A stretch of 64,000 nucleotides of DNA from a bacterium (GTDB taxonomy: Bacteria > Sysuimicrobiota > Sysuimicrobiia > Sysuimicrobiales > Segetimicrobiaceae). The notes under the pieces are model-generated. The model searched no databases, had not been told where the DNA came from, and worked only from the letters and a program-made list of their open reading frames with translations. The DNA is taken from positions 253,417 to 317,416 of the forward strand of contig DATGHU010000034.1 in NCBI GenBank assembly GCA_035307765.1, given 5' to 3'. The position numbers and the translations under genes are program-made. Of the stretch, positions 1 to 64,000 are shown in pieces. Positions within the stretch are counted from its first letter, which is position 1; the number at the start of each line of letters is the position of its first letter.

Positions 1-1
1 G

Positions 2-1831
2 GGTGAACGCCAGCGCATCGCCGATCGCAGCAAGGAGCTCGAAGAGGTCCTGGCCGAAGCGCAGCGCAAAGCGCGCAGCCTCGAACGCGAGGGGCGCGAA
101 GCCCTTCGCCAGTTCGACGCGCAGACGGCGAAGTTCGTGATCGACACCCCGGTGGAACGCCTCAAGGACGCGGACCGCGACCACGCCAAAGTCGTGGCGT
201 TTCTCAACGCGATCGAGCAGGACATGCTCGAACACCTCGCCGAACTCCGCGGCGACGACGAGGGCGAGCGGCCGCGTCAGGAGCTGCCATTTCCCCGCCA
301 GGATCCGTACGCCCGCTATCAGGTCAACCTCCTCGTGGATCATCGGGGCACCCACGGGGCGCCCGTGATCATCGAGACCAACCCGACCTACTACAATCTC
401 GTAGGCAAGGCGGAGTACCGGTCGGAGTTCGGAGCGCTGCTCACCGACTTCACGATGATCAAGGCGGGCGCGCTCCATCGCGCCAACGGCGGGTTTCTCA
501 TCCTCCAAGCGCGCGATGTGCTCACGAACCCGTACGCCTACGATGGACTGAAGCGCGCGCTCCGCAGTCAGGAGATCCGGATTGAGCACCTGGGGGAGGC
601 GGCGGGGCTGCTGCCGACCGCGACGCTTCGGCCGGATCCGATCGCGCTGGACATCAAAGTGGTCCTGATCGGGACCCCGGATGTCTTCCACCTGCTGTAC
701 GGGCTCGACGAGGAGTTTGAGAAGCTGTTCAAGATCCGCGCGGACTTCGACGTGACGATCGACCGCACACCGGCGAACCAGGAGGAATACGTGCGGGCGA
801 TAGCGGCAATCTGCCACCGCACAGGCTCGTGCCACTTCGACCCTTCGGGGGTCGCCGCCGTCCTCGAACACAGCGCCCGGCTGGCCGCGAGTCAGGACAA
901 GCTGAGTACCCGATTCAACGAGGTGGTCGAGATCGTCTTCGAAGCCACCGCCTGGGCGCGGGAGGGCGGGAGTCCGGTGGTGACGCGGGAGCACGTCCGT
1001 CGGGCCGTCGAGGAGAAGGCGTACCGATCCAACCTCCTCGAGGAACGGATCCGCGAACTGATCACCAAGGGTGTCATCCTCGTCGACACCGATGGCGCCG
1101 TGACCGGCCAGATCAACGGCCTGTCGGTGCTCCAGCTCGGCGACTACACCTTCGGGCAACCAAGCCGGATCACCGCCCGTGCCTACGTCGGCGGCCGGGG
1201 GGTCGTGAACATCGAGCGCGAAACCCAAATGTCCGGCCGGGTCCACAGCAAAGGCGTATTCGTGCTCGCTTCGTTCCTCGCGAGCCGGTTCGCCCAGGCC
1301 CACCCCCTCAGCCTCTCCGCCTCGCTAACCTTCGAGCAGCTCTACTCGGACGTAGACGGAGACAGCGCCAGCTCGACCGAGCTGTACGCGTTGCTGAGCG
1401 AGCTCTCGGGGCTGCCGATCGCCCAAGGCCTCGCGGTGACGGGATCCGTCAATCAGATGGGGGAGGTTCAGCCCATCGGCGGGGTCAACGAGAAGATCGA
1501 AGGTTTCTACTACGTGTGCAAAGCCAAGGGGCTCACCGGGCGCCAGGGGGTCGTGATCCCGCACCAGAACGTCCGCGACCTCATGCTGCGCGAGGAAGTG
1601 GTGGCCGCCTGCCGCGAGGGACGATTCGCCATCTGGGCCGTCCACACCATCGACGAAGGAATCGAGGTCCTCACGGACAGCGAGGCCGGCGCGCGCGGCT
1701 CCGATGGGCGATTTCCCCCCACCTCGGTCAACGGACGTGTCGAGACGCGCCTGGCGGAACTGGCCAAGCGCTACCGAGAATTTGGCCCCACCCCTGAGCA
1801 CCCGAAGGACACCCCCCCCGCCTCCACCTAG
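2..1831 (+). CDS. LonB-like ATP-dependent protease, 3' part (5' end outside window)
   Basis: Cytosolic AAA+ protease of the Lon family that unfolds and degrades proteins. The frame is open from base 2, so the gene begins upstream; the GTG at 137 is internal. The first 45 visible codons are charged and helical (coiled-coil-like), followed by an AAA-type segment and the C-terminal S16 protease domain. The serine sits in DGDSASST (visible residue 455) and the lysine in NEKIEG (residue 498); the 43-residue spacing equals that of the Ser/Lys dyad of E. coli Lon. DGDSAS is the LonB form of the motif rather than the DGPSAG of LonA. The last about 60 residues are Pro/charged and probably disordered. 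The next gene starts 180 bp downstream, so no operon is implied. Confidence 0.93.
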   Translation, partial: GERQRIADRSKELEEVLAEAQRKARSLEREGREALRQFDAQTAKFVIDTPVERLKDADRDHAKVVAFLNAIEQDMLEHLAELRGDDEGERPRQELPFPRQDPYARYQVNLLVDHRGTHGAPVIIETNPTYYNLVGKAEYRSEFGALLTDFTMIKAGALHRANGGFLILQARDVLTNPYAYDGLKRALRSQEIRIEHLGEAAGLLPTATLRPDPIALDIKVVLIGTPDVFHLLYGLDEEFEKLFKIRADFDVTIDRTPANQEEYVRAIAAICHRTGSCHFDPSGVAAVLEHSARLAASQDKLSTRFNEVVEIVFEATAWAREGGSPVVTREHVRRAVEEKAYRSNLLEERIRELITKGVILVDTDGAVTGQINGLSVLQLGDYTFGQPSRITARAYVGGRGVVNIERETQMSGRVHSKGVFVLASFLASRFAQAHPLSLSASLTFEQLYSDVDGDSASSTELYALLSELSGLPIAQGLAVTGSVNQMGEVQPIGGVNEKIEGFYYVCKAKGLTGRQGVVIPHQNVRDLMLREEVVAACREGRFAIWAVHTIDEGIEVLTDSEAGARGSDGRFPPTSVNGRVETRLAELAKRYREFGPTPEHPKDTPPAST

Positions 1832-2011
1832 TCGTCGCCTGTCCCAGTCCGCGCCCGGCCAGAGTCTCCGTCAATCTCCCATCGTTCTTCTTCCACCCTG
1901 GACCACCGGCCGCGCCCTCGGGTGGAAACGCCGATCTATCCACTCGATGCGTCCGTGACCGGAGAGTCCGGGGCATTACTTTGAACGAGGAATCTTCCAC
2001 GAGGACCCCTA

Positions 2012-4621
2012 TTGGCGAGCGACGAGACCGCCGGGACTAACCCGGGCACCGGAAGTCCAGGAATCCGTGCGAGGCAGCAGGCCGTGATGGCCATTCTCGG
2101 CCAGCGCGCGCTGTCGAGCAGCGACGTATCCACGTTCATGAGCGAAGCCGTCGCGTCCATTGCGCGGCTCCTCAGGGTTCAGTACTGCAACGTCTTGGAA
2201 CGCATCCCGGGGACCCAAACCTTCCGGCTGTGCGCCGGGGTGGGGTGGACCGAGGACACGCGCACCGATGCGTCCGTCGATGGCGGCCCGGCCTCCCAAG
2301 CCGGATACACCCTCGGATCCACCACGCCCGTGATCGTGGAGGACTATCGGACCGAAGCTCGGTTCCGTGTGCCCGCCGTTGTCCACAGACATCCGCTGGG
2401 CGGCGGCATGAGCGTGGCGATCCCCGGGCGGGACGGTCCGTTCGGCGTCCTGGCCGTGGCCACGACGGCCTCACGAACGTTCAGTGAAGAGGATGCCACC
2501 TTTCTTCAGGGCGTGGCCACCGTATTCGCCGCGGCGGTCGAGCGCCGGAGGACCCACGATTCGGCCCAGGAGACCAACCAGCAACTTCGGGCGCTCGCCG
2601 ACACCGCGCCGCTGGCCATCGTCTCGCTGGATCTGAACGGCATCGTACAGAGCTGGAACGCCGCCGCGGAGCGCGTCTTCGGCTGGATCGCCGCAGAGGT
2701 GCTCGGGCGGCCCGACCCGTTGTTCTTCGATCACGGACGCGAGGAAGGCGCCGGGGTGCTGGAACGCGTGCTCCGAGGGGAAACCATCGAGGAGCTCGCG
2801 AGCCAGATCCTACATAAGGAGGGGCGGGCGGTCGATGTCTCGATCTCCGCCACCCCAGTCTACGACGGCACGGGCTCCGTCGAAGGCGTGATCGCTTTGA
2901 TTGCCGACAGGACCGCCCACCGCCAGATCGAGGCGGCCCAGGCCCAACTGGCAGAGATCATTGAGACGACGACGGACTTCGTGACGATCACCGACGTCCC
3001 CGGGAAGGGCTTCTACGTCAATCGGGCCGGCCGCCGGATGCTGGGGATCGACGGGGACGAGGACATCTCCAAAATGACCTTCGCCGACGTCTTTTCCGGC
3101 GACACCTGGTCGTTCATCTCGAACGAAGCGATGCCGGCCGCGGTGCGGGACGGGGGATGGAGCGGCGAGATCGTCCTCTTCAACCGGGATGGGCAGGAGA
3201 TCCCCGTCTCGATGGTCATGATCGCCCACAAGGGACAGCACGGGCACGTCGAGTTCTTCTCGGCCATCGCCCGGGATATCAGCGAACGCAAGCAGTTCGA
3301 GCACCAACTGGTGCGCCTCGCCAATCACGACCCCCTCACGGATCTCTTCAACCGCCGACGGCTGGAAGAGGAGGTGGAGCGTCACCTGGCGGAGGCCCGA
3401 CGGTACGGGATCCGCGGCGCGCTGCTCTTCGTCGATCTCGATCAGTTCAAGGACGTTAACGACTCTCTCGGTCACCCCACGGGCGACGCGCTCCTCGTCC
3501 ACGTGGCGGGGCTCCTGCGGGAGCGGTTGCGGGAGACCGACATCATCGCCCGGATGGGTGGGGACGAGTTTGCGATCCTGCTGCCACACACCGATAAACC
3601 GGAAGCGGAGGCGCTCGCCACGCAGCTGGTGAACGCGCTGAGGAACACCACCATCGACGCGGCGGGGCGGCCGGTTGGCGTGACCGCCAGCGTCGGAATC
3701 GCCCTCTTCCCCGAGCACGCCACGACGCTCGGTGACCTGTTCGCGCGCGCCGACCTCGCCATGTACCAGGCAAAGGAGAGCGGGCGGAACCAGTGTGGGG
3801 TCTACGAGCCTGAGAGGGACTGGCAGGCCGCCAGCCACGCGCGGCTCTCCTGGCAGCGTCGCATCCGGGAGGCCCTGGAGAGAAACCAGTTCACCCTTCA
3901 AGCTCAGCCCATTCTCGATCTCCGCACCGGCCGCGTCGGCCACTACGAGCTGCTCGTCCGCATGGTTGGGGAGAAGGGGGAAATTATCCCGCCGGGGGCG
4001 TTCCTCGACATCGCCGAGCGGTTTGGACTGATCCAGGCGATCGACCGGTGGGTCGTGAGACGGGCCATTCGCCTGCTCGCCGCTCACCAGCGCGCCGGTC
4101 GCGACCTCAGCCTGGTCGTCAACGTATCCAGCAAGGGGTTGGCGGATGCGGACCTCCTCCCGATGATCAAGCAAGAACTGGGAGAGACGGCCGTCGATCC
4201 GCGGCGCCTCGTGCTCGAGATCACCGAGACCGCAGCCATCACCAACATCTACCAAGCGGAGAAGTTCGTGAACACGCTCCAGAAACTCGGCTGTCGGGTC
4301 GGCCTCGATGACTTCGGGGTCGGGTTTACCTCGTTCTACCACCTCAAGCACCTGCCCGTCGATTACTTCAAGATCGACGGCAGCTTCATCCGCGAGCTTC
4401 CGCGGGACAAGGTCGACCAGCAACTGGTTCGTGCCATGGTTGCCGTGGCGCGCGGGCTGGAGAAGGAGACCGTCGCGGAATTCGTGACCGACGCCGAGAC
4501 GGTGCGGCTCCTTCGCGAATACGGGGTCGACTACGCGCAGGGGTTCCACGTCGGCGCCGACGCGGGAGAGGAGATCGTCTCCCCCCAGGCGGCCGCCGTC
4601 AGCGCTTTCGGGAACGACTGA
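2012..4621 (+). CDS. GAF-PAS-PAS-GGDEF-EAL cyclic-di-GMP signalling protein
   Basis: Makes and/or degrades c-di-GMP. The 869-residue protein reads as GAF (about 25-185), two PAS domains (about 190-305 and 315-430), GGDEF (about 435-600) and EAL (about 610-855). The GGDEF signature is intact (MGGDEFAILL, about residue 516). The EAL domain keeps the ExLxR (ELLVR, about 645), the Asn of VVNVSS, the Glu of EITET, DDFG, the Lys of YFKIDGSF and the QGFHV glutamine, so both activities look possible. No transmembrane segment is seen, so it is a cytosolic sensor. An in-frame TGA lies just upstream (1982-1984), forcing the TTG at 2012, which follows GAGG at 2001-2004; the next good start is an ATG near 2087. 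The ligands of the GAF and PAS domains cannot be read from sequence. Confidence 0.93.
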   Translation: MASDETAGTNPGTGSPGIRARQQAVMAILGQRALSSSDVSTFMSEAVASIARLLRVQYCNVLERIPGTQTFRLCAGVGWTEDTRTDASVDGGPASQAGYTLGSTTPVIVEDYRTEARFRVPAVVHRHPLGGGMSVAIPGRDGPFGVLAVATTASRTFSEEDATFLQGVATVFAAAVERRRTHDSAQETNQQLRALADTAPLAIVSLDLNGIVQSWNAAAERVFGWIAAEVLGRPDPLFFDHGREEGAGVLERVLRGETIEELASQILHKEGRAVDVSISATPVYDGTGSVEGVIALIADRTAHRQIEAAQAQLAEIIETTTDFVTITDVPGKGFYVNRAGRRMLGIDGDEDISKMTFADVFSGDTWSFISNEAMPAAVRDGGWSGEIVLFNRDGQEIPVSMVMIAHKGQHGHVEFFSAIARDISERKQFEHQLVRLANHDPLTDLFNRRRLEEEVERHLAEARRYGIRGALLFVDLDQFKDVNDSLGHPTGDALLVHVAGLLRERLRETDIIARMGGDEFAILLPHTDKPEAEALATQLVNALRNTTIDAAGRPVGVTASVGIALFPEHATTLGDLFARADLAMYQAKESGRNQCGVYEPERDWQAASHARLSWQRRIREALERNQFTLQAQPILDLRTGRVGHYELLVRMVGEKGEIIPPGAFLDIAERFGLIQAIDRWVVRRAIRLLAAHQRAGRDLSLVVNVSSKGLADADLLPMIKQELGETAVDPRRLVLEITETAAITNIYQAEKFVNTLQKLGCRVGLDDFGVGFTSFYHLKHLPVDYFKIDGSFIRELPRDKVDQQLVRAMVAVARGLEKETVAEFVTDAETVRLLREYGVDYAQGFHVGADAGEEIVSPQAAAVSAFGND

Positions 4622-4701
4622 CGCGCGCTCACATCTGATCCGACTCGGCCGCGCGGAGGCAGACGGGGGTCGGCGGGGCCGCCGACGAAAGACCTTCCAC
4701 G

Positions 4702-5172
4702 GTGAGGTTGACCGCACTCACGTCCTGGATCTGGCAGCGCCTACCTTGGCGGGCCCGGCAACTACTGCTCTGGATGTGCACCGCGCATTTCCTGATCGGC
4801 GCGGTCGCCATCGTCGATGATGGCGCAGGGCGGATCCTGGTGGCCCGGCACACGTATCGACGCGGCGCCCCGTGGGCGCTCCCCGGAGGGTGGGTCCAGC
4901 GTGGCGAAAACCCCGCGCACACGGTGGTGCGCGAGATCCGGGAAGAGACGAGTCTTGAGACCGAAATCATGAGCCTGCTGACGATCCTCGTGGAAAGCCC
5001 GGGGCACCTCACCGCCGTCTATCGTGCTCGGGTGGCCGGCGGGACTTTTCGCCCCAGCGATGAAGTGTCGGCGGTTCGGTTCATCGCACCGGGGGACTGG
5101 CCGGACGGACTGCGCGAGGACCACCGGCGGTTGATCGCCGCGCTTGCCACGCGGCCCACCCCTCTGGCCTGA
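4702..5172 (+). CDS. NUDIX hydrolase
   Basis: Hydrolyses a nucleoside diphosphate linked to another moiety; the substrate is not predictable. The NUDIX box reads GGWVQRGE...REIREETSLE (about residues 60-85), conserved except that the usual Gly after EET is Ser. The first 30 residues (rich in Trp, Leu and Arg, then LLLWMCTAHFLIGAVAIV) are more hydrophobic than usual for the family and could associate with the membrane. The start is GTG at 4702. The gene follows the c-di-GMP protein by 80 bp on the same strand and lies just upstream of tRNA-Glu. Length (156 aa) is normal. Confidence 0.88.
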   Translation: MRLTALTSWIWQRLPWRARQLLLWMCTAHFLIGAVAIVDDGAGRILVARHTYRRGAPWALPGGWVQRGENPAHTVVREIREETSLETEIMSLLTILVESPGHLTAVYRARVAGGTFRPSDEVSAVRFIAPGDWPDGLREDHRRLIAALATRPTPLA

Positions 5173-5224
5173 ACCCTCTTTCCCGAGGTCACCCGGGTGT
5201 GCTAATGTGGGACCCGACAGCCGC

Positions 5225-5302
5225 GCCCCCATCGTCTAGGCTGGCCCAGGACATCGGCCCTTCAAGCCGGTAACGCGAGTTCGAATCTCGCTGGGGGCAC
5301 CA
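5225..5302 (+). tRNA. tRNA-Glu (anticodon TTC) with encoded CCA, unusual C33
   Basis: A full cloverleaf can be drawn. The acceptor stem 5225-5231 pairs with 5292-5298 in all 7 positions; the D stem is GTC(T)/(G)GAC; the anticodon stem 5254-5258/5266-5270 encloses loop CCTTCAA. The T arm is GCGAG-TTCGAAT-CTCGC, and A73 is followed by a genomic CCA (5300-5302). The anticodon at 34-36 is TTC (5261-5263). The base before it, position 33, is C (5260) where almost all tRNAs have U. The 3' 31 bases serve as the attachment site of the element that follows. Confidence 0.95.
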
Positions 5303-5680
5303 CGCATCCCGTTGCACCAGACTGCACCACGTTGCAATTCTCCTGATTTTCCAAGGGGTTGCGGGCCTCCCGCGACTGTGTCGGACTGCACGCCACTGCA
5401 CCCTGTGGAGCGCCGGACAAGTGCAATTTGAGTGCAGCGGCAAGGCCCTCCGGAAACACGATCTCGTCGATCCACTCGACCTGGACCCGCGGCACGGAGT
5501 CCATCAAGCGTCCGTACGTATCGAGCGTAACCCGGCCGAATAGTGCCTCATCTGCCGGGCGATGTAGAGCGGGTTCTTCCCGGTCGCGATCAGCAAGCTG
5601 GCGTAGGTGTGCCGGAGATCGTACTGGCTTGGCCACGACTTGTTGAGTGAAATACGGCGGGAGATAGCTAGAACTTAGCC
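5262..5680 (-). pseudogene. Tyrosine integrase C-terminal remnant, frameshifted
   Basis: Remnant of the site-specific recombinase that presumably inserted the element. One frame (about 5680 to 5540) encodes QYDLRHTYASLLIATGKNP then the QMRHYS histidine box; it contains the catalytic Arg of LRHTYAS. The reading then has to shift frame to continue as VTLDTYGRLMDSVP, which carries the catalytic Tyr, ending at about 5303 or running into the tRNA to 5262. An in-frame stop at about 5677 and the absence of any N-terminal core-binding domain show that the 5' part is missing. The combination of truncation and frameshift means no active enzyme. A sequencing error could explain the shift but not the missing N terminus. 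Confidence 0.85.
5272..5302 (+). repeat. attL: 31-bp direct repeat within the tRNA-Glu 3' end
   Basis: These 31 bases, from the variable-loop AAC to the terminal CCA, recur without mismatch at 16837-16867. The match stops exactly at the end of the tRNA, and the flanking bases differ on both sides. This is the standard footprint of tyrosine-integrase insertion into the 3' end of a tRNA gene. Confidence 0.93.
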
Positions 5681-5725
5681 TTTAGGGGGACCCCGGGTCG
5701 CGACAAAAATTTTCGATGGGCGCTC

Positions 5726-6607
5726 CTACAGATTGCTCAAACCGTCATCGGGCCATTCGCGTTTCGCGTGGAAGTTGTAAGGGACGAAGAAATCATGCAG
5801 GATGGCGTTCACCCACCGGCCGGCGATGAGCCACCCGGAATCGCGAAGCCGCGGCAGCGGATCCACGAGTCGATCGAAGCATACATACTCCTCCCAAGCA
5901 CCGGGGAATCGCGGGGGCCAACGCTGCTTGAGGGGGTGGTTTGGCACCCGGCCCCCATGCGATGACGACTGAAAGTCGCGCCGCAGCACGGCCTCGACCT
6001 CCTCGCGCCCGGCACAGCCCTCGGGCACCGAGCCGTGCTTTCCCCACTGGACGCACACCGTTGGCCGAGCGTCGGCGCGCGGTGCCTGCCCCGTGAGGAT
6101 TCGGCCGTGGAAGTAGCTCACCACCTCCACCGGAGCGAGATCCGTAGGCCGATAGCGGACCCAGGCGACCTCATGGTCACAGGGCTCATCGTCGTCCGGG
6201 TAATCCCAATCATCTTCCCAAAAGAAGTGGTACCCGATGAGCGCATCCTTCGGATGGTGGATCGCGGCGCAGTCCCGCAGGGGAAAGCACTCGGCCACGG
6301 TCGTCCGCAGGACGGGGCACAGACATTCGATCGCGCGCCGCTGCTGGTCGTCTAGCAGGCGGGGCGGATCGAGCCGGGTGACCTCAGCGTACAGGCGCCG
6401 CGCGACGTCGAGGCGCCCCAGGTTGTGCTGGAGTATCGCGAGCTGCTCGCAAGGATGAGGTGCCGCGGGGTGTGAGGCGATGAGGGCGCGGAGTGCGGCG
6501 AGCGCGGCCTCAACCACCGGGTCGTCCTCCCGCTTGGAGGCTTCCCCGCCGGCCCGAACGACCGCGTTTAGGAGAGCCGCAGTGGCCATGCGCAGGTCGT
6601 CGTCCAT
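5726..6607 (-). CDS. Hypothetical protein with TPR-like N terminus
   Basis: The 293-residue protein is not recognised. Residues about 25-95 are Ala/Leu-rich helices, including the segment LAILQHNLGRLDVARRLYAE, which looks like one or two TPR motifs. The rest (about 110-293) is rich in Trp, Asp, His and Pro, with a hydrophilic stretch (WEDDWDYPDDDEPCDHE) that could bind metal. It starts (ATG) immediately after the sulfatase stop codon and is probably the last gene of the six-gene operon. Proximity suggests a role in handling the sulfated substrate, but no activity can be assigned. Confidence 0.72.
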   Translation of the reverse strand: MDDDLRMATAALLNAVVRAGGEASKREDDPVVEAALAALRALIASHPAAPHPCEQLAILQHNLGRLDVARRLYAEVTRLDPPRLLDDQQRRAIECLCPVLRTTVAECFPLRDCAAIHHPKDALIGYHFFWEDDWDYPDDDEPCDHEVAWVRYRPTDLAPVEVVSYFHGRILTGQAPRADARPTVCVQWGKHGSVPEGCAGREEVEAVLRRDFQSSSHGGRVPNHPLKQRWPPRFPGAWEEYVCFDRLVDPLPRLRDSGWLIAGRWVNAILHDFFVPYNFHAKREWPDDGLSNL

Positions 6608-7957
6608 CTACACGTGGTCGGGCACGTAAGAACGGTGTTTGAGCGCTGGTCCGCCGATCGCGCGCAGCCACGCCTCAGCGACAGATCGAAGGTGCGCGAG
6701 CGCTACAGGGTCGGTGTCAAAGAGATCCGACGACTCCGCCAGGTCGGTAGCGATGTGGTAGAGCCTGTCACGGTACGGCGCCTCCTCCGGCCAGAAGAAC
6801 GCCTCCCACTCTCCATCGGTCACGTTAATGGCCTCGCCGAAGCGCCCCCAGAACGCGTGCTCCCGGATGCGCCGAGTACGTCCTTCGATCAGCGGGAGTA
6901 AGTTCTTCGAGTGCCCGGGTGGCCCCGAAAGCCGCAACCAGGCGAGCAGGGTGGCGAACAGGTCGACGGGTTGGATGAGCGCGTCGCAGCGGACGCCTGC
7001 ACCCGCCCCTTCCGGGTGATAGATGATCCACGGGAGGTGCGCGACCTCACGGTACAGGTTGGCCTCCGCAAGCCGTGCCCAAGGCTTCCCGAGGAGACCG
7101 TGCTCGCCGAACATGTACCCGTGGTCGGTGATCACGGCCACCAGGGTGTTCGACATGAGTCCAAGGTCCGCCACCTTCTCAAGCAACCGTCCCACCCAGC
7201 GGTCGACCATCGTGATCTCTCCAGCGTACAGTGCCCGGCACTCGGCCAGGTCCTCGCGGCCCAAGCGGTTCGCGAGGCCGTAGGCAGGATAGATCACGTG
7301 CTCCCCTTCATGGCCTGGGTTGTACATTTCATCGTAAGGGTAAGGCGGATCCCACGGTTCGTGCGGATCGAAGCAGTCCACCCATAGGAGGAAGCCGTCC
7401 AGGGTCCGATTCCGCTCCAACCATGCTATCGCGCGCCGCATAACCTGGGGTGCGAAGTAGTCCTCTTCCCCGAGACGGGCCGCGGTGTTCCGCAAGTACT
7501 GCGCCACCCGCCCGTAGGGATCGCGGAGCTTGTCCGGCCGGCAGGGGAACGCGATCGGGATTGTGGGATCGGTGATCCAGTCGTCGTGCTCCTGGCCTCG
7601 GATCAGGTCCCAACAGAAGCCGCGCTGATAGTTTCCGTCGTCATAGCAGAGCAGGTAGTTGTCGGTGATGAACATCGTGGTGTACCCGGCATCGCGCGCA
7701 ATCTCCGAAAAGATAACGTCGTCCCTGTCGAGCGGGCCCCAGCCCCGAAACGGGAACTCATAGCGTCCCGTCCACATCTCCCGGCGGCAGGGCAGGCAGG
7801 GGTACGAGCCAACGATGGCGCGATCGAACACGGTGGCCCGCCGGGCGAACGCATCGAGGTGGGGCGTGCGGATCCACGGATTTCCATTGAAGCCCGTAAA
7901 GTCGTAGCGCAGGCTGTCCAGCAGGACGACGAGGGCGTTGCGGCGGCGGGCGGTCAT
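6608..7957 (-). CDS. Type I sulfatase (formylglycine-dependent)
   Basis: Predicted to hydrolyse a sulfate ester (alkaline-phosphatase superfamily, S1 sulfatases). The N terminus has NALVVLLDSLRYDF, with the first metal-binding Asp. The active-site motif is CLPCRREMWTG (about residues 54-64): it fits C-x-P-x-R-x3-x-T-G, so the first Cys is the formylglycine precursor, with Cys where Ser or Ala is usual in the fourth position. ITDHGYMFGEHG (about residue 275) supplies further metal ligands. There is no signal peptide, so it acts in the cytosol on an imported substrate, consistent with the overlapping ABC importer genes (ATG overlaps the ATPase stop by 4 bp). No maturase (FGE or anSME) is in the window. 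Phosphonate-monoester hydrolase activity is a possible alternative. Confidence 0.87.
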   Translation of the reverse strand: MTARRRNALVVLLDSLRYDFTGFNGNPWIRTPHLDAFARRATVFDRAIVGSYPCLPCRREMWTGRYEFPFRGWGPLDRDDVIFSEIARDAGYTTMFITDNYLLCYDDGNYQRGFCWDLIRGQEHDDWITDPTIPIAFPCRPDKLRDPYGRVAQYLRNTAARLGEEDYFAPQVMRRAIAWLERNRTLDGFLLWVDCFDPHEPWDPPYPYDEMYNPGHEGEHVIYPAYGLANRLGREDLAECRALYAGEITMVDRWVGRLLEKVADLGLMSNTLVAVITDHGYMFGEHGLLGKPWARLAEANLYREVAHLPWIIYHPEGAGAGVRCDALIQPVDLFATLLAWLRLSGPPGHSKNLLPLIEGRTRRIREHAFWGRFGEAINVTDGEWEAFFWPEEAPYRDRLYHIATDLAESSDLFDTDPVALAHLRSVAEAWLRAIGGPALKHRSYVPDHV

Positions 7958-9003
7958 GGCAAGGCGGCCTGCCCGCTTTCGGCCTCAAAGAGGAGGATGT
8001 GCTCCCAGGCCAGGCGGAGGCGGATCGGCTGGCCGAGCGTGACAGGGGCGTCCGGACCGGCCAGGACCCTGAGGCGCGTCTTCGCGAACTTCACGTGGAT
8101 CAACGTTTCCCGCCCCAGGGATTCCAGCAGGATCACTTCCCCCACGAGGTCGCCGTCTGCAGCCACCGTCAGGTGCTCGGGGCGAACGCCGAGGTCGTAG
8201 CGGCCGGCCCGCAACGGCCGAGGGAGGGGCCTGGGAACTCCGTCCCCGATAGCCAGGCATCCGTCCGCCACCGTGACCGGCAGGAAGTTTATCGGGGGGG
8301 TCCCGATAAAATCGGCCACGAAGCGGGACGGAGGCCGTTCGTACAGGTCTCGGGGCGTCATGAGTGCCACCAGCCTGCCGCTCTGCATGACCCCGACACG
8401 GTCGGCGATCCCCAGCGCCTCCGCCTGGTCGTGGGAGACGAGGACCGTGGTGATCCCGAGGTCTTTCTGGAGTCGCTTGATCTCGGCTCGGGTCACCTCG
8501 CGGAGACGGGCGTCCAGGTTGGACAGCGGCTCGTCGAGCAAGAGGACCGCAGGCGCCTTGACGAGCGCGCGGCACAATGCCACCCGCTGCTGCTGGCCGC
8601 CCGAGAGCTGTCCAGGCCGGCGTGGGAGGCATTCTGTGATGCCGACCATCTCCGCAACCTCGCATACCCGACGGGCCACCTCGCCGGCCCTGATGCGCTT
8701 GACCCGCAGGGGAAAGGCGATGTTCTCAAACACCGTCAGGTGAGGGTAGAGGGCGTAGCTCTGGAAGACCAGCCCGATGCCACGCTCCTGCGGGTGCTCG
8801 TCGTTGACCACGCGGTCGCCGAACAGGATGCGGCCAGAGGACGGACGATAGAGGCCCGCCACGAGGAAGAGCGTTGTCGTCTTGCCGCATCCCGAGGGGC
8901 CGAGCAAGGCGAGGAACTCGCCCTCTCCGACGGTGAGGGAGACGTCGTCGACCGCCGTCACGGCTCCAAACCGCTTGGATAGGTGTTCCAGAGCGACTTG
9001 CAC
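7954..9003 (-). CDS. Carbohydrate ABC transporter ATP-binding protein (UgpC/MsmK/MalK type)
   Basis: ATPase that powers the importer encoded by the next two genes. Walker A is GPSGCGKTTT (about residues 33-42), the Q-loop is in VFQSYALYPHLT, the signature is LSGGQQQR, Walker B is LLLDEPLSNLD and the switch is SHDQ. The C-terminal 110 residues form a MOP/TOBE regulatory domain as in MalK and UgpC (FIGTPPINFLPVTVADG, then YDLGVRPEHL). It starts with GTG two bases after the permease stop and ends overlapping the sulfatase start, so the genes are translationally coupled. In this family one ATPase can serve several sugar importers. Confidence 0.93.
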   Translation of the reverse strand: MQVALEHLSKRFGAVTAVDDVSLTVGEGEFLALLGPSGCGKTTTLFLVAGLYRPSSGRILFGDRVVNDEHPQERGIGLVFQSYALYPHLTVFENIAFPLRVKRIRAGEVARRVCEVAEMVGITECLPRRPGQLSGGQQQRVALCRALVKAPAVLLLDEPLSNLDARLREVTRAEIKRLQKDLGITTVLVSHDQAEALGIADRVGVMQSGRLVALMTPRDLYERPPSRFVADFIGTPPINFLPVTVADGCLAIGDGVPRPLPRPLRAGRYDLGVRPEHLTVAADGDLVGEVILLESLGRETLIHVKFAKTRLRVLAGPDAPVTLGQPIRLRLAWEHILLFEAESGQAALP

Positions 9004-9004
9004 G

Positions 9005-9835
9005 TCAGCCCTTCACTCCCCCCGAGAAGATGTTCAGGAGATACTTCTGGGTCAGCGCGAAAACCAGCACAGCCGGCAGGATGTAGAAGACGCTCACTGC
9101 CGTCACGAGCCCGTAGTCCGCGAAGCGCTCCTCGCTGGCGAGGCTGGCCATGAGGACCGAGAGCGTCTGGGAGTTCTGGCTCGGCAACAGCACGTAGGGG
9201 AGTAAGAATTCGTTCCATCCGCTCAGGAAGGCGAAGATCCCGAAGGCCAGGAGCCCAGGCTTGACCAGGGGCACCATAACGCGCCACCAGATCCGGAGGC
9301 GCGAGCAGCCGTCGATGAGGGCAGCCATCTCGATGTCCCACGGGACGTTGTCGAAAAACCCCTTCATGATCCAGATCCCTAGTGGCAGATCGAGCGCCAG
9401 TTTGACCAGGATGACGCCCGCCAGCCGATCGTACAACCCCAGGAACCGGAGCACCAGGAAGATCGCGATGAGCAGGGTCACGCTGGGAAACGAGTGCAGC
9501 ACCATGGTGGAGGACAAGACCACGCCCCGGCCCGCGAAGTTCAGACGCGAGAGGGCATAGGCGGCCATCGACCCGATGAGCACCTCGAGGATGCCGACGG
9601 CGAATGCGAACAGCAGCGAGTTCAGGGTCGTCGTCCAGATGCTGGCTTCGTTCGGGAGCGCCCTCCCCAGGAACCGCCAGTTCTCCAGGGTGAACCCATG
9701 CGGAACCAGGCCGGTGATGCGGACGCTGAACGATGCAACCAGCAGCCAACTGTACATCAAGATGATCGGCGCCGACAAAACCACGAGGCTCAGCATGATT
9801 CCCCAGCGTCCTCGGGGAGCGGCGGTCTCGGTCAC
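9005..9835 (-). CDS. Carbohydrate ABC transporter permease (MalG family)
   Basis: Inner-membrane permease subunit, 276 aa, with about six hydrophobic segments. The EAA loop that docks the ATPase is EMAALIDGCSRLRIWWRVMV (about residues 175-195). It pairs with the MalF-type subunit encoded just upstream: its ATG is adjacent to that gene's stop, with no spacer. Length and the N-terminal single segment followed by a periplasmic loop fit the CUT1 MalG subfamily, whose known substrates are oligosaccharides, glycerol-phosphate and similar polyols. The actual substrate is not known; the neighbouring sulfatase suggests a sulfated sugar. Confidence 0.92.
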   Translation of the reverse strand: MTETAAPRGRWGIMLSLVVLSAPIILMYSWLLVASFSVRITGLVPHGFTLENWRFLGRALPNEASIWTTTLNSLLFAFAVGILEVLIGSMAAYALSRLNFAGRGVVLSSTMVLHSFPSVTLLIAIFLVLRFLGLYDRLAGVILVKLALDLPLGIWIMKGFFDNVPWDIEMAALIDGCSRLRIWWRVMVPLVKPGLLAFGIFAFLSGWNEFLLPYVLLPSQNSQTLSVLMASLASEERFADYGLVTAVSVFYILPAVLVFALTQKYLLNIFSGGVKG

Positions 9836-10816
9836 TTAGTTCACCTCGATCTTGGGAGCCGCGACGAGTTCGCCGAAACGGAACAGCCGGAGGTAGATCG
9901 CTGAGGCCGCTAGGCCCAGCACGACCAGCACCGCAGCCAACGCCGCGCCGAGGCCGAACTGCGTGTTCCCGAAGTAGTTCGAGAGCGCCAAATGAAATGC
10001 GTACAGCGACCACACCTCGGTGGTATAGAATCCCGGGCCACCGTTCGTGGTGAGGAGGATATACTCGAACGAGGTCAGGAGGGACAGTGTTTGGTATGCC
10101 GTTACGAAGAGGATCGGCCACCGGAGACGTGGCAGGGTGATGCGCCAAACCTGCTGCCAGGGCGACGCCCCGTCCACGTCGGCGGCGAGGTACTGGTCGT
10201 GCGGGATCGCTGCGATCGCCGAGGAGAAGATAATCATCCCGAAGGACGCGCCGACGAACCCATTGAGCGCGACGATGAAGGCCCAAGGGTGGACGTTCAT
10301 CCAGTTGGCTCCCGGCACGCCGGCCCATCCCAGGATCTGGCTGAGGGTCCCGTAAGGTGGCTGGGCGGCGAACCACCGCCACATGAGGGCGTAGATGACG
10401 GACGGCGTGATCCGCGGTAGCATCCACAGGACCCGGAACACGCCGGGTGCCTGTCCCGATAGGTGCGCGGTCAGGAGGGCGAGCATGAGGGCCAGTCCGA
10501 CATTGAAGAGCGAGAGCGTGGAGAGCATGTAGATCATCGTGTTCTTCAACACGAGGACCAGCCACGGACTGTGGGTGATCTGGGCGTAGTTGCCGATGCC
10601 GATGTAGCGGTACTTGTGCAGGCCGGTGGCGACGCTCAGATTGGTAAGGCTGATGACGACGGTGAGCACGGCGGGCACGAGGAACAACAGGAGCACGACG
10701 ACGACGGCCGGCCCCAGGAAGAACGCGGGATATCCGCCGACAGCAAGGGTGCGGCGGAGGAAGGATCCCCGCGCCGCACCCCGTGCCTCGATGGCGCGCT
10801 CGGTCGGCAGGGTCAC
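9836..10816 (-). CDS. Carbohydrate ABC transporter permease (MalF family)
   Basis: Second membrane subunit of the CUT1-type importer, 326 aa, with six predicted membrane segments; the first is PAFFLGPAVVVVLLLFLVPA. The EAA loop is QYLAADVDGASPWQQVWRIT (about residues 205-225). The start is a GTG that overlaps the stop codon of the upstream binding-protein gene (GTGA), as is common in this window. It sits between the binding protein and the MalG-type subunit in the usual gene order. Confidence 0.92.
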   Translation of the reverse strand: MTLPTERAIEARGAARGSFLRRTLAVGGYPAFFLGPAVVVVLLLFLVPAVLTVVISLTNLSVATGLHKYRYIGIGNYAQITHSPWLVLVLKNTMIYMLSTLSLFNVGLALMLALLTAHLSGQAPGVFRVLWMLPRITPSVIYALMWRWFAAQPPYGTLSQILGWAGVPGANWMNVHPWAFIVALNGFVGASFGMIIFSSAIAAIPHDQYLAADVDGASPWQQVWRITLPRLRWPILFVTAYQTLSLLTSFEYILLTTNGGPGFYTTEVWSLYAFHLALSNYFGNTQFGLGAALAAVLVVLGLAASAIYLRLFRFGELVAAPKIEVN

Positions 10817-12192
10817 TGAATGACGACGTTCGTCCCCAAGTTGGTCTTCATCTGCTGGATCGCCGTCTGGACGGCCTGGTCAGGCGTCATCTGCCCGGCG
10901 ATCACCGCCGACAGGCTCTGCCAGATGGCTTGATCGTACGACCCGAAGTCCTTGTTGTTCGGGAGGAACGTAGTGAAGCCCAGCATATAGAAGGTATCCT
11001 TCGCGAACATGTCCTGCGCATACTGGGGGACCCGCGCTTCGTCCTTGAGCACCGCGAGGTGGCCGCTCGTCACCGCGTGTCTCGCGTTAAGCTGCGGGGT
11101 GGTGGCCAGGGCCAGGATGCGGGCCGCCAAGTCTGAATGCTGCGAGGCCTTGCTGATCATGTAGACCACGGGATGGCTGAGGGTGACCGGTTTGCCCCCC
11201 TGTCGTCCCGGGGGGACGAGGGCGAACCCGTAGGTCTTCCAGAGCTCATCCGCGGGCATCTTGTACTGTTTGGTCCACTGCGCCCAGCACCAAGTGCCAC
11301 ACTGGCTGAAGAACACGTCCTTTCCGACGAAGGTCTCGTGCCAGCTGTTCCAGTCGGTGCCGATGATGTCTTTCGGGGTGACTTTGTACGTGAAGACGGC
11401 GTCGTAGAAGAACTGGTATTCGTCGTGCAGCGCCTTGGAGTCGAGGAGCAGCTTCCCCTCCGCGTTCTGCATCTTCCCGCCAAACGCCTCGTAGTACATG
11501 TAGTAGTCGGGGCCATTGATCGGACGGATCCACCAGCCGTGCCCCGCAGGGACGAGCCCCTTGTCCTGCGCGTCCTTCGCCATCCGGAGAATATCATAGA
11601 GGGAAAACTGACCCGATTCGATCGCCTTCGGCAGGCCGGTGATCCTCGCCTGTGACCACCCGAGCTTGGCGAGTAGCGGCATGTTGAAATAGAGCGGGCG
11701 TGCCTCGACATCCTGAGGAATGGCGTAGATTTGCCCGTTGAACTTGGTGGCGCTCCACAGCGTCGGGATGACGTCGGAGAACTCCGGGTACTTCTTTACG
11801 TAGGCATCGAGCGGAACCACATAACCCGCCGCCGCCCAGGCGGCGATGTCCTCATGGCCGCTGCCGATGATGTCCGGGGCCTTGTCCGACTGGGCCGCAA
11901 GCACAAACCGCTGCTTGTAGGCGCCCCACGCCTCGCCTCCGCCTGTCGTGAAGGTCGCGTCCAGCTTGACCTGGATCGCAGAGCCTTCTGCCGCCAACTG
12001 CTTGTTTAGTGCGTCTACGGCACTAAGCAGGTTATCCCGTCGGTAATACGACGGTTCATCGGGGCCAATGGTCCAAGCCGTCATTTGGATTGTCTGACCA
12101 CCGGCGGCAAGTGTCAGGCCGGTATGCACGATTCCATAGGCGGCCACTAGGGTAATCAATACGAAAACCGATCCGGCGATCCGGCCTCGCAT
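10813..12192 (-). CDS. Extracellular solute-binding protein of sugar ABC transporter
   Basis: Captures the substrate outside the membrane and delivers it to the two permeases. The 459-residue protein begins with a hydrophobic signal (IAGSVFVLITLVAAYGI) and a likely Ala-type cleavage site near LTLAAGGQ; no lipobox Cys is evident, so anchoring may be by an uncleaved signal helix. The body is typical of family 1 binding proteins (domain-swap region YFNMPLLAKLGW, then C-terminal helices). A good ribosome binding site (GAGGGGG) lies about 9 bp before ATG. It is the first gene of the minus-strand operon that runs to 5726, so regulation of the whole block probably acts just upstream (12193-12300). 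Confidence 0.9.
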   Translation of the reverse strand: MRGRIAGSVFVLITLVAAYGIVHTGLTLAAGGQTIQMTAWTIGPDEPSYYRRDNLLSAVDALNKQLAAEGSAIQVKLDATFTTGGGEAWGAYKQRFVLAAQSDKAPDIIGSGHEDIAAWAAAGYVVPLDAYVKKYPEFSDVIPTLWSATKFNGQIYAIPQDVEARPLYFNMPLLAKLGWSQARITGLPKAIESGQFSLYDILRMAKDAQDKGLVPAGHGWWIRPINGPDYYMYYEAFGGKMQNAEGKLLLDSKALHDEYQFFYDAVFTYKVTPKDIIGTDWNSWHETFVGKDVFFSQCGTWCWAQWTKQYKMPADELWKTYGFALVPPGRQGGKPVTLSHPVVYMISKASQHSDLAARILALATTPQLNARHAVTSGHLAVLKDEARVPQYAQDMFAKDTFYMLGFTTFLPNNKDFGSYDQAIWQSLSAVIAGQMTPDQAVQTAIQQMKTNLGTNVVIQ

Positions 12193-12806
12193 GTCACACG
12201 ACCCCCTCTCGAGCGCAAGGATCTATAGAATTGAGATTCGTATTTTGGGTTCTTTAGTTACGCTCAGTATACACCTGACAATCCTTCATTTAGAAGGTTC
12301 CACCCGATTCGGGATTCGTTTACTTGATGCAGGTAACCTCCTGATGCCAACGTTTAGGCATCGCCGGGAGGTCAATCTTGAGAGGGCTGCTATGTTGAAT
12401 TCAGCGTGGAGTGTGTGCTTAGGACGCTATCTGCGGTTCGCGCTAATCGAAATGTGGTACCAATCGGCTAGCGCAAAGGGAAGTGAGAGGTCTTATCAGG
12501 CCCTGACCCGGCTCTGCAGGACCTTATCGGGCAGGAGTCAGCATCCCCTCGCTTTTAGGGGGTGATCGCCCGACGCACGCCCGAACAAGTGTTAACCTAG
12601 CCCTCAAACTGAATTTGCCGTCATAACCGTACGTCGAGGTGCTGGCAGGGGGGGCGGGGGTACCATGCCGCCGTTCCTTTGGGGACGCTGCCCATGCCTA
12701 ACGACGGTGCTTCGCCCGCTTCATGTTCTGCCAGCGCCCCAGGACGGGCGCGATGGTCAGGACGCCATCAACGGGACCACACTGCCTCGCCGTTACGTGC
12801 CCGTTT
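12193..12806. other. Long intergenic region in the element, likely promoter of the ABC-sulfatase operon
   Basis: No convincing gene is seen in these 614 bases; the open frames on both strands lack coding character and ribosome binding sites. The first 120 bases are clearly more AT-rich than the surroundings. On the minus strand they contain TATACT (12266-12271), a good -10 hexamer, but the -35 region is poor, so an activator may be needed. Confidence 0.45.
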
Positions 12807-13016
12807 CTAGGAGGACGGGGACTCGGTTTTGCTCTTCGACTGCGACTTCGGTCGTCGCCGCGGACGCTTCGCCAGTGACTTAGGCGGATTGATCGACGCA
12901 ACATAGGCCTCATGCCCTGCTTTCCTGAGACGGTCGGTAATCCCCCACGCCACGTGCGCGGCATTGGTGAAGCCGCGTTCCTTGATTATCAGGATGAGAT
13001 GAGCCTGGAAGGTCAT
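12807..13016 (-). CDS. Small basic protein, hypothetical
   Basis: A 69-residue protein starting at the ATG preceded by AAGGGGGAG (5-6 bp away). The first 50 residues (TFQAHLILIIKERGFTNAAH and on) look like a folded alpha/beta module, and the tail is a lysine/arginine-rich stretch (KRPRRRPKSQSKSK) typical of nucleic-acid-binding proteins. It resembles no family I can name. A longer version starting at 13070 is open but has no better ribosome binding site. Confidence 0.55.
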   Translation of the reverse strand: MTFQAHLILIIKERGFTNAAHVAWGITDRLRKAGHEAYVASINPPKSLAKRPRRRPKSQSKSKTESPSS

Positions 13017-13082
13017 GCGAACTCCCCCTTCTCGTGCGCCGCTGCCCACACACAAACCGGCTGTCGTCACGCCGCCGGCTAC

Positions 13083-13259
13083 TCACGCCTGACGAGAACG
13101 CTGACTCTTCCTCTTGCCTTTCGCCTTTGCCCATCGCGCCAGCACCGCACGACGGGCAGCCTCGCTGCGCTCCTCTTTCGTTGCCCGCTGGTGACGAACC
13201 AGAGCGGCGTGGCGAGCGATCTTCGATCGCTGCTCGGACGAGAGCTTCCGAAGTCGCAT
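13083..13259 (-). CDS. Small basic protein with AxxR repeats, hypothetical
   Basis: 58 residues, very rich in Arg, Lys and Ala (SSEQRSKIARHAALVRHQ, then ERSEAARRAVLARWAKAKGK), forming two similar amphipathic helices. Short proteins of this look are common on phages and plasmids and probably bind nucleic acid. ATG at 13259 is preceded by AAGGGCGCAAGG. The frame is open upstream to 13397, but that part overlaps the recombinase promoter region and has no coding character. Confidence 0.5.
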   Translation of the reverse strand: MRLRKLSSEQRSKIARHAALVRHQRATKEERSEAARRAVLARWAKAKGKRKSQRSRQA

Positions 13260-13395
13260 CCTTGCGCCCTTGCGACCGTACGCGGAGAAATCCGGTGGGA
13301 TCGCCACACACACGAGTATATCACCCTGAGCACGTATTGACCACGAAGGGGCTGAGCACGTATACTCGTGACGAGGCCTTTTTCGAGGTGTGCCC

Positions 13396-14016
13396 ATGCG
13401 TGTTGCCCTGTACGCGAGAGTGAGTACCTCCGATAAGGATCAGAACCCGACCACGCAGCTGCTCCCACTTCGGGAGTTCGCGGCGGCGCAGGGATGGACG
13501 CTGGCCGGCGAGTTCGTAGACCGCGCCTCTGCCACCGACCTCCGCGGCCGGACCCAATGGCAGGCGGTGCTCCAAGCCGCCTCGAGGCGCAAGACCGATC
13601 TCGTCCTCGTGTGGAAACTCGACCGGGCCTTCCGGAGTGTCCTCCACGCCAGCACGACGCTCGAGGACCTGCGCCGGTGGGGCATCGGCCTCCGCTCCTA
13701 CACCGAGCCGTGGGCGGATACGACGTCCCCGCAGGGCGAGCTCGTGTTCAACCTCCTCGCCACGTTCGCGCAGTTTGAGCGGTCACTGATTGCTGAGCGG
13801 GTCAGGGCGGGAATGGCGAGGGCGAAGCAGCAGGGCAAGCGCCTGGGACGGCCTCGAGCCGTGAACGGGGAATGGACGCGGGTTCAGCCATTGATCGAGA
13901 ACGGCACGATGAGCCGGCGCAAAGCGGCTCGGGTCCTAGGCGTCGGCCGCAGCACGGTCGGTCGGCTGCTGGCCCAAAAAGGTAACGTAAACGACACCTC
14001 GAAGGCCCTTGTCTAG
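13396..14016 (+). CDS. Serine recombinase (resolvase/invertase family)
   Basis: Cuts and rejoins DNA through a serine nucleophile. The N-terminal catalytic domain has YARVSTSDKDQN (nucleophile Ser about residue 10) and the conserved arginine region (DLRGRTQWQAVLQAASRRKT, then VWKLDRAFRS). FERSLIAERVRAGMARAK is the long dimer helix, and GTMSRRKAARVLGVGRSTVG is a C-terminal helix-turn-helix. At 206 aa it is a small resolvase/invertase type, not a large integrase. ATG 13396 lies 7 bp after CGAGG; the in-frame GTG at 13390 has worse spacing. It may resolve multimers of the element or invert a segment; no crossover sites were identified. Confidence 0.92.
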   Translation: MRVALYARVSTSDKDQNPTTQLLPLREFAAAQGWTLAGEFVDRASATDLRGRTQWQAVLQAASRRKTDLVLVWKLDRAFRSVLHASTTLEDLRRWGIGLRSYTEPWADTTSPQGELVFNLLATFAQFERSLIAERVRAGMARAKQQGKRLGRPRAVNGEWTRVQPLIENGTMSRRKAARVLGVGRSTVGRLLAQKGNVNDTSKALV

Positions 14017-14099
14017 CAAGGTGTTCGATGCTAGCAAAGGGCGTCCCGAAAAGATCTCTTTGTGGGCCATGGTGGTCGTTGTGGCAAGGGATGTGGAAC

Positions 14100-14777
14100 A
14101 TGCCAAGGGTTGCATTTGCGGTCATCTTGGTGCTTCTGCTTGCCCCTCAGCTTGCCTTTAACCCGATTGCACATCCTCGGGATGCACTAGCAGCACCAGC
14201 AACTTGCCTGGTCTCAGAAGCTGCTCCCGCAGTGCTGATTGAGGGACCACCCCCATATGGAATTGTCTACACGCCTGACACAAGTTCATGCCTGATCTCT
14301 CCCGGCAAAGGTATCGGTCATGTCAGGCTTGGGGGATCGATTAAACGTGCCTTGTCCTACCTGGGCCCCGCCAAAGCGGCTTCACCGGATCCGGATGGAG
14401 GGGGTAATAGGTGGCTGTGGTTCGAACCCCCCGAGAACTCAGGCATTGGGGCCTTCGTCTCGCCAAACGGCATCATAGAGCGGATGTGGGCGCAGAACGA
14501 CACCCGGTACGTTACGCAGGGGGGACTCCATATCGGCTACACCGAGGCGCAGGTCCGGTCGATTCTGGGGGCACCGGATCAGACAGTCGACACGCAGATC
14601 AAGACGCGGGAGTTACTGTATGACATCCTAGGGTTGTGGTTCATCATTCAGCTCGATGAGCGATTCGCCTTCTTCAACCACGTGTTCGACATTGGCGTGA
14701 TGCGCCCGGCCGCCAACCTGTTCGAGTTCTATCTCTTAGGCCCGTGTCGCTATTTAAGAAACGTTCCCTGTACCTGA
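14100..14777 (+). CDS. Exported protein of unknown function
   Basis: The chosen start gives a clean signal peptide (PRVAFAVILVLLLAPQLAF) and ATG 14100 is 9 bp after AAGGG, whereas the earlier in-frame ATG at 14091 touches it. The mature part contains two related halves with the pattern of a small repeat: VRLGGSIKRALSYLGPA and LHIGYTEAQVRSILGAP. This is reminiscent of SmpA/BamE-like or BLIP-like modules but not close enough to name. Four Cys residues could form disulfides outside the cell. It follows the recombinase on the same strand. Confidence 0.62.
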   Translation: MPRVAFAVILVLLLAPQLAFNPIAHPRDALAAPATCLVSEAAPAVLIEGPPPYGIVYTPDTSSCLISPGKGIGHVRLGGSIKRALSYLGPAKAASPDPDGGGNRWLWFEPPENSGIGAFVSPNGIIERMWAQNDTRYVTQGGLHIGYTEAQVRSILGAPDQTVDTQIKTRELLYDILGLWFIIQLDERFAFFNHVFDIGVMRPAANLFEFYLLGPCRYLRNVPCT

Positions 14778-14786
14778 GCGACGGTT

Positions 14787-14941
14787 GTGGGGGCAAATGT
14801 CAGCGCAGCCTTGAGAGACGTTACCGATCGGCAAGCGCAGGTGCTCGCTGTGCTCCAGACCCACTATCAACAGACAGGGGTTCCGCCGAGCCTTCGGGAG
14901 ACGGCCGCAGCCCTACAGGTATCTCCTGCCACGGTCCACAC
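14787..14941 (+). pseudogene. LexA-like N-terminal domain fragment
   Basis: Starting from GTG 14787 the frame encodes VTDRQAQVLAVLQTHYQQTG then PPSLRETAAALQVSPATVH, which matches the winged-helix DNA-binding domain of LexA repressors nearly residue for residue. After ATVH the similarity ends abruptly, and no linker or S24 peptidase domain follows. The fragment alone is not a functional repressor. The cut point coincides with the end of a gene-like reading frame on the opposite strand. Confidence 0.75.
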
Positions 14942-15300
14942 CCGACCCGGGCCCACTTCATCAGATCCCGACCGCTCATGCCCCCCATCGCCAGGAGCAG
15001 CACCATCGACTGAGTGACCTCGCCAAGCGGGAGCCGCGAACCCCCGTCCCCGTTCGGGGCGTGCCGGATGGTCACCACCTGGGCCCTCCGGTAACACGCC
15101 CCGTCCGCTTCGATGATCCCGCTCGAGGTATCGCAGAACCCCGTAATCAGCGCTGTCGTGCTTCCCACCCGAACCACCGCTACGACCCGCAGGTGGAACC
15201 CTGGCAGGGCAAATTGCACGATTGAGCCCCCCGGTTGAGGCGGTTTGGAGCAGATTGCCCATTGTGGAGGAGTATATTCCTGCCGGCTGAGTGACCGCAA
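14942..15300 (-). CDS. Hypothetical protein, probably 3'-truncated
   Basis: This frame reads as a plausible beta-rich protein (FHLRVVAVVRVGSTTALITG, then GEVTQSMVLLLAMGGMSGRD). It runs on through the LexA-like fragment to 14821, but there it merely mirrors the other strand. A GTG at about 15222 is an alternative start. The family is not recognised. Its true C terminus was probably lost at about 14941, where the convergent LexA-like gene is also cut. Confidence 0.4.
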
Positions 15301-15400
15301 CAGATGGTACCTTCCCAGCCGCCCCGAAACGCCCCGCTACGCCTTGATAAACGCCCCTCAACCGCTCCGACCAAGGGCCCGAGAGGATCTTGACAACCGC

Positions 15401-15727
15401 TTATGCGAGCCTATGTTTCTGGGCCAATCTGCGGGCTACGGAACGGATGCGGGAATCGCGGCTCTCGAGGTTCTGGCGGATGAGGGAACGGGCGAGTTCG
15501 GCCTCCCGGTCACGGAGCGGTTGGAGCATCGTCTGGGTCTGGGCTCGGGCCGCTTCCCGCTCCCTGCGGCGTCTAGCGCGAACGGCCCGCATCACGCATC
15601 GATGGGAGCAGAACCGACGGGAGGCGCGTGTCGCGAAGATGGGGGTGCGGCAGACCGCGCACCAGCGCGGAGGGAGTACCTTGCGGGATGACCGGGGGGA
15701 CGCACTAGGACGACCACTTTGGGCCAT
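15401..15727 (-). CDS. Small zinc-ribbon-like basic protein
   Basis: 108 residues with CAVC and, 14 residues on, CSHRC, i.e. a C-x2-C...C-x3-C arrangement (about residues 23-44) that probably binds zinc. A long Arg/Glu-rich helix follows (RARRRREREAARAQTQ and on), likely a coiled coil. Proteins of this type are frequent on mobile DNA and may bind nucleic acid. It is the last of a minus-strand run that includes 15775-16604. Confidence 0.55.
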   Translation of the reverse strand: MAQSGRPSASPRSSRKVLPPRWCAVCRTPIFATRASRRFCSHRCVMRAVRARRRREREAARAQTQTMLQPLRDREAELARSLIRQNLESRDSRIRSVARRLAQKHRLA

Positions 15728-15774
15728 TTCCCCCGCGTCGGCGCAGCGCTTGGGATCAACGAGGACCCGAGAGG

Positions 15775-16269
15775 TTATTCGGATACCTCCCCACGGCCCT
15801 CAGAATCGATTCTCGCCGCATGAGGCACCCTCCGAGGGGCGTCAAGCGAGCGGGACGGGGGCGACACGTCCACTACGGGCTTGCTCAGGGGCCTGACCGG
15901 ACCTTCTGGCAACCGCGAGGGGTCGATGCCGCCGGTTAGGACGACGGTAACATGGGAATTGGTGGGCATCACGGCCTGTGGCTTTCCGAGCAGACGGTCA
16001 TCGAGCGTCTCCACGACTTTAAGCGCCAGTGCCTGGACAGATAGCCGATCATCGGTCTGCGCTCGCTGGAGGAAGCGACCTCGGATCGCATAACCGCGCA
16101 CCGCATGTCGCCGCTGAAGGACCGCTGCAAGATCAGGGCTCCACCAGGATTCTTGCTTTTTGGTCAGGGGTCGGCCAAGCTGGGTACTCCGCTCGATGGA
16201 GGCGGCCTGAATCTCCGCCAAGGCGAGCCGATCCACCCCCGCCAGTCGCTTCGGTTTACGCTTCGTCAT
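15775..16269 (-). CDS. Hypothetical element protein
   Basis: 164 residues, basic N terminus (TKRKPKRLAGVDRLALAEIQ), helical middle, Pro/Ser-rich C terminus. Its ATG overlaps the stop codon of the upstream gene (ATGA, 16266-16269), so the two are cotranslated. It is not recognised; size and composition are similar to small accessory proteins of phages, but there is no motif to support a specific role. Confidence 0.55.
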   Translation of the reverse strand: MTKRKPKRLAGVDRLALAEIQAASIERSTQLGRPLTKKQESWWSPDLAAVLQRRHAVRGYAIRGRFLQRAQTDDRLSVQALALKVVETLDDRLLGKPQAVMPTNSHVTVVLTGGIDPSRLPEGPVRPLSKPVVDVSPPSRSLDAPRRVPHAARIDSEGRGEVSE

Positions 16270-16604
16270 GTTCGGGGGCTCCCCGATTTGCCATTATCCA
16301 TCAAGGACAAGAGCATGGTAAAGACGGCCCGCATTCCTCGAAACCACCACTCCTGCTCCTCTACGAGATTCGCCGGCGGATCCGGGAACTCGAGATAGAA
16401 AGGCGAAAACGTGCGTGTTTCTCCGAGCACGCCGAGGATCGCCATCACTCCGCGCTCGAAAGTGAATATGTCTTCTGCACCCACAGCCAGACGCGCCGCA
16501 TCTGCGGCTCGCTTCCCGACTTCATCCCACTCGCGCAGCTCAGACTTAGGTCTATTCCCCAAGACAATCAGGTCTACCGCATCCGACCAGCGCCCATTGG
16601 CCAC
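16266..16604 (-). CDS. Hypothetical element protein
   Basis: 112 residues, mostly helical, mildly acidic, with clusters of aromatic residues (FYLEFPDPPANLVEEQEWWF). GTG start preceded by GAGGTG 6 bp away. It is the first gene of the minus-strand pair that overlaps by 4 bp and lies about 230 bp inside the right attachment site. No family recognised. Confidence 0.55.
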   Translation of the reverse strand: MANGRWSDAVDLIVLGNRPKSELREWDEVGKRAADAARLAVGAEDIFTFERGVMAILGVLGETRTFSPFYLEFPDPPANLVEEQEWWFRGMRAVFTMLLSLMDNGKSGSPRT

Positions 16605-16836
16605 CTCGTCACCTCAGCACCGTGTGGCATTCCCGAGAGAGATTCGCCACGCCCATCGTCAATCCAGCACCCCGAGAGAAGGGACCTGCGGGGAGGCATC
16701 CTCCCTCCGCGACAAGCATGCTTGCCGGGACTCTCCAACAAGTGCAAAATGAGTGCAAGCGGGGCGGCCGTTACTTTAGGGATCATCGCGCGGGGGCTTG
16801 TTTTCCTTGGGTTCTGGCAGGTCGGGGGGTTCAGGG

Positions 16837-16867
16837 AACGCGAGTTCGAATCTCGCTGGGGGCACCA
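16837..16867 (+). repeat. attR: 31-bp copy of the tRNA-Glu 3' end
   Basis: Identical to 5272-5302. Upstream sequence does not form a tRNA, so this is only the 3' fragment left at the far end of the inserted element. The stretch 16605-16836 before it holds no gene I can support. Confidence 0.93.
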
Positions 16868-17110
16868 GACACCGAAATCCCAAGCGTCCCAGTCGAGATT
16901 ACCGAGCAGGTATCCGTAAAGGAAGCCGATGTCCGCGGCGCGATCGAGTCGTTTCTCCTCAACCAACTACGGCCAACTATTCCGAGTGCACCCTGCAGAC
17001 TTGCAAAGCGGGCCGGCACGGGCTCATCCGTACGATCGGCTACGGAAGCACCGCACCTCGCCGATGTCAAGGCGTTGATTGATCACACGGCTCTATGCGT
17101 ACGGCGGCGA
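16868..17110. other. Region right of the element without a recognisable gene
   Basis: Open frames exist on both strands but none has a ribosome binding site or a family resemblance. Some derive from translating the tRNA fragment. This is probably the ancestral flank of the tRNA-Glu gene, somewhat degraded. Confidence 0.4.
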
Positions 17111-17350
17111 ATGGCGCTGGTCACTCGCACTGAAAAGTGGTGGGAGCTCGCAACGTGCGGCATTGGACTGTCGCAGGTGCCCATTATTCAGTGGCGGAAG
17201 GACACCCACGCTGGAACCGTGAGGATTGTCCGCCTGCCGGACGGCGTGCACCTCCAAGTCCCGTGCGATCGTGCGGTTCGTGAGGACATTGTCGCGGCCG
17301 GGCGAAGGTTCCAACAGGTGGGACACCGGCAGCGCCACCGGGTGCGATAA
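17111..17350 (+). CDS. Hypothetical small protein (uncertain)
   Basis: 79 residues from ATG 17111, ending 2 bp before the next gene's ATG, which suggests coupling. Residues WWELATCGIGLSQVPIIQWR and the following strand-like pattern have protein character, but composition is not decisive and there is no strong ribosome binding site. It could equally be a remnant. Confidence 0.3.
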   Translation: MALVTRTEKWWELATCGIGLSQVPIIQWRKDTHAGTVRIVRLPDGVHLQVPCDRAVREDIVAAGRRFQQVGHRQRHRVR

Positions 17351-17352
17351 CC

Positions 17353-18099
17353 ATGACGAGAGACCCCTCCCTCAACGGACTTTGGGAGTTGGTGCCATCC
17401 GGCGAGCGCCCCTTTCGCCCCGGCCACCTCTCGGGGCTGACGGAAGCGGCGCGATGCTATCTTGAGCACGCGATTGCCCCTGGCGCGTCGCTCGCGTCGG
17501 CAGTCCGCTTGCGGATGCACGGGGAGATGAAACTTGGGCGGTGGCGTCCATTTACGGCGGAGCAAGTCATTAATTGGGGCCAGGGAATGATATGGACCGC
17601 CACCGTACGCATGAACGGGATGCCTATTCGCGGATTCGACCGTCTCGTGAACGGCGAAGGCGCCATGCAGTGGAAATTGTTCGGGATTGTCCCCCTGATG
17701 AGGGCGTCCGGTCCCGACATTACTCGCTCAGCAACAGGCCGTATCATGGCAGAGTCGGTATGGTTGCCGTCCGTTCTCTGTGGCGAGGGCGTAACGTGGA
17801 CGGCACAGGATGCCCTGCACCCTCGCGCCAGCCTGACGATCCATGGCGAAGCCGGAGAACTCTCGCTCACGATCGACCGCAACGGCAGGCTCAAGACCCT
17901 CACCCTTCCGCGCTGGAGCAACCCCGGGGGGCTTACGTTCGGGTATGTGGACTTCGGTGGCGTTGTTGAGGAAGAAAAGCAGTTCGGTATGTACACGATT
18001 CCGACTCGCTTGCGAGTTGGATACTACGTCGGGACCGACCGGTTTGAGTCGGACGGCGAGTTTTTTCGTGTTTCGATTGATGACGCGGCGTACCGATAA
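17353..18099 (+). CDS. DUF6544 family protein
   Basis: 248 residues matching the family's conserved pattern: a domain beginning ARCYLEHAI, then VRLRMHGEMKLG, WRPFTAEQVI, the central FGIVPLMRASGPDITRSATG segment and ESVWLPSVL. The family is widespread but uncharacterised; it lacks membrane segments and catalytic signatures. It stands alone here, directly right of the tRNA element. GC content and coding style are slightly less extreme than in the core genes further right. Confidence 0.72.
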   Translation: MTRDPSLNGLWELVPSGERPFRPGHLSGLTEAARCYLEHAIAPGASLASAVRLRMHGEMKLGRWRPFTAEQVINWGQGMIWTATVRMNGMPIRGFDRLVNGEGAMQWKLFGIVPLMRASGPDITRSATGRIMAESVWLPSVLCGEGVTWTAQDALHPRASLTIHGEAGELSLTIDRNGRLKTLTLPRWSNPGGLTFGYVDFGGVVEEEKQFGMYTIPTRLRVGYYVGTDRFESDGEFFRVSIDDAAYR

Positions 18100-18318
18100 C
18101 CGGCTCTGAAACGCAAAACAGTTCAGAGCAGCCCGCGTGCACTGCAGGGGCCTTCGGACACGCGGAGCGGACCCAATCAGAAGGTGCTCGGCGTTAAGAT
18201 TTGATGGGAGAGGTCATAGGTGTTACGGGTGTGATACATTCACATGACGGCGACGACAAGATCCCGAACCACAATTACGGCAGGCGAGATGTCATGCAAC
18301 AGCGTGGGAGGATGCGCG

Positions 18319-18636
18319 ATGCGATATTTTCTACCAATCCTGCTGGTAGGCGGGGCGTTGACCATGAGTGCGTCTGGGGCACTCGCCACGTCGGGAGGCA
18401 TGTCGTCAGGTGGTTCGGCCGGCGGCATGTCGGGAGGGGCCTCCGGCGGGAGTATGGGCGGCGGCGGCAACGACAGTAACGCAGGGGCCGATAATCACAA
18501 CGAAGCCCCCACCGTTCAATCTCAAGGGAATTCGGCGCCCGGGAGCATCACGGCGACACCAACGTCTCGTGTGGCCGGATCGACAGACGACAGACCCGTG
18601 TGGGTCCGGCAACGTGAGGATAACATGGGCCGGTAG
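18319..18636 (+). CDS. Small secreted Gly/Ser-rich protein
   Basis: 105 residues. ATG 18319 follows GGGAGGA by 6 bp. The signal peptide (RYFLPILLVGGALTMSASGA) probably ends at ALA. The mature chain begins with an extreme low-complexity stretch of Gly, Ser and Met (about 40 residues), then a polar region and a charged end (QREDNMGR). It is likely unstructured and exported. The position after the signal of polar, Asn/Gln-rich sequence ending in a short Arg/Asp/Asn tail recalls the tiny secreted proteins at 61867 and 62425, but similarity is too weak to call homology. Confidence 0.65.
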   Translation: MRYFLPILLVGGALTMSASGALATSGGMSSGGSAGGMSGGASGGSMGGGGNDSNAGADNHNEAPTVQSQGNSAPGSITATPTSRVAGSTDDRPVWVRQREDNMGR

Positions 18637-18732
18637 CGGTGCGCGTTCGCCCATGGCGAATCGTAGCCTTTCGAGCCTCGGCGCACGATCTGCGGCCGGC
18701 AGGGGGCCGGCTCCCCCCCGGGCGAGATTCCC

Positions 18733-19512
18733 TCACCGGGTGAACTCGAAGTGGCCGGGGCGGAGTCCTTCCACTCGAACGTCAATGACCCCGGTACGCA
18801 CCGCCACGGTTGCAAACGTCCCGGCCGGCCGGCCCGCGGTATAGGCGCAGTCAACCAACGAACCCAGCGTGACGTAGGGAATCCGGTTGATCATCGACAC
18901 GCGCGTCCAGTGCAGGTGTCCGGCGAACGCCGCGATCACCCGAGCGCTCCGCTCGACCAGGGACCGAATCTCGGCCCGGTTTCGGACCAACGCCCGGTCC
19001 GGTCGCACGGCGAAATAGCGGTGGCCGCGAAGGTCCTGCTCGTCGAGCGGATGGTGACAGAACACCAAACAGGTCTTGCCGGTTTCCTCAAGCACCCGGG
19101 CTAGCCAGACGACCTGGTCGGAACCGATCTCACCCCCGACCCCCTCGACCGGCGGGTCCTGGCTGTCGAGGAGGGCGATGCGCTGGTCCCACCGGTCGAT
19201 GCATTGATAGGCCTCGTGCTGGCCGACCAGCGACAACGACTCCGCCTTCGTCAGATGGCCGCCATCGGTATTCCCAATGACGTGGAACACCGGAACGCCG
19301 ATCTGGATGAGAGCGCGCCGGATCCACGTCAGGCGCTCGCGGTCCTCCGCCGCCGAGACGCTGTTGATCCGGTCCCCCAGATCGACGATGAGGTCCGGCC
19401 GGAATGCCTGCATCGCCGCGCAGAACGACTCCAGGAGCACCGGCGCGTGGCTGCCGAGTTGGGTGTCGGCATCCGGACCGGCATGGATATCGGCGATGAG
19501 GCCGAGCTTCAC
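18733..19512 (-). CDS. Calcineurin-like metallophosphoesterase
   Basis: Two-metal phosphoesterase acting on a phosphomonoester or diester. Motifs in order: GLIADIHAG (D-x-H), VDLGDRIN (GD), VIGNTDG (GN, with Thr where many members have the catalytic His, as also seen in YfcE/Vps29-type enzymes with GNCD), FCHHPLDE and AGHLHW (G-H-x-H). The start is GTG 19512, overlapping the stop of the upstream acetyltransferase (GTGA); the longer frame to 19725 is a shadow of that gene. 259 aa, no signal peptide, cytosolic. Substrate unknown. Confidence 0.86.
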   Translation of the reverse strand: MKLGLIADIHAGPDADTQLGSHAPVLLESFCAAMQAFRPDLIVDLGDRINSVSAAEDRERLTWIRRALIQIGVPVFHVIGNTDGGHLTKAESLSLVGQHEAYQCIDRWDQRIALLDSQDPPVEGVGGEIGSDQVVWLARVLEETGKTCLVFCHHPLDEQDLRGHRYFAVRPDRALVRNRAEIRSLVERSARVIAAFAGHLHWTRVSMINRIPYVTLGSLVDCAYTAGRPAGTFATVAVRTGVIDVRVEGLRPGHFEFTR

Positions 19513-20300
19513 CGGGGGGCCACGCCGGCACCGGGCCGCCGAACCCACTCCGTGATCGCGCCGAGCGGCACGAATCCCAGCCGTTCCAGAATCGGCCGGC
19601 TTGCGGCGCTTGCGTCGACCGTGAGGTACCGGAAGCCGCGCCCCGCGGCTTCCCTCGCCCGCGCGGCCACCAAGGCCCGATAGATCCCCCGGCCACGGAA
19701 CGGCGGCAGCGTCCCGCCGCCCCACAGCCCGGCGAAGGACCGCCCGGGGGGCATCTCCAGTCGTCCCTCGGCCACGGGCACGACGCCGGCGTACGCCACG
19801 AAAAGGCCGAGCGTTGGATCGTCCAGGCGGGAGCGAAACCGATCATCCTGTGCGCGGAGGTCGCGCCCAAACGCGGCGGAGGCGACGGCGACCAGATCGA
19901 GGAGGCCGGCCTCATCCCGGACGCGGCGAATCGCGATGTCCGGAGTCGAGGACGCCGACGGCACGCCCCCGGCCAGGTCCCACACCATCAACGTCTCGGG
20001 CGCGCGGGGCTCGAACCCGCGCGCGGCGAGACGGTCCCCCAGGTCGTGGGGCCGGTCGTGACCGTAGACCTTCCACTCAACCGCTCGCCCCAGCGAGGCG
20101 TAGTATGCCACCTGCTCATCGATGGCACGATCCGCATCGGCCTCGGTCAATTCCCAATAGACGATGCCCGCATACTCCCCCACCGCGCGGACGATGCCGC
20201 CGATCGTCTCGAAGCGGACGCTCCGCTCGGGCACGGGGTGGATCCGAAGCTCCGCGTCGAATCGCTCAAGCACCAATCTCTCGTCCACGGTGTCGATCAC
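19509..20300 (-). CDS. GNAT family N-acetyltransferase
   Basis: Transfers an acetyl group from acetyl-CoA to an unknown amine. The C-terminal half (about 120-255) holds the GNAT fold; motif A is LPPFRGRGIYRALVAA with the R-x-x-G-x-G pyrophosphate loop. The N-terminal half (about 1-110) looks like a second, degenerate GNAT module, a known arrangement. Translationally coupled to the phosphoesterase downstream. Confidence 0.87.
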   Translation of the reverse strand: MIDTVDERLVLERFDAELRIHPVPERSVRFETIGGIVRAVGEYAGIVYWELTEADADRAIDEQVAYYASLGRAVEWKVYGHDRPHDLGDRLAARGFEPRAPETLMVWDLAGGVPSASSTPDIAIRRVRDEAGLLDLVAVASAAFGRDLRAQDDRFRSRLDDPTLGLFVAYAGVVPVAEGRLEMPPGRSFAGLWGGGTLPPFRGRGIYRALVAARAREAAGRGFRYLTVDASAASRPILERLGFVPLGAITEWVRRPGAGVAPR

Positions 20301-20512
20301 CTCGCGCGCGGTTCCGCCCTCGCCCGGATATCAGCCCCATGATAGGGGCGAGGCGGCGGGTGTCAAGGAGGATCATGCCGGCGAGCGCACGATGCCGCGG
20401 GCGCACGGCGGCGGACCGAGCCGCGGGCGGCGTGGACAGGGAAAAAGGAGAGCCCTCCGCGGCCTAGAATCCGCATCAGCATGTGTTCGGCAGGCGCCGC
20501 GGGAGCGCGCAG

Positions 20513-21340
20513 ATGTTCTTCTTGATCCTGATCATGTCGGCGGGGGCGGGCGTCGCCGGGGCGGTCCTGGGGTTGGGCGGGGGGACATTCATCGTCCCGG
20601 CGCTCACGCTGGTCTTGAAGCTCCCCATTCGCTACGCGATCGGGGCGAGCATCGTCTCCGTCATCGCGACCAGCAGCGGCGCCGCAGCCGCCTACATCCG
20701 GGACCACCTCACCAATCTCAGGATCGGCATCGCCCTTGAGGTCATGACCGTCCTGGGGGCGTTCACCGGTGCGTTCGCCGCGGGGCACGTGTCGCCGCGG
20801 TTGTTGTATGTGATCTTCGGGATTCTCCTTGCCTATTCCGCGATCGCCCTACTCGGGCGGCTGAAGTTGGAACTGCCCGGCGAGGTCCCGCATGATCCCC
20901 TCGCCGCGCGCCTCCGGTTCGCCGGCCACTACTACGACCAGGCGCTTCGCCAGCGGGTGCCGTACGAAGCGACGGGGGTGATCCCCGGAGGCGTGATGAT
21001 GTATCTCGCCGGGGTCCTCTCGGGGCTCCTGGGGATCGGCAGCGGGCTGTTCAAGGTGCTGGCGATGGATATTGCGATGCGGCTGCCGATGAAGGTGTCC
21101 ACTTCCACGAGCAACTTCATGATCGGGGTCACCGCGGCCGCCAGCGCCGGAGTCTACTTCGCCCGCGGCGACGTCTATCCGCTCGTGGTCGCGCCCGTCG
21201 CGCTGGGCGTCCTGGGCGGCGCTTGGGTCGGCACGCGCATCCTGGGCCACCTGCGAAACACCACGATCCGCAAGCTCTTCATCCCGATCCTGGCGGTCGT
21301 CGCGGTCAGCATGATCGTGAGGGGGCTCGGGCTCCGATGA
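20513..21340 (+). CDS. TauE/SafE family sulfite/anion exporter
   Basis: Membrane protein with two repeated halves of about four membrane segments each. The first conserved motif, GAGVAGAVLGLGGGTFIVPAL, is near the N terminus and the second (LSGLLGIGSGLFKV) is in the middle, the usual duplicated signature. Members export sulfite, sulfoacetate or related anions. ATG 20513 follows GGGAG by 7 bp; a GTG at 20483 is an alternative start without ribosome binding site. The stop overlaps the ATG of the DUF1634 gene, a common partner of this family. Confidence 0.9.
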   Translation: MFFLILIMSAGAGVAGAVLGLGGGTFIVPALTLVLKLPIRYAIGASIVSVIATSSGAAAAYIRDHLTNLRIGIALEVMTVLGAFTGAFAAGHVSPRLLYVIFGILLAYSAIALLGRLKLELPGEVPHDPLAARLRFAGHYYDQALRQRVPYEATGVIPGGVMMYLAGVLSGLLGIGSGLFKVLAMDIAMRLPMKVSTSTSNFMIGVTAAASAGVYFARGDVYPLVVAPVALGVLGGAWVGTRILGHLRNTTIRKLFIPILAVVAVSMIVRGLGLR

Positions 21341-21765
21341 GGATGGCAGGCGGGTCGGGCGGGGTGCCGAACGACGAGCCCGCCGAGCACGGGATGCGGC
21401 CGGTCGTGAGCGCCCTGCTGCGGTACGGGGTCATCCTGTCCGCGGCCACCATCGTCCTCGGCCTGCTGCTCCTCCTGGCTCAGGCGGGACCGCAGGCCCT
21501 CATCTCCATCCCGCGCGTCCCCACCGCGGAGAGCACAGACCTGACCTCCGTGCACGCGGTCCTGAGCCAACTGCTGCCCCCCGTCCCGCAGGCTGTGATG
21601 GACGCCGGGATCCTGCTGCTGATCGCCACCCCCGTCCTGACCGTGGGCGCCTCCGTCGTCTCGTTCGCCATCGAGAGGGACTGGCTCTACACGCTGATCG
21701 CGGCCATTGTGTTCGTGATGCTGATTATCGGCTTCACCGTGGGCCGCGGAGCGGGGGGCGGGTAG
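21337..21765 (+). CDS. DUF1634 membrane protein
   Basis: 142 residues with three membrane segments (YGVILSAATIVLGLLLLLA, VMDAGILLLIATPVLTVGAS, LYTLIAAIVFVMLIIGFTVG). DUF1634 genes often sit next to TauE/SafE transporters, and here ATG overlaps the transporter's stop (ATGA), so the two probably form one complex. Biochemical function unknown. Confidence 0.87.
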   Translation: MRMAGGSGGVPNDEPAEHGMRPVVSALLRYGVILSAATIVLGLLLLLAQAGPQALISIPRVPTAESTDLTSVHAVLSQLLPPVPQAVMDAGILLLIATPVLTVGASVVSFAIERDWLYTLIAAIVFVMLIIGFTVGRGAGGG

Positions 21766-21770
21766 GCCCC

Positions 21771-22550
21771 CTACCGCCCGGCCCAGCGCGGCGCGCGGCG
21801 CTCCCGGAAGGCCGCGATCCCCTCCTGGCAGTCGGCGGTGGCGTAGAGCATGCGCTGCAGCTGCCCCTCGAACTCCAAGCCGGCCTCCAACGTCGCCCCC
21901 AGCCCATGCCGAATCGCCCGTTTCGCGGCGCGCACCGCGAGGGGCGCGTTGGCGGCAATGATCCGCGCGGTCTCGCCGACCGCCCGGGAGAGGTCCTCGG
22001 GGGCGACGACGGCGTCGACGAGTCCGATCCGGTGAGCCTCCTGGGCGCCGATCCGCCGGCCGCTCAAGATCAGGGCCATCGCTCGGGACGACCCGACGAG
22101 TCGCGGCAGGCGCTGCGTCCCGCCGGCCGCCGGGACGATCCCCCGGGCGACTTCGGGACACCCAAACTCGGCGCTGCTGGCGGCCCAGCGGAGATCGCAC
22201 CCCAGCGCCACCTCACATCCGCCGCCGAGCGCGTAGCCATTGACCGCGGCGATCGTCGGCACCGCCATCCGCTCCAGCCCCAGGGGGATCTGGAAGATCA
22301 GGCGGTTGTGGGCCCAGATCGCCTCGAGCGCGGCCCCCTCCCGCTCCAGGAGGTCTGCCCCCGCGCAAAACGCCCGCCCCTCGCCGGTGAGGATGAGGAC
22401 GCGCGCCCCCGGGTCCTGGTCGACCCGCGCCAGCGCGTCCAGCATGTCCCGGCACAGCCCGCTGTTCAGCGCGTTGAGCGCGTCGGGCCGTCGAAGCGTC
22501 AGGATGTAGATCCCCTCCGAGCCGTCCAACGTCACGAACGAAACCGGCAT
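21771..22550 (-). CDS. Enoyl-CoA hydratase/isomerase family protein
   Basis: Crotonase-fold enzyme acting on acyl-CoA. GEGRAFCAGADL forms part of the CoA/oxyanion site, NGYALGGGCEVALGCDLRWA carries the first catalytic Glu region and FGCPEVARGIVPAAGGTQRL the second Glu region, so hydratase activity is likely. ATG 22550 is preceded by GGGAGGAG 6 bp away; the longer frame to 22724 overlaps the divergent flavin reductase. 259 aa, typical length. Confidence 0.9.
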   Translation of the reverse strand: MPVSFVTLDGSEGIYILTLRRPDALNALNSGLCRDMLDALARVDQDPGARVLILTGEGRAFCAGADLLEREGAALEAIWAHNRLIFQIPLGLERMAVPTIAAVNGYALGGGCEVALGCDLRWAASSAEFGCPEVARGIVPAAGGTQRLPRLVGSSRAMALILSGRRIGAQEAHRIGLVDAVVAPEDLSRAVGETARIIAANAPLAVRAAKRAIRHGLGATLEAGLEFEGQLQRMLYATADCQEGIAAFRERRAPRWAGR

Positions 22551-22635
22551 CGCGCGCTCCTCCCTTTGCCGCGGGGCCAGGAGAAAGGACCCGCCCGCCT
22601 TCCCGCGTAAACTCTTCCGGCGTGAGCCTTTCCTC

Positions 22636-23166
22636 ATGATAGGTGGTGCGATGGGATTGAACAATCCGGGGGAGCGTCCGGCGATCGACCCCGCGGCCAG
22701 AAAACAGGTCCTGCGGCTCATCACCTACGGCCTGTACGTCCTGACCTCCGCCGCCGACGACGATCTGGCCGCCGGCACGATCACGTGGCTGTCGCAGGCG
22801 TCGTTTACCCCCCCGCTGGTCATGGCGGGCGTCCGCCGGGACGGCCACGTGCACGCCGTCGTCGATCGCAGTAGCACGTTCGCCGTGAACGTGGTGGGGG
22901 CCGACCAGCGGGAGATCGCCTCCGCCTTCTTCCGCACCTCCGTGGTGGCGGCGGGGCGGATCAGCGGCTACGCGTTCGAGCGGGGGCGCGCAACCGGTGC
23001 TCCGATCTTGACCGATCTGCCGGCGTGGTTCGAGGCGCGCGTCACCGATGCCGTCCGGCGGGGGGATCACACGATCTTCGTGGCCGAGATCGTCGCCTGC
23101 GGGGTGCGGGATCCCGCCGCGAGCCCGCTCGCGTTGTCGGACACCCCGTGGTCGTACGCCGGGTAG
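22636..23166 (+). CDS. Flavin reductase family protein
   Basis: FMN-binding split-barrel protein, 176 aa. The pattern RLITYGLYVLTSA, then GTITWLSQASFTPPLVMAGV and FAVNVVGADQ is the flavin reductase-like domain that binds FMN and reduces or uses it with NAD(P)H. It may serve an oxygenase or act alone. Divergent from the enoyl-CoA hydratase; overlaps or nearly touches the next PPOX-type gene. Confidence 0.87.
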   Translation: MIGGAMGLNNPGERPAIDPAARKQVLRLITYGLYVLTSAADDDLAAGTITWLSQASFTPPLVMAGVRRDGHVHAVVDRSSTFAVNVVGADQREIASAFFRTSVVAAGRISGYAFERGRATGAPILTDLPAWFEARVTDAVRRGDHTIFVAEIVACGVRDPAASPLALSDTPWSYAG

Positions 23167-23192
23167 CGGCACGGCCGCGCACGGCGGCCGGC

Positions 23193-23606
23193 ATGCTCCG
23201 CCGGGCGCGGGTCGGCCGGCTCGCGACGGCGGACCCGCAGGGCCAGCCCCACGTCGTCCCCGTCTGCTTCGCCTTCGACGGCGCTGCCGTCTACATCGCC
23301 ATCGACGACAAGCCCAAGCGTGCGGCTCCCCGCCGCCTGCGGCGGGTCCGAAACATCGAGGCCAATCCCCAAGTGGCCCTGGTGATCGATCACTACGAGG
23401 AGGACTGGAGACGCCTCGGCTTCGTCCTGATGACGGGGACGGCGCAGATGATCGCGGAGGGCCGCGATTACCTGCGCGCCCTGACGCTGCTTCGGCGCAA
23501 GTACCGCCAATATCGGGCGATGCGCCTGGAGAACAACCCGGTGATCAAGATCTCGCCGCGGCGCACCGTCGCCTGGACGGCGACGCCCCGGAAGGGATCT
23601 GCCTAG
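23193..23606 (+). CDS. PPOX-class flavin/F420-dependent oxidoreductase (TIGR03668-like)
   Basis: Split beta-barrel protein, about 137 aa. RVGRLATADPQGQPHVVPVC and the following FAFDGAAVYIAIDDKPKRA are characteristic of the pyridoxamine-phosphate-oxidase-like family that includes F420-dependent reductases. The family start is usually some 10 residues earlier, so a GTG near 23142, overlapping the previous gene, is possible. Stop overlaps the stop region of the convergent DapA-like gene. Cofactor (FMN, F420 or heme) cannot be decided. Confidence 0.8.
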   Translation: MLRRARVGRLATADPQGQPHVVPVCFAFDGAAVYIAIDDKPKRAAPRRLRRVRNIEANPQVALVIDHYEEDWRRLGFVLMTGTAQMIAEGRDYLRALTLLRRKYRQYRAMRLENNPVIKISPRRTVAWTATPRKGSA

Positions 23607-24505
23607 GGAGCGGGCGGGAGCAGCCCCAGTTCGGCGCAGACGCGGTCGAGGTCGCCGCGATCCTCCGCGCTCGGCACCGGGAGGGGGTTGCGCGCCCTCG
23701 CGGTGGCGATGACGCCGGCGCGCCAGAGGTAGTGCTTGACCAGGGCGAGACCGACCGCGGGCTGATTCGTGAGGCGGATCACGGGGTGGAATCGGTGAAA
23801 GAGCACGCGGGCTTCCACCGCACGACCGGCCTGCCAGTGGGTCCAGATCTCCACGTAGACGCCGGGCATGATCGCGGCCGGCATCGTGCCGCGCGCGCCC
23901 CGCGCCAGTTCCTCGACGAACCAATTTCCCCCCAGCCCGCCGAGAAGGGTGAGCCGATCGGCAGCGGCACGACGCAGCTCGCTGATCTTCGACAGCGGCG
24001 CCGGGGTCTCGACTTTGACGTACCGGATCAGCGGATGATCCGCCAGCCGGACGATGAGGTCGGCGGGGATCGTCACTCCGGTCCATCCCGGATTGTCCTG
24101 GATCATGATCGGAATTCCCGCCGCGTCCGCGACCGTGGTGTAGTAGGTGTGCAGCGCCTGCGCCGTCGGCTTGACGAAGTACGGTGGCATGACCATGAGC
24201 GCGGCCGCGCCGGCGCGGGCCGCATCACGGGCGAGCACGGCGGCGGCCTCCGCGCTGTTGTGGCTCGCGCCGACCACCACGGGGACCCGACCGGCGGCCT
24301 GCGCCACAACCGTCTCCGCGACCGTCCGGCGCTCTCCGTCGGTGAGCGCGAAGATCTCTCCCGCGACCCCGAGGGCCGCGAGTCCGTGCACCCCCGCATC
24401 GATCAGGTAGTCGACGAGCCGCCGGAGGCTCGGGAGATCGAGCTCCCCACGAGCGTCAAACGGGGTGGCAACGATCGGCACAACACCCTGCAGCGTCGCC
24501 GGCAT
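23603..24505 (-). CDS. Dihydrodipicolinate synthase/N-acetylneuraminate lyase family aldolase
   Basis: Schiff-base class I aldolase or dehydratase, TIM barrel. The lysine is in RYVKVETP (about residue 165), GVAGEIFALTDGER corresponds to the pyruvate-binding GTTGE loop (with Val-Ala in place of the two Thr), and the catalytic Tyr region reads IMIQDNPGWTG, i.e. Gln where DapA has Tyr. It is therefore not a housekeeping DapA but a catabolic member acting on a 2-keto-3-deoxy acid. ATG 24505 follows GGGAGG. Last gene of the minus-strand operon 23603-27964. Confidence 0.85.
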   Translation of the reverse strand: MPATLQGVVPIVATPFDARGELDLPSLRRLVDYLIDAGVHGLAALGVAGEIFALTDGERRTVAETVVAQAAGRVPVVVGASHNSAEAAAVLARDAARAGAAALMVMPPYFVKPTAQALHTYYTTVADAAGIPIMIQDNPGWTGVTIPADLIVRLADHPLIRYVKVETPAPLSKISELRRAAADRLTLLGGLGGNWFVEELARGARGTMPAAIMPGVYVEIWTHWQAGRAVEARVLFHRFHPVIRLTNQPAVGLALVKHYLWRAGVIATARARNPLPVPSAEDRGDLDRVCAELGLLPPAP

Positions 24506-24575
24506 CTGTCGGCCTCCCACTCCCAAGGCGGCGTCTCCGCCGCCCGGCTTCCCGCCCCGCGTGCGGCGGGGGGAC

Positions 24576-25766
24576 TCACGCCCGGACCCGATTGACCTCG
24601 CCCCGGCCGGACACGTACTCGGCGAGCGCGGCGACGTCCACGTCGACGCCGAGGCCGGGGCCCGCCGGCACGATCAGCGATCCGCGGTCCAGCCGCAGCG
24701 GCGGAGCAATGAAGCGGTTCGTCAATTCCAGCATCGGCGGATGGTGCTCCTGGATCAGAAAGTGCGGGAGCGTCGCGGCGACGTGCCAGGTGGCGGCCAT
24801 CGCCACCCCCAACGACACCCCGAGGTGCAGGGCGACGGGGCGGCGGTACGCCGCCGCCAGCTCGGCGATGCGGCAGCCCTCGGTGATCCCGCAGCGGGCG
24901 ATGTCGGGCTGCGCGACGTCAAGGGCGTCCTGCCTGAGCCAGTCGGCAAACTGGTGGCCCGTGCGGAGGGCCTCACCGACCGCCACCGGGAGATCGAGCT
25001 GGTTCGCCAGACGGGCGTGCCCCAAGACATCCTCCGGCTCGATGGGAGATTCCAGCCACTCCACGCCGAGCGCCGCCAGCCGCCCCCCGAGCCGCACCGC
25101 CTCCTCCATCGAGTAGACCCAGAAGGCGTCGGCCACGAGGCGGGCGCCCGAGCCCACGCGGTCGCGGACGGCCGCTGCCTGCGCGACGTCGGGGTCGAGA
25201 CCGTGGCCGAGATACAGCTTGACGCCCGCGTACCCGGCCCGAAAGCACTCCGCGGCCAGCGCGGCGCGGTCCTCCACCGTCGGCGCGCGCAGCCCGGAGA
25301 CGTAGGCCGGCAGCCGGTCCCGCAGCGGGGCGCCGATCGCCGCCGCGAGCGGGGTCCCGGCCGCCTTCGCCGCGATGTCCCATAGGGCGATGTCCAGCCC
25401 GCTGATCGCATCGACCATGAACCCGGTAAAATGCCCGCGCACGTTCATGCTCTGATACATCCGATCACGCAGGGCGCGCACATCGCGGGGGTCCGCCCCG
25501 AGCAGCATCGGCCCGAGGAGACGGTCGACCACGGCCTGGGCGGCCTCAGGCACGATGGGGGCCTGGCACTCGCCCCACCCGTGCAGGCCCTGGTCGGTGT
25601 CGATCCGCACCAGCAGCGACTCCGTCCGGTCGGCGTAGACTTCCCGCCAGTCCTCTTCAAAGTAGTACTCGCTTCCGGGAAAGCGGGCGGGGCGCGCCGT
25701 GTGGCCGCCGAAGCGATCGTGATAGGGGATCTTCACCGCAAATGTCTGGACTCGATCGATCCGCAC
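24576..25766 (-). CDS. Mandelate racemase/muconate lactonizing (enolase superfamily) enzyme
   Basis: Abstracts the proton next to a carboxylate. 396 aa with N-terminal capping domain and C-terminal barrel. Metal ligands lie in VADAFWVYS (Asp), WLESPIEPED (Glu) and AVGEALRTG (Glu). AGVKLYLGHG carries the first Lys, and PVALHLGVSLG carries a His in the position used by dehydratase members. It is probably a sugar-acid dehydratase. GTG 25766 lies 6 bp after GAGAGG. Enzyme order in the operon (dehydratase then aldolase) is the logic of a sugar-acid pathway. Confidence 0.86.
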   Translation of the reverse strand: MRIDRVQTFAVKIPYHDRFGGHTARPARFPGSEYYFEEDWREVYADRTESLLVRIDTDQGLHGWGECQAPIVPEAAQAVVDRLLGPMLLGADPRDVRALRDRMYQSMNVRGHFTGFMVDAISGLDIALWDIAAKAAGTPLAAAIGAPLRDRLPAYVSGLRAPTVEDRAALAAECFRAGYAGVKLYLGHGLDPDVAQAAAVRDRVGSGARLVADAFWVYSMEEAVRLGGRLAALGVEWLESPIEPEDVLGHARLANQLDLPVAVGEALRTGHQFADWLRQDALDVAQPDIARCGITEGCRIAELAAAYRRPVALHLGVSLGVAMAATWHVAATLPHFLIQEHHPPMLELTNRFIAPPLRLDRGSLIVPAGPGLGVDVDVAALAEYVSGRGEVNRVRA

Positions 25767-25779
25767 CGAGCACCTCTCC

Positions 25780-26502
25780 CTACGCGAGTGCCTGCACGGC
25801 GCCGAGAATCCCGACGACCAGCAGGAATCCGAGGACCGTCCGCTCGAACCCGCGCTCCGACAACCGGGCGGCGACGGCGATGCCGCCCGCATATCCCAGG
25901 AGAGCGCACGGGACGAGGGCGAGCGCCAGCCGGATCGTCGGCGGGGGCATGGCGCCCGACAGCACCAGCAGTCCCACGCTGGCCAGCGTCGTCAGAAAGA
26001 CGAACGCGACGATGTTCGCGCGGAAGAGATCCTTGGACTGCCCCCACCAGAGCAGCAGTAACGCCACGGGCGGTCCGTTCAGGCTGGTCCCCGTGGAAAG
26101 AATCCCGCTCACCACCCCCGCCGCAACCGCCTGCCAGGGAGCCGGACGAACGCGGGGACGAACGCCGGTCAGCCTGGAGGCGGCAAACGCGGCGGTGAGC
26201 CCGGCGATGGCCACCTTGATCGCTACGGGGTGGGCATGGAGCAAGAGGAAAAGCCCCAGCGGCATCCCGGCCAGGCTGGAGAGAGACATCCGGCCCACCA
26301 GCTTCCAGTCGGCCCCGAGGCGGATCTCGGGACGCGCGAGCAGGACCCCACTCGTGACGGTCCCGAGCGCCAGGGTCAGTGCGACGATCGTCCGGGGAGG
26401 GTACACCGCGGCAAGCAGCGGCGCGCTGAACAGGTTGAAGCCAAACCCGGTGGCGGCGGCCCCAGCCGCCGCCGCGAGAATCACCAGCGCGGCGTAGATC
26501 AC
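25780..26502 (-). CDS. TauE/SafE family transporter
   Basis: Second transporter of this family in the window, 240 aa, about eight membrane segments; motifs AGAAATGFGFNLFSAPLLAA and VVSGILSTGTSLNGPPVALL. GTG 26502 overlaps the aminotransferase stop (GTGA). In other bacteria such proteins export sulfite or sulfoacetate or import organic anions, so here it may move the substrate or product of the pathway encoded by its neighbours. Confidence 0.86.
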   Translation of the reverse strand: MIYAALVILAAAAGAAATGFGFNLFSAPLLAAVYPPRTIVALTLALGTVTSGVLLARPEIRLGADWKLVGRMSLSSLAGMPLGLFLLLHAHPVAIKVAIAGLTAAFAASRLTGVRPRVRPAPWQAVAAGVVSGILSTGTSLNGPPVALLLLWWGQSKDLFRANIVAFVFLTTLASVGLLVLSGAMPPPTIRLALALVPCALLGYAGGIAVAARLSERGFERTVLGFLLVVGILGAVQALA

Positions 26503-27869
26503 GAGCGGCCGCCCGCCCCCCCCGCCGCAGAGGTCCGCCCCCCCAGCGCGGCGACGGCCGCCGCGGCGGCCTCGATGAGCTGCGCGGTCTCGCGCGGCGT
26601 GACCACGAGCGGCGGGGCAAGGATCACAGGGTTGTCGACAAACGCCAGCACGCCGCGGTGGCGCAGGTCCCGCTCCAGCCGGTCGAGATCGCGGGAGCGG
26701 AGGCGGCGGGGCGCGCGCGTCGCGCGGTCCTCCACCAGCTCGATCGCGACCATCAGACCCACCCCGCGCACCTCCCCGACGGCCGGGCAGGTCGCGAGCG
26801 CCTGCCGCAGTCCCTCGCGCAGCCGTGCGCCCTCGACGGCGGCGCGAGCGGCAAGATCCTCCGCCGCAACGATCCGGAGGCAGGCCAGAGCGGCCGCGCA
26901 CGCGGCGGGGTGTCCGGAGTAGGTGAACCCATGCGGGATCATCCTCGCCTCAAGCCGAGCCGCGACGTGGGAGCGCATCGCCACGGCGGCGAGCGTCTGA
27001 TAGCCGCCGGTCATCCCCTTGCCGAGGATCATCAGGTCCGGAACCACCCCCCAGTGGTCGCAGGCGAACCACCGGCCGGTGCGCCCGAACCCGGTGATCA
27101 CCTCGTCGGCGACGAGCAGCACCCCGTACCGATCGCAGATCGCCCGCAGGCGCGGCCAATAGTCGTCGGGGGGCACCAGGACGCCGCCCGGGCCGGGAAC
27201 CGGCTCCGCGAAGACCGCGGCCACCCGATCCGGGCCCGCGGCGGCGATCGCCTCTTCCACGGCCCCGGCACACGCCAGGGTGCAGGCCGGGCCGTCCGCA
27301 CAGAACCGGCACCGGTACCGATACGGCGCCGGGGTAAACCGGATGCCAGCCAGGCGCGCGCCGATCCCACGGAGCAACCCGCGGTCGGGATCGCTGAGGG
27401 ATGCCCCGGCATAGGTACTGCCGTGCGCCGAGTACTCGCGGCTGATCACGATTCGCCGGCGGCGCTCGCCAGCCGCGGAATGATACAGGCGCGCGAACTT
27501 CAGCGCCGTGTCGACGGCTTCGGACCCGGTCGGGACCAGCGCCACCGCCGAGAGATCGCCGGGGAGAACGTCCGCCAGCCGCGCCGCCAGGTCCAGCGCC
27601 AGCGGTGATGCGGCGTCGGTGAGCGGGGCAAACGAAAGCCGGCGGAGCTGCTCGTGCACGGCGTCCGCCACGTCCGCGCGCCCGTAGCCGACCGTCACCG
27701 CCCACAGCCCGGACCGGGCGTCGAGGTAGGCCCGGCCGCGGTCATCCCAAACCCGGCACCCCTCGCCCCGCACCAAGAGCAGAGGGCCGCCCCGTCGGCG
27801 CAGCGCGGTTTGCGCCTGCCCTTGCAACCACAGCGACCCACCCGGCCCGGAGGCCGGGGCCGGCTTCAC
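26499..27869 (-). CDS. Class III (omega-amino acid type) aminotransferase
   Basis: PLP enzyme, 456 aa, of the group that includes taurine-, beta-alanine- and adenosylmethionine-type transaminases. PTGSEAVDTALKFARLYH binds the phosphate, VADEVITGFGRTG holds the PLP-binding Asp and MILGKGMTGGYQTL the Schiff-base Lys. A cysteine-bearing insert YRYRCRFCADGPACTLACAG is typical for part of this family. GTG 27869 overlaps the stop of a 32-codon ORF. Together with a TauE/SafE exporter this could indicate organosulfonate or beta-amino acid degradation; the exact substrate is unknown. Confidence 0.87.
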   Translation of the reverse strand: MKPAPASGPGGSLWLQGQAQTALRRRGGPLLLVRGEGCRVWDDRGRAYLDARSGLWAVTVGYGRADVADAVHEQLRRLSFAPLTDAASPLALDLAARLADVLPGDLSAVALVPTGSEAVDTALKFARLYHSAAGERRRRIVISREYSAHGSTYAGASLSDPDRGLLRGIGARLAGIRFTPAPYRYRCRFCADGPACTLACAGAVEEAIAAAGPDRVAAVFAEPVPGPGGVLVPPDDYWPRLRAICDRYGVLLVADEVITGFGRTGRWFACDHWGVVPDLMILGKGMTGGYQTLAAVAMRSHVAARLEARMIPHGFTYSGHPAACAAALACLRIVAAEDLAARAAVEGARLREGLRQALATCPAVGEVRGVGLMVAIELVEDRATRAPRRLRSRDLDRLERDLRHRGVLAFVDNPVILAPPLVVTPRETAQLIEAAAAAVAALGGRTSAAGGAGGRS

Positions 27870-27964
27870 CTCGCCGCGCCGCGCATGTCCGGGGAGATCC
27901 GGTGCCGGTCACACCGGTCGACGGCCGGGCCCTTCGCGGCGCCGGCGATGCCGTGGCAGTTCAT
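27866..27964 (-). CDS. Possible small ORF coupled to the aminotransferase
   Basis: 32 codons, ATG 27964 preceded by GGAAGGAG 7 bp away, ending in a TGA that overlaps the GTG start of the aminotransferase (GTGA), exactly as the other genes of this operon overlap. The peptide (NCHGIAGAAKGPAVDRCDRH and so on) resembles nothing I know. It may be a real small protein or a translated leader that feeds ribosomes into the weak GTG start. Confidence 0.4.
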   Translation of the reverse strand: MNCHGIAGAAKGPAVDRCDRHRISPDMRGAAR

Positions 27965-28035
27965 CGAGGGGCTCCTTCCCAGGCGAATGGCAACCGGATT
28001 CTCCGCCCGGGGAGGATCTCCCTGGAACGACGGGG

Positions 28036-28170
28036 TCAGTGCCCGAAGAAGCCGATCAGGCCGACCGCGATGAGGTAGAGCGCCACGATGGAGTTCGAGA
28101 GGTGGGGCACGATGAGGATCAGGATCCCCGCGATCAACGCCACCAGGGGCGACGGCGCGGTCGCGCTCAC
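28036..28170 (-). CDS. DUF3096 small membrane protein
   Basis: The segment SPLVALIAGILILIVPHLSN then SIVALYLIAVGLIGFFGH is the complete DUF3096 unit: two short hydrophobic helices with a central Pro. From GTG 28170 the protein is 44 aa, the family's usual size. The frame stays open to 28371 and includes another hydrophobic stretch, so a longer protein cannot be excluded; no start has a strong ribosome binding site. Function unknown. Confidence 0.65.
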   Translation of the reverse strand: MSATAPSPLVALIAGILILIVPHLSNSIVALYLIAVGLIGFFGH

Positions 28171-28511
28171 GATCCACGTGGGTCCCCGCAGCGCACCGGG
28201 GGCGGCAAACCCAGGTACCGCGACAACCTCCACGAGCAGCGCGAGCAGGATCGCACAGACCGACGCGAAACGAACGTATCGTCTGCGCTCCGCACACTCA
28301 TCATCGTCCCTCCGAAGGACACACCCTCTCCACGTGTCCGCATGGGCTCCTCGTCTATCATTTTTCCCCATTCTCGCGCCGCGATGTCGCGAGTCCCACC
28401 CCCCGCCTCACCGGGGGCGATGTTTGACGGCGGGCCGGGGAGGGTAACGACGTACGCGGGAAGGGCATTTCAGCCGTTCCTGGGGGGGTCGGCGAAAAAG
28501 GAGGCGTGTGT

Positions 28512-29765
28512 ATGAAACGCTTGGCTCTCGTCGCGCTGCTGCTCGCCTGTGCGGCGGTCTCCACATCAGTCCGCCCGGCGTCGGCGCAACAAGGTCCCAT
28601 TCGCGTGTATATCGACGGGCAATCGATCGGCTTCGATGTCCCGCCGATGGTCAGCCAGAACCGAGTCTTCGTCCCGCTGCGCGGCATCTTCGAGCGCCTG
28701 GGGGCAACGGTGGACTACGATGCCGCCACCCAGCACATCGTGGCCATCCGGGGCGGGCAGACGGTCGAACTGACGATCGGTTCGCGCCAGGCTCGAGTCA
28801 ATAATACGCCCGCGCTGCTCGACGTCCCCGCGTTCACGATCGGTGGCCGGGCGATGGTGCCGCTGCGGTTCATCAGCGAATCCCTCGGCGCGAGCGTGCA
28901 GTGGGTGGACGCCAGCCAGACGATCTTGATCGGTTCGGCCGGCGCCAGCCCTCCCCTGCCGCCCCAAGGCGAGCCGAGTGCCGTGCCCCCGCCCCCACCG
29001 GCCCAAAACCAGACGATCAGCGGACGACTGATGGCGGTGTCCACGGGAGGGAATCCACGGATCGTCGTCCGCAGCGGCGGGCAGGATTCCACGATCGCGG
29101 TCCTGCCCGACACCTCCATCTTTCGCTACAACGCGGAGACCCATACCGGTGGCTCCGCCCCGCTGGGCGCCCTTCGGAATGGCGACCAGGTCACGGTGAT
29201 CGTCAACGATCAAGGTCAGGCCATGAAGATCACGGCGGACTACCGCGTGGTGGCGGGGGGCAGGATCGTCGGGGTAAACTCACAGGAGCGTACCGTCACG
29301 CTGGCCAACGGCCGGACCTTCGTGGTGATGGACAACTCCGAGATCACCCTGAACGGCCAGCCCGCCGATTGGGGAGCGCTGCAGTCGGGACGGAGCGCCC
29401 GCTTCCTGGTCGTTGCGGGCACCAATCAAGCGTATGCCGTCCGGGTGGTCAACACCACGCAGAATCCACCTCAGAGCGTGATCGCTCCACAGATCGAAAC
29501 CCCGGTGCCGGGCGCCCAGGTGGGCAACACCTTCTCCGTAAGAGGGATGGCTCAACCCGGCGCGCTCGTCGTGGTCAAGGCCCAGCCGAAGCTGCTTGGG
29601 CAGGCGGCGCAGGCGCAGACGACCGCGGACCTCGCCGGGAGGTGGCGCGTGCCGATGAACCTGACGTCGCTTCCGTTTGTGACATTTCCGTACGTCGTCT
29701 CGGCCATTGAGGTCGTCAACGGTGTGCAGTCCGATCCGGCCAGCATTGAGGTGAACGTGCACTGA
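28512..29765 (+). CDS. Exported protein with copper-amine-oxidase N-terminal ('stalk') domain
   Basis: 417 residues. ATG 28512 is 7 bp after AAGGAGG. The signal peptide RLALVALLLACAAVSTS ends near ASAQ. The stalk domain (about 30-140) shows its two hallmark strands, RVFVPLRGIFERLGATVDYD and AMVPLRFISESLGASVQWVD. A Pro-rich linker (about 150-170) leads to a beta-rich region (about 170-320) and a C-terminal Ig-like module (IETPVPGAQVGNTFSVRGMA). Such proteins are common in Firmicutes-like bacteria, where they are cell-wall or surface associated; no enzyme activity is expected. Confidence 0.87.
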   Translation: MKRLALVALLLACAAVSTSVRPASAQQGPIRVYIDGQSIGFDVPPMVSQNRVFVPLRGIFERLGATVDYDAATQHIVAIRGGQTVELTIGSRQARVNNTPALLDVPAFTIGGRAMVPLRFISESLGASVQWVDASQTILIGSAGASPPLPPQGEPSAVPPPPPAQNQTISGRLMAVSTGGNPRIVVRSGGQDSTIAVLPDTSIFRYNAETHTGGSAPLGALRNGDQVTVIVNDQGQAMKITADYRVVAGGRIVGVNSQERTVTLANGRTFVVMDNSEITLNGQPADWGALQSGRSARFLVVAGTNQAYAVRVVNTTQNPPQSVIAPQIETPVPGAQVGNTFSVRGMAQPGALVVVKAQPKLLGQAAQAQTTADLAGRWRVPMNLTSLPFVTFPYVVSAIEVVNGVQSDPASIEVNVH

Positions 29766-29786
29766 GCCGCGGTCCGGATCGTGTCC

Positions 29787-29814
29787 GGTGCGGCCGGGAG
29801 TCCCCGGCCGCACC
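29787..29814 (+). terminator. Rho-independent-like terminator after the stalk protein gene
   Basis: Perfect 12-bp stem (29787-29798 with 29803-29814) closing a 4-base loop AGTC, followed by ACCTTTCT. It lies 21 bp after the stop codon. The T-run is short, as is often the case in high-GC genomes. Confidence 0.75.
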
Positions 29815-30030
29815 ACCTTTCTCCCCCCAGCCCCTGGATCCGTCGCATTCGCCGGGGGAACGCCCTTTGCGGATCAGCCCGCGGCTTCTCGGTCGGGATT
29901 GTGCCGGACCCGGCTCCCGCCCAAACTCCGGCGCTCCCCCCCGGCGGCAGGAAGTGATCCCTCCCGCTCTGAAAACAGGACGCGGTCGACGCGAAAAACC
30001 GGCGCAGTGGGACACGAGGAGGGCCAGACC

Positions 30031-31485
30031 ATGGCAGTGCGGGAGGTTCCGCTATTCATCGACGGGCACTGGGTCAACGGTCACGTCGGCGGCAAATTCG
30101 AAGTGCTCAACCCGGCGACGTCTGAACCGATCGCCGCCGTTCCCGACGGCGGCCCCGAACAGGCGCGGGCGGCCGTCGACGCCGCCGCCCAGGCGTTCCC
30201 GAAGTGGGCCGCGCTGACCGCGCTCCAGCGCGGCGCCATCCTCTTGAAAGCTCGGGACATCCTGACCTCGCGGATCGATGCGCTGGCGCGCCTGATCACC
30301 GAAGAAAACGGCAAGCCGGTCGCCGAGGCGAAGGGCGAGGTGACGTTCGGCATCCAATACCTCCCCTGGTTTGCTGAGGAAGCCCGGCGCGTCTACGGCG
30401 AGATCGTCCCTCCGCCCGTGCCGCACAAGCGGCTCTGGGTCACCCATCAGCCCATCGGGGTCGTCGCCGCGATCACGCCCTGGAACTTTCCCGCCACGAT
30501 GGTGCTCCGCAAAATCGCTCCCGCGCTCGCCGCCGGGTGTACGGTGGTGCTGAAACCGCCCAAGGAAACTCCGCTCACGGCGATCGAAATCGCCCGGGCC
30601 TTCGAGGAGGTGGGTCTGCCCCACGGGGTGTTCAACGTCGTGGTCGGGAAGCGCGCCGCGCCGATCGCGGAGGTCTTCATGAACGATCACCGCGTCCGCA
30701 AAATCGCCTTCACCGGCTCGACCGAGATCGGCAAGATGTTGATGGCCCAGGCGGCGAACCAGCTCAAGCGCGTCGCGTTCGAGTTGGGCGGCAATGCCCC
30801 GTATATCGTCTTCGACGACGCGGACATCGACAGGGCGGTGGCCAACGCGGTCGCGATCAAGTACTTCCGCGTCGGCGGCCAATCGTGCATCTGCGCGAAT
30901 CGGGTCTACGTGCAGCGCCCCGTCGCCGAGGCATTCCTGGCGAAGTTCACAGAGGCGGTTCGGGCGATCAAGGTCGGCTCGGGCTTTGAACCCGGGGTGA
31001 TGGTCGGCCCGATGATCAACGCGGAGACACTCGAAAAGGTGGAAGGCCTCGTCAACGACGCCGTGAAGAGAGGGGCCCGCCCGCTCACCGGAGGGCACCG
31101 GTTGACCGAAGGGGCCTATCGCCAGGGGTTCTTCTTCGCCCCGACCGTGCTGACGGACGTGACGGAGGAGATGCCGGTGGCGCACGACGAGACGTTTGGC
31201 CCGGTGGCGCCGGTGCTCGTCTTCGACACCGATGACGAGGTCATCGCCCGATCGAACAACACGGCGTTTGGCCTAGCCGCGTACGTGGCGGCGCGCGACA
31301 TGCGCCGGATCATCCGGGTCAGCGAGGCGCTGGAGTACGGGTTGATCTGCGTGAACGACGCCACGGGGTACACGCACGAGATTCCGTTTGGCGGCTTCAA
31401 GGAAAGCGGCCTGGGTCGCGAGGGCGGGCGTCAGGGCATCGAGGAGTACATGGAGGTGAAATCCATCTCCCTGAACATCAGTTGA
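30031..31485 (+). CDS. NAD(P)-dependent aldehyde dehydrogenase (succinate-semialdehyde dehydrogenase-like)
   Basis: Oxidises an aldehyde to a carboxylic acid. 484 aa. Cofactor motif AITPWNFPATMVLRKIAPAL, FTGSTEIGK loop, the general-base Glu in FELGGNAP (residue 251) and nucleophile Cys in GGQSCICANR (residue 286). Spacing and length match GabD-type enzymes. ATG 30031 follows GAGGAGGG; the frame is open further upstream to 29788 but without coding character. The FAD oxidoreductase begins 31 bp downstream on the same strand. Confidence 0.92.
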   Translation: MAVREVPLFIDGHWVNGHVGGKFEVLNPATSEPIAAVPDGGPEQARAAVDAAAQAFPKWAALTALQRGAILLKARDILTSRIDALARLITEENGKPVAEAKGEVTFGIQYLPWFAEEARRVYGEIVPPPVPHKRLWVTHQPIGVVAAITPWNFPATMVLRKIAPALAAGCTVVLKPPKETPLTAIEIARAFEEVGLPHGVFNVVVGKRAAPIAEVFMNDHRVRKIAFTGSTEIGKMLMAQAANQLKRVAFELGGNAPYIVFDDADIDRAVANAVAIKYFRVGGQSCICANRVYVQRPVAEAFLAKFTEAVRAIKVGSGFEPGVMVGPMINAETLEKVEGLVNDAVKRGARPLTGGHRLTEGAYRQGFFFAPTVLTDVTEEMPVAHDETFGPVAPVLVFDTDDEVIARSNNTAFGLAAYVAARDMRRIIRVSEALEYGLICVNDATGYTHEIPFGGFKESGLGREGGRQGIEEYMEVKSISLNIS

Positions 31486-31516
31486 CTGCCCGACGCCGCC
31501 ATCCTCCCCAGCGCTG

Positions 31517-33469
31517 ATGGCGCCCGGATCAAGCGACGCGCGGGTCATCGAGGTTCCGTGTGACGTGTTCATCGCCGGCGGCGGCCTGGGGGGGGTCGCC
31601 GCCGCGCTTCGGGCGGCCCGCCTCGGACGGCGGGTCTGCCTGATCGAAGAGACGGGATGGCTCGGCGGACAGATCAGCACCCAAGGCGTTGCCCATCTTG
31701 ACGAACACCGCTACATCGAGAGCTTCGGGGGAACCGCGAGTTACTATGAACTCCGCGCCCGCATCCGAGCCTTCTACCGCTCCCACTATGAACTGTCCGA
31801 AGAGGGCCGCCGCGCTACGGAGCTGAATCCCGGGAACGCCTGGGTGAGCCGCCTGTCGTTCGAGCCCAGGGTGGGCGCAGCGGTGATCGACGAGATGCTC
31901 GCCGGCCCCCACGACTCCGGGACCCTGCAAGTCTTCACCCACACCCGAGCGATCGCCGCGGAGGTCTTCGGAGGACGCGTGGCGTCGGTGCTCACCCGGC
32001 AAACCGACAGCGGCACACTGATCCGCTTCCGCGCGGCGTACGTGCTCGATGCGACCGACCTCGGTGATCTCTTCGTGCTCACCGCGACCGCCTACGCGGT
32101 GGGAGCGGAGTCCCACGCCGAGACCGGAGAGCGGTCGGCCCCCGAGCAGCGGGATCCCGCCTGCACCCAGGATTACACGTTTCCGTTTGCGGTGGAGTAC
32201 CGCCCGGGGGAGGACCACACGATCCCCAAGCCGCCCGGGTACGAGGTGCAGCGCGCCGCGCAACCCTATTCGCTCTCCTCGACGCCCTGGATTCCGGGGA
32301 CCCCCGCCTACAAGATGTTCGAGACCGCCCCCGGGACCCACGGTCCGTTCTTCACCTATCGCCGCATCCTCGACGCGAGGAACTTCGACGATGCCCGGAT
32401 CGTCCACGACGTCGCCGTGATCAACTGGCCGAGCAACGACTTCCGGGGCGGGACGCTGGTCGACCGCCTGCCGGACGAACAGACCCGGCTGCGCGAGCGC
32501 GCGCGGCTGCTGAGCTTGGGGTTCCTCTATTGGCTGCAGACCGAGGCGCCCCGGGACGACGGCGGCGCCGGGTATCCGGAACTCCTCCCCCGACCCGATG
32601 TGATGGGAAGCGCCGACGGACTCTCGCAGGCCCCGTACATCCGCGAGGGGCGCCGGCTGCGGGCCAAGCAGACCATCCGCGAACAGGACATCGCCGAGGC
32701 GACGAATCCCAGGGCGCGGGCGGCGAGGTTCGCGAATACGGTGGGGATCGGCTGGTACCCGATCGACCTGCACGGATGCGGGCGGGAGACGATCGGCATC
32801 CCGACCAAACCCTTCCAGATTCCCCTCGGCGCGATGGTGCCGGAGCGGACCCTCAACCTCATCCCCGCCGGCAAGAACATCGGCACGACGCATCTCTCGA
32901 ACGGGGCGTACCGGCTGCACCCCGTGGAGTGGGCGGTCGGCGAGGCAGCCGCGGTGCTCGCGGTCTTCTGCCAGCGGGCCGCCGCCTCGCCCCAGGAAGT
33001 GTACGCTGACGACACCCTGGTGCGCCGGCTGCAGCTGACGCTGCTCGATCAGAGCATTCCCCTCTACTGGTACGAGGATGTCCCGCTCGCCCACCCGGCG
33101 TTTGCGGCGACACAGCTGCTGGCCGTCGCCGGCGCGTGGGAAGGGGAACCCGACACGCTCGCCTTCTCCCCCCGAAGCACCATGACGCTCGCCGCGGGAA
33201 AACGACGCGTGGCCGCCGCCGCGGTCACCCTCCGATCGCAGCGCGTTGGAGGCGCGAACCCGGATGCGGACGTCCTGCGGGCCGGCCCGGAGGATACCAC
33301 CCTCCCGCTCCGCTGGTCCGCGGCGGCGACGATGATCACCCTGTCCATTCCCGGCGCCACGGTCCCGCCGCTCCCGGGCGAAGATCGGCGGATGACCCGG
33401 GCGGATCTCGCGATGTGGCTGGGGCGGCTGCTCCGTGAGGCGATCGAGCGGGAGGCGGCCGCCGGCTAG
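31517..33469 (+). CDS. FAD-dependent oxidoreductase with SLH-like C-terminal segment
   Basis: 650 residues. The N terminus binds FAD (VFIAGGGLGGVAAALRAARL, then CLIEETGWLGGQIS), in the style of the FAD_oxidored (PF12831) family. Near the end of the flavin domain LIPAGKNIGTTHLSNGAYRL and the following VEWAVGEAAAV complete the FAD site. The C-terminal 130 residues are unusual: PLYWYEDVPLAHPAFAATQL resembles the start of an S-layer-homology repeat and MTRADLAMWLGRLL its TRAE-type end. No signal peptide is seen. Substrate unknown; it may work with the preceding aldehyde dehydrogenase. Confidence 0.85.
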   Translation: MAPGSSDARVIEVPCDVFIAGGGLGGVAAALRAARLGRRVCLIEETGWLGGQISTQGVAHLDEHRYIESFGGTASYYELRARIRAFYRSHYELSEEGRRATELNPGNAWVSRLSFEPRVGAAVIDEMLAGPHDSGTLQVFTHTRAIAAEVFGGRVASVLTRQTDSGTLIRFRAAYVLDATDLGDLFVLTATAYAVGAESHAETGERSAPEQRDPACTQDYTFPFAVEYRPGEDHTIPKPPGYEVQRAAQPYSLSSTPWIPGTPAYKMFETAPGTHGPFFTYRRILDARNFDDARIVHDVAVINWPSNDFRGGTLVDRLPDEQTRLRERARLLSLGFLYWLQTEAPRDDGGAGYPELLPRPDVMGSADGLSQAPYIREGRRLRAKQTIREQDIAEATNPRARAARFANTVGIGWYPIDLHGCGRETIGIPTKPFQIPLGAMVPERTLNLIPAGKNIGTTHLSNGAYRLHPVEWAVGEAAAVLAVFCQRAAASPQEVYADDTLVRRLQLTLLDQSIPLYWYEDVPLAHPAFAATQLLAVAGAWEGEPDTLAFSPRSTMTLAAGKRRVAAAAVTLRSQRVGGANPDADVLRAGPEDTTLPLRWSAAATMITLSIPGATVPPLPGEDRRMTRADLAMWLGRLLREAIEREAAAG

Positions 33470-33499
33470 CGACCGACAGGCGGTGCGCGGGGACCCCGA

Positions 33500-33847
33500 C
33501 TAAGCGAAGAGCTTGAGGTAGTCCTCTCGAAGCGGATAGAAGACATCCACGACCAACGCGCCGCCGCGGCCCGCCCGGCCGCTGTGCTGGATGCCTCCCG
33601 GGATCACGTAGGTGTCTCCGGGCCGGAGCGTCCGCCGCTCCGCGCCGATCTGCATCTCCAGTTCGCCCTCGATGATCAGACCGAGTTGCTCGTGGTGGTG
33701 GGAGTGGAGTGGGACCTCTCCCTCCGGGGTGAACTCCACGTAGTTCAACATCACATGCTCTCCCGCCAGGGGCTTAATCGTCACCCCCTTCGCGACTTCT
33801 TTTCCCCGCAACTGCTTGATCGAGGTGATGATCTGCTTGGCCGGCAT
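33500..33847 (-). CDS. Cupin domain protein
   Basis: 115-residue single-domain cupin. Motif 1 is PLHSHHHEQLGLIIEGELEM (metal-binding His, His and Glu), motif 2 is GDTYVIPGGIQHSG (third His). ATG 33847 follows GGAGGG by 6 bp; the long upstream frame to 34252 is a shadow. Could be a small dioxygenase, isomerase or sensor; the class is too diverse to assign. Divergent from the small membrane ORF and TPR protein. Confidence 0.87.
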   Translation of the reverse strand: MPAKQIITSIKQLRGKEVAKGVTIKPLAGEHVMLNYVEFTPEGEVPLHSHHHEQLGLIIEGELEMQIGAERRTLRPGDTYVIPGGIQHSGRAGRGGALVVDVFYPLREDYLKLFA

Positions 33848-34023
33848 CGGATCCCTCCTCGCCGACCCTTTCCCCCGAACCGGGCTCGGCCGGTGCAAGA
33901 TTCGACTCCTCCGTGCGAGCTTCCCGCCGGGGGAGGGCGCCGGCGTTTGGGGCGGGTGCATCGTGGGTACAATAGTAGTCAGCGAACGGGTATCCCCTGG
34001 CATCGCCCGCGGAGGTGAACGTC

Positions 34024-34086
34024 GTGGTTCTTCTGCTGTTGGGCGTACTGATCCTCGTGGCCACCGGGCACCTGTTCGTGCACTGA
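34024..34086 (+). CDS. Predicted 20-residue membrane peptide
   Basis: GTG 34024 lies 6 bp after an ideal GGAGGTG (34011-34017), and the 20-codon frame encodes an almost entirely hydrophobic helix (VLLLLGVLILVATGHLFVH) before TGA. A TACAAT hexamer at 33969-33974 could be the -10 box of its promoter. It lies 38-26 bp upstream of the TPR gene and could be a true small membrane protein or a leader peptide. No homologues can be named. Confidence 0.45.
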   Translation: MVLLLLGVLILVATGHLFVH

Positions 34087-34123
34087 TCGCCCGCATGATC
34101 GCGACGGGCAGATGAGGGATCTC

Positions 34124-34933
34124 ATGAATTGGTCGAGTCGAACCGTGCATGCGCTGGCCCTGGGTGCCGGCGTCGCCCTGATCCTCCAGGGGCTCGCGCT
34201 GCCCGCGCCCGCCCAGCAGACGCCGCCGGCCCAAAGCGCCCCCGACGCCCAAGCGGTGACGGTCACACTGGCCCGCGGGATCAAGGATACCAGTTCCATC
34301 TTCGGATCCGGCCTGGTCACGCCGGTCGATCCGACCACAAGCTTCGTGGACACGGATCTCCCCTACGCGATCGTCAAAGTGAAACCGCTCCCCCCGGAGG
34401 CGGAGGTGACGTTACGCCTCGCGGATCCGACCGGGCCGGCGTACACGATCAACGCGAAGATCCCCTCCCATCGAGGCAATCCCAAGGAGTTCGACGTCGC
34501 CCTGCCGATGTATATCCTGGGCACCGACCTCGAGGACCGCTTCGGCACCTGGCGTCTCGACGTGGCGTTCAACGGACAACCTCGGGGCGACACCGCGTTT
34601 CAATGGGCCCCCGCCTCCCCGATACAGCTTTCCAAGATCAAAGACCTCATCGATCAAGACCCGATGAGCGCGGACCTCCACTGGCGATACGGCGCCGCGC
34701 TGGCGCTGCTCCACCACGACCAAGAGGCGATCCGGGAGCTGCAGAGCGCGATCCAGCTCGACCGGAACTACGCGCTGTACTACATCACGCTCGGGCGGGT
34801 CTATGAGCGGGAAGGGCGCACCGCGGACGCGATGCGAAATTTCCAGACCGCCTTGTCGCTCCACGGGTCCTACTACGATACGGTATACTCCGGGTGGGCA
34901 AAGGCGCATCTGACCCGACTGCAGGCCCGCTAG
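34124..34933 (+). CDS. Exported TPR-repeat protein
   Basis: 269 residues from ATG 34124 (alternative ATG 34112). The signal peptide (HALALGAGVALILQGLALP) ends at APAQ. The middle (about 40-155) is a beta-sandwich-like region without known family. Two TPR motifs follow: DLHWRYGAALALLHHDQEAI with the next helix, and YALYYITLGRVYEREGRTAD with its partner, suggesting protein-protein interaction outside the membrane or in the wall. Same strand and same frame as the following NUDIX gene. Confidence 0.8.
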   Translation: MNWSSRTVHALALGAGVALILQGLALPAPAQQTPPAQSAPDAQAVTVTLARGIKDTSSIFGSGLVTPVDPTTSFVDTDLPYAIVKVKPLPPEAEVTLRLADPTGPAYTINAKIPSHRGNPKEFDVALPMYILGTDLEDRFGTWRLDVAFNGQPRGDTAFQWAPASPIQLSKIKDLIDQDPMSADLHWRYGAALALLHHDQEAIRELQSAIQLDRNYALYYITLGRVYEREGRTADAMRNFQTALSLHGSYYDTVYSGWAKAHLTRLQAR

Positions 34934-35041
34934 CCGCCGGCGGCGCGGGGGGGCGCCCGGCGCCCGCGGGGCCGGAACAGGAGGATCGCCGCGCACCCCA
35001 TCTACCTCAGGACTCTGTGCTTCATCCGCGACGGGGATCGC

Positions 35042-35470
35042 GTGCTCCTCCTCCGCCGAAACAAACCCCCCAACGACGGCCTCTACAATGCCCCCGGCGG
35101 GAAGATCGAACCGCATGAGGATCCGTATGAATCCTGCCTCCGGGAAGTCCATGAGGAAACCGGATTGCAGCTCCCCGAGGCCGCCCTCCGAGGCATCATC
35201 ACCGTCGTCGTACAGGAGACCGGCGGCCAGTGGGTCTTGTTCGTATTCGTCGCCGATCGGCCGGCCGGGCCGGCGGATCCCGTGACGACGGACGAGGGCG
35301 CGCTCCGCTGGGTCCCCCTCGACGAGATCTCCACCCTTCCCGTGTTCCCGGACATCCCGCTGATGCTTCCCCACATCCTGGCGCCCCAGGGTGGGCTGCT
35401 CATGGGAAAGGTCCGCGCGCTGAACGACGACGCCGACAGCATCGTGGACTACGAATTCCGCACCGCGTGA
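35042..35470 (+). CDS. NUDIX hydrolase (8-oxo-dGTP diphosphatase/MutT-like); true start upstream
   Basis: Likely a nucleotide-pool sanitising enzyme. The NUDIX box GGKIEPHEDPYESCLREVHE-ETGL is canonical. GTG 35042 is the first conventional start codon, but the first beta strand of the fold is encoded upstream in frame (IYLRTLCFIRDGDR, 35000-35041), where no ATG, GTG or TTG exists back to the TAG of the TPR gene (34931-34933). AGGAGG lies at 34979-34984. So translation may start at a rare codon such as ATC or CTG, or the read has an error. Near-identical arrangement of NUDIX, NUDIX and 8-oxoguanine glycosylase follows. Confidence 0.85.
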   Translation: MLLLRRNKPPNDGLYNAPGGKIEPHEDPYESCLREVHEETGLQLPEAALRGIITVVVQETGGQWVLFVFVADRPAGPADPVTTDEGALRWVPLDEISTLPVFPDIPLMLPHILAPQGGLLMGKVRALNDDADSIVDYEFRTA

Positions 35471-35499
35471 CCGTGCGCGCGATGCACCGGCGCGCAGCC

Positions 35500-35528
35500 T
35501 TGACCCCCCTTTCGGGTCCTTCTACAAT
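35500..35528 (+). promoter_or_regulatory. Sigma-70-type promoter for the NUDIX/glycosylase genes
   Basis: TTGACC (35500-35505), a 17-bp spacer and TACAAT (35523-35528): close to the consensus. It lies about 170 bp upstream of the ATG at 35701, leaving a leader of about 165 nt. Confidence 0.72.
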
Positions 35529-35700
35529 CGAGGAGGGAAGTTCCGCCCCCAGTCTCCCATCAAGAAGTACCAGTGGGATCACCGGATCGTCCCCGGCGCC
35601 GAGCGGGCGGATGGAGACGAATCGGCCGAACAGGGCCTCGTCTTCGGTGACCGCGCGTCGCGGCCCGCCGGCGCGTAACCAGGCGCGAAAAAGGAGACGG

Positions 35701-36294
35701 ATGCCCGAAGACGTGCTGGTAGTTCCGCGCGCCCGCCTGTTTCCCGCGGGCGGCTTTCACGGCTTCTCGACCGACGCGATCCCCCGATATCTAGCGGCGA
35801 TCGCCGCGCACGCCCACTTCGCACCGCGGGCGCGGGTGGAGGAAGATGCCAGCCTGAAGCAGATCATCCCTTACGTCGTCCTCCGCCACCGCGAGACCAT
35901 CTTCCTCGTCCGGCGGACCCGCGGAGGATCGGAAGCCCGCCTCCGGGAGAAGCTCTCCGTCGGCTTGGGCGGCCACATCAATCCGGAGGACGTCGGGGAC
36001 GCCGTCGACCCCGTGGAGGCGGGGATGCGGCGCGAGCTCGCCGAGGAGGTCGAGGTACCGCCGGGGTGGCGGGCGCGGCCGGTCGGAGTCATCAACGACG
36101 ACGTCGAACCGGTGGGCCGGGTGCATTTCGGGCTCGTCTACCTCGCGGATCTGCCCACCCCGGACGTGCGCGTGCGAGAGACGACCAAGCTGGCGGGGGC
36201 GTTTGCCGGGCTGCACGAGATCCGGGCGGCGTACGACCGGCTGGAAACCTGGTCGCAGTTCATCGTCGACGCGATCGACCTGCGCGAGATCTAA
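35701..36294 (+). CDS. NUDIX-family phosphoesterase (COG4112-like)
   Basis: 197 residues; ATG 35701 preceded by AAAAAGGAGA. The pattern QIIPYVVLRHRETIFLVRRT, then GLGGHINPEDVGD and the NUDIX-type helix GMRRELAEEVEV marks the MutT-related group annotated as predicted phosphoesterase, in which the NUDIX box carries a longer insertion after GGH. VGVINDDVEPVGRVHFGLVY is the second conserved block. The next gene encodes an 8-oxoguanine glycosylase, suggesting a role in oxidised-nucleotide clearance. Confidence 0.82.
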   Translation: MPEDVLVVPRARLFPAGGFHGFSTDAIPRYLAAIAAHAHFAPRARVEEDASLKQIIPYVVLRHRETIFLVRRTRGGSEARLREKLSVGLGGHINPEDVGDAVDPVEAGMRRELAEEVEVPPGWRARPVGVINDDVEPVGRVHFGLVYLADLPTPDVRVRETTKLAGAFAGLHEIRAAYDRLETWSQFIVDAIDLREI

Positions 36295-36356
36295 CCGATG
36301 CCCGTCTCCGCCCCGCCGGGTGGTGACCGGGAGTGCCTGGCTGCGCGGGGGTAGCC

Positions 36357-37298
36357 GTGGCGATCCACCTCCCCGAGGCCGAGGGGGTCCACCTCGCCCG
36401 CACCCTGGAGTCCGGCCAGGCCTTCCGCTGGCGGTGGGAGCGTGGCGCGAGCGGTCGCGGGGCGGTGGTCGGCGTGATCGGCGGCCGGGTGCTTCGGATC
36501 CTCCAGGATGAACGCGGACTGTGGTTGATCTCACCCCCCACCGACGCGGCGCGGCGGCGGCTGCGGACCTACCTGGGGCTCCTCGCCGGCCCCGGGCGCT
36601 TGAGCGACGTGGAGGCGGCGCTGGCGCGCGACCCGGCGCTCTCGCGGGTACTCCCGCACACTCGCGGCATCGCCGTCCTGGCGCAGGATCCATGGGAAGT
36701 ACTGATCTCGTTCATCATCTCCGCAAACAACAACATCCCGAAAATCCGCCAGTCGATCGAGCAGCTGGCCCGGTCCCTCGGCGAGCCGATCGGTAAGGGC
36801 CGGCACGCCTTCCCGACCCCCGAACGGCTCGCGGCGGCCCCCGCGCGGACGCTGGCCGCGTGCCTGCTGGGGTACCGCGCGCCCTACGTCCGGGCCGCCG
36901 CGCGCCTGGTCGTCGACGGCCGCCTCGACCTGAGGGCGCTCCGCCGCCGGCCGGTCGACGAGGCTCGCGAAACGCTCCTCTCGGTTCCTGGGGTAGGGGA
37001 CAAGGTCGCCGATTGCACCCTGTTGTTCGGGCTCGGGCAGACGGCCGCGTTTCCCGTGGACGTGTGGGTCAAGCGTGCGGTGGAGCGATTGTACTTTCGC
37101 GGCCGGGCGCGGACCGCCGGACAGATCCGCGCGTTCGCGCAGGCCCGATTCGGCCCGATCAGCGGGTACGCGCAGCAGCATCTGTTCGCCTACGCCCGCG
37201 CCTATCTCGGGCCGCGAGGCGCGCGGTCGGGCCCCGTCCGCCCCGGCCTCTGGATGACCGAGCCGCCCCGTCGCGCGGGGCCCACGCCTACCGACTGA
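36357..37298 (+). CDS. 8-oxoguanine DNA glycosylase (OGG1-type, HhH-GPD)
   Basis: Removes 8-oxoguanine from DNA and cleaves the abasic strand. LESGQAFRWRWE is the N-terminal OGG signature. ISFIISANNNIPKIRQSIEQ starts the helical core, and LSVPGVGDKVADCTLLFGLG is the hairpin-helix-hairpin with the catalytic Lys (GDK). FPVDVWVKRAVE has the catalytic Asp. GTG 36357 gives the usual short N terminus; GTG 36333 is an alternative. The stop region overlaps by 11 bp the end of the convergent aminotransferase. Confidence 0.92.
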   Translation: MAIHLPEAEGVHLARTLESGQAFRWRWERGASGRGAVVGVIGGRVLRILQDERGLWLISPPTDAARRRLRTYLGLLAGPGRLSDVEAALARDPALSRVLPHTRGIAVLAQDPWEVLISFIISANNNIPKIRQSIEQLARSLGEPIGKGRHAFPTPERLAAAPARTLAACLLGYRAPYVRAAARLVVDGRLDLRALRRRPVDEARETLLSVPGVGDKVADCTLLFGLGQTAAFPVDVWVKRAVERLYFRGRARTAGQIRAFAQARFGPISGYAQQHLFAYARAYLGPRGARSGPVRPGLWMTEPPRRAGPTPTD

Positions 37299-38601
37299 TC
37301 GCCGTGAACGCCTGGTCGCACGCCTCGAGCGTGCGGTCCACATCGGCGTTGGTGTGGGCCAGCGAGAGGTAGAACTTCTCGTTCGGGTTGACGAGGATCC
37401 CCCGCTTCAGCAACTCGATCGACCACTTCAAGTTCAGCTGCGTGTCGGAGGTCAGCAGATCCTCCCAGTTGCGCAGCGGCTTTCGCGCGGTGAACCGGAC
37501 CCCAAACACCGCATCCTCTCCCGGGGTCTGCACGACCACGCCGTGCCGGGCCCCGAGGGCCTCGATCTCGCGCCGCAGCCGGCCCCCGATCGCGTGGAAG
37601 TGCTCGTACGAGCCGGGGCGGCTGAGCACATCCAGGGCGCAGACCCCGGCGCTCGCGCTGATCGGGTTGCCGTTCAGCGTCCCGCTTGCCCACACCAGGT
37701 GCGCGCGGTCGGTCCGGCGCGCATCCAGATGCTTCATCACGTCGCTGCGGCCGGCGATCGCCGCCATCGGAAACCCGCCGGACATCGCCTTCCCGTAGGT
37801 GGCCAGATCGGGCACGACACCGTACCTCTCCTGGGCGCCTCCCCAGGCGATCCGGAAGCCGGTGACGACCTCGTCGAAGATCAGCACGATCCCGTGACGC
37901 GCGGTCGCCTCGCGCACCGCCTCGAGAAACCCGGGAACCGGAACCAGCACGCGCTGCAGCGGCTCGACGATCACCGCGGCCAGCTCCGCGGCGTGCTGCT
38001 CGATGATCTCCACCGCCTTCGCCGCGTTGTTGAAGGGCGCCACGAGCACCTGCCCGCGCAGCGCCTCGGGGATCCCGATGGAGTCCGGCTCGGCGTCCGG
38101 GTAGGCACTGGGGCGCTTGGGGACGGTGCCCCACAGCGCGTAGTCGTTCATCCCGTGCCAGCCACCCTCAAACTTCATCACCTTCGACCGGCCGGTGGCG
38201 CCGCGGGCCAGCCGCATCGCAAAGAACGTCGCCTCCGTGCCGGAGCCCGTGAAGTGAATGTGGTCGGCGCAGGGGATCGCCTCGACCATCCGTTCCGCCA
38301 GCCGGATGACGGATTCGTTGAGGAAGTAGTAGGTCGATCCTTTGGTCACCTGGCGCTGCACCGCGGCCGCGATCTCGGGGTGCCCGTGCCCGAGGAGGGC
38401 CGGCCCGGATCCCAGGTGATAGTCGATGAAGTCCCGCCCATCCACGTCGGTGACGTGGCTGCCGTGACCCTCGGCGATGACGAGGTTCACTTCGGGCGGC
38501 AGAACGAACAGCCCCAGGCCCCCGCCGGCCAGATACCGTCCGGCCTTTTCGAGGAGCTCCGCCTGGCGGGTGGTTTCGACGCGCCCGGTCTCCGGTGTCA
38601 T
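37288..38601 (-). CDS. HemL-like class III aminotransferase (glutamate-1-semialdehyde aminomutase family)
   Basis: PLP enzyme of 437 aa. HFTGSGTEATFFAMRLARGA binds the PLP phosphate, LIFDEVVTGFRIAWGGAQ carries the ring-nitrogen Asp, and ATYGKAMSGGFPMAAIAGR the Schiff-base Lys. The GG-x-AQ pattern and overall length match GSA aminomutase, but no haem genes are nearby and the N terminus is longer, so it may be a related aminotransferase. ATG 38601 follows AAGGAGG. Its neighbour upstream, selD, is on the same strand 77 bp away. Confidence 0.85.
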   Translation of the reverse strand: MTPETGRVETTRQAELLEKAGRYLAGGGLGLFVLPPEVNLVIAEGHGSHVTDVDGRDFIDYHLGSGPALLGHGHPEIAAAVQRQVTKGSTYYFLNESVIRLAERMVEAIPCADHIHFTGSGTEATFFAMRLARGATGRSKVMKFEGGWHGMNDYALWGTVPKRPSAYPDAEPDSIGIPEALRGQVLVAPFNNAAKAVEIIEQHAAELAAVIVEPLQRVLVPVPGFLEAVREATARHGIVLIFDEVVTGFRIAWGGAQERYGVVPDLATYGKAMSGGFPMAAIAGRSDVMKHLDARRTDRAHLVWASGTLNGNPISASAGVCALDVLSRPGSYEHFHAIGGRLRREIEALGARHGVVVQTPGEDAVFGVRFTARKPLRNWEDLLTSDTQLNLKWSIELLKRGILVNPNEKFYLSLAHTNADVDRTLEACDQAFTAISR

Positions 38602-38677
38602 CAGTGTCCTCCTTGGCCGTGTCGGCGTGTCGCCGGCCTCGGCATCGGTCAGCTTCGCTCGAGATCGCTCCTCGACA

Positions 38678-39730
38678 CTATTCCACCACCACCGTGATCT
38701 CCCCCTCCCCCGGCGAGGTGATCTCGCCGACGACCGCCGGCTCCGAGATTCCCCCCGCGCGGAGCGCCCGAAGGAGGGCGTCGAGCCGCGCCGGGGGCAC
38801 GGCGATCAGGAGACCGCCGGACGTCTGCGCGTCGCAGAGGAGGATCTGGCCGTCCTCGTCGATCCCTTCCCAGGCCACCGCTCCCCCCAGCCCCGCGCGG
38901 TTCCGGAGGGTGCCCGCGGGGATCACCCGCGCCCGCGCCAACGCCCACGCCTCCTCGAGCACGGGCACGGCGCGGAGCCGGACGCGTGCCCGCACCGCGG
39001 CGGCGCGCGTCATCTCGTGCAGGTGACCGAGCAGCCCGAACCCCGTGACATCGGTCGCGGCGGAAACCCCCACGTCGATCATGGCCTGCGCCGCGGCCCG
39101 GTTGAGCGTGGCCATGATCCGAATCGCCTCGTCGATCGTCGCCCGCGACGTCCGCTGCTGTTTGATCCCGGTCGTGATGACCCCCATCCCCAAAGGCTTC
39201 GTGAGCACCAACCGGTCGCCGGGGCGGGCCGAGGCGTTCGTGACGATCCGGTCGGGGTGGATGGTCCCGGTCACCGCCAACCCGTACTTCGGCTCGGGAT
39301 CGTCGATCGTGTGGCCGCCGATGATCGCCACCCCGGCCTCGGCACACTTCTCCCCCCCTCCCCGCAGGATCTCCCCGAGAATCTCGAGCGGCAGCTTCGC
39401 CCGCGGAAACCCGGCGATGTTGAGCGCCAGGCGAGGCGTCCCCCCCATCGCGTAGATGTCGCTGAGCGCGTTCGCGGCGGCGATCGCCCCGAACCAGTAC
39501 GGCTCGTCGACGATGGGGGTGAAGAAATCCACGGTCTGCACGAGGGCCAGGTCGGGGGCAAGGCGGTACACCCCCGCGTCGTCCGCCGTGTTCGTGGCCA
39601 CGAGGACGGCAGGATCAGTTACCGGAGGAAGATGGCGCAGGACCTGCGCCAGGTCGGTCGGACTCAGTTTTGACGCTCAGCCGGCGCAGGCCACCATCGA
39701 GGTGAGCCGGATCCGGTCACGGTCATCCAT
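38678..39730 (-). CDS. selD: Selenophosphate synthetase SelD, itself a selenoprotein (UGA at codon 18)
   Basis: Makes selenophosphate from selenide and ATP, the selenium donor for selenocysteine tRNA. From ATG 39730 the frame reads through a TGA (39677-39679) in the active-site motif: VACAG-U-ASKLSP, where Sec or Cys is always found. Without recoding the gene would appear to start at the internal GTG near 39601 and lack its catalytic residue. Downstream: VQTVDFFTPIVDEPYWFGAI, ALSDIYAMGG (metal-binding Asp), GGHTIDDPEPKYGLAVTG and ATDVTGFGLLGHLHEM, all classic SelD. Total 350 aa. A hairpin after the UGA fits a bacterial SECIS. Implies the organism has SelA, SelB and tRNA-Sec, none of which is in this window. 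Confidence 0.93.
39641..39655 (-). promoter_or_regulatory. Candidate bacterial SECIS hairpin of selD
   Basis: On the minus strand GACCTG-GCG-CAGGTC forms a perfect 6-bp stem with a 3-base loop containing G, starting 21 nt after the UGA codon. This matches the place and size of the apical stem-loop that bacterial SelB recognises. It is inside the coding region. Confidence 0.65.
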
Positions 39731-40170
39731 GCGTCGTCCCCTGCATGACGTAGTCCCTATTGTAGCATCCGCGGCCGTCCCGATTCCGTTCCCGACGCAG
39801 GCTCCAGAGATGGCCCCAGGGAAGCCGACGTACACTCCCGGCCCCGCGACCGCCTCGTCCCGGACAGGAAGCCCGCACGGCACCGGGGCCCCTCGGCGGG
39901 CTCCCCGCCCCGAAATCGCACGCTCCGGCCGAGCATCCGACGAACTCTCCGCCGCCGCCCACGGAACCGCGGATTGCACACCCCAGAACCGCGCGCTATA
40001 TGTAACTGGGGGGGGATGGCCGGGCTGCGCGTCGCCGGAGCGCAATCCGAGGCCGGGCCCCGCCGCTTCGATCGGCGAGATGTTCGACCAGTCGCGAAGA
40101 AGAGCCGCCCGGGGGGTTACCATCCGTGCCCCGCGGCGGGCCGGCGAGATCATCCCAGGAGGCCAGGGCC

Positions 40171-40596
40171 ATGCCCCAGGATCCATACGCGAACTTCAGG
40201 TTCCTTGTAGAGATCGAGGGAATGACCCAGGCAGGCTTCACCGAGTGCTCCGGGCTCGGGGCCAGCGTCGACGTCATCACCTACCGCGAAGGAGGAGAGC
40301 CCCGCACCGTCCGAAAATTGCCCGGCCTCGTCCGGTACAGCAACATCGTCCTCCGGTGGGGAATCACCGACTCGGACGAGTTGTACCAATGGTTTCGGGG
40401 TGTCGTCGCGGGCACCATCCAGCGCAAGAACGGGTCGATCATCTTGCTCGACCAGGACGGGACCCCCAAGGTGCGGTGGAATTTCGTCCGCGCATGGCCG
40501 GCGAGGTGGGAGGGACCGGCGCTAGCCGGGGAGGGCGCCCAGGCCGCCATCGAGACCCTCGAGATCGCCCACGAGGGCATCGAGCGTGCCCCGTAG
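40171..40596 (+). CDS. Contractile-tail tube protein (T4 gp19-like; phage tail/eCIS tube family)
   Basis: 141 residues; ATG 40171 is 7 bp after AGGAGG. DPYANFRFLVEIEGMTQAGF-TECSGLG is the characteristic opening of the tail-tube family, followed by VDVITYREGGEP, LPGLVRYSNIVLRWG, DELYQWFR and NGSIILLDQDG. These proteins polymerise into the inner tube of contractile tails and injection systems. Remarkably, no sheath, baseplate, spike or ATPase gene lies within 20 kb on either side; only one unknown gene follows, overlapping by 11 bp. Either a domesticated protein or the rest of the system is elsewhere. Confidence 0.87.
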   Translation: MPQDPYANFRFLVEIEGMTQAGFTECSGLGASVDVITYREGGEPRTVRKLPGLVRYSNIVLRWGITDSDELYQWFRGVVAGTIQRKNGSIILLDQDGTPKVRWNFVRAWPARWEGPALAGEGAQAAIETLEIAHEGIERAP

Positions 40597-41110
40597 GGCG
40601 ACGGCGAGTTCTCGGAATCCGCGGCGGCGGGCGGAGCCGGGCGCCGCTTCGGGCCGCCCCGATGTCATCGTGGACTTCCTCTTCGAGGAGGGGCTCTTCT
40701 TCATCGCCGTCAAGAACATCGGGGCCGGATCGGCCCTCCAGGTGTCGGTCCGGTTCGACCAGCGGCTGACCGGGGCGGGCGGCGGACGCGAGATCTCCGC
40801 GCTGCCGCTCTTCCAGAATATCGAGTTTCTCCCTCCCCAGAAGACGATCACCGCATTTCTCGACACCAGCGCCGCGTATTTCGCGAGAAATGAGCCGACA
40901 AAAATCGCCGCGCACGTCACTTTCCGAGATCCGAGCGGGCGGCGGTACGCGCAGACCCTCCGCCACGACCTGGAGATCTATCGGGCCATCGGGTATGTGG
41001 CGAGACCCGCCGGCGCGCCGGGCAGCGCGCCGAGTGGGGACCGCGGGGTCGACTCCGAGCTTATCGGTCGCGAGGAGAACGGCCCGATCGAGGGGGGCCG
41101 CGGGCCTTAG
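40586..41110 (+). CDS. Hypothetical protein coupled to the tail-tube gene
   Basis: 174 residues; GTG 40586 overlaps the tube gene's end by 11 bp. Residues 1-25 are basic and Ser/Arg-rich. The core (about 27-135) has beta-sandwich character: DVIVDFLFEEGLFFIAVKNI, then LQVSVRFDQ, LPLFQNIEFLPPQKTITAFL, FARNEPTKIAAHVTFRD and HDLEIYRAIGYV. The tail is flexible. No name known; tight overlap suggests the product works with the tube protein. Confidence 0.72.
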   Translation: MPRRATASSRNPRRRAEPGAASGRPDVIVDFLFEEGLFFIAVKNIGAGSALQVSVRFDQRLTGAGGGREISALPLFQNIEFLPPQKTITAFLDTSAAYFARNEPTKIAAHVTFRDPSGRRYAQTLRHDLEIYRAIGYVARPAGAPGSAPSGDRGVDSELIGREENGPIEGGRGP

Positions 41111-41221
41111 CGGCGGGCGGCGGACCGCCTCCCCGCGGAGATCGTCGGGCCTTACCGCGAGGGGCAGACGCATCGGCGGCTGTCGCCCGGACGGATTTAT
41201 AGTAATATGGTGACAAGTTCG

Positions 41222-42175
41222 ATGGCGATCAACCTGCACCAGTTGAAGATCTTCCACACCGTTGCGCGGTCCGGGAGCTTCTCGCGCGCCGCCGCCGAAC
41301 TCTTGATCAGCCAGCCGTCGGTCAGCATCCAAGTGGGCGAGCTGGAGCGGCAGTTTGGGACGGACCTTTTTGCGCAGACAGGCAAGTCGGTGCGGCTGAC
41401 CGAGGCCGGCCGCGTCCTCGACGACTACGCCGCCCGGATCCTGTCGTTGATCGACGAGACCCGGGTGGCGGTGGACGAGGTGAAGGGACTGCGTCGCGGG
41501 CGCCTGCTGCTCGGGGCAACCCCCACCCCCGGCACCTACCTGCTCCCGACCCTCCTGGGGCGGTTCAAGGAACTGTATCCCAACATCGAGATTTCGCTGC
41601 GCATCACCGACACCCGCCGGATCCAGGAGATGCTCCTGCAACACCACCTCGATCTCGGGGTCGTTGGCGGTAAGGTCAGCTTCCCCGACATCGAGTCCTC
41701 GGTGTTCCTCACGGATACCCTGGTGCTCATCGCCTCCCCGCTGCACCGGTTCGCCTCGGTCCCGAGCGTGCGGGTTGCCGACCTCACCGGCGAGCCGTTC
41801 ATTCTTCGTGAGCGCGGTTCCGGAAACCGGGAGACCGTCGACGAGGCGCTCCACCGTGCCGGAGTGCACGTGACGCCGGTGTTCGAGCTCGAGGGCGCGG
41901 AGGTGGTCAAGCAGGCCGTCGCCGCGAACCTCGGCGTCTCGATCCTGTCGCGGTGCGCGGTCGAGCTCGAAGTCGCCGCCGGACGTCTGCGCATCGTGGC
42001 GGTCGACGGGCTGCGCGTGGAGCGGGCGTTCTCCCTGATCCACCGACGCGATCACGCACTCCCCCATGTGGCTCAGGCGTTCTTGGAAACGATCCGCCCG
42101 TCGGCGCCCGCCGGGGTGGCCGCCGCCGCCGAGGCCCCCTACGGGAGGCTGCCCCCCCCCTCTACCCCTGCCTAA
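41222..42175 (+). CDS. LysR-family transcriptional regulator
   Basis: N-terminal winged helix (LHQLKIFHTVARSGSFSRAA, then LISQPSVSIQVGELERQFGT) and C-terminal effector-binding domain (about 90-295), as in CysL/CbbR-type regulators. ATG 41222 preferred; ATG 41207 in frame is possible but lies almost on a TATAGT hexamer (41198-41203) that may be the -10 of its promoter. The serine operon follows on the same strand behind its own promoter, so there is no sign the regulator controls it. The last 25 residues are Pro/Ala-rich. Confidence 0.9.
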   Translation: MAINLHQLKIFHTVARSGSFSRAAAELLISQPSVSIQVGELERQFGTDLFAQTGKSVRLTEAGRVLDDYAARILSLIDETRVAVDEVKGLRRGRLLLGATPTPGTYLLPTLLGRFKELYPNIEISLRITDTRRIQEMLLQHHLDLGVVGGKVSFPDIESSVFLTDTLVLIASPLHRFASVPSVRVADLTGEPFILRERGSGNRETVDEALHRAGVHVTPVFELEGAEVVKQAVAANLGVSILSRCAVELEVAAGRLRIVAVDGLRVERAFSLIHRRDHALPHVAQAFLETIRPSAPAGVAAAAEAPYGRLPPPSTPA

Positions 42176-42241
42176 ACCCCGTTTTTCCCCCGCAATCGTC
42201 CCGGGACGGGCGGGGAAACGCGAGAAAGCCCCCTCGGCCCG

Positions 42242-42270
42242 TTGACGCCTGCGGGAGCGGATGCTATCAT
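42242..42270 (+). promoter_or_regulatory. Sigma-70-type promoter of the serine operon
   Basis: TTGACG (42242-42247), 17-bp spacer, TATCAT (42265-42270). Transcription would start near 42277, just before the T-box leader. Confidence 0.75.
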
Positions 42271-42276
42271 CACCAC

Positions 42277-42530
42277 CAGTGCATCAGCTCGTCAGGTGAA
42301 GACGGAGACATCTCGGCCAGGGTCGCTCCCGTAGAGAGCCGGGTCTGGTGAAATCCGGCGGAGAGGTCCGGCCGAGTCCGCTCCCGAGCCGCAGCCGCAC
42401 GGCGAACGCCGCAAGGCTGCCGGGTCCGCCCGATACCGCGTTCGAGTACCAGGCTGTGTGGTCATTTGGCCTGGATGAGGAGTGGCACCGCGAGCGCTCT
42501 CGCCTCCTTAGTGGCGGGAGCGTTGCTATT
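42277..42530 (+). promoter_or_regulatory. T-box riboswitch, predicted tRNA-Ser specific
   Basis: Leader RNA that reads the charging state of a tRNA and controls readthrough. Stem I is short (ACGGAG...CTCCCGT about 42311-42341). It is followed by AGAGAG-CCGGGTCTGGTGAAA-TCCGGC, the conserved stem III region. The T-box itself is AGTGGCACCGCG (42481-42492) inside an antiterminator formed by GAGG (42477-42480) and CCTC (42503-42506). The tRNA-pairing sequence TGGC calls for a tRNA ending GCCA, i.e. discriminator G73, as in bacterial tRNA-Ser. Downstream genes (serA, serS) agree. The specifier codon in stem I was not located with certainty. Confidence 0.85.
42495..42522 (+). terminator. T-box terminator hairpin
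   Basis: Ten-base-pair stem (42495-42504 with 42513-42522, one T-G pair), 8-base loop, then TTGCTATTT. Its left arm contains CCTC, which also pairs in the antiterminator, so the two structures exclude each other. Confidence 0.75.
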
Positions 42531-42563
42531 TCGAGAGACAAAACGATCCAGGAGGCGATAGCC

Positions 42564-43727
42564 ATGAGTGACATCAACCTGCTGATCCCCGGGCCGACCC
42601 CGCTCCCCCCCCGGGTGCTCCAGGCGATGGGGCAGCAGATGACCAACCACCGGGGCCCCACCTTTGGCCGGGTCATGGCGGAGATGCTTGCCGGCCTGAA
42701 GGACGTCTTCCAAACGCGCAACGACATCATCCCGCTCGTGTGTTCGGGAACCGGCGGGCTGGAGGCCGCGGCGGTCAACTTCATCGCGCCGGGTGACCGC
42801 GTGCTCTCGGTGAACAACGGGCACTTCTGCGAACGGTTCGCGGAGATCGCCGAGACCTTCGGCGCCCGCGTCGACCGGGTGCGCGCGGAGTGGGGCCGGC
42901 CCGTCCCCCTGGAGGCGATCGCCGCACAGATCCGGGCGGACGCCAACCGGGACTACCGCGCGGTGCTCGTCACGCAGAGCGAAACCAGCACCGGGGTGCA
43001 CAACGACATCAAAGCCATCCGCGACGCGCTGGGGGACCATCCGGCGCTCCTGATGGTGGACGCGGTGAGCAGCCTGGGGGCGATCCCCCTGGAGACGGAC
43101 GCGTGGCACGTCGATGTCGTCGTCACCGGCTCCCAAAAGGCGCTGATGAGCCCGCCGGGCATGGCGTTCCTCAGCGTGAGCGACCGGGCGTGGGCGGCCG
43201 CGGACCGCGCCCCGACCCCGCGGTTCTACCTCGACCTGCGCCGGGCGCGCACGGAGGTCCACAGGGCCCTGCCGAGCACGGCCTTCACCACCGCGGTGAC
43301 GGTGGCCTACGCCGTCCACGAAGCGCTGCGCCTGATCCACGAAGAAGGATTGGCGCACGTCTTCGAGCGGCACCGCCGGATCGCCCGGATGGTGCGGGCG
43401 GGCGTCCGCGGGATGGGGCTCCGCACCCTGGCCGATGACGCCTGGGCCGTGGACACGGTCACACCGACGTGCATGCCGGAGGGCATCGACGCCGTGGCGG
43501 TCGGCACCCGGGCACGCGAGGAGTACGGCGTCCTGCTGGGCCGGGGCATCGGGAATCTCGAACACACCATCGTACGGATCGGCCACCTCGGGTATACCCT
43601 GCCCGAGATGCTGCTGTCGGGCCTAGACGTGCTCGGACGGACCCTGAACGATCTGGGGCACCGCGTCCCCACCGACAAAGGACTGGCGGCGGCGCGCCAG
43701 ACGCTCGAGACCGCCGCGCGGCGCTAG
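42564..43727 (+). CDS. Serine-pyruvate/alanine-glyoxylate-type class V aminotransferase
   Basis: PLP enzyme, 387 aa, probably the transaminase step of serine synthesis in this operon. LLIPGPTPLPPRVLQAMGQQ is the family's start, LVCSGTGGLEAAAVNF the cofactor phosphate site, MVDAVSSLGAIPLETD carries the ring Asp and VVTGSQKALMSPPGMAFLSV the Schiff-base Lys. ATG 42564 is 8 bp after AGGAGG; the upstream open frame is the T-box leader. A classical serC is not seen here, and in some bacteria this family replaces it. It could also act on glyoxylate or on hydrogenase-like substrates as annotated in other genomes. Confidence 0.88.
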   Translation: MSDINLLIPGPTPLPPRVLQAMGQQMTNHRGPTFGRVMAEMLAGLKDVFQTRNDIIPLVCSGTGGLEAAAVNFIAPGDRVLSVNNGHFCERFAEIAETFGARVDRVRAEWGRPVPLEAIAAQIRADANRDYRAVLVTQSETSTGVHNDIKAIRDALGDHPALLMVDAVSSLGAIPLETDAWHVDVVVTGSQKALMSPPGMAFLSVSDRAWAAADRAPTPRFYLDLRRARTEVHRALPSTAFTTAVTVAYAVHEALRLIHEEGLAHVFERHRRIARMVRAGVRGMGLRTLADDAWAVDTVTPTCMPEGIDAVAVGTRAREEYGVLLGRGIGNLEHTIVRIGHLGYTLPEMLLSGLDVLGRTLNDLGHRVPTDKGLAAARQTLETAARR

Positions 43728-43741
43728 GTGGCGGACCCGCA

Positions 43742-45319
43742 ATGCGCATCTTGGTCGCCGACGGACTGGCCGAGGAGGGTCTCGCCCGGCTGCGCGAGTC
43801 CGGCGACCTCTTGATCCGATCGGGCCTGAGCGAGGACGAGCTCGCGGGAGAGCTCCCCGGCGTGGAGGCGCTGATCGTCCGAAGCCGGACCCGGGTGTCC
43901 GCGGAGGCCGTAAAGCAGGCGACCTCCCTCCGGGTGATCGCGCGCGCGGGGGTCGGGGTCGACAACATCGACGTCGCGGCGGCCACGCGGCAGGGGATCC
44001 TCGTCCTCAACACCCCGGAGAGCAGCACGATCGCGGCGGCCGAGCACACGCTCGCCATGCTGTTGTCCCTGGTCCGGCGGATCCCGCAGGCCCAGGCGGC
44101 CCTTGTCGCGGGCCGGTGGACGCGTGAGAAATTCATCGGCTCCGAACTGTTCGGGAAGACCCTGGGCGTGGTCGGGCTCGGCAAGATCGGCGGCGAGGTC
44201 GCGCGCCGGGCCGCAGCCTTCGGCATGCGGGTGCTCGCCTACGACCCCTACGTCACCGAGGAGCGCGCGCGCCGCCTGGGGGTCGAGCTGAGCGCGTGGG
44301 AAGAGGTGCTGGACCAAGCCGACGTCCTCACGCTCCACGTCCCTCTGGCCCAGGATACCAAGGCCCTGATCGGCCGAACGGAAATGGCGGCGATGAAGCC
44401 GGGGGCGCTCCTCGTCAACTGCGCCCGCGGCGGCCTGATCGACGAAGCGGCGCTGCTGGCCGCGCTGGAGGAAGGCCGGGTGGGGGGCGCCGCGCTCGAT
44501 GTGTTTGCGCACGAGCCCCCGCCGGACGGTTATCCGCTGCTTGCCCACCCGCGCGTCGTGGTCACCCCCCACCTCGGCGGATCCACACTCGAGGCGCAGC
44601 GGACCATCGCCGTCGACATCGCCGACCAGGTCCTCGCCGCCCTGCGCGGCGATCCGGTACACGGAGCCGTTAACGCGCCGGCGCTGGGGGAGGACACCTG
44701 GCGCCGCCTCGACCCCTTCATGCACTTGGCGCGGCGGCTCGGGGAACTCACCCAACAGGTCGCGGCCAAGCCCCTCAGCGCGATCGCGATGTCCTATGAG
44801 GGCGAGGTGGCGCGGATGGACACGCCGCCGCTGACCGCGTCGTACCTCACGGGCCTGCTGCACCGCGCCTCCGACCAGACGGTGAACCTGGTCAACGCCG
44901 TGGTCATCGCCAAGGAACGGGGGCTGGCGATCAGCGAAACCCGGACCGACCTCTGCGATGACTTCACCAGCCAGATCGTCGTCGACGCCCAGACCTCCGA
45001 CGGGGCGCTGCGCCTCGGCGGGACGCTCTTCGGACACCGGGAGGCGCGCATCACCCGGCTGAACCGATGGCGGCTCGATCTGGTGCCGGCCGACCACATG
45101 CTCTTCGTGTGGAACGAGGACCGTCCGGGGATGATCGGCGCGGTCGGAACGATCCTCGGCCGGCACTCGGTGAACATCGCCAACATGCACGTGGGACGGA
45201 GGGACGCCGGGGGCACCGCGCTCATGGTGCTCACCCTCGACGCGCCGGCTCCCCAGGCGGTCCTGGGCGAGATTCAAGGAGCGGGCGGCATCTCCCGGGT
45301 GAAGGCGGTGCAACTCTAG
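43742..45319 (+). CDS. serA: D-3-phosphoglycerate dehydrogenase (long form with ASB and ACT domains)
   Basis: First enzyme of serine synthesis. 525 aa. Rossmann loop GVVGLGKIGGEVARR (about 147-161), catalytic Arg in NCARGGLIDEAAL, Glu in LDVFAHEPP and His in VVTPHLGGSTLEAQ. The C-terminal part carries an allosteric substrate-binding region (about 320-450) and an ACT domain (MLFVWNEDRPGMIGAVGTIL) for feedback by serine. ATG 43742 lies 14 bp after the previous stop. Expression is under the T-box leader. Confidence 0.95.
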   Translation: MRILVADGLAEEGLARLRESGDLLIRSGLSEDELAGELPGVEALIVRSRTRVSAEAVKQATSLRVIARAGVGVDNIDVAAATRQGILVLNTPESSTIAAAEHTLAMLLSLVRRIPQAQAALVAGRWTREKFIGSELFGKTLGVVGLGKIGGEVARRAAAFGMRVLAYDPYVTEERARRLGVELSAWEEVLDQADVLTLHVPLAQDTKALIGRTEMAAMKPGALLVNCARGGLIDEAALLAALEEGRVGGAALDVFAHEPPPDGYPLLAHPRVVVTPHLGGSTLEAQRTIAVDIADQVLAALRGDPVHGAVNAPALGEDTWRRLDPFMHLARRLGELTQQVAAKPLSAIAMSYEGEVARMDTPPLTASYLTGLLHRASDQTVNLVNAVVIAKERGLAISETRTDLCDDFTSQIVVDAQTSDGALRLGGTLFGHREARITRLNRWRLDLVPADHMLFVWNEDRPGMIGAVGTILGRHSVNIANMHVGRRDAGGTALMVLTLDAPAPQAVLGEIQGAGGISRVKAVQL

Positions 45320-45354
45320 GATCCGGCCGCGGCCGGCGGCGAGGAGCGGCGGAG

Positions 45355-46644
45355 ATGGTGGACCTGAAACTGATTCGCGAGCAGCCCGACCTGTTCCGGG
45401 CCGGGCTGCGCAAGAAGGGCGCGGCGCCCGGCCTCGTGGATCGGGCGCTGGACGCCGACCGACGCCGCCGCGAGCTCGTCCAGCAGGTGGAGGCGCTGCG
45501 GGCCGCCCAAAACCGGGCCTCGCAGGAGATCCCCAAACTCGCGGGGGTCGCGCGTGGTGAGCGAATCGACGAGATGAAGCAGATCGCCGCGCAGGTCAGA
45601 GCGCAGGAACCGCTCCTCCAGGAGGCCGAGGCCGCGCTCCAAGCGGTGCTGCTCCAGATCCCAAACCTCCCCCACCCCTCGGTCCCGGAGGGAGGCCCGG
45701 ACGACAGCGTCACCCTCCGGGTGGTCGGGGCCCCCCCGGAGTTTGATTTCAAGGCGCGGGACCACGTAGAACTCGGCACGGCCCTGGGTCTCCTCGACAT
45801 CGAGCGCGGCGCCAGAGTCTCGGGATCGCGGTCCTACTTTCTGCGGCACGACGGCGCGCTGCTTCACCTCGCCCTCCTCCGGTTCGCGGTCGATCGGTTG
45901 GTGACCGAGGGGTTTACGCCGGTCATCCCCCCGGTGCTGATCCGCCGAGAGAACATGATCGGCCTGATGGGGGGCGCCTCCCTCGACGAGCAGATGGTCT
46001 ACCGGATCGAGGGGGAGGATCTCGCGCTCGCGGGGACCTCGGAAATGGCGCTGGGATCGATGCTGGGCGGAGAGGTGCTGAGCGAAGCCGACCTGCCGAT
46101 CCGGTTCTGCGGGATCTCCACCTGCTTCCGCCGCGAAGCCGGCGCGCACGGGAGGGACACCCGGGGGATCTTCCGCGTTCATCAGTTCGACAAGGTGGAG
46201 ATGTTCTCGTACTGTCATCCCGAGCGGTCGTGGGAAGAGCACGAGTACCTCGTCGACGTGCAGGAGCGACTCTGGCAGACGCTCGGGCTCCCCTACCGCG
46301 TCGTCAATATTGCCGGCGGCGACCTCGGGGATCCCGCCGCCCGCAAGTACGACATCGAGACCTGGATGCCCGGCCGCGGCGCGTTCGGCGAGACGCAGTC
46401 GTGCAGCAACTGCACGGATTTTCAGGCGCGCCGCCTCAACGTCCGGTTCCGCAGGCGGGAGGGGGGCGGGGTCGACTTCGTGCACACCCTCAACGGGACG
46501 GCGGTGGCGAGCACACGGGCGATTGTCGCGATCATCGAGAACTTCCAGCAGCGCGACGGCAGTATCCGCGTTCCCCCCCCGATCGTCCCCTACATGGGCG
46601 GGCGGACCGTACTGCAGCCTCCCGCCGCAAAGGCGGCGCGGTAG
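45355..46644 (+). CDS. serS: Seryl-tRNA synthetase
   Basis: Charges tRNA-Ser. 429 aa. The N-terminal coiled-coil arm (about 1-105; VQQVEALRAAQNRASQEIPK) binds tRNA. Class II motif 2 FRREAGAHGRDTRGIFRVHQ and motif 3 NGTAVASTRAIVAIIENFQQ are intact. ATG 45355 with GGAG just upstream. A synthetase under a T-box of the same specificity is typical Gram-positive logic: low charged tRNA-Ser raises both serine synthesis and charging. Confidence 0.96.
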   Translation: MVDLKLIREQPDLFRAGLRKKGAAPGLVDRALDADRRRRELVQQVEALRAAQNRASQEIPKLAGVARGERIDEMKQIAAQVRAQEPLLQEAEAALQAVLLQIPNLPHPSVPEGGPDDSVTLRVVGAPPEFDFKARDHVELGTALGLLDIERGARVSGSRSYFLRHDGALLHLALLRFAVDRLVTEGFTPVIPPVLIRRENMIGLMGGASLDEQMVYRIEGEDLALAGTSEMALGSMLGGEVLSEADLPIRFCGISTCFRREAGAHGRDTRGIFRVHQFDKVEMFSYCHPERSWEEHEYLVDVQERLWQTLGLPYRVVNIAGGDLGDPAARKYDIETWMPGRGAFGETQSCSNCTDFQARRLNVRFRRREGGGVDFVHTLNGTAVASTRAIVAIIENFQQRDGSIRVPPPIVPYMGGRTVLQPPAAKAAR

Positions 46645-46925
46645 GTTCCCCACCGAGATCGTGGAGACGGCGGCGCGCTTCCATCTCGCCGCCCCGCGCG
46701 ACGACCGACAGGCCCGCCCTTCCCCGACCGGATCGCCCCCCCCGGGACGAGTCTCGCGCGGGCCGCCGGTGCGCCCTGCCCGAGCCGGACGCGTGTCGGG
46801 AGCCGTTCGGAGGAGCAGGAGTCCCAACGCGCACGGACGAACGACGGCGCTGATCCCACGGGCCTCGATGGCTCGCCCTTTCACCATACCTGATTCGGGC
46901 CGGGAACGATGGAGGGAGGCGACCC

Positions 46926-48563
46926 ATGGCGACGATGCGGTACGCGCTGACCCTGCCGGCGATGCTCGAGCGGGCGGAGCGGGTCTTCCCCCGGAAGGCC
47001 ATCGTGTCCAGAACGCCATCGGGCACCTTCCGGTACACCTATCGCGACTACGGCCTGCGGGTCCGCAAGCTGAGCGCGGCGCTCCAACGCTTCGGCGTGC
47101 GCAAGGGGGACCGGGTGGGCACGCTCGCCTGGAACCACCACCGTCACCTCGAGGCCTACTTTGCCGTCCCGTCGATCGGTGCCGTGCTGCACACGCTCAA
47201 CCTGCGCCTTCCCCCGGCCCACCTGACCCACGTGATCAATCACGCGGCGGATAAAATCATCCTCGTCGACGCCGATCTGGTCCCGCTGCTGGAGGCGGTC
47301 GCCCCCGACCTGCGGACCCTGGAGGCCGTCGTCGTGATGGACGACGGGGTCGACCTGCCGTCGACCGCGCTGCCCCGCGTCGCGTCCTATGAGGCCCTGC
47401 TCGCGGCGGCCGAGCCGCTCGGGCAGTGGCCGGACCTGGACGAGTGGGACCCGGCAGGCCTGTGCTTCTCGTCGGCGACGACCGGCATGCCGAAGGGGGT
47501 GACCTATACCCACCGGGCGCTCTGGCTCCACAGCATGGCGTGGGGTCTCGCCGACACCGCCGCCCTCTCGGAACGGGACACGATCCTCCCCATCGTGCCG
47601 ATGTTCCACGTCAACGCCTGGGGGCTGCCCTTTACCGGGGTCTGGATGGGGGCGAAGCAGGTACTCCCCGGCCCGCGCCCGGATCCCAAAGTGTACTGCG
47701 AACTGATCCAGCAGGAGCGGGTGACCCTGGCCGCGGGGGTCCCGACGGTCTGGATGGGGGTGCTCGCGCACCTGGATCGGGAATCCTATGACTTGTCCAG
47801 CCTCACCCGGATCATCTGCGGCGGCGCGGCGCCGCCCCGGGCATTGATCGAGTCGGTCGAGTCCCGGCTCCGGGTTCGGTTCATCCACGCGTACGGGATG
47901 ACCGAAGCGGCCCCGCTGACGCACGTGGGGGGGCTGAAGAGCTACATGACGGACTGGGATGACGACCGCCGGTACGCGGTGAAGGCGAAGCAGGGGCTGC
48001 TCGTCCCCGGACTGGAGATGCGGGTTGTGGGGTGGGATGGGGCGGACGTGGCGTGGGACGGCAAGACGATGGGTGAGGTGTGGCTGCGGGGGCCCTGGAT
48101 CGCCGACGAGTACTATCGTGACGAACGCACGGCGGAAACGTTCAAAGACGGCTGGTACCGCACCGGCGACGTCGCCACGACCGACGCGGAGGGCTACCTG
48201 ACCATCGTGGACCGGATGAGAGATGTCATCAAATCCGGCGGCGAGTGGATCTCCTCGGTCGATTTGGAAAACGCCATCATGGCGCACCCATCGGTGGCGG
48301 AGGCCGCGGTGGTCGGAGTCGCGCATCCGAAGTGGCAGGAGCGCCCGCTGGCCTGCGTCGTCGTGAAGGCGGGGCGGACCCTCAGCGCGGACGAGATCCT
48401 GGCGCAGGTCAGGGACAAGTTTGCATCCTGGTGGGTGCCCGACGACGTGGTCTTCATCGATGAGGTGCCGAAGACCAGCGTGGGCAAGTTCGACAAGAAG
48501 GTGTTGCGGCAGCGGTTCGCCGCGCACCTGACGCCGCCGGGAACGGCATCCACGCGCCCCTGA
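46926..48563 (+). CDS. Acyl-CoA synthetase (AMP-forming, fatty-acid type)
   Basis: Activates a carboxylic acid to its CoA thioester via an adenylate. 545 aa. P-loop CFSSATTGMPKGVTYTHRAL (Ser-Ala in place of Ser-Gly), FIHAYGMTEAAPLTH, GWYRTGDVATTDAEGY (conserved Asp), DRMRDVIKSGGEWISSVDLE hinge and near the end PKTSVGKFDKKVLR with the catalytic Lys. ATG 46926 follows GGAGGGAGG. The 280 bp between serS and this gene shows no gene or obvious terminator. Medium- or long-chain acid specificity is likely but not proven. Confidence 0.92.
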   Translation: MATMRYALTLPAMLERAERVFPRKAIVSRTPSGTFRYTYRDYGLRVRKLSAALQRFGVRKGDRVGTLAWNHHRHLEAYFAVPSIGAVLHTLNLRLPPAHLTHVINHAADKIILVDADLVPLLEAVAPDLRTLEAVVVMDDGVDLPSTALPRVASYEALLAAAEPLGQWPDLDEWDPAGLCFSSATTGMPKGVTYTHRALWLHSMAWGLADTAALSERDTILPIVPMFHVNAWGLPFTGVWMGAKQVLPGPRPDPKVYCELIQQERVTLAAGVPTVWMGVLAHLDRESYDLSSLTRIICGGAAPPRALIESVESRLRVRFIHAYGMTEAAPLTHVGGLKSYMTDWDDDRRYAVKAKQGLLVPGLEMRVVGWDGADVAWDGKTMGEVWLRGPWIADEYYRDERTAETFKDGWYRTGDVATTDAEGYLTIVDRMRDVIKSGGEWISSVDLENAIMAHPSVAEAAVVGVAHPKWQERPLACVVVKAGRTLSADEILAQVRDKFASWWVPDDVVFIDEVPKTSVGKFDKKVLRQRFAAHLTPPGTASTRP

Positions 48564-48660
48564 GGCCTGGTCGCGGGCGACGTGCCGGGTTGCCGCGGAC
48601 CGGGGGGAAGCGAGCGGGAGCGCGGGGGAGATCCCGCCCGGGGGCGTGCCGGGCCGAGGT

Positions 48661-49272
48661 TCAGCTCGTCACCCGCGGCAGCCACCCCGGCCGGGCGGCT
48701 TCGAAGCGGGCGATCTCGGCCTCGTGGCGGAGGGTGAGCGCGATCGCGTCCAATCCGTTCAAAAGGCAGTGCTTCTTGAACGCGTCGATCGCGAACCGAT
48801 CAATGTGCCCGAAGCTGTCGGTCACGGTCTGCGCGTCGAGGTCCACGGTCAATTGATACCCTTCCCGCGTGCTCGCGGTGTCCAGGATCTGCCGAACCCG
48901 CTCCTCGGGCAGCTCGATCGTCACGAGACCCACTTGAGCGGAATTGTTGGCGAAAATATCGGCAAACGAGGGTGCGACGACAACCTTGAACCCGTAGTCC
49001 TGGAGCGCCCAGGGGGCATGCTCCCGGGATGACCCGCACCCGAAGTTCCGGCCGGCGACGAGCACCGTCCCCTCCCGGTACTGGGGCTTATTGAGGACGA
49101 ACTCCGGATCGGGGGCCCCATCGGCCAGGAAGCGCTTGGGATAGAAGAGGAACTGCCCGTATCCCGTCCGCTCCACCCGCTTGAGATACCGGGCCGGGAT
49201 GATCTGATCCGTGTCCACGTCGGCCCGATCGAAGGGCACGACGACGCCGGTGTGCGCCTTGAACGGGTCCAT
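48661..49272 (-). CDS. leuD: 3-isopropylmalate dehydratase small subunit
   Basis: Swivel subunit of the leucine-pathway isomerase that converts 2- to 3-isopropylmalate. 203 aa; DVDTDQIIPARYLKRVERTG and RNFGCGSSREHAPWALQDYG are the hallmark motifs. It starts 4 bp after leuC. Length is the bacterial LeuD type. Last gene of the ykuK-leuC-leuD operon. Confidence 0.95.
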   Translation of the reverse strand: MDPFKAHTGVVVPFDRADVDTDQIIPARYLKRVERTGYGQFLFYPKRFLADGAPDPEFVLNKPQYREGTVLVAGRNFGCGSSREHAPWALQDYGFKVVVAPSFADIFANNSAQVGLVTIELPEERVRQILDTASTREGYQLTVDLDAQTVTDSFGHIDRFAIDAFKKHCLLNGLDAIALTLRHEAEIARFEAARPGWLPRVTS

Positions 49273-49276
49273 CCCG

Positions 49277-50683
49277 CTACACCCTCCACTCCCGGATGTC
49301 CACGAAGTGCCCGGCGATCGCCGCCGCCGCCGCCATCGGCGGGCTGACGAGATGCGTCCGGCCTCCGGGCCCCTGGCGGCCCTCGAAGTTGCGGTTGGAG
49401 GTCGACGCGCACCGCTCGCCGGGTCCCAGAATGTCGGGGTTCATCCCCAGGCACATCGAGCATCCGGCCTCGCGCCACTCGAACCCGGCGGTGGTAAAGA
49501 TCCGGTCCAAGCCCTCGCGCTCCGCCGCCGCCTTGACCTGCTGTGATCCGGGCACGACCATCGCCCGCACCTTGGGATGCACCTTCCGTCCCGCCACGAC
49601 CCGAGCCGCCGCCCGGAGGTCCTCCAGGCGGGCATTGGTGCACGATCCGATGAACACCCGGTCAACGGCGATGTCCTGGATCGGGACCCCCGGCCGCAGG
49701 GCCATGTACTGAAGCGCGCGCTCGATCGCCCCCCGCGCATCCATGTCGGGCGCGGAGGCGGGATCCGGCACGCGGCCCGTCACGGGCTCAGACTGAGACG
49801 GGTTGGTTCCCCAGGTCACGAACGGCTCGAACGTGGACGCATCCAGGACCACGCGCCTATCGTACGTGGCGCCCCGATCGGTGGGCAGGGTCTTCCAGAA
49901 CGCGACCGCCTCGTCCCAGGCGGCCCCCTTGGGGGCGTACGGCCGGCCGGAGAGGTAGGCGAACGTCGTCTCGTCGGGCGCGATCAGCCCCGCCCGGGCC
50001 CCACCCTCGATCGTCATATTGCAGACCGTGAGCCGGCCCTCCATGGAGAGGCTGCGGATCGCCGACCCCGTGTACTCGACGACGTGCCCGATTCCGCCGC
50101 CCACGCCGATGCGCCGGATCACCCCGAGGATCAGATCCTTGGGCGTGGTCCCGAGCGGCAGCGCTCCGTCGATCCGGATCTCCATGGTCTGCGGCCGCCT
50201 CTGAGGGAGGATCTGACTGGCCAGCACGTGCTCAACCTCGGAGGTGCCGATCCCGAAGGCGAGCGCCCCGAGCGCGCCGTGCGTCGCGGTGTGGCTGTCC
50301 CCGCAGACGATGAGCATCCCGGGCTGCGTCAACCCCAGTTCCGGCCCGATAATGTGCACGATCCCCTGCCGCTGGCTCTGCAGCCCCTCCAGCCGAATTC
50401 CAAAATCGCGGCAATTCCGCTCCAGCGCTTCGACTTGGCGCCGGCTGATCGGATCGGTGATCGGCTCGGTCCGAGACGTCGTCGGGATGTTGTGGTCGAG
50501 CGTGGCAAACGTCAGATCCGGCCGCCGCACCCCCCGCCGGTGCATTCGCAGACCGTCAAACGCCTGGGGCGAAGTCACCTCATGGACGAGGTGGAGATCG
50601 ACGTAGAGCCGATCCGGCTCCCCCCCCTGGTGGCGAACGATGTGGGCGTCCCAGATCTTCTCGACCAGCGTTCGCGGTTTCAC
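49277..50683 (-). CDS. leuC: 3-isopropylmalate dehydratase large subunit
   Basis: Aconitase-family subunit with a [4Fe-4S] cluster, partner of LeuD. 468 aa. [40 protein letters not shown] and [18 protein letters not shown] hold the substrate and cluster residues (three Cys visible). GTG 50683 overlaps the stop of the YkuK gene (GTGA) and is preceded by GGGAGGGG. Bacterial LeuC length, not the shorter archaeal type. Confidence 0.95.
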
Positions 50684-51225
50684 GACCCCGACGCCCCTCC
50701 CGACCCTCCGACGGTCCCGGATGCCGCGGCGCGCGCGCGGTCACCTGCCCGGGGCTTGCCGGTCTCTCGATCCGCAACCTTGCTGGCGCCGTAGCTATCG
50801 GGCTTGGTGATCGCCGCATAGCCGCTGCCCTGGACCATGCCGACGACTTCCCGAATGATGCGCTTGGTCTCGCCGCGGTCCCCGACGTCGAGGTGGATCT
50901 CGACCGGAAGTTCGCTGAACCCGTTCTTTGCCAGCTGCGCGCTGACATTGCTGGCGGTTTCCAGGCTGAGCGATGTTTCATACAAAATGCGCTGGCGGAG
51001 ACTTTCGATCTTCCGGTTGCGGAACTTGTGGTAGAAGTACCGCCCCCCCCGCCCCACCCGGTGGATGATCACCGCGGTGACGAAGCAGGTGTCGTCCCCC
51101 AACAGTGAATCGGTGCCGATGATCAGATGGTATTTTTGGGAAGGCTCCTCTTGCATGTAGTCCACGATGTGCTTGAACATCCGCTCAAAGCTGAGCTTCC
51201 CGTGGGTTGGGCTGATGTATTCCAT
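50680..51225 (-). CDS. YkuK/DUF458 family RNase H-like protein
   Basis: 181 residues. [20 protein letters not shown], then [20 protein letters not shown] and [20 protein letters not shown] are conserved in the YkuK family, which is predicted to have an RNase H-like fold, with Asp of IGTDS as a likely metal ligand. In Bacillus it is a poorly known stationary or sporulation-linked protein. ATG 51225 follows AGGTGA. The C-terminal 35 residues are low-complexity and overlap leuC, so this gene is cotranscribed with leuCD, an unusual partnership. Confidence 0.82.
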
Positions 51226-51241
51226 GACTTCACCTGGCTCC

Positions 51242-51271
51242 AGTATACTCAAAGCTCAACCGAGGCGGCAA
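51242..51271 (-). promoter_or_regulatory. Promoter of the ykuK-leuCD operon
   Basis: Minus strand TTGCCG (51266-51271), 18-bp spacer, TATACT (51242-51247). Predicted start about 51235, leaving a leader of about 10 nt with the ribosome binding site. The -10 lies in the palindrome GAGTATACTC (51240-51250 region), a possible operator. Confidence 0.7.
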
Positions 51272-51304
51272 GGCGCCGACGGGAGGGAAGACGTCGCCCC
51301 CGTG

Positions 51305-53053
51305 CTACGAGGCCGTGTCGTCCCGCCCGTAGGGAACCTGGGCCAACGCCTCCCCCAGCGCCCGCGCCAGCGGCGCCATCGTCTCCTCGTCGAAAGCAAA
51401 TCGGGCCCCGGCCGCTGCAAACAGGTCGGGCAGCGGGCGGCTCCCCCCCAGGGCCAGCGCCGCCCGGTATCCCTCGACGGCCTCGATCGGACTCGCCTGA
51501 GCCGCGCGCAGCCAGATCTGCAGCGCCCCTTGTTGGGCGACGCCGTACTCGATGTAGTAAAACGGGAGGAGAAAAATGTGAAGCTGCGCGTGCCAGGACG
51601 ACGCCAAGGCCTCCTCGTGCCCCGACCAGTCGAGCCAGGGAATGAAGCGCCGGTGGATGCTCAGCCAGGCGGCGCGCCGCTCTTTCGGCGTGTGGTCGGC
51701 ATGGGTGTAGAGCCAGTGCTGGAACGCGTCGACCGTCGCGATCCAGGGCATCCCCTTCGGCATGAGGATCCCTTCGAGGAGTGCGCGGAGCGCGCGCCGG
51801 GCGTCCTCCGCCTCTGGATAGATGGTGCCGAGGGAGGACGCACTCAGGAGCTCCATCCCCTGGGACGCGACCTCGGCGAATTCGATCGGGGCGTCTCGAT
51901 AGGCGAGGAGCGCCTGCTCGCGCGCGGCGAGTGCGTGAAAGGCGTGGCCGGCCTCGTGCAGCAGGGTGCGCACGTCCTCCGCCGGGGCGACGTTCGCGAA
52001 GATGAACGGCACCCGCCGCTCGGCGAGGGTCTGCTGGTACCCTCCGGGCGCCTTCCCCTTCCGCCGTTCCAGATCGAGGAGCCCCTCCTCGCGCATGAAC
52101 TGGAAAAACTCCCCGAACTCCGGCCGCACCCTCCCGAACACCGCCTCGCAGCGGTCGAGCAGGTCCGCCGTCCGTTCGAACTCCGGAAGCGGAGGGCGCC
52201 GGAGCGGGTCCACTTCGAGGTCCCATGGCCGCATCGTGTCAACGGCCAGGAGGCGCTGCCGCTCGCGGATGATCTCGCCGGCCAGCGGGACAAACAGCGC
52301 CGCAACCGCATCCTGGAACTGCCGGCACTCCGCCGGGCCGTAGTCGAACCGTTGGAGGGCGCGAAAGGCATAGTCGCGGTACGAGACGAAGCCGGCGTTG
52401 CGGGCGATCGCCAGCCGCACCTCTCGGAGCTGATCGAACAGGCCCTCCATCGCCTCCCGCTCCACGCCCCACCGTTCCTGGGTGAGCGCCCAGGTTTCTT
52501 GCCGGATCGCACGATCGGGATCTTGGAGGTACCGGGCCATCTCCTGCAGGGTGTGCTCGCGCCCGCGGTAGACGACCGTCATCGCGCCCCGCAGCTTCTG
52601 GTACTGTTGTCCCAGCTCTTCTTCCCGCACCTTCAGGGGGAGATTTTCCTCGCGATAGAGCGCCACGCGGGTTTCGACCCTGCGATCGAGCAGGTGGTAG
52701 TACGCGGGCAACGCGGCCCGGTGGGGCGTGTGCAGGTAGGCTTCGTCCAATCGCTGGGAGAGCGCCCGCCAGCGGGGCCGAACCTCACGGACGAAGTCGA
52801 GGAACGCCCGCTCCCGTTCCGGATCGTCGGTCTGGGAGGTCATGGCGATGTACAGACGGGCTCCCGCCTCCGACACGCAGGCGGCCAGCTCGCCGGCCTC
52901 CGCCACCCACTCCCGCAGCTCCTCGACGCTCCGGGGAGTGCGGCGCACCAGCGCGGTCCCGATTCGCTCGATCTCGGCCCACCGGCCGGCGTCGGCGTCC
53001 GGTGGCACGAACCGTCGGGGAAATGCCTTCCGCGGGTCAATCGTCGGCGGCAT
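51305..53053 (-). CDS. M3-family oligoendopeptidase (PepF-like)
   Basis: Zinc metallopeptidase that trims short peptides in the cytosol. 582 aa, helical throughout. The zinc motif is LLHEAGHAFHA (first His residue 366) with the third ligand Glu about 25 residues later (EFAEVASQGMELL). ATG 53053 follows GGAGGA by 7 bp. Stands before recR on the same strand, 44 bp away; there is no functional link apparent. Confidence 0.92.
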   Translation of the reverse strand: MPPTIDPRKAFPRRFVPPDADAGRWAEIERIGTALVRRTPRSVEELREWVAEAGELAACVSEAGARLYIAMTSQTDDPERERAFLDFVREVRPRWRALSQRLDEAYLHTPHRAALPAYYHLLDRRVETRVALYREENLPLKVREEELGQQYQKLRGAMTVVYRGREHTLQEMARYLQDPDRAIRQETWALTQERWGVEREAMEGLFDQLREVRLAIARNAGFVSYRDYAFRALQRFDYGPAECRQFQDAVAALFVPLAGEIIRERQRLLAVDTMRPWDLEVDPLRRPPLPEFERTADLLDRCEAVFGRVRPEFGEFFQFMREEGLLDLERRKGKAPGGYQQTLAERRVPFIFANVAPAEDVRTLLHEAGHAFHALAAREQALLAYRDAPIEFAEVASQGMELLSASSLGTIYPEAEDARRALRALLEGILMPKGMPWIATVDAFQHWLYTHADHTPKERRAAWLSIHRRFIPWLDWSGHEEALASSWHAQLHIFLLPFYYIEYGVAQQGALQIWLRAAQASPIEAVEGYRAALALGGSRPLPDLFAAAGARFAFDEETMAPLARALGEALAQVPYGRDDTAS

Positions 53054-53097
53054 CGGGATGTCCTCCGGAACGATGATGGCGTCGGGCCCGATCGAAG

Positions 53098-53697
53098 CTA
53101 CAACTCGCGGCGGCCTTCCAGCGCCCGCGCCAGGGTCACCTCGTCGGCGTACTCGAGGTCGCCGCCAACCGGCAGGCCGTGCGCGATCCGGGTCACCTTG
53201 ACCTCAAGCGGCTTAATGACCTTGGAAAGGTAGAGGGCGGTGGCCTCCCCCTCCACCCGAGGGTTCGTGGCGATGATGACCTCCCGCACCGTTCCTCCGG
53301 CAAGACGCCGCAACAGCTCGGCGATGCGGAGATCGTCGGGGCCCACCCCATCCAATGGCGAGATCGCACCCTGCAGCACATGATAGAGCCCTTTGAACTC
53401 CCGGCTCCGCTCCATCGCCGCGACGTCCCGGGGGTTCTCCACGACGCAGATCACGGATTGGTCGCGCCTCGGATCGGTGCACAGCGCGCACGGGTCGGCC
53501 TCGGTGATGTTCGCGCACACCGAGCAGTGACGGATCCGGCGCTTGGCCTCGAGGATCGCCGCCGCCAAGGCCTCTGCATCCTGCGCCGTCATCGAGAGCA
53601 TATAGAACGCCAGGCGCTGCGCGGTCTTGGGGCCGACCGTCGGCAGCTTGCTCAGCTCCTCAATCAGGCGGGCCAGCGGAGGGGCGTAGGTAAACAT
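53098..53697 (-). CDS. recR: Recombination mediator RecR
   Basis: 199 aa. N-terminal helix-hairpin-helix ([20 protein letters not shown]), four-Cys zinc finger ([16 protein letters not shown]), Toprim domain ([20 protein letters not shown]) and C-terminal Walker-B-like region ([14 protein letters not shown]). Works with RecF/RecO to load RecA on gapped DNA. Third gene of the classical dnaX-ybaB-recR cluster, 7 bp after ybaB. Confidence 0.97.
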
Positions 53698-53704
53698 TCG
53701 GGCA

Positions 53705-54031
53705 TCACGGACCCAGGCCGGGGAGCCCGGGCGGCAGTTGTAGCCCGCCGGTCACCGCCTTCATCCGCTCCGCGGCGTGATCACGGGCCTTTCGGATGAC
53801 CTCACCGACGGCGGCGAGGATGAGGTCTTGGAGCATCGCGACATCGGCCGGGTCGACCACGCTCGGGTCGATCGCGATCTCAACGAGATCCCCCTGCCCC
53901 GTCGCCACGGCCCGCACCACGCCCCCGCCTGCGCTGGCCTCGACGCGCTCGCGTCCCAGCTCTTCTTGGACCCGAGCCATATCCGATTGCAGCTTCTGCA
54001 CCTGCTTCAGCATCTTCTGCATGTTAAACAT
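53705..54031 (-). CDS. YbaB/EbfC family nucleoid-associated protein
   Basis: 108 aa: helix ([20 protein letters not shown]), three-strand sheet with [18 protein letters not shown] and [18 protein letters not shown], then C-terminal helix. The family forms dimers that bind DNA. Lies between dnaX and recR as in most bacteria. Confidence 0.95.
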
Positions 54032-54078
54032 GCGTCACTCCACTCCGGGCGAGCCATCGCGGGGCGCTCGCGAGCCGG

Positions 54079-55815
54079 TCACTCCGGGTGCCGGATCTCC
54101 CGCACGGGATTGCCGAACCGGCGCACGGCTTCCTGGACGAGCGCATCCCCCGGCGGGGACGACTCGGCCGCAGCGGCTTCGGGCGGCGGCTCGGTCTCTC
54201 CCAGCACCAGGCGAAGCCGGAGGGGAACCCCCACCACCACGGCCAGGAGCTCTTCGACGAGCCGGCGGTTCTTGATCTCGTGGAGGTTCTCGAGGTGGAA
54301 CTTGTGCCGGACCGCGAGGACGAGATCGGACCCCTCGACCGCCCTGGGCGCGCTCTCCAAGAGGAAGGCGTGGACGGAGCGGGTGCGTTGCTTCACCTCG
54401 TCCATCAGGCGCCCCCACCGGGCGAGGACGACCTCGAGGTCGACGCCCGTCGTCGCGCCCTCGCTCGGGCCCGCCGGGGACGGTGCCACCGCGGGGGCCG
54501 GGGCAGCGGCGATGGGTGAGGGCGCCGCCTCCGCGGCTTCACTTCGGGGCCCCCGCGGAGACCGCCGCGTACTCGGCCGGGCGGGCGGAGCACCCGGGCC
54601 GGGCGTCGGCGTCTCGTCCTTGGGGGGGGCCGGGGGCCGCTCGACCGCGGGCCGCGGAGCGGATCCAGACCCGCCCTGCCGCTCCAGCGCCTCGACCCTC
54701 GCCGCCAACCCCTCGATCGTCGCATCCACCTCGGGCCGGCTCAGCTTCAAGAGCGCCATTTCGAGCACGACCCTGGGCTGCGTCGCAAACCGCACCTCCG
54801 CCTCCGCGGCGGTGAGGATTCGGATCTGCTGCAGGATGGCGCCCGGCGTCAGTCGGGCGCTCTGCACGCGGAGCGTCTCCAGCCGGTCCTCGCTCGTTTC
54901 CACGATGGCGCGCGGATCCCCCACCACCGCCACCACGAGCAGGTCCCGAAAGTGCTCCACGAGGCTGCGGAGGATTTGTCGGACGTCTCTTCCCTCGGCG
55001 ATCACGCGATGGGCGATTTCGAGGCAGGCCGCCGCGTCCCCCGCGATCACGGCGTCGGTCACCTGATGGGCCACCTCCTCCTCGATCAGCCCCAGGACCG
55101 CCAAGACGTCGGCTTTGGTGATCCGGCCCTGACAGAACGCGCTGAGCTGATCCAGCACGCTCTCGGCATCGCGCAGGGCGCCGTCGGCGCTCCGGGCGAT
55201 GAGACCGAACGCATCGTCGGCGGCGGTGATCCCCTCGCTCTCCGCCATCGTCCGCAGCCGCTCGACGATCGCCGTCTGCGAGATCCGCCGGAAATCAAAC
55301 CGCTGGGTCCGTGAGGTGATCGTCGCCGGCAGCCGATGCGGTTCGGTGGTGACCAGAACGAATATCGCGTGGGGGGGAGGCTCCTCCAGCGTCTTCAAGA
55401 GCGCATTCGCCGCTTCCGAGGTCAGCATATGCGCTTCATCGATGATGTAGACCTTGTGCCGGCCTTCGACCGGCATGAGCTTGACCTTTTCCCGAAGGTC
55501 ACGAATCTCATCAATGCCCCGGTTGCTCGCGGCGTCGATCTCGATGACATCGAGCGAGACTCCGTTGCCGATCGCCTCGCAGATCGCGCACGTGTTGCAG
55601 GGTGTCGGGGTCGGCCCGTGCTCGCAGTTCAATGCCTTGGCCAGGATCCGGGCGGTCGTCGTCTTTCCGGTGCCGCGATGGCCGCAGAAGAGGTAGGCGT
55701 GCACGATGCGGTTGGCGGTGATTGCGTTCTGCAACGTGCGGGTGACGCGTTCCTGTCCGATCACATCGTCGAATGTCTGAGGTCGCCACTTCCGATAGAA
55801 GGAGACGTGCGACAC
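54079..55815 (-). CDS. dnaX: DNA polymerase III subunits gamma and tau
   Basis: Clamp-loader ATPase. Walker A GHRGTGKTTTARILAKAL, zinc-binding Cys in CEHGPTPTPCNTCAIC, Walker B VYIIDEAHML, sensor TTEPHRLPATITSR. Domain III follows, then a Pro-rich linker (about 385-450) and a tau-type C-terminal domain, so a full-length tau is made; no clear AAAAAAG-type slippage site for a short gamma was seen. The GTG at 55815 (SHVSFYRKWRP) is preceded by GAGGTG at 5 bp and is preferred over ATG 55845. Confidence 0.96.
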   Translation of the reverse strand: MSHVSFYRKWRPQTFDDVIGQERVTRTLQNAITANRIVHAYLFCGHRGTGKTTTARILAKALNCEHGPTPTPCNTCAICEAIGNGVSLDVIEIDAASNRGIDEIRDLREKVKLMPVEGRHKVYIIDEAHMLTSEAANALLKTLEEPPPHAIFVLVTTEPHRLPATITSRTQRFDFRRISQTAIVERLRTMAESEGITAADDAFGLIARSADGALRDAESVLDQLSAFCQGRITKADVLAVLGLIEEEVAHQVTDAVIAGDAAACLEIAHRVIAEGRDVRQILRSLVEHFRDLLVVAVVGDPRAIVETSEDRLETLRVQSARLTPGAILQQIRILTAAEAEVRFATQPRVVLEMALLKLSRPEVDATIEGLAARVEALERQGGSGSAPRPAVERPPAPPKDETPTPGPGAPPARPSTRRSPRGPRSEAAEAAPSPIAAAPAPAVAPSPAGPSEGATTGVDLEVVLARWGRLMDEVKQRTRSVHAFLLESAPRAVEGSDLVLAVRHKFHLENLHEIKNRRLVEELLAVVVGVPLRLRLVLGETEPPPEAAAAESSPPGDALVQEAVRRFGNPVREIRHPE

Positions 55816-55883
55816 AGAGGTCACCTCACGCAGGGTCCGGGTCATATTCGCCGAACCTTACCGGCACTCCTGGAGGTGCGGCG

Positions 55884-56789
55884 ATCGTCGAGCCACTCGA
55901 GTGGGTCATCCTTATCGTGACGCTGATCACGAGCGCGTGTGTCTTTGTCGACGGCCGAACGCGCCTGCCGAGAACGACCACGGCCATTTGGACCCTGGGA
56001 ACGTTTGTCACCGCTGGGCTCGCGTCTCCCCTTTATCTCCTGGCGCGGCCCTCACGCAACCCCAGTTGGGGGCTCGGCGAACTCGCTGCCCTTCCGCTCT
56101 TTTTTGTCTTGGCGGTGGCGCCGTCGGCGATGATTCTAGAAACCTTTGCGCTCCGGTTGGAAGTCTTTTCCTCGCTCGCCGTGATTGTCGCGCTTACCGT
56201 CGCCCAAAACGCGGTGTTCGTCGGTGCCGCCCTGTACGTCGTGCTGGTCAAGTACCGCCTCCCGCCGGACCGCATCGGCCTCGTCTCCCCCGCGGCGCCG
56301 CGCGTGTTCGTGCTGGCGGCGATCGCGTCGGCAACGGCCCTCGCGGGCAACTTCGTGGGACAAAACCTCACGGTCTTCGGGGCGGGGCTGGTCGTCGGAC
56401 AGAAGGCCGCCGCCGACCTGGTCGTCCGACAGGAGATCCGACTCCCGGTCTTCCGCATGCTGCAGCAGTTCCGCCACCCCGTTGACATCGCCACCCTGGC
56501 GGTACTGGTGGGCCTTGTCGTGCCGGTGGGCGAGGAAATCTTCTTCCGGGGGTTGACCTACGGGGCGCTGCGCCGCATGATGGGCCGGCCGCTGGCGATC
56601 GGCGTCAGCGCGCTGTTCTTCGCGGTGGCGCACCTCGAACCAATAGAATTCCTTCCGATCCTCATCCTGGGAGTGATCCTCGCCGCCCTGTACGAATACA
56701 ACAAGTCCCTCATCCCCTGCATGATCACGCACGCCGTCAACAACCTGGTTGCCTTGGCGCTGTTCTACCTGGCGCCGCCCACTCCCTGA
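55884..56789 (+). CDS. CPBP-family intramembrane metalloprotease; start unresolved
   Basis: Eight or so membrane segments. Conserved motifs PVGEEIFFRGLTYGALRR (EExxxR), ALFFAVAHLEPIEF (FxxxH) and ITHAVNNLVAL (HxxxN) mark the CPBP (CAAX protease and bacteriocin-processing) family. The best ribosome binding site, GGAGGTG (55872-55878), stands before ATC (55884) and GTC codons, not before a usual start. ATG 55773 is in frame but would overlap the start of dnaX on the other strand, and GTG 55917 falls inside the first membrane helix. The target is unknown. Confidence 0.82.
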   Translation: MVEPLEWVILIVTLITSACVFVDGRTRLPRTTTAIWTLGTFVTAGLASPLYLLARPSRNPSWGLGELAALPLFFVLAVAPSAMILETFALRLEVFSSLAVIVALTVAQNAVFVGAALYVVLVKYRLPPDRIGLVSPAAPRVFVLAAIASATALAGNFVGQNLTVFGAGLVVGQKAAADLVVRQEIRLPVFRMLQQFRHPVDIATLAVLVGLVVPVGEEIFFRGLTYGALRRMMGRPLAIGVSALFFAVAHLEPIEFLPILILGVILAALYEYNKSLIPCMITHAVNNLVALALFYLAPPTP

Positions 56790-56799
56790 AGCGTTCTTT

Positions 56800-57067
56800 G
56801 GCCGTGCACCCGCCGTCGACAGCACACTCCAGACGGTCCCCACGTAGCCAGCTCCGACCAGGTGATCCCGCGGCACACGAGACGCCTTACGTACCGTTGC
56901 TTCCTTCCGGACCTGGCGGGGTTGGTAAGATCTCGTTGCGCGGGACCCGGCCCTCCTTGCCGCTTGCGCGGGCCTGGCCCTGAAGCGTGAGGCCTCGGGC
57001 GGGAATTCAGCCCCGCTGTAGCGGGTTGCGGGTACAGGGAACCGCTAGCTCCCCGCCTAGCACGGCC
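56800..57067 (-). ncRNA. ffs: Signal recognition particle RNA, large bacterial (Alu-containing) type
   Basis: Domain IV hairpin contains CAGGTCCGGAAGGAAGCAA, the highly conserved Ffh-binding sequence. Its 5' domain GCTAGGCGGGGAGCTAGCGG and AGCGGGGCTGAATTCCCGCC is the Alu-type fold seen in Bacillus and Thermus. The 5' end GGCCGTGC (57060-57067) pairs with the 3' end GCACGGCC (56800-56807), giving helix 1 and a length of about 268 nt. Ends may be off by a few bases. Confidence 0.93.
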
Positions 57068-57073
57068 ACCTGC

Positions 57074-57079
57074 AGTATA
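57074..57079 (-). promoter_or_regulatory. -10 box of the SRP RNA
   Basis: TATACT on the minus strand, 7 bp before the RNA's predicted 5' end. A TTGGAC lies upstream but with a 23-bp spacer, so the -35 element is uncertain. Confidence 0.55.
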
Positions 57080-57225
57080 ACACATCGATCCACCCGCTCC
57101 GGGTCCAAGGATTGGAGCTCCAGGTCGACCCATTCCCGAAACTCAGGGAAAGCCGCAGGGGCGGCGCAGTGAAACGGCGAGACCGGACTCCCGCCCTGAA
57201 CGAGGCACTGCCCGCGGCCGGTGTG

Positions 57226-57687
57226 CTAGGGCTTGACGACCATCAGGTAGAGAACGATCAGCGGAAGGAGTGTGGCGATCCCGCCCCACATGGCCCACCG
57301 CGCGGACAGCCGCGCGAACTCGGGCGGGAGAACGCCCGTGCGCCGGGCCTCCTCGCTCACGCCGATCAGTCGGCGCTGTGTCGGGAGCAGGACGAAGACC
57401 CAGATCAGAACCGCCAGCCAAAACAGCCCCTGCCCCCACTCGAGCCAGCGCAGTCCGTGCAGCGGCCAGGGGCGCTTCCCGGCCATCGCGTAGCCGCCGA
57501 TCACGACCAGCAGCACCCCCGGCACGGTGAAGATCCAATCGGCGCGCGCCACCGTCCGCTGCGCAAACGCCACGGTCGCGAGATCCCCGGAACGATCGGC
57601 GCGCGTCTTCCACAACGCGGCGGTGATGATGTTCCCGACGAACAGGACGACGCCCAGGAGATGAAGGAATTTGAACGTCGCGTACAT
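57226..57687 (-). CDS. DUF2269 family integral membrane protein
   Basis: 153 aa with four membrane helices. LKFLHLLGVVLFVGNI-style opening (here FKFLHLLGVVLFVGNIITAA), ADWIFTVPGVLLVVIGGYA, GQGLFWLAVLIWVFVLLPTQ and IATLLPLIVLYLMVV match the DUF2269 family. Possibly a heme or redox-linked membrane protein by analogy with similar four-helix proteins, but this is not established. ATG 57687 is preceded by GGGGGG. Confidence 0.85.
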   Translation of the reverse strand: MYATFKFLHLLGVVLFVGNIITAALWKTRADRSGDLATVAFAQRTVARADWIFTVPGVLLVVIGGYAMAGKRPWPLHGLRWLEWGQGLFWLAVLIWVFVLLPTQRRLIGVSEEARRTGVLPPEFARLSARWAMWGGIATLLPLIVLYLMVVKP

Positions 57688-57718
57688 GTCGTTCCCCCCT
57701 GCGGCCCGAAGATGGGCC

Positions 57719-58240
57719 TTATAAGAAAATGTGGAACCGCTGCGGGGGCCAGTAAATCACGATGGCCTCACCGACGATGTTGCTTGTAGGCACGAACCCG
57801 AACGCCCGGCTGTCCTCGCTGTTGCCGCGGTTGTCCCCGAGAACAAAGATATCAGACTGCGGAACGACCTCCGGCCCATAATCCCCGTTGGTGGCGACGT
57901 GCAGATACGGTTCGCTGAGGGGCTGACCGTTCACGTACACCCGCCCTGCACGGATCTGCACCGTCTGGGAGGCCACGGCAACCACCCGCTTGATGTAATT
58001 CCGTGACATGTATGTCGGTGGGTGGAGGACGACGATCTCCCCCTGCCGAGGAGGGCGAAACCGATAGATGAATTTGTTCACCAAAACACGGTCGTGCGGC
58101 AGCAGATTGGGCTCCATGGAAAACTGCTCCACTTGGAACGCCTGGGCGACCGAGACCATGATGAAGTGGGCGAGGAGAAAGGCAACGATCAGTGTCTTGA
58201 GAAACTCGAAGGCGGCCCGACGGACTTCCTTGCCGATCAT
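57719..58240 (-). CDS. lepB: Signal peptidase I
   Basis: Removes signal peptides from exported proteins at the membrane. 173 aa, one N-terminal membrane helix (FLKTLIVAFLLAHFIMV). Catalytic Ser41 in QFSMEPNLLP and Lys84 in NYIKRVVAV; box E GDNRGNSEDSRAFGFV. Single-helix form, as in Gram-positive bacteria. Upstream of DUF2269, 31 bp away on the same strand. Confidence 0.95.
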   Translation of the reverse strand: MIGKEVRRAAFEFLKTLIVAFLLAHFIMVSVAQAFQVEQFSMEPNLLPHDRVLVNKFIYRFRPPRQGEIVVLHPPTYMSRNYIKRVVAVASQTVQIRAGRVYVNGQPLSEPYLHVATNGDYGPEVVPQSDIFVLGDNRGNSEDSRAFGFVPTSNIVGEAIVIYWPPQRFHIFL

Positions 58241-58413
58241 CTCGACCCTCGCTTCGTTACACGGTGGGAGGGAGGACGGCTCCCCGCCCTCCCCACGGCC
58301 GCGTGGTATTTGAGCGCTCTCTGCCGCTACAGGTCATTCTACCGTATTTGACCGGGGTTTCGGGGAGACCCCGAGATACGGGGCTCTCCTGCGGTCATCG
58401 CCGGTCGATTTCC

Positions 58414-58665
58414 TCAAGAGGCCGCGGGAGTCTTGTGCGGCTGCTCTTCCGCAAGGATCCGGCGGAGCCCCCGTTCTCCGTAGCGTGCGGCGATCGCATG
58501 GTTCCATCGCGTCCACTCAAACGGCCGCCCCCACGCCGTCGAGGTCATTTTGAGGACGTGCCTCCACAAACTGCTTCCACCATCGTGGGTAACCCTCTCG
58601 ATGGGCCTGCCACACATAGACAAAATGGTAGGCGTTGCACCGATCCACGTCTCACCCCACGGCAA
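58414..58665 (-). pseudogene. Frameshifted gene remnant
   Basis: Two minus-strand frames in succession look coding: NAYHFVYVWQAHREGYPRWW... (about 58660 to 58540) and then, shifted, TSTAWGRPFEWTRWNHAIAA... ending at 58414. Neither has a full-length context, and both are rich in Trp and Arg. This suggests a fragment of a lost gene; the family is not recognised. The rest of the 58241-58846 interval holds no gene I can support. Confidence 0.4.
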
Positions 58666-58846
58666 GAGGGATGACCCTCGTGGCGTCCTCGAGGGTACGG
58701 TAGCGAAAAAATCGTGAGGTGGCAATCCGAACGCCCCCGGGGGGCGTGAGGGGGTGGGGTTCGCTGGTGCCCCCACCGGCGAACCCAGGCGACCGCTTCG
58801 GTCGGGTGAGAACAGGAGACCGCCCTCCTCAGTGGAAGGGTACGGG

Positions 58847-60067
58847 ATGCCTAACGAAGGCTCGGCGCTGAGCGGCGTCCGGGTTGTCGATCTCACGCAG
58901 TTCGAGGCTGGCACCTCGTGCACTGAAACGCTGGCCTGGTTGGGAGCTGACGTGATCAAGGTGGAGCCGCCCGGTCGGGGCGAACAGGGTCGGGCCGCCT
59001 CCACTGACATCCCGGGCCTGGACTCCTACTATTTCCTGCTCCTGAACGCCAACAAGCGCTCGGTCACCCTCAACCTCAAACACCCTGAGGGGCGCCGCCT
59101 GCTCGGGCGTTTGATCGAAAAGGCGGATGTGTTCGTGGAGAATTTCGCGCCCGGGATCATCGAGCGTCTGGGGTTTGGCTATCATGACGTGCGCCGGATC
59201 AATCCCCAAGTCATCTACGCGCAAGTCAAGGGATTCGCGCCGGACGGTCCTTTCGGCAGCTTCCTCGCGTTCGACATGATCGCCCAGGCGACGGGTGGCG
59301 CGATGAGCCTCACCGGGGAACCGGGGGCCGCGCCCATCAAGCCGGGGCCGACGATCGGCGACACCGGGGCCGGCCTGCACCTGGCGATCGGCATTTTGGC
59401 CGCCCTCTTCCAGCGGGAGCGGACGGGCGTGGGCCAGCAGGTGGACGTGGCGATGCAGGAGGCCGTCATCAACTATTGTCGGATTTCATTTGCCCGCCAG
59501 CTGCTCACCGGCCGCGCGGCCGAGCGGTGGGGCAACCAAAGCCAGTTGGGGATGACGGCGCCCAGCGGTATCTACCCTTGTCGGCCCGGGGGGGCCAACG
59601 ATTACGTGTTCATCTACACCAGCCGGGCCGGCAATCACCAGTGGGAACGCCTGCTGAAGGTGATCGGCCGCGATGATCTGAAGGACGATCCCCGGTTCGG
59701 GGACCCCGTCCGCCGGGCCGCCAACGCAGCGGCGATCGACGAACTGATCTCCTCTTGGACCCGCCGGTACACGAAGCGCGAGGCGATGGAGTGCCTGGGC
59801 CAGGCGGGAGTGCCCGCGGGGGCGACCTTCGACACCCTGGAGTTGACCGAAGACGAACACCTGAACCGCAGGGAGGCCATTGTCAGCGTCGATCACCCAA
59901 CGAGAGGCCTGGTCAAGATGCCGGGCTGGCCGGTGAAGATGGAGCGCTCGCACGTGCGGGTTGAGGCGGCACCCCTGCTGGGTCAGCACAATCGCGAAGT
60001 CTACGCGGAGCTCCTTGGGCTGAGCGAGGATGAACTGGCCAGGCTGGGCGAAGCGGGGGCGATTTGA
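58847..60067 (+). CDS. CoA transferase, CaiB/BaiF (family III)
   Basis: 406 aa. LSGVRVVDLTQFEAGTSCTE opens the fold, IKVEPPGRGEQGR and LNLKHPEGRRLLGRLIEKAD follow, and AFDMIAQATGGAMSLTGEPG contains the catalytic Asp. Transfers CoA between organic acids such as formate/oxalate, carnitine or succinate. ATG 58847 follows GGAAGGG. A TPP-dependent lyase gene begins 10 bp downstream, so together they resemble the formyl-CoA transferase/oxalyl-CoA decarboxylase pair. Confidence 0.92.
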   Translation: MPNEGSALSGVRVVDLTQFEAGTSCTETLAWLGADVIKVEPPGRGEQGRAASTDIPGLDSYYFLLLNANKRSVTLNLKHPEGRRLLGRLIEKADVFVENFAPGIIERLGFGYHDVRRINPQVIYAQVKGFAPDGPFGSFLAFDMIAQATGGAMSLTGEPGAAPIKPGPTIGDTGAGLHLAIGILAALFQRERTGVGQQVDVAMQEAVINYCRISFARQLLTGRAAERWGNQSQLGMTAPSGIYPCRPGGANDYVFIYTSRAGNHQWERLLKVIGRDDLKDDPRFGDPVRRAANAAAIDELISSWTRRYTKREAMECLGQAGVPAGATFDTLELTEDEHLNRREAIVSVDHPTRGLVKMPGWPVKMERSHVRVEAAPLLGQHNREVYAELLGLSEDELARLGEAGAI

Positions 60068-60077
60068 GGGAGGGGCG

Positions 60078-61697
60078 ATGACCGGCAACGAGATCCTGGC
60101 GCGCTGCCTCAAAGCCCAGGGGGTGGAGGTCATCTTCTTCCTCATGGGAGGCCCCATGATCGACTGCGAGAACGCCTGCCTGGGGCAGGGAATCCGGATG
60201 ATCGACGCCCGCCACGAGCAGGCAGCCGCGATGATGGCAACCGCCTACAGTCGCCTGCGGCGTCAACCCGCGGTCTGCATGGCCTGCAGCGGTCCCGGTG
60301 CGATGAACTTGGTCACCGGGGTGGCGAACGCGTTTGCGGATTCCGCTCCTGTGGTGGCCATCGGCGGGTCAAGTCCGGTCTCCCAGTCGGGCATGGGGGC
60401 TTTCCAGGAGACCGACCAAGTGGCGCTGTTCCGGCCGATCACGCGCTGGGCCGATCGCTGTTACGATCCCAGGCGCATCCCCGAGTTAGTCGGGACGGCC
60501 TTCCGCCACGCGTTCGGCTCCCGGCCAGGACCGGCCTACCTCGACATGCCGGGGGACATCCTCTACCGCGAGGTCCCGGAGGATCACGTGCGCTGGGCAC
60601 CGGCCACCGCCGAGCGCCGGCGACCGCCTGGGGACCCCCACTTGGTGAAACGCGCCGTCGAACTGATCGCCGCCTCCGCGCGCCCAATCCTTATCAGTGG
60701 CAGCGGGGTGCTTTGGGCGAAGGCTGAGCGAGAATTACGCACCCTGGTGGAGCGGGCGACCATCCCATTTTACACCACCCCCCAGGGGCGGGGGGTCATA
60801 CCCGAGGACCACCCGCTGTGCTTCCTGGGCGCCCGCGGCGTCGGTTGGCGGGAGGCCGATCTGATCGTCATGGTGGGCACCCGACAGAACTACGTCGTCG
60901 GATACACTCGGCCACCCCGCTGGAATTCGGAGGCGAAGCTGATCCAGGTCGACATCGATCCCGCTGAGATCGGCCGCAATCGGCACGCGGATGTCGGCAT
61001 TGTTGGAGACGCCAAAGCCGTGCTCGCGCAGCTCGTGGAGGCGAGCGAGGGCACCGTCGGCGCTGAGCGGAGGAGGAGCTGGACCTCCTACCTGGCCGAA
61101 CAGCACGCAGAGAGGCAGGCCGAGCAGGAGAGGCGGATGTCTTCCGACACCCAGCCCATCCACCCCCTCCGCCTCTGCAAGGAAGTCCGCAACTTCCTCC
61201 CCCGGGATGCGATCCTTTGTGTGGACGGGCAGGAGATCCTCAACTACGCCCGAAGCGCGATCCCATTCTACGCTCCGCACAGCCTCAACTCCGGCCCCTA
61301 CGGCTGCATGGGCGTGGGCCTCCCGCTTGGGGTGGGGGCGAAGGTCGCCATGCCCGACAAGTTGGTGGTCGTCCTCCATGGCGACGGCTCCTTCGGTCTC
61401 AACGCCATGGAGATGGACACGGCCCTCCGGCACCACCTGCCTGTGATCTGTGTGATCTCGAACAACGGCGGCTGGACCGCCACCGATCGATTCAAAGTCG
61501 GCCGCGAGCTCGGCTTCACCCGTTATGATCTCATGTTTGCCGCCATCGGCTGCCATTCCGAGTACGTCCGGGACCCGAGTCTCATCCGGCCGGCCCTGGA
61601 ACGAGCGGCGGCCAGCGGGAAGCCGGCGGTGGTCAACGTCGTCACCGACCCCACCGCGCGGGCCCAGACCGTCCGCTTTGCCGACTACTCAACGTGA
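60078..61697 (+). CDS. TPP-dependent lyase (acetolactate synthase/oxalyl-CoA decarboxylase/2-hydroxyacyl-CoA lyase superfamily)
   Basis: 539 aa with the three domains of the family: ARHEQAAAMMATAYSRLRRQ holds the Glu that activates TPP, PGAMNLVTGVANAFADSAP the N-domain interface, and HGDGSFGLNAMEMDTALRHH with VISNNGGWTA the TPP/Mg-binding GDG...NN motif. ATG 60078 follows GAGGGAGG. The neighbouring CoA transferase suggests an acyl-CoA substrate (oxalyl-CoA or a 2-hydroxyacyl-CoA) rather than acetolactate synthesis; no small regulatory subunit gene is adjacent. Confidence 0.86.
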   Translation: MTGNEILARCLKAQGVEVIFFLMGGPMIDCENACLGQGIRMIDARHEQAAAMMATAYSRLRRQPAVCMACSGPGAMNLVTGVANAFADSAPVVAIGGSSPVSQSGMGAFQETDQVALFRPITRWADRCYDPRRIPELVGTAFRHAFGSRPGPAYLDMPGDILYREVPEDHVRWAPATAERRRPPGDPHLVKRAVELIAASARPILISGSGVLWAKAERELRTLVERATIPFYTTPQGRGVIPEDHPLCFLGARGVGWREADLIVMVGTRQNYVVGYTRPPRWNSEAKLIQVDIDPAEIGRNRHADVGIVGDAKAVLAQLVEASEGTVGAERRRSWTSYLAEQHAERQAEQERRMSSDTQPIHPLRLCKEVRNFLPRDAILCVDGQEILNYARSAIPFYAPHSLNSGPYGCMGVGLPLGVGAKVAMPDKLVVVLHGDGSFGLNAMEMDTALRHHLPVICVISNNGGWTATDRFKVGRELGFTRYDLMFAAIGCHSEYVRDPSLIRPALERAAASGKPAVVNVVTDPTARAQTVRFADYST

Positions 61698-61768
61698 AGC
61701 GGGGTTGAACGCCGACAAATAGCGGTCCCGACCCCCCCGCAACCAGAGCCACCCCGGCATCACGCTCA

Positions 61769-61782
61769 GTGACCCACGTCAC
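61769..61782. promoter_or_regulatory. Inverted repeat, possible operator
   Basis: GTGAC-CCAC-GTCAC, a perfect 5-bp palindrome with 4-base spacer, about 85 bp before the first small secreted protein gene. Its form would suit a CRP/FNR-type or other dimeric regulator. Confidence 0.35.
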
Positions 61783-61866
61783 GCTCTCACGGTGCGTTGG
61801 GTCATGGTCTCGTTTTCCCCCATCCCCTATGCTGGGACCATCCTAAAAAGAAAGGAGGGAGCGACA

Positions 61867-62085
61867 ATGCGGAATATCCTGGTGGCTCTGGCTCTGGGGG
61901 TTGCGGTGCTCCTCCCCGCGGTAGCCGCGTCGGCCGAGAGCGAAGTGGCGGGCGGCGATCACGAGACCGTCGTGACGCCAACCGTGGCCCAAGGCGACTC
62001 GGTGAACCTCGGCACGATCGCGGGTTCCGTCCAAACCCCGCAGGCGCCCTACTTCAACCTGCGGCTGGAAAACCGTGACAACTAG
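61867..62085 (+). CDS. Small secreted protein, paralogue of 62425-62655
   Basis: 72 aa. ATG 61867 follows AAAGGAGGG. The signal peptide (ILVALALGVAVLLPAVAA) probably ends at ASA. The mature peptide of about 50 residues is polar and ends SVNLGTIAGSVQTPQA, a few residues, RLENRDN. The next gene shares the pattern NLGT[IV]AG ... RL[ED]NR. No known family; likely an unstructured or matrix peptide. Confidence 0.7.
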   Translation: MRNILVALALGVAVLLPAVAASAESEVAGGDHETVVTPTVAQGDSVNLGTIAGSVQTPQAPYFNLRLENRDN

Positions 62086-62424
62086 CCCGTAGCGCGCTGC
62101 CGGTCGTCGCACGTTGGGGGCGGCTGGCAGCGCGGCTTATCTTGCCTCCGCGATCGCGGTTCGGCGGTATCGGTGGGTGCGGCCATTGCCTGCGCTTCTC
62201 TCGCGGAGGGAACTGCTGCCGGCCGAATTCCGTCACTTCTCCTTCCGGTTTCCCCCATTCGCTTCCCCGCTGTTGCCCTGCCATACCAAATCATCCCCCC
62301 GAATGGGCGTGACGAACCTGTGACGCCATTCCCACCTCCGTCGCAATCTGCGCTTCCCTTCCAGGTGTATTGGTTCGTGAACGATCGCACAGCGCGATCA
62401 AATCGAGCAAAAGGAGTGAGCGCG

Positions 62425-62655
62425 ATGAAGACGATGCTGGTGATGCTCATCCTGGGGATGTCCATCGCCCTGCCCGGCGCCGCGTCTGCCGCCGCAGGCG
62501 ATGATACCCACCCAGACCGTTCGAACCCGTGGCAGGCCGCACAGGGGGCGCCGGAGACCGAGCCCACAAATCTCGGCACGGTGGCGGGCCCCGCCCAGGC
62601 CCAGCCCAACTTCGGTCCGTACTCCCAACAGCGGCTCGACAACCGGGGACAGTAG
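62425..62655 (+). CDS. Small secreted protein, paralogue of 61867-62085
   Basis: 76 aa. ATG 62425 is 8 bp after AAGGAG. Signal peptide KTMLVMLILGMSIALPGAAS, cleavage near ASA. Mature part contains EPTNLGTVAG and ends with SQQRLDNRGQ, the same motif as its neighbour, so a local duplication is likely. The 340 bp between the two genes contains no other gene I can support. Confidence 0.7.
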   Translation: MKTMLVMLILGMSIALPGAASAAAGDDTHPDRSNPWQAAQGAPETEPTNLGTVAGPAQAQPNFGPYSQQRLDNRGQ

Positions 62656-62789
62656 GGACCCGCCGGGCGAGCGGCCACCACGGGATGCCGGAACGAATCT
62701 TGATGGGGTCGGGGAGTCATGTCAGGATCCCGCTTTGGCCCGCGCGGCCCCCCGAGAACGTGCCGCGCTTTTGTCCGGCGGGGAAACGC

Positions 62790-62818
62790 GGGGGCGGCGG
62801 AGCAGGTCCGCCGCCCCC
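62790..62818. terminator. Strong hairpin between convergent genes
   Basis: Perfect 11-bp GC stem (62790-62800 with 62808-62818) and a 7-base loop, placed between the ends of a plus-strand gene (62655) and a minus-strand gene (62852). No T-run follows, so it may stop transcription weakly or with Rho, or protect RNA ends. Confidence 0.55.
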
Positions 62819-62851
62819 GGGCATCGTGCGCTTGCGCTCCGCAGTGAGGAC

Positions 62852-63586
62852 CTACGTCGGGGTAAGTTGAGTCACCCCGGCGGTGTCGACGGAGCCCGCG
62901 AAATCGGCGTACCGAACCGGGGTGCCGGCGCCGCCGATGAACCCAAGCTTCTGGAGCGCGGCCGCCGCCTCCCCTACCTGGGTGAACAGCTTCTGCTCGA
63001 ACGCGAGATTGTGGGGCAGCGGGTCGCGCAGGAAGAGGCGCGCGAGCGCGCGGTGTTCGCACTCGACCCCACCAATCTGAAGCGCGACCTTGACGAGATC
63101 GGGCTTCTGCATCTCCGCGAATTCCCGCGCCGCGCTCATGTACGCAGCGATGAATGCGGTCTCAAGGGACTCGAGCGTCCGGTACATCGCGTCGGTATCG
63201 GTGGCGATCTTGGGGTCCGGCACACTGAATGTCAGGGCCAGGGGTTTGGCCCCCGCCTTGGTCAGGAACGCAAAGTGCGCCTGTTCGGACGCCTGGTACG
63301 CTTTGAGGACGGTGACGACAATCGGAGGTAAGCCCTTGGACCCGTCCGCGTTTGTGTACACGGCCGCGCCCCGGATCACCGCGCCGGTCAGCGTGACCGC
63401 TAGGGCTTCCGCGGTCGCCGCGATGTTGATGATCGTCTCGATGTCCTCTGACTGCATCGCCGCTTCGGCGATGCCCCGGACCGCCGCTCCCTGGGTCAAC
63501 GCCAGCCCGAGCCCCGTGGCCCCGGCCATCTTGATGAGGTCTCGGCGGGAGAGTCTCCCCCGCGCCGACTCTGTGTGCTCCAGCAT
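62852..63586 (-). CDS. Tat-exported ferritin-like domain protein
   Basis: 244 aa. The N terminus has the twin-arginine motif SRRDLIKMAGATGLGLAL followed by a hydrophobic stretch, so it is exported folded through Tat. The rest forms two long helices per half, with Glu/His pairs (YQASEQAHFAF, and GVECEHRALARLF) in positions that bind a di-iron centre in ferritin-like folds. It belongs to the family of exported ferritin-like proteins of unknown function. ATG 63586 lies 10 bp after AAGGAG. A second, similar gene is upstream. Confidence 0.85.
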   Translation of the reverse strand: MLEHTESARGRLSRRDLIKMAGATGLGLALTQGAAVRGIAEAAMQSEDIETIINIAATAEALAVTLTGAVIRGAAVYTNADGSKGLPPIVVTVLKAYQASEQAHFAFLTKAGAKPLALTFSVPDPKIATDTDAMYRTLESLETAFIAAYMSAAREFAEMQKPDLVKVALQIGGVECEHRALARLFLRDPLPHNLAFEQKLFTQVGEAAAALQKLGFIGGAGTPVRYADFAGSVDTAGVTQLTPT

Positions 63587-63652
63587 CTGCCCGTCACTCC
63601 TTTCGCCGCGCGTCTGTGCTGCTCTCGAACGCTCCCCGACCCGAGCGGCGTG

Positions 63653-64000
63653 TTATACAGTCAACCCGCTCACGCCCGAGGGATCCACTTTGCCTGAAAA
63701 ATCGGTGTAGTTAAGCGTCGCTGCCGGGTTGGACGTGCCGAGCAGGCCTAGGCTCTTGATCTTGGCGGCCGCCTCGCCGACGGTCTGGAACGGAGCCTGC
63801 TCGAACCCAAGGTTGTTGGGAGGGGTCACGCCCATCCCGAAGTTCGCCAGAACCCGATGCTCGCACTCGACGCCGGCAACCTGAAACGCCACTTGGGCCA
63901 GCGCGGGCTGACCGAGTTGCGCGAACTCGACCGCCGCAGCGATGTACGCGCCGATGAAAACGGTCTCAGCCGAAACCACAAAGCTGAGCAGCGCATGGCT
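63653..64000 (-). CDS. Ferritin-like domain protein, C-terminal part (cut by window edge)
   Basis: Paralogue of 62852-63586: shares VAGVECEHRVLANFGMG with its Glu/His pair, then NNLGFEQAPFQTVGEAAAKI and an end NYTDFSGKVDPSGVSGL that aligns with RYADFAGSVDTAGVTQL next door. The frame is open to base 64000, so the 5' part, including any Tat signal, lies outside the window. Confidence 0.85.
   Translation of the reverse strand, partial: SHALLSFVVSAETVFIGAYIAAAVEFAQLGQPALAQVAFQVAGVECEHRVLANFGMGVTPPNNLGFEQAPFQTVGEAAAKIKSLGLLGTSNPAATLNYTDFSGKVDPSGVSGLTV

What the first reader, a model, noticed from the sequence alone, without database searches (positions are those of the whole stretch)
23603..27964. 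Four-enzyme/transporter catabolic operon with an unassigned substrate
Aminotransferase (class III), TauE/SafE exporter, enolase-superfamily dehydratase and DapA-family aldolase follow in one minus-strand block with GTGA overlaps at the front. Deamination, dehydration and aldol cleavage would degrade an amino-sugar acid or an amino-organosulfonate, and a TauE/SafE protein would export sulfite. This combination does not equal any textbook pathway I know.
Basis: inference. Interest (0 to 1): 0.5.

Follow-up and report, generated by a model that had tools for sequence, protein, structure and literature searches.

The report
Sugar-acid genes inside aminotransferase operon
The four genes are real, but they look like two ordinary pathways side by side: a sugar-acid breakdown module sits next to an aminotransferase that belongs to an older, separate gene group.

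Summary
The genes are as described: class III aminotransferase (AT), TauE/SafE-family permease, enolase-superfamily dehydratase (ENO) and DapA-family enzyme, with one true GTGA overlap (AT/TauE). They are probably not one pathway. In 7 of 7 AT loci from other genera of the family, AT is followed directly by a crotonase and faces an aldehyde dehydrogenase and/or FAD oxidoreductase. In the window, TauE-ENO-DapA and two small oxidoreductase genes separate AT from that crotonase; in two congeners other oxidoreductases lie there. ENO-DapA is a recurrent pair: same strand within 400 bp in 22 of 80 named ENO relatives, mostly with sugar genes where examined; AT occurred in 1 of 80, TauE in 0. DapA resembles L-2-keto-3-deoxyarabonate dehydratase: it keeps the Lys, Gln and Glu173 but not Glu200. 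Best reading: a sugar-acid module (aldonate to 2-keto-3-deoxyaldonate, then probably a second dehydration), not amino-sugar or sulfonate catabolism. Substrate and TauE cargo remain unassigned. New member of a known kind; modest interest.

The parts
26499..27869 (-). Class III aminotransferase (AT); its conserved partners are the crotonase, aldehyde dehydrogenase and FAD oxidoreductase, not ENO/DapA
   Evidence: PF00202 309 bits; matches of 69-84% identity in 10 of the 11 other f1 genomes searched; crotonase directly downstream in 7 of 7 loci from other genera
25780..26502 (-). TauE/SafE-family permease; GTGA overlap with AT
   Evidence: PF01925 83 bits; five other places at 50-61% identity: after AT in G002, after a K-x-E type DapA at three places in G005 and G011, beside rsmI-like and homoserine dehydrogenase genes in G009 and also G011
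24576..25766 (-). Enolase-superfamily (mandelate racemase-like) dehydratase ENO; K183, D213, E239, E265, D288, H314, E340 conserved
   Evidence: PF02746 and PF13378; those columns invariant in 7 aligned sequences, window included
23603..24505 (-). DHDPS/NAL-family enzyme, L-2-keto-3-deoxypentonate-dehydratase-like; K164, E166, Q136
   Evidence: PF00701 156 bits; best solved relatives 7c0c and 3fkk, L-2-keto-3-deoxyarabonate dehydratase, E about 1e-44; K164 and E166 invariant and Q136 at least 90% in 16 aligned sequences, window included
21771..22553 (-). Crotonase/enoyl-CoA hydratase: conserved partner of AT, separated from it here
   Evidence: NCBIfam enoyl-CoA hydratase models, best 245 bits, below that model's cut-off of 363; adjacent to AT in 7 of 7 loci from other genera
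22636..23166 (+). Flavin reductase-like protein, also next to the crotonase in G001, G002 and G003
   Evidence: StyB-type model 64 bits, below cut-off
23163..23606 (+). PPOX-class F420-type oxidoreductase (start approximate), also in G001, G002 and G003
   Evidence: TIGR03668 159 bits, cut-off 119
30025..31485 (+). Aldehyde dehydrogenase, succinate-semialdehyde-dehydrogenase-like, divergent from AT; possible last step for either pathway (start approximate)
   Evidence: TIGR01780 594 bits, below its cut-off of 646; divergent from AT in 5 of the 10 other f1 AT loci fetched: L064, L068, L069, L071, L073
31517..33469 (+). FAD-dependent oxidoreductase of the conserved AT cluster
   Evidence: PF12831 297 bits; present in 7 of 7 AT loci from other genera

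Best explanation
The block is two units. ENO and DapA, perhaps with TauE, are a sugar-acid (aldonate) catabolic module placed in a stretch, variable within the genus, between an aminotransferase and its conserved downstream crotonase. Proposed mechanism: ENO, a metal-dependent dehydratase with a His-Asp dyad, removes water from an aldonate to give a 2-keto-3-deoxyaldonate. DapA binds the keto group as a Schiff base through K164 and, with E166 where aldolases rely on a tyrosine, eliminates a second water; from a pentonate this gives alpha-ketoglutaric semialdehyde. A semialdehyde dehydrogenase, possibly the neighbour at 30025-31485, oxidises it to 2-oxoglutarate. TauE would be a permease for the acid or a keto-acid product. 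AT serves a separate omega-amino acid or amine route with the aldehyde dehydrogenase and crotonase. Shown: gene content, synteny, conserved residues. Inferred: substrate, second dehydration rather than aldol cleavage, TauE's membership and cargo, the ALDH role, the AT pathway.
For: AT cluster: crotonase directly after AT, and ALDH and/or FAD oxidoreductase opposite, in 7 of 7 loci from other genera. The stretch between PPOX and AT differs in the genus: a nitroreductase-family gene in G001, a nitroreductase-family and a luciferase-like monooxygenase gene in G003; G002 has ENO beside PPOX without DapA on one contig and AT-TauE on another. ENO-DapA pair: same strand within 400 bp in 22 of 80 named relatives (names), plus Nonomuraea, Rahnella, Sinorhizobium medicae and Variovorax. 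Contexts: carbohydrate-type ABC genes, MFS + KDGal kinase + KDPGal aldolase, SDR + SMP-30 lactonase, IclR regulators. DapA: best solved match 7c0c; K164, E166 and Q136 stand at the spacing of Lys171, Glu173 and Gln143, residues described in PMC9795676; K-x-E in 33 of 35 aligned sequences that I chose, the two exceptions being tyrosine-bearing proteins encoded beside homoserine dehydrogenase.
Against: Glu200 of the reference dehydratase is not kept: glycine at the aligned place. The K/Q/E set is wider than the characterised enzyme: 6 of 6 DapA relatives opened in the plasmid collection have it, and 3 of these (Paracoccus, Comamonas, a Comamonadaceae bacterium) have no ENO within 7 kb and lie by amino-acid-type ABC genes, two of them also by a dihydropyrimidinase. 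No NCBIfam model names this DapA. In Rahnella, Pantoea and Variovorax the pair sits with a KDGal kinase and aldolase, which points to a hexonate and leaves DapA's role unclear. 58 of 80 ENO relatives have no same-strand DapA within 400 bp, though 11 of the 80 have under 1200 bp on one side. AT-TauE adjacency recurs in G002, where AT's other neighbour is a trehalose-phosphate synthase/phosphatase gene and not the ALDH. The ALDH scores as succinate-semialdehyde type and below that cut-off.
Confidence: 0.56

Rival explanations
1. Same sugar-acid module, but DapA is an aldolase (Dahms or non-phosphorylative Entner-Doudoroff type): 2-keto-3-deoxyaldonate is split to pyruvate and an aldehyde, which the neighbouring aldehyde dehydrogenase could oxidise.
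For: DHDPS/NAL enzymes are usually type I aldolases (PMC9795676); Glu200 of the dehydratase is missing; in the Micromonospora relative (L091) ENO, DapA, SDR and SMP-30 lactonase stand together, so DapA could be the final lyase.
Against: Gln136 stands where aldolases have tyrosine, and Glu166, described as restricted to the dehydratase, is conserved.
Confidence: 0.27
2. One four-gene pathway for an amino-sugar acid or other amino acid: AT deaminates, ENO dehydrates, DapA cleaves, TauE exports a product.
For: Co-directional block with a 4-nt AT/TauE overlap; AT-TauE also adjacent in G002; some DapA relatives lie by amino-acid-type ABC genes.
Against: AT has other conserved partners; AT in 1 of 80 and TauE in 0 of 80 ENO-relative loci; in G005 and G011 ENO, DapA and TauE share contigs on which the AT ortholog does not lie.
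Confidence: 0.08
3. Amino-organosulfonate (taurine-like) catabolism with sulfite export by TauE.
For: TauE/SafE family name and a class III aminotransferase.
Against: No Xsc match over its cut-off in the genome (the assembly is 96% complete); PF01925 found in all 14 control genomes; no sulfonate enzyme among the neighbours that I scanned at three DapA-TauE places.
Confidence: 0.03

Closest known systems
Non-phosphorylative (Weimberg, Route II) pentonate degradation: aldonate dehydratase + DHDPS-type L-2-keto-3-deoxypentonate dehydratase + alpha-ketoglutaric semialdehyde dehydrogenase (PMC9795676, PMC6336799, PMC7374468; passages seen)
   Same: Sugar-acid-type dehydratase beside a DHDPS-family enzyme with the Lys/Gln/Glu173 set; an aldehyde dehydrogenase nearby.
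   Different: The dehydratase is enolase-type, reported for archaeal pentonate dehydratases, whereas many bacterial ones are IlvD/EDD; Glu200 not kept; no sugar dehydrogenase or lactonase among the window genes that I annotated; the ALDH is SSADH-like and belongs to another conserved cluster.
ENO-DapA operons of Rahnella, Pantoea, Sinorhizobium medicae, Micromonospora, Nonomuraea
   Same: Adjacent ENO (about 35-45% identical to the window's) and DapA (33-43%); carbohydrate transport, SDR, SMP-30, IclR or KDGal kinase contexts.
   Different: No TauE or AT found at these loci (Sinorhizobium by its annotation); the window has no sugar importer or regulator among the genes beside the pair.
Enolase-superfamily structures 2ppg, 4h1z, 2nql, 4dn1
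   Same: Best solved relatives of ENO (E 1e-51 to 1e-64).
   Different: Deposited under putative isomerase or enolase names; the listing gives no activity.
Omega-amino acid transaminase + semialdehyde dehydrogenase modules (recalled, from no call)
   Same: AT with a divergent SSADH-like ALDH.
   Different: The conserved crotonase and FAD oxidoreductase are additional, and the AT reached no NCBIfam cut-off among the 25 of 69 models shown.

Membership tests
Weimberg/Route II pentonate pathway | Enolase-superfamily (MR-like) dehydratase with metal ligands and His-Asp dyad | tested here: met
   D213, E239, E265, D288, H314, E340 invariant in 7 aligned sequences; the residue roles are recalled
Weimberg/Route II pentonate pathway | DHDPS-type KDP dehydratase residues Lys171, Gln143, Glu173 | tested here: met
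   K164, Q136, E166 aligned and at identical spacing
Weimberg/Route II pentonate pathway | Second base Glu200 of the KDP dehydratase | tested here: not met
   Glycine at the aligned position
Weimberg/Route II pentonate pathway | alpha-Ketoglutaric semialdehyde dehydrogenase | tested here: inconclusive
   ALDH scores 386 of 770 bits for that model and 594 of 646 for SSADH
Weimberg/Route II pentonate pathway | Activity on a pentonate | not testable with these tools
   Needs enzyme assay
Biosynthetic DapA (TIGR00674) | Score over curated cut-off | tested here: not met
   149 of 206 bits
5-dehydro-4-deoxyglucarate dehydratase KdgD (TIGR03249) | Score over curated cut-off | tested here: not met
   82 of 374 bits
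DHDPS/NAL-type 2-keto-3-deoxy acid aldolase | Catalytic tyrosine | tested here: not met
   Gln136 at the position of the replaced tyrosine
Taurine/sulfonate catabolism | Xsc in the genome | tested here: not met
   0 of 10 matches over the 676-bit cut-off, best 392; draft genome
Taurine/sulfonate catabolism | Sulfite transport by TauE | not testable with these tools
   Pfam family match only; no solved relative up to E = 1 by sequence
Named sugar-acid dehydratase models (galactonate, arabinonate, talarate and others) | Score over curated NCBIfam cut-off | tested here: not met
   14 families listed, none over its cut-off; best 166 of 650 bits, AraD_Arch

The most novel reading that the evidence does not exclude
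A TauE/SafE subfamily that works as a sugar-acid or 2-keto-acid permease paired with KDP-dehydratase-like DapA enzymes, placed together with ENO inside an aminotransferase cluster in this genus; with the enolase-type ENO it would be a bacterial Weimberg variant whose substrate is not yet assigned.
Probability: 0.18. Interest if true: 0.42.

Novelty: new member of a known kind. Interest (0 to 1): 0.25.

Why it matters
It corrects a tempting one-operon reading and gives a testable substrate class for a widespread ENO-DapA pair. If this DapA clade is a second dehydratase rather than an aldolase, names such as 'dihydrodipicolinate synthase family protein' mislead across the six phyla in which the pair was seen. 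The TauE link would suggest that some TauE/SafE proteins carry organic acids and not sulfite, but it rests on few loci.

Tried and rejected
A single four-gene pathway: rejected on synteny. Sulfonate catabolism: rejected on Xsc and on the ubiquity of PF01925. Biosynthetic DapA, KdgD and N-acetylneuraminate lyase: scores far below cut-offs. A protein scan of genome contigs with ENO alone confirmed no relative; alignment A1 did, keeping the best 80 of at least 585 relatives, a capped list. TauE against plasmids in protein mode: no match. TauE against solved structures: none up to E = 1.

Literature: the listings of searches showed no paper that seemed from its title or abstract start to describe this ENO-DapA pair; only open-licence PMC papers are held and I did not read all of them, so this is no proof of absence. 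Searches 52 (TauE), 57 and 67 served side questions. Papers: PMC9795676, passages and its DHDPS/NAL section; PMC12445098, PMC10444878, PMC6336799 and PMC7374468, passages only; all others as listings. The host taxon was not determined; one search was on a guessed phylum and tested nothing.

Limits: one search uses the best-scoring ENO hit per locus. One search aligned 35 DapA sequences that I picked (the window, the ENO-adjacent ones, and some near TauE or among best hits), so 33 of 35 is no random sample. Several relatives' gene limits came from a GC3-based caller of mine and are approximate. An earlier count said that TauE2 lies by the crotonase in 7 of 7 loci; recounted it is 6 of 7.
Full report
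Observation. The four genes are real and in the stated order on the minus strand: AT 26499-27869, TauE 25780-26502, ENO 24576-25766, DapA 23603-24505, each over its Pfam cut-off. The AT stop and the TauE start share GTGA. The other GTGA lies between a 32-codon frame starting at 27964 and the AT start, so 27964 is not the start of AT. The window is G000:C34:253417-317416 of an unnamed 3.8-Mb draft genome; its taxon was not established.

The aminotransferase has other partners. G000-G011 are one family, f1: G000-G004 are one genus, G005-G011 other genera. AT matches are 69-84% identical in 10 of the 11 other genomes; G004, 64% complete, has only a 42% match. I fetched these 10 loci. In all 7 from other genera a crotonase follows AT on the same strand; the opposite side carries the ALDH and then the FAD oxidoreductase in 4, and the FAD oxidoreductase directly in 3. 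In the window the same genes are present, but TauE, ENO, DapA, a PPOX-class gene and a flavin reductase-like gene lie between AT and the crotonase, and a DUF3096 gene and a Cu_amine_oxidN1 gene lie between AT and the ALDH. In congeners G001 and G003 the stretch between PPOX and AT holds, instead, a nitroreductase-family gene (G001) and a luciferase-like monooxygenase plus a nitroreductase-family gene (G003). In G002, ENO (72%) sits beside PPOX with no DapA and with a GNAT gene on its other side, and AT-TauE lies at the end of another contig, where AT's other neighbour is a trehalose-phosphate synthase/phosphatase gene and not the ALDH. The stretch is thus variable within the genus, and in G002 the AT cluster itself is altered.

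The ENO-DapA pair. In f1, ENO, DapA and TauE meet without AT: in G005:C12 the order is sugar-type ABC genes, ENO, an unassigned gene, an ApbA-family reductase, DapA, TauE, and further on an IclR regulator; in G011:C57 ENO and a family 5 solute-binding protein are divergent from DapA-TauE; in G005:C91 DapA-TauE follows a creatininase-family gene. In G009 TauE has neither AT nor this DapA type beside it; there and in G011 it precedes an rsmI-like methylase, a tyrosine-type DapA and a homoserine dehydrogenase, so the DapA-TauE contact in G011 may be incidental. A scan of named genomes with alignment A1 kept the best 80 of at least 585 relatives. DapA lies on the same strand within 400 bp of ENO in 22 of 80; one more, a Chloroflexi MAG (L087), is divergent at 251 bp; TauE was in 0 of 80 and AT in 1 of 80. 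By record title the 22 include Actinomycetota, Pseudomonadota, Bacteroidota, Acidobacteriota, Chloroflexota and Planctomycetota (phyla assigned from general knowledge of the names). In the plasmid collection, 3 of 3 ENO hits that I opened have DapA next door; of 5 DapA hits opened besides, Variovorax has ENO next to it, Jannaschia has two weak ENO matches nearby, and Paracoccus, Comamonas and a Comamonadaceae bacterium have no ENO match in the 15 kb seen. Neighbours of the examined pairs are mostly sugar genes: KDGal kinase and KDPGal aldolase (Rahnella, Pantoea, Variovorax), carbohydrate ABC, SMP-30 and SDR (Sinorhizobium medicae), SDR and SMP-30 lactonase directly after DapA (Micromonospora), solute-binding and permease genes with IclR (Nonomuraea). 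The three DapA relatives without ENO lie by amino-acid-type ABC genes instead.

Enzymes. ENO's best solved relatives are 2ppg, 4h1z, 2nql and 4dn1. The positions expected for metal ligands (D213, E239, E265), the His-Asp dyad (H314, D288) and E340 are invariant in seven aligned sequences; the roles are recalled from general knowledge of the mandelate racemase group. None of the 14 NCBIfam families listed for ENO is over its cut-off. DapA's best solved relatives are the L-2-keto-3-deoxyarabonate dehydratase structures 7c0c and 3fkk. The review PMC9795676 states that this enzyme uses Lys171 for the Schiff base, that Gln143 replaced the aldolase tyrosine, that Glu173 and Glu200 are the bases, and that Glu173 is not conserved in other DHDPS/NAL enzymes (section read). 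The window has K164, Q136 and E166 at the same spacing, conserved in the aligned relatives, but glycine at the Glu200 place. In 35 DapA sequences that I chose, 33 have K-x-E; the two exceptions carry tyrosine and the K-D motif and are encoded beside homoserine dehydrogenase. All 6 DapA relatives checked also have K, Q and E, including the three without ENO, so the set is not limited to the characterised enzyme or to sugar loci. PMC7374468 reports that all L-type KDP dehydratases it treated are annotated as DHDPS family (passage).

Mechanism. The best-supported chemistry is aldonate dehydration by ENO, then a Schiff-base reaction by DapA that is more likely a second dehydration than an aldol cleavage. 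The product from a pentonate would be alpha-ketoglutaric semialdehyde. The nearby ALDH is succinate-semialdehyde-dehydrogenase-like, below that cut-off, and one of seven ALDH matches in the genome, one of them partial, so its role here is a guess. Sulfite export is not supported: no Xsc match passes its cut-off and PF01925 occurs in all 14 controls. Near its C-terminus AT reads FVDNP where the two best solved relatives have an arginine, aligned with the Phe in 5lh9 and as an insertion beside it in 6io1; the Phe is kept in the nine aligned AT sequences. From general knowledge that arginine binds carboxylates in many omega-transaminases, so AT's substrate is open.

Results against this reading. 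AT-TauE adjacency recurs in G002, so TauE may travel with AT. The kinase/aldolase operons suggest hexonates and leave DapA unexplained there. Fifty-eight of 80 ENO relatives lack a close same-strand DapA (11 of the 80 have under 1200 bp on one side). Glu200 is missing, and the K/Q/E set also occurs away from sugar genes. No expression data or structure model was obtained.

Verdict. The block is ordinary in kind: a sugar-acid module beside a separate aminotransferase cluster.

Noticed in passing
20483-21340: A second, better-scoring TauE/SafE protein (PF01925 158 bits) on the + strand; its counterpart lies near the crotonase at 6 of the 7 other-genus AT loci (all but L067), so it is the more conserved TauE of this region.
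   Followed up: partly
L080:8548-9520: A DapA-family paralog in the same genome (52% over the first 84 residues) is broken over several frames; intact relatives exist. Described only.
   Followed up: partly
58754-61697: A CoA-transferase III gene followed by a TPP enzyme, possibly a formyl-CoA transferase/oxalyl-CoA decarboxylase pair for oxalate (guess).
   Followed up: no
L064:3015-3617 and L066:1715-3267: The stretch between the PPOX gene and AT in two congeners holds nitroreductase-family and luciferase-like monooxygenase genes, suggesting a local gene-exchange site.
   Followed up: partly
L074:8228-9019 and L039:4599-5471: Creatininase-family hydrolases lie directly beside DapA in one locus and beside ENO in another; a ring-opening step is conceivable.
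   Followed up: no
26499-27869: The AT carries a four-cysteine stretch (CRFC...CTLAC) whose cysteines are kept in the nine aligned AT sequences; a metal site is possible.
   Followed up: no
L087:6644-14296: Chloroflexi MAG: a sulfatase, SDR, DapA divergent from ENO, PhyH and an FAD oxidoreductase, as in a sulfated-sugar locus.
   Followed up: no
L082, L084, L086: DapA relatives with the same K/Q/E set lie without ENO by amino-acid-type ABC genes, two of them with a dihydropyrimidinase, so the clade has further, unexplained roles.
   Followed up: partly
L034: Nonomuraea record NZ_LT559118.1 is labelled a plasmid but has 11.85 Mb and 10 annotated features; it is chromosome-sized.
   Followed up: no

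Follow-up and report, generated by a model that had tools for sequence, protein, structure and literature searches.

In the window, by which we mean the whole 64,000-nucleotide stretch analysed here, a class I (terminator-type) T-box specific for tRNA-Ser(GGA) very probably controls an aminotransferase-serA-serS operon, so that in this uncultured soil lineage the serine operon would be subject to T-box control. The host has its relatives in the Segetimicrobiaceae (phylum Sysuimicrobiota), and the closest records that carry a name are those of Candidatus Segetimicrobium genomatis and kin. This reading is based on the anatomy and conservation of the leader, on covariation in its antiterminator and on a matching tRNA in the genome. 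A Ser T-box is an ordinary, known kind of RNA switch; it is new for this poorly studied soil phylum, and a literature search found no T-box report for Sysuimicrobiota. The features, all on the + strand, are as follows:

42242..42270, promoter TTGACG-17-TATCAT with TG before the -10 element (from sequence; also in relatives)
42290..42510, T-box leader (RF00230, model positions 1-219 complete)
about 42295..42390, stem I, from 5' GGTGAAGACGGAG to CTCCCGAGC (RF00230 match, alignment, RNAalifold)
42304-42307 / 42381-42384, stem I lower helix GGAG / CUCC
42333..42354, distal stem I with the tRNA-elbow motif, AGAGA bulge and GGUGAAA loop (sequence, RF00230)
42377..42379, putative Ser specifier UCC, separated from the lower helix by one base (spacing rule; UCC in 21/21 intact leaders of orthologues)
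42391..42420, stem II hairpin (folding)
42421..42434, stem IIA hairpin with an F-box-like CCGAUA, consensus CCGUUA (RF00230, folding)
42449..42474, stem III (RF00230, folding)
42478..42508, antiterminator AGGAG-[UGGCACC]-GCGAG-CGCU-CUCGC-CUCCU (folding, covariation)
42493..42524, competing 12-bp terminator, then a weak U tract (folding)
42564..43727, class-V aminotransferase, probable serine-pathway transaminase (PF00266; adjoins serA in most relatives)
43742..45319, serA, D-3-phosphoglycerate dehydrogenase, ACT-domain form (TIGR01327, 641 bits)
45355..46644, serS, seryl-tRNA synthetase (TIGR00414, 454 bits)

An earlier note, made from the letters of the DNA, had described a T-box with this promoter, an AGAGAG...GGTGAAA block, the T-box sequence, a GAGG/CCTC antiterminator and a competing terminator in the right order ahead of aminotransferase, serA and serS. 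Every named part was found in that order, and the profile matches downstream bear out the three genes; the terminator stem, given there as 10 bp, has 12. The T-box call also holds at the level of the covariance model: RF00230 matches 42290-42510 over its full length with 61.3 bits (E 4.6e-13, by E-value threshold), the sole match of the region, and in a search of the whole 3.8-Mb genome the window match (E 9.9e-13) is among six strong T-box matches. The score is below the RF00230 gathering cut-off of 93 bits, which is reached by few matches in the host class and missed in most matching named control genomes, including T-boxes of some other phyla. With curated Rfam thresholds, only SRP RNA and tRNA are reported across the whole window, the former being a bacterial large SRP RNA at 56802-57065 (minus strand, 197.9 bits). 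No promoter-like site besides TTGACG-17-TATCAT occurs in 600 bases (shuffles expect 0.1), and intact leaders of the same family share this promoter together with the TG before its -10 element.

Stem I is about 95 nt long, includes the AG bulge and the distal loop, and spans the complete model stem I in the RF00230 alignment. AGAGAG starts at 42333 and GGTGAAA at 42347, and the cores of the AGAGA and GGUGAAA motifs do not vary across 16 aligned leaders. In addition to the F-box-like sequence, the leader deviates from the consensus in its specifier loop, which is without AGUA, and around stem III, where it has GAGUA and AU versus RRRNG and AA. Covariation was assessed for the antiterminator and, by RNAalifold, for stem I, the middle helix of which aligned poorly. 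The RNAalifold structure contains no more than 12 pairs of stem I, which are mostly invariant and show little covariation; stem I is therefore conserved, yet covariation tells little about it.

The antiterminator shows clear compensatory changes. Across the alignment 93.6% of cells are paired and 21 cells are changed on both sides, and the covariation score of 0.342 compares with 0.162 for shuffles and at most 0.140 for slid alignments, none of 500 shuffles scoring as high; two of five summary measures, pairs with both-side change and further pair types, were not above shuffles. The bulge UGGCACC of the T-box AGTGGCACCGCG lies at 42483-42489. Terminator and antiterminator are mutually exclusive and both use CUCUCGCC; the computed energies are -23.4 kcal/mol for the terminator versus -10.7 kcal/mol for the antiterminator, as expected if antiterminator formation needs tRNA.

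These structures agree with the earlier claim that the leader would regulate by termination. The U tract 3' of the terminator is weak (GUUGCUAUUU) and the lineage is high in GC, both of which could be taken to favor mainly translational regulation like that of the compact actinobacterial T-boxes. We consider this very unlikely because the ribosome-binding site (AGGAGG, 42550) is outside the hairpins, about 25 bases beyond the terminator stem. Moreover, a strong U run follows the terminator in many relatives, and stem I is of full length. On this last point the earlier note does not stand: it had called stem I unusually short and actinobacteria-like. The distal tRNA-elbow motif is absent from stem I of the compact actinobacterial T-boxes (PMC7583486), whereas the window leader carries it complete, so that the likeness fails and termination is the expected mode.

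T-boxes are general in the host class, being present in all 43 genomes searched. Orthologues of the aminotransferase (E <= 1e-90) occur in 32 of these, followed by serA in most relatives and directly by serS in some, and an intact Ser T-box precedes the orthologue in 21 genomes from four families, every one with UCC and UGGC. Examples of aminotransferase leaders that lack a T-box come from family f4 and from a single genome of a second family. In addition, three genomes of the host's family, all metagenome assemblies, have through what appear to be two separate events leaders that retain promoter and terminator without the tRNA-sensing part:

L009 3870-3960 and L010 3870-3960 (genomes G008 and G009), truncated leaders
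L074 (genome G002), truncated leader upstream of the aminotransferase

In G008 and G009 the promoter, the terminator and the first 30 or so bases survive. The segment corresponding to about 42312-42487 of the window is missing, which takes away almost the whole of stem I, both stem II and stem III, and UGGCA from the bulge. From the residual sequence one can still draw GGAG-AGAUCC-GCGAG-CGCU-CUCGC-CUCC as an alternative to the terminator. Their aminotransferases are 99% identical; thus the two represent one lineage, and the junction shared by two assemblies argues for a real event in it, whereas G002 stands alone. In G002, which belongs to another genus, the loss appears independent of that in G008/G009: it removed stem I, stem II and the greater part of stem III and left UGGCACC, A2 and the terminator in place. 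No other UGGC T-boxes were found in the three genomes, in which the remaining T-boxes persist. Specifier deletions engineered in Paenibacillus polymyxa, with or without the T-box, left the terminator in place and held serA expression continuously at a low level (PMC8002221), and by analogy the natural deletions may lead to low constitutive expression. With the sensing part apparently lost more than once, these relatives offer a natural parallel to such engineered T-box deletions. It seems rather doubtful that the truncated leaders, with their antiterminator-like helix and terminator, work as fixed attenuators, or else as minimal elements that read only the tRNA acceptor end. That close relatives have lost the sensing part, and that the window copy departs from some consensus positions, might suggest a decayed, non-functional remnant in the window as well. 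This is highly improbable: the 61.3 bits of the window copy are within or above the range of intact relatives (37-63 bits), and its antiterminator, terminator, specifier and UGGC are all intact.

The specificity of the leader was read by the usual spacing rule, in which the three specifier bases come first and one base separates them from the lower helix (compare TBDB, PMC7778990). The earlier note had left the Ser specifier codon to be located in stem I, and the rule finds it as UCC, which matches tRNA-Ser(GGA) of the host and fits the serA and serS downstream. Three tRNA-Ser genes were found in the genome (GGA, UGA and CGA); tRNA-Ser(GCU) was not found there. All three have discriminator G, as anticipated by the earlier claim that TGGC selects discriminator-G tRNAs such as tRNA-Ser, and this G73 pairs with the C of UGGC. 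UGGC thus suits Ser, whereas the tRNA-Pro of the genome, having discriminator A, does not match it. AGU was also considered as a Ser specifier and rejected: it is present only where AG precedes UCC (the window, L072 and L073), is absent in other relatives, and would call for the tRNA-Ser(GCU) that the genome search did not find. It is exceedingly improbable that the specifier is shifted one base later (CCG, CCC or CCA) and that the leader senses tRNA-Pro: the base after UCC does complete a Pro codon, and in several families GAA immediately precedes UCC, at the place where other T-boxes of the host genome have GAA-N-specifier, but the discriminator A of tRNA-Pro would not pair with UGGC, the proC T-box of the genome has UGGU, the one-base spacing to the lower helix yields UCC, and the genes downstream are serine genes.

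Reading the leader as a tRNA-Ser(GGA) T-box, we infer that it binds tRNA, terminates transcription and responds to serine. When serine is short, the anticodon GGA of uncharged tRNA-Ser would pair with the specifier UCC and its GCCA end with UGGC in the antiterminator bulge. The bound tRNA would hold the antiterminator, and RNA polymerase would continue into the operon. Charged tRNA would be unable to pair in this manner, so that the more stable terminator would form and transcription would stop.

Seven further T-boxes were observed in the host genome (L001, L002, L004-L008), with specifiers that fit their downstream genes. Applied by eye, the spacing rule gives Thr ACC for thrS, Leu CUC for ilvB, Pro CCC for proC, Val GUC for valS, Trp UGG for a DAHP synthase gene, Phe UUC for pheS and Met AUG for metG, the gene names coming from reading of translations and not from profile search. 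UGGC is unique to the window leader among the T-boxes examined in the genome. The pheS T-box has UGGG although tRNA-Phe has A73, a mismatch, and UGGG T-boxes also occur in G008, G009 and G011. Elsewhere in the window, the SelD frame (TIGR00476; 38681-39680, minus strand) can be followed further upstream across an in-frame TGA (39677-39679), within the motif CAG-U-ASKLSP. Because this TGA sits at the catalytic Cys/Sec position, SelD is probably a selenoprotein. Nearby, 41219-42172 encodes a LysR regulator with a match to NF040786, the LysR family of selenium metabolism.

Outside Firmicutes, T-boxes have been described in Actinobacteria, Chloroflexi, Deinococcus and a few Proteobacteria (PMC2494555), and Ser T-boxes are known on serA, serC and serS (PMC8002221). 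The window leader resembles class I T-boxes of RF00230 in its stem I with AG bulge and distal loop, its stems II, IIA/B and III, its UGGN bulge, antiterminator and terminator, and differs in being GC-rich, scoring below the Rfam cut-off, lacking AGUA in the specifier loop and having a weak U tract. UCC-type Ser T-boxes on serC are cited for Clostridium thermocellum and Desulfitobacterium hafniense (in PMC8002221); as far as that description goes, they share with the window leader the UCC specifier and a serine biosynthesis gene, and they belong to another phylum than the window host. For the Ser T-box of serA in P. polymyxa WLY78, antitermination was shown by mutation (PMC8002221). The window leader is predicted to be like it in tRNA-Ser sensing, serA control and antitermination. 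The P. polymyxa leader, however, uses AGC and UGGU, whereas the window leader has UCC and UGGC, and serA lies apart from serC in P. polymyxa, whereas the window unites serA, the aminotransferase gene and serS in one operon.
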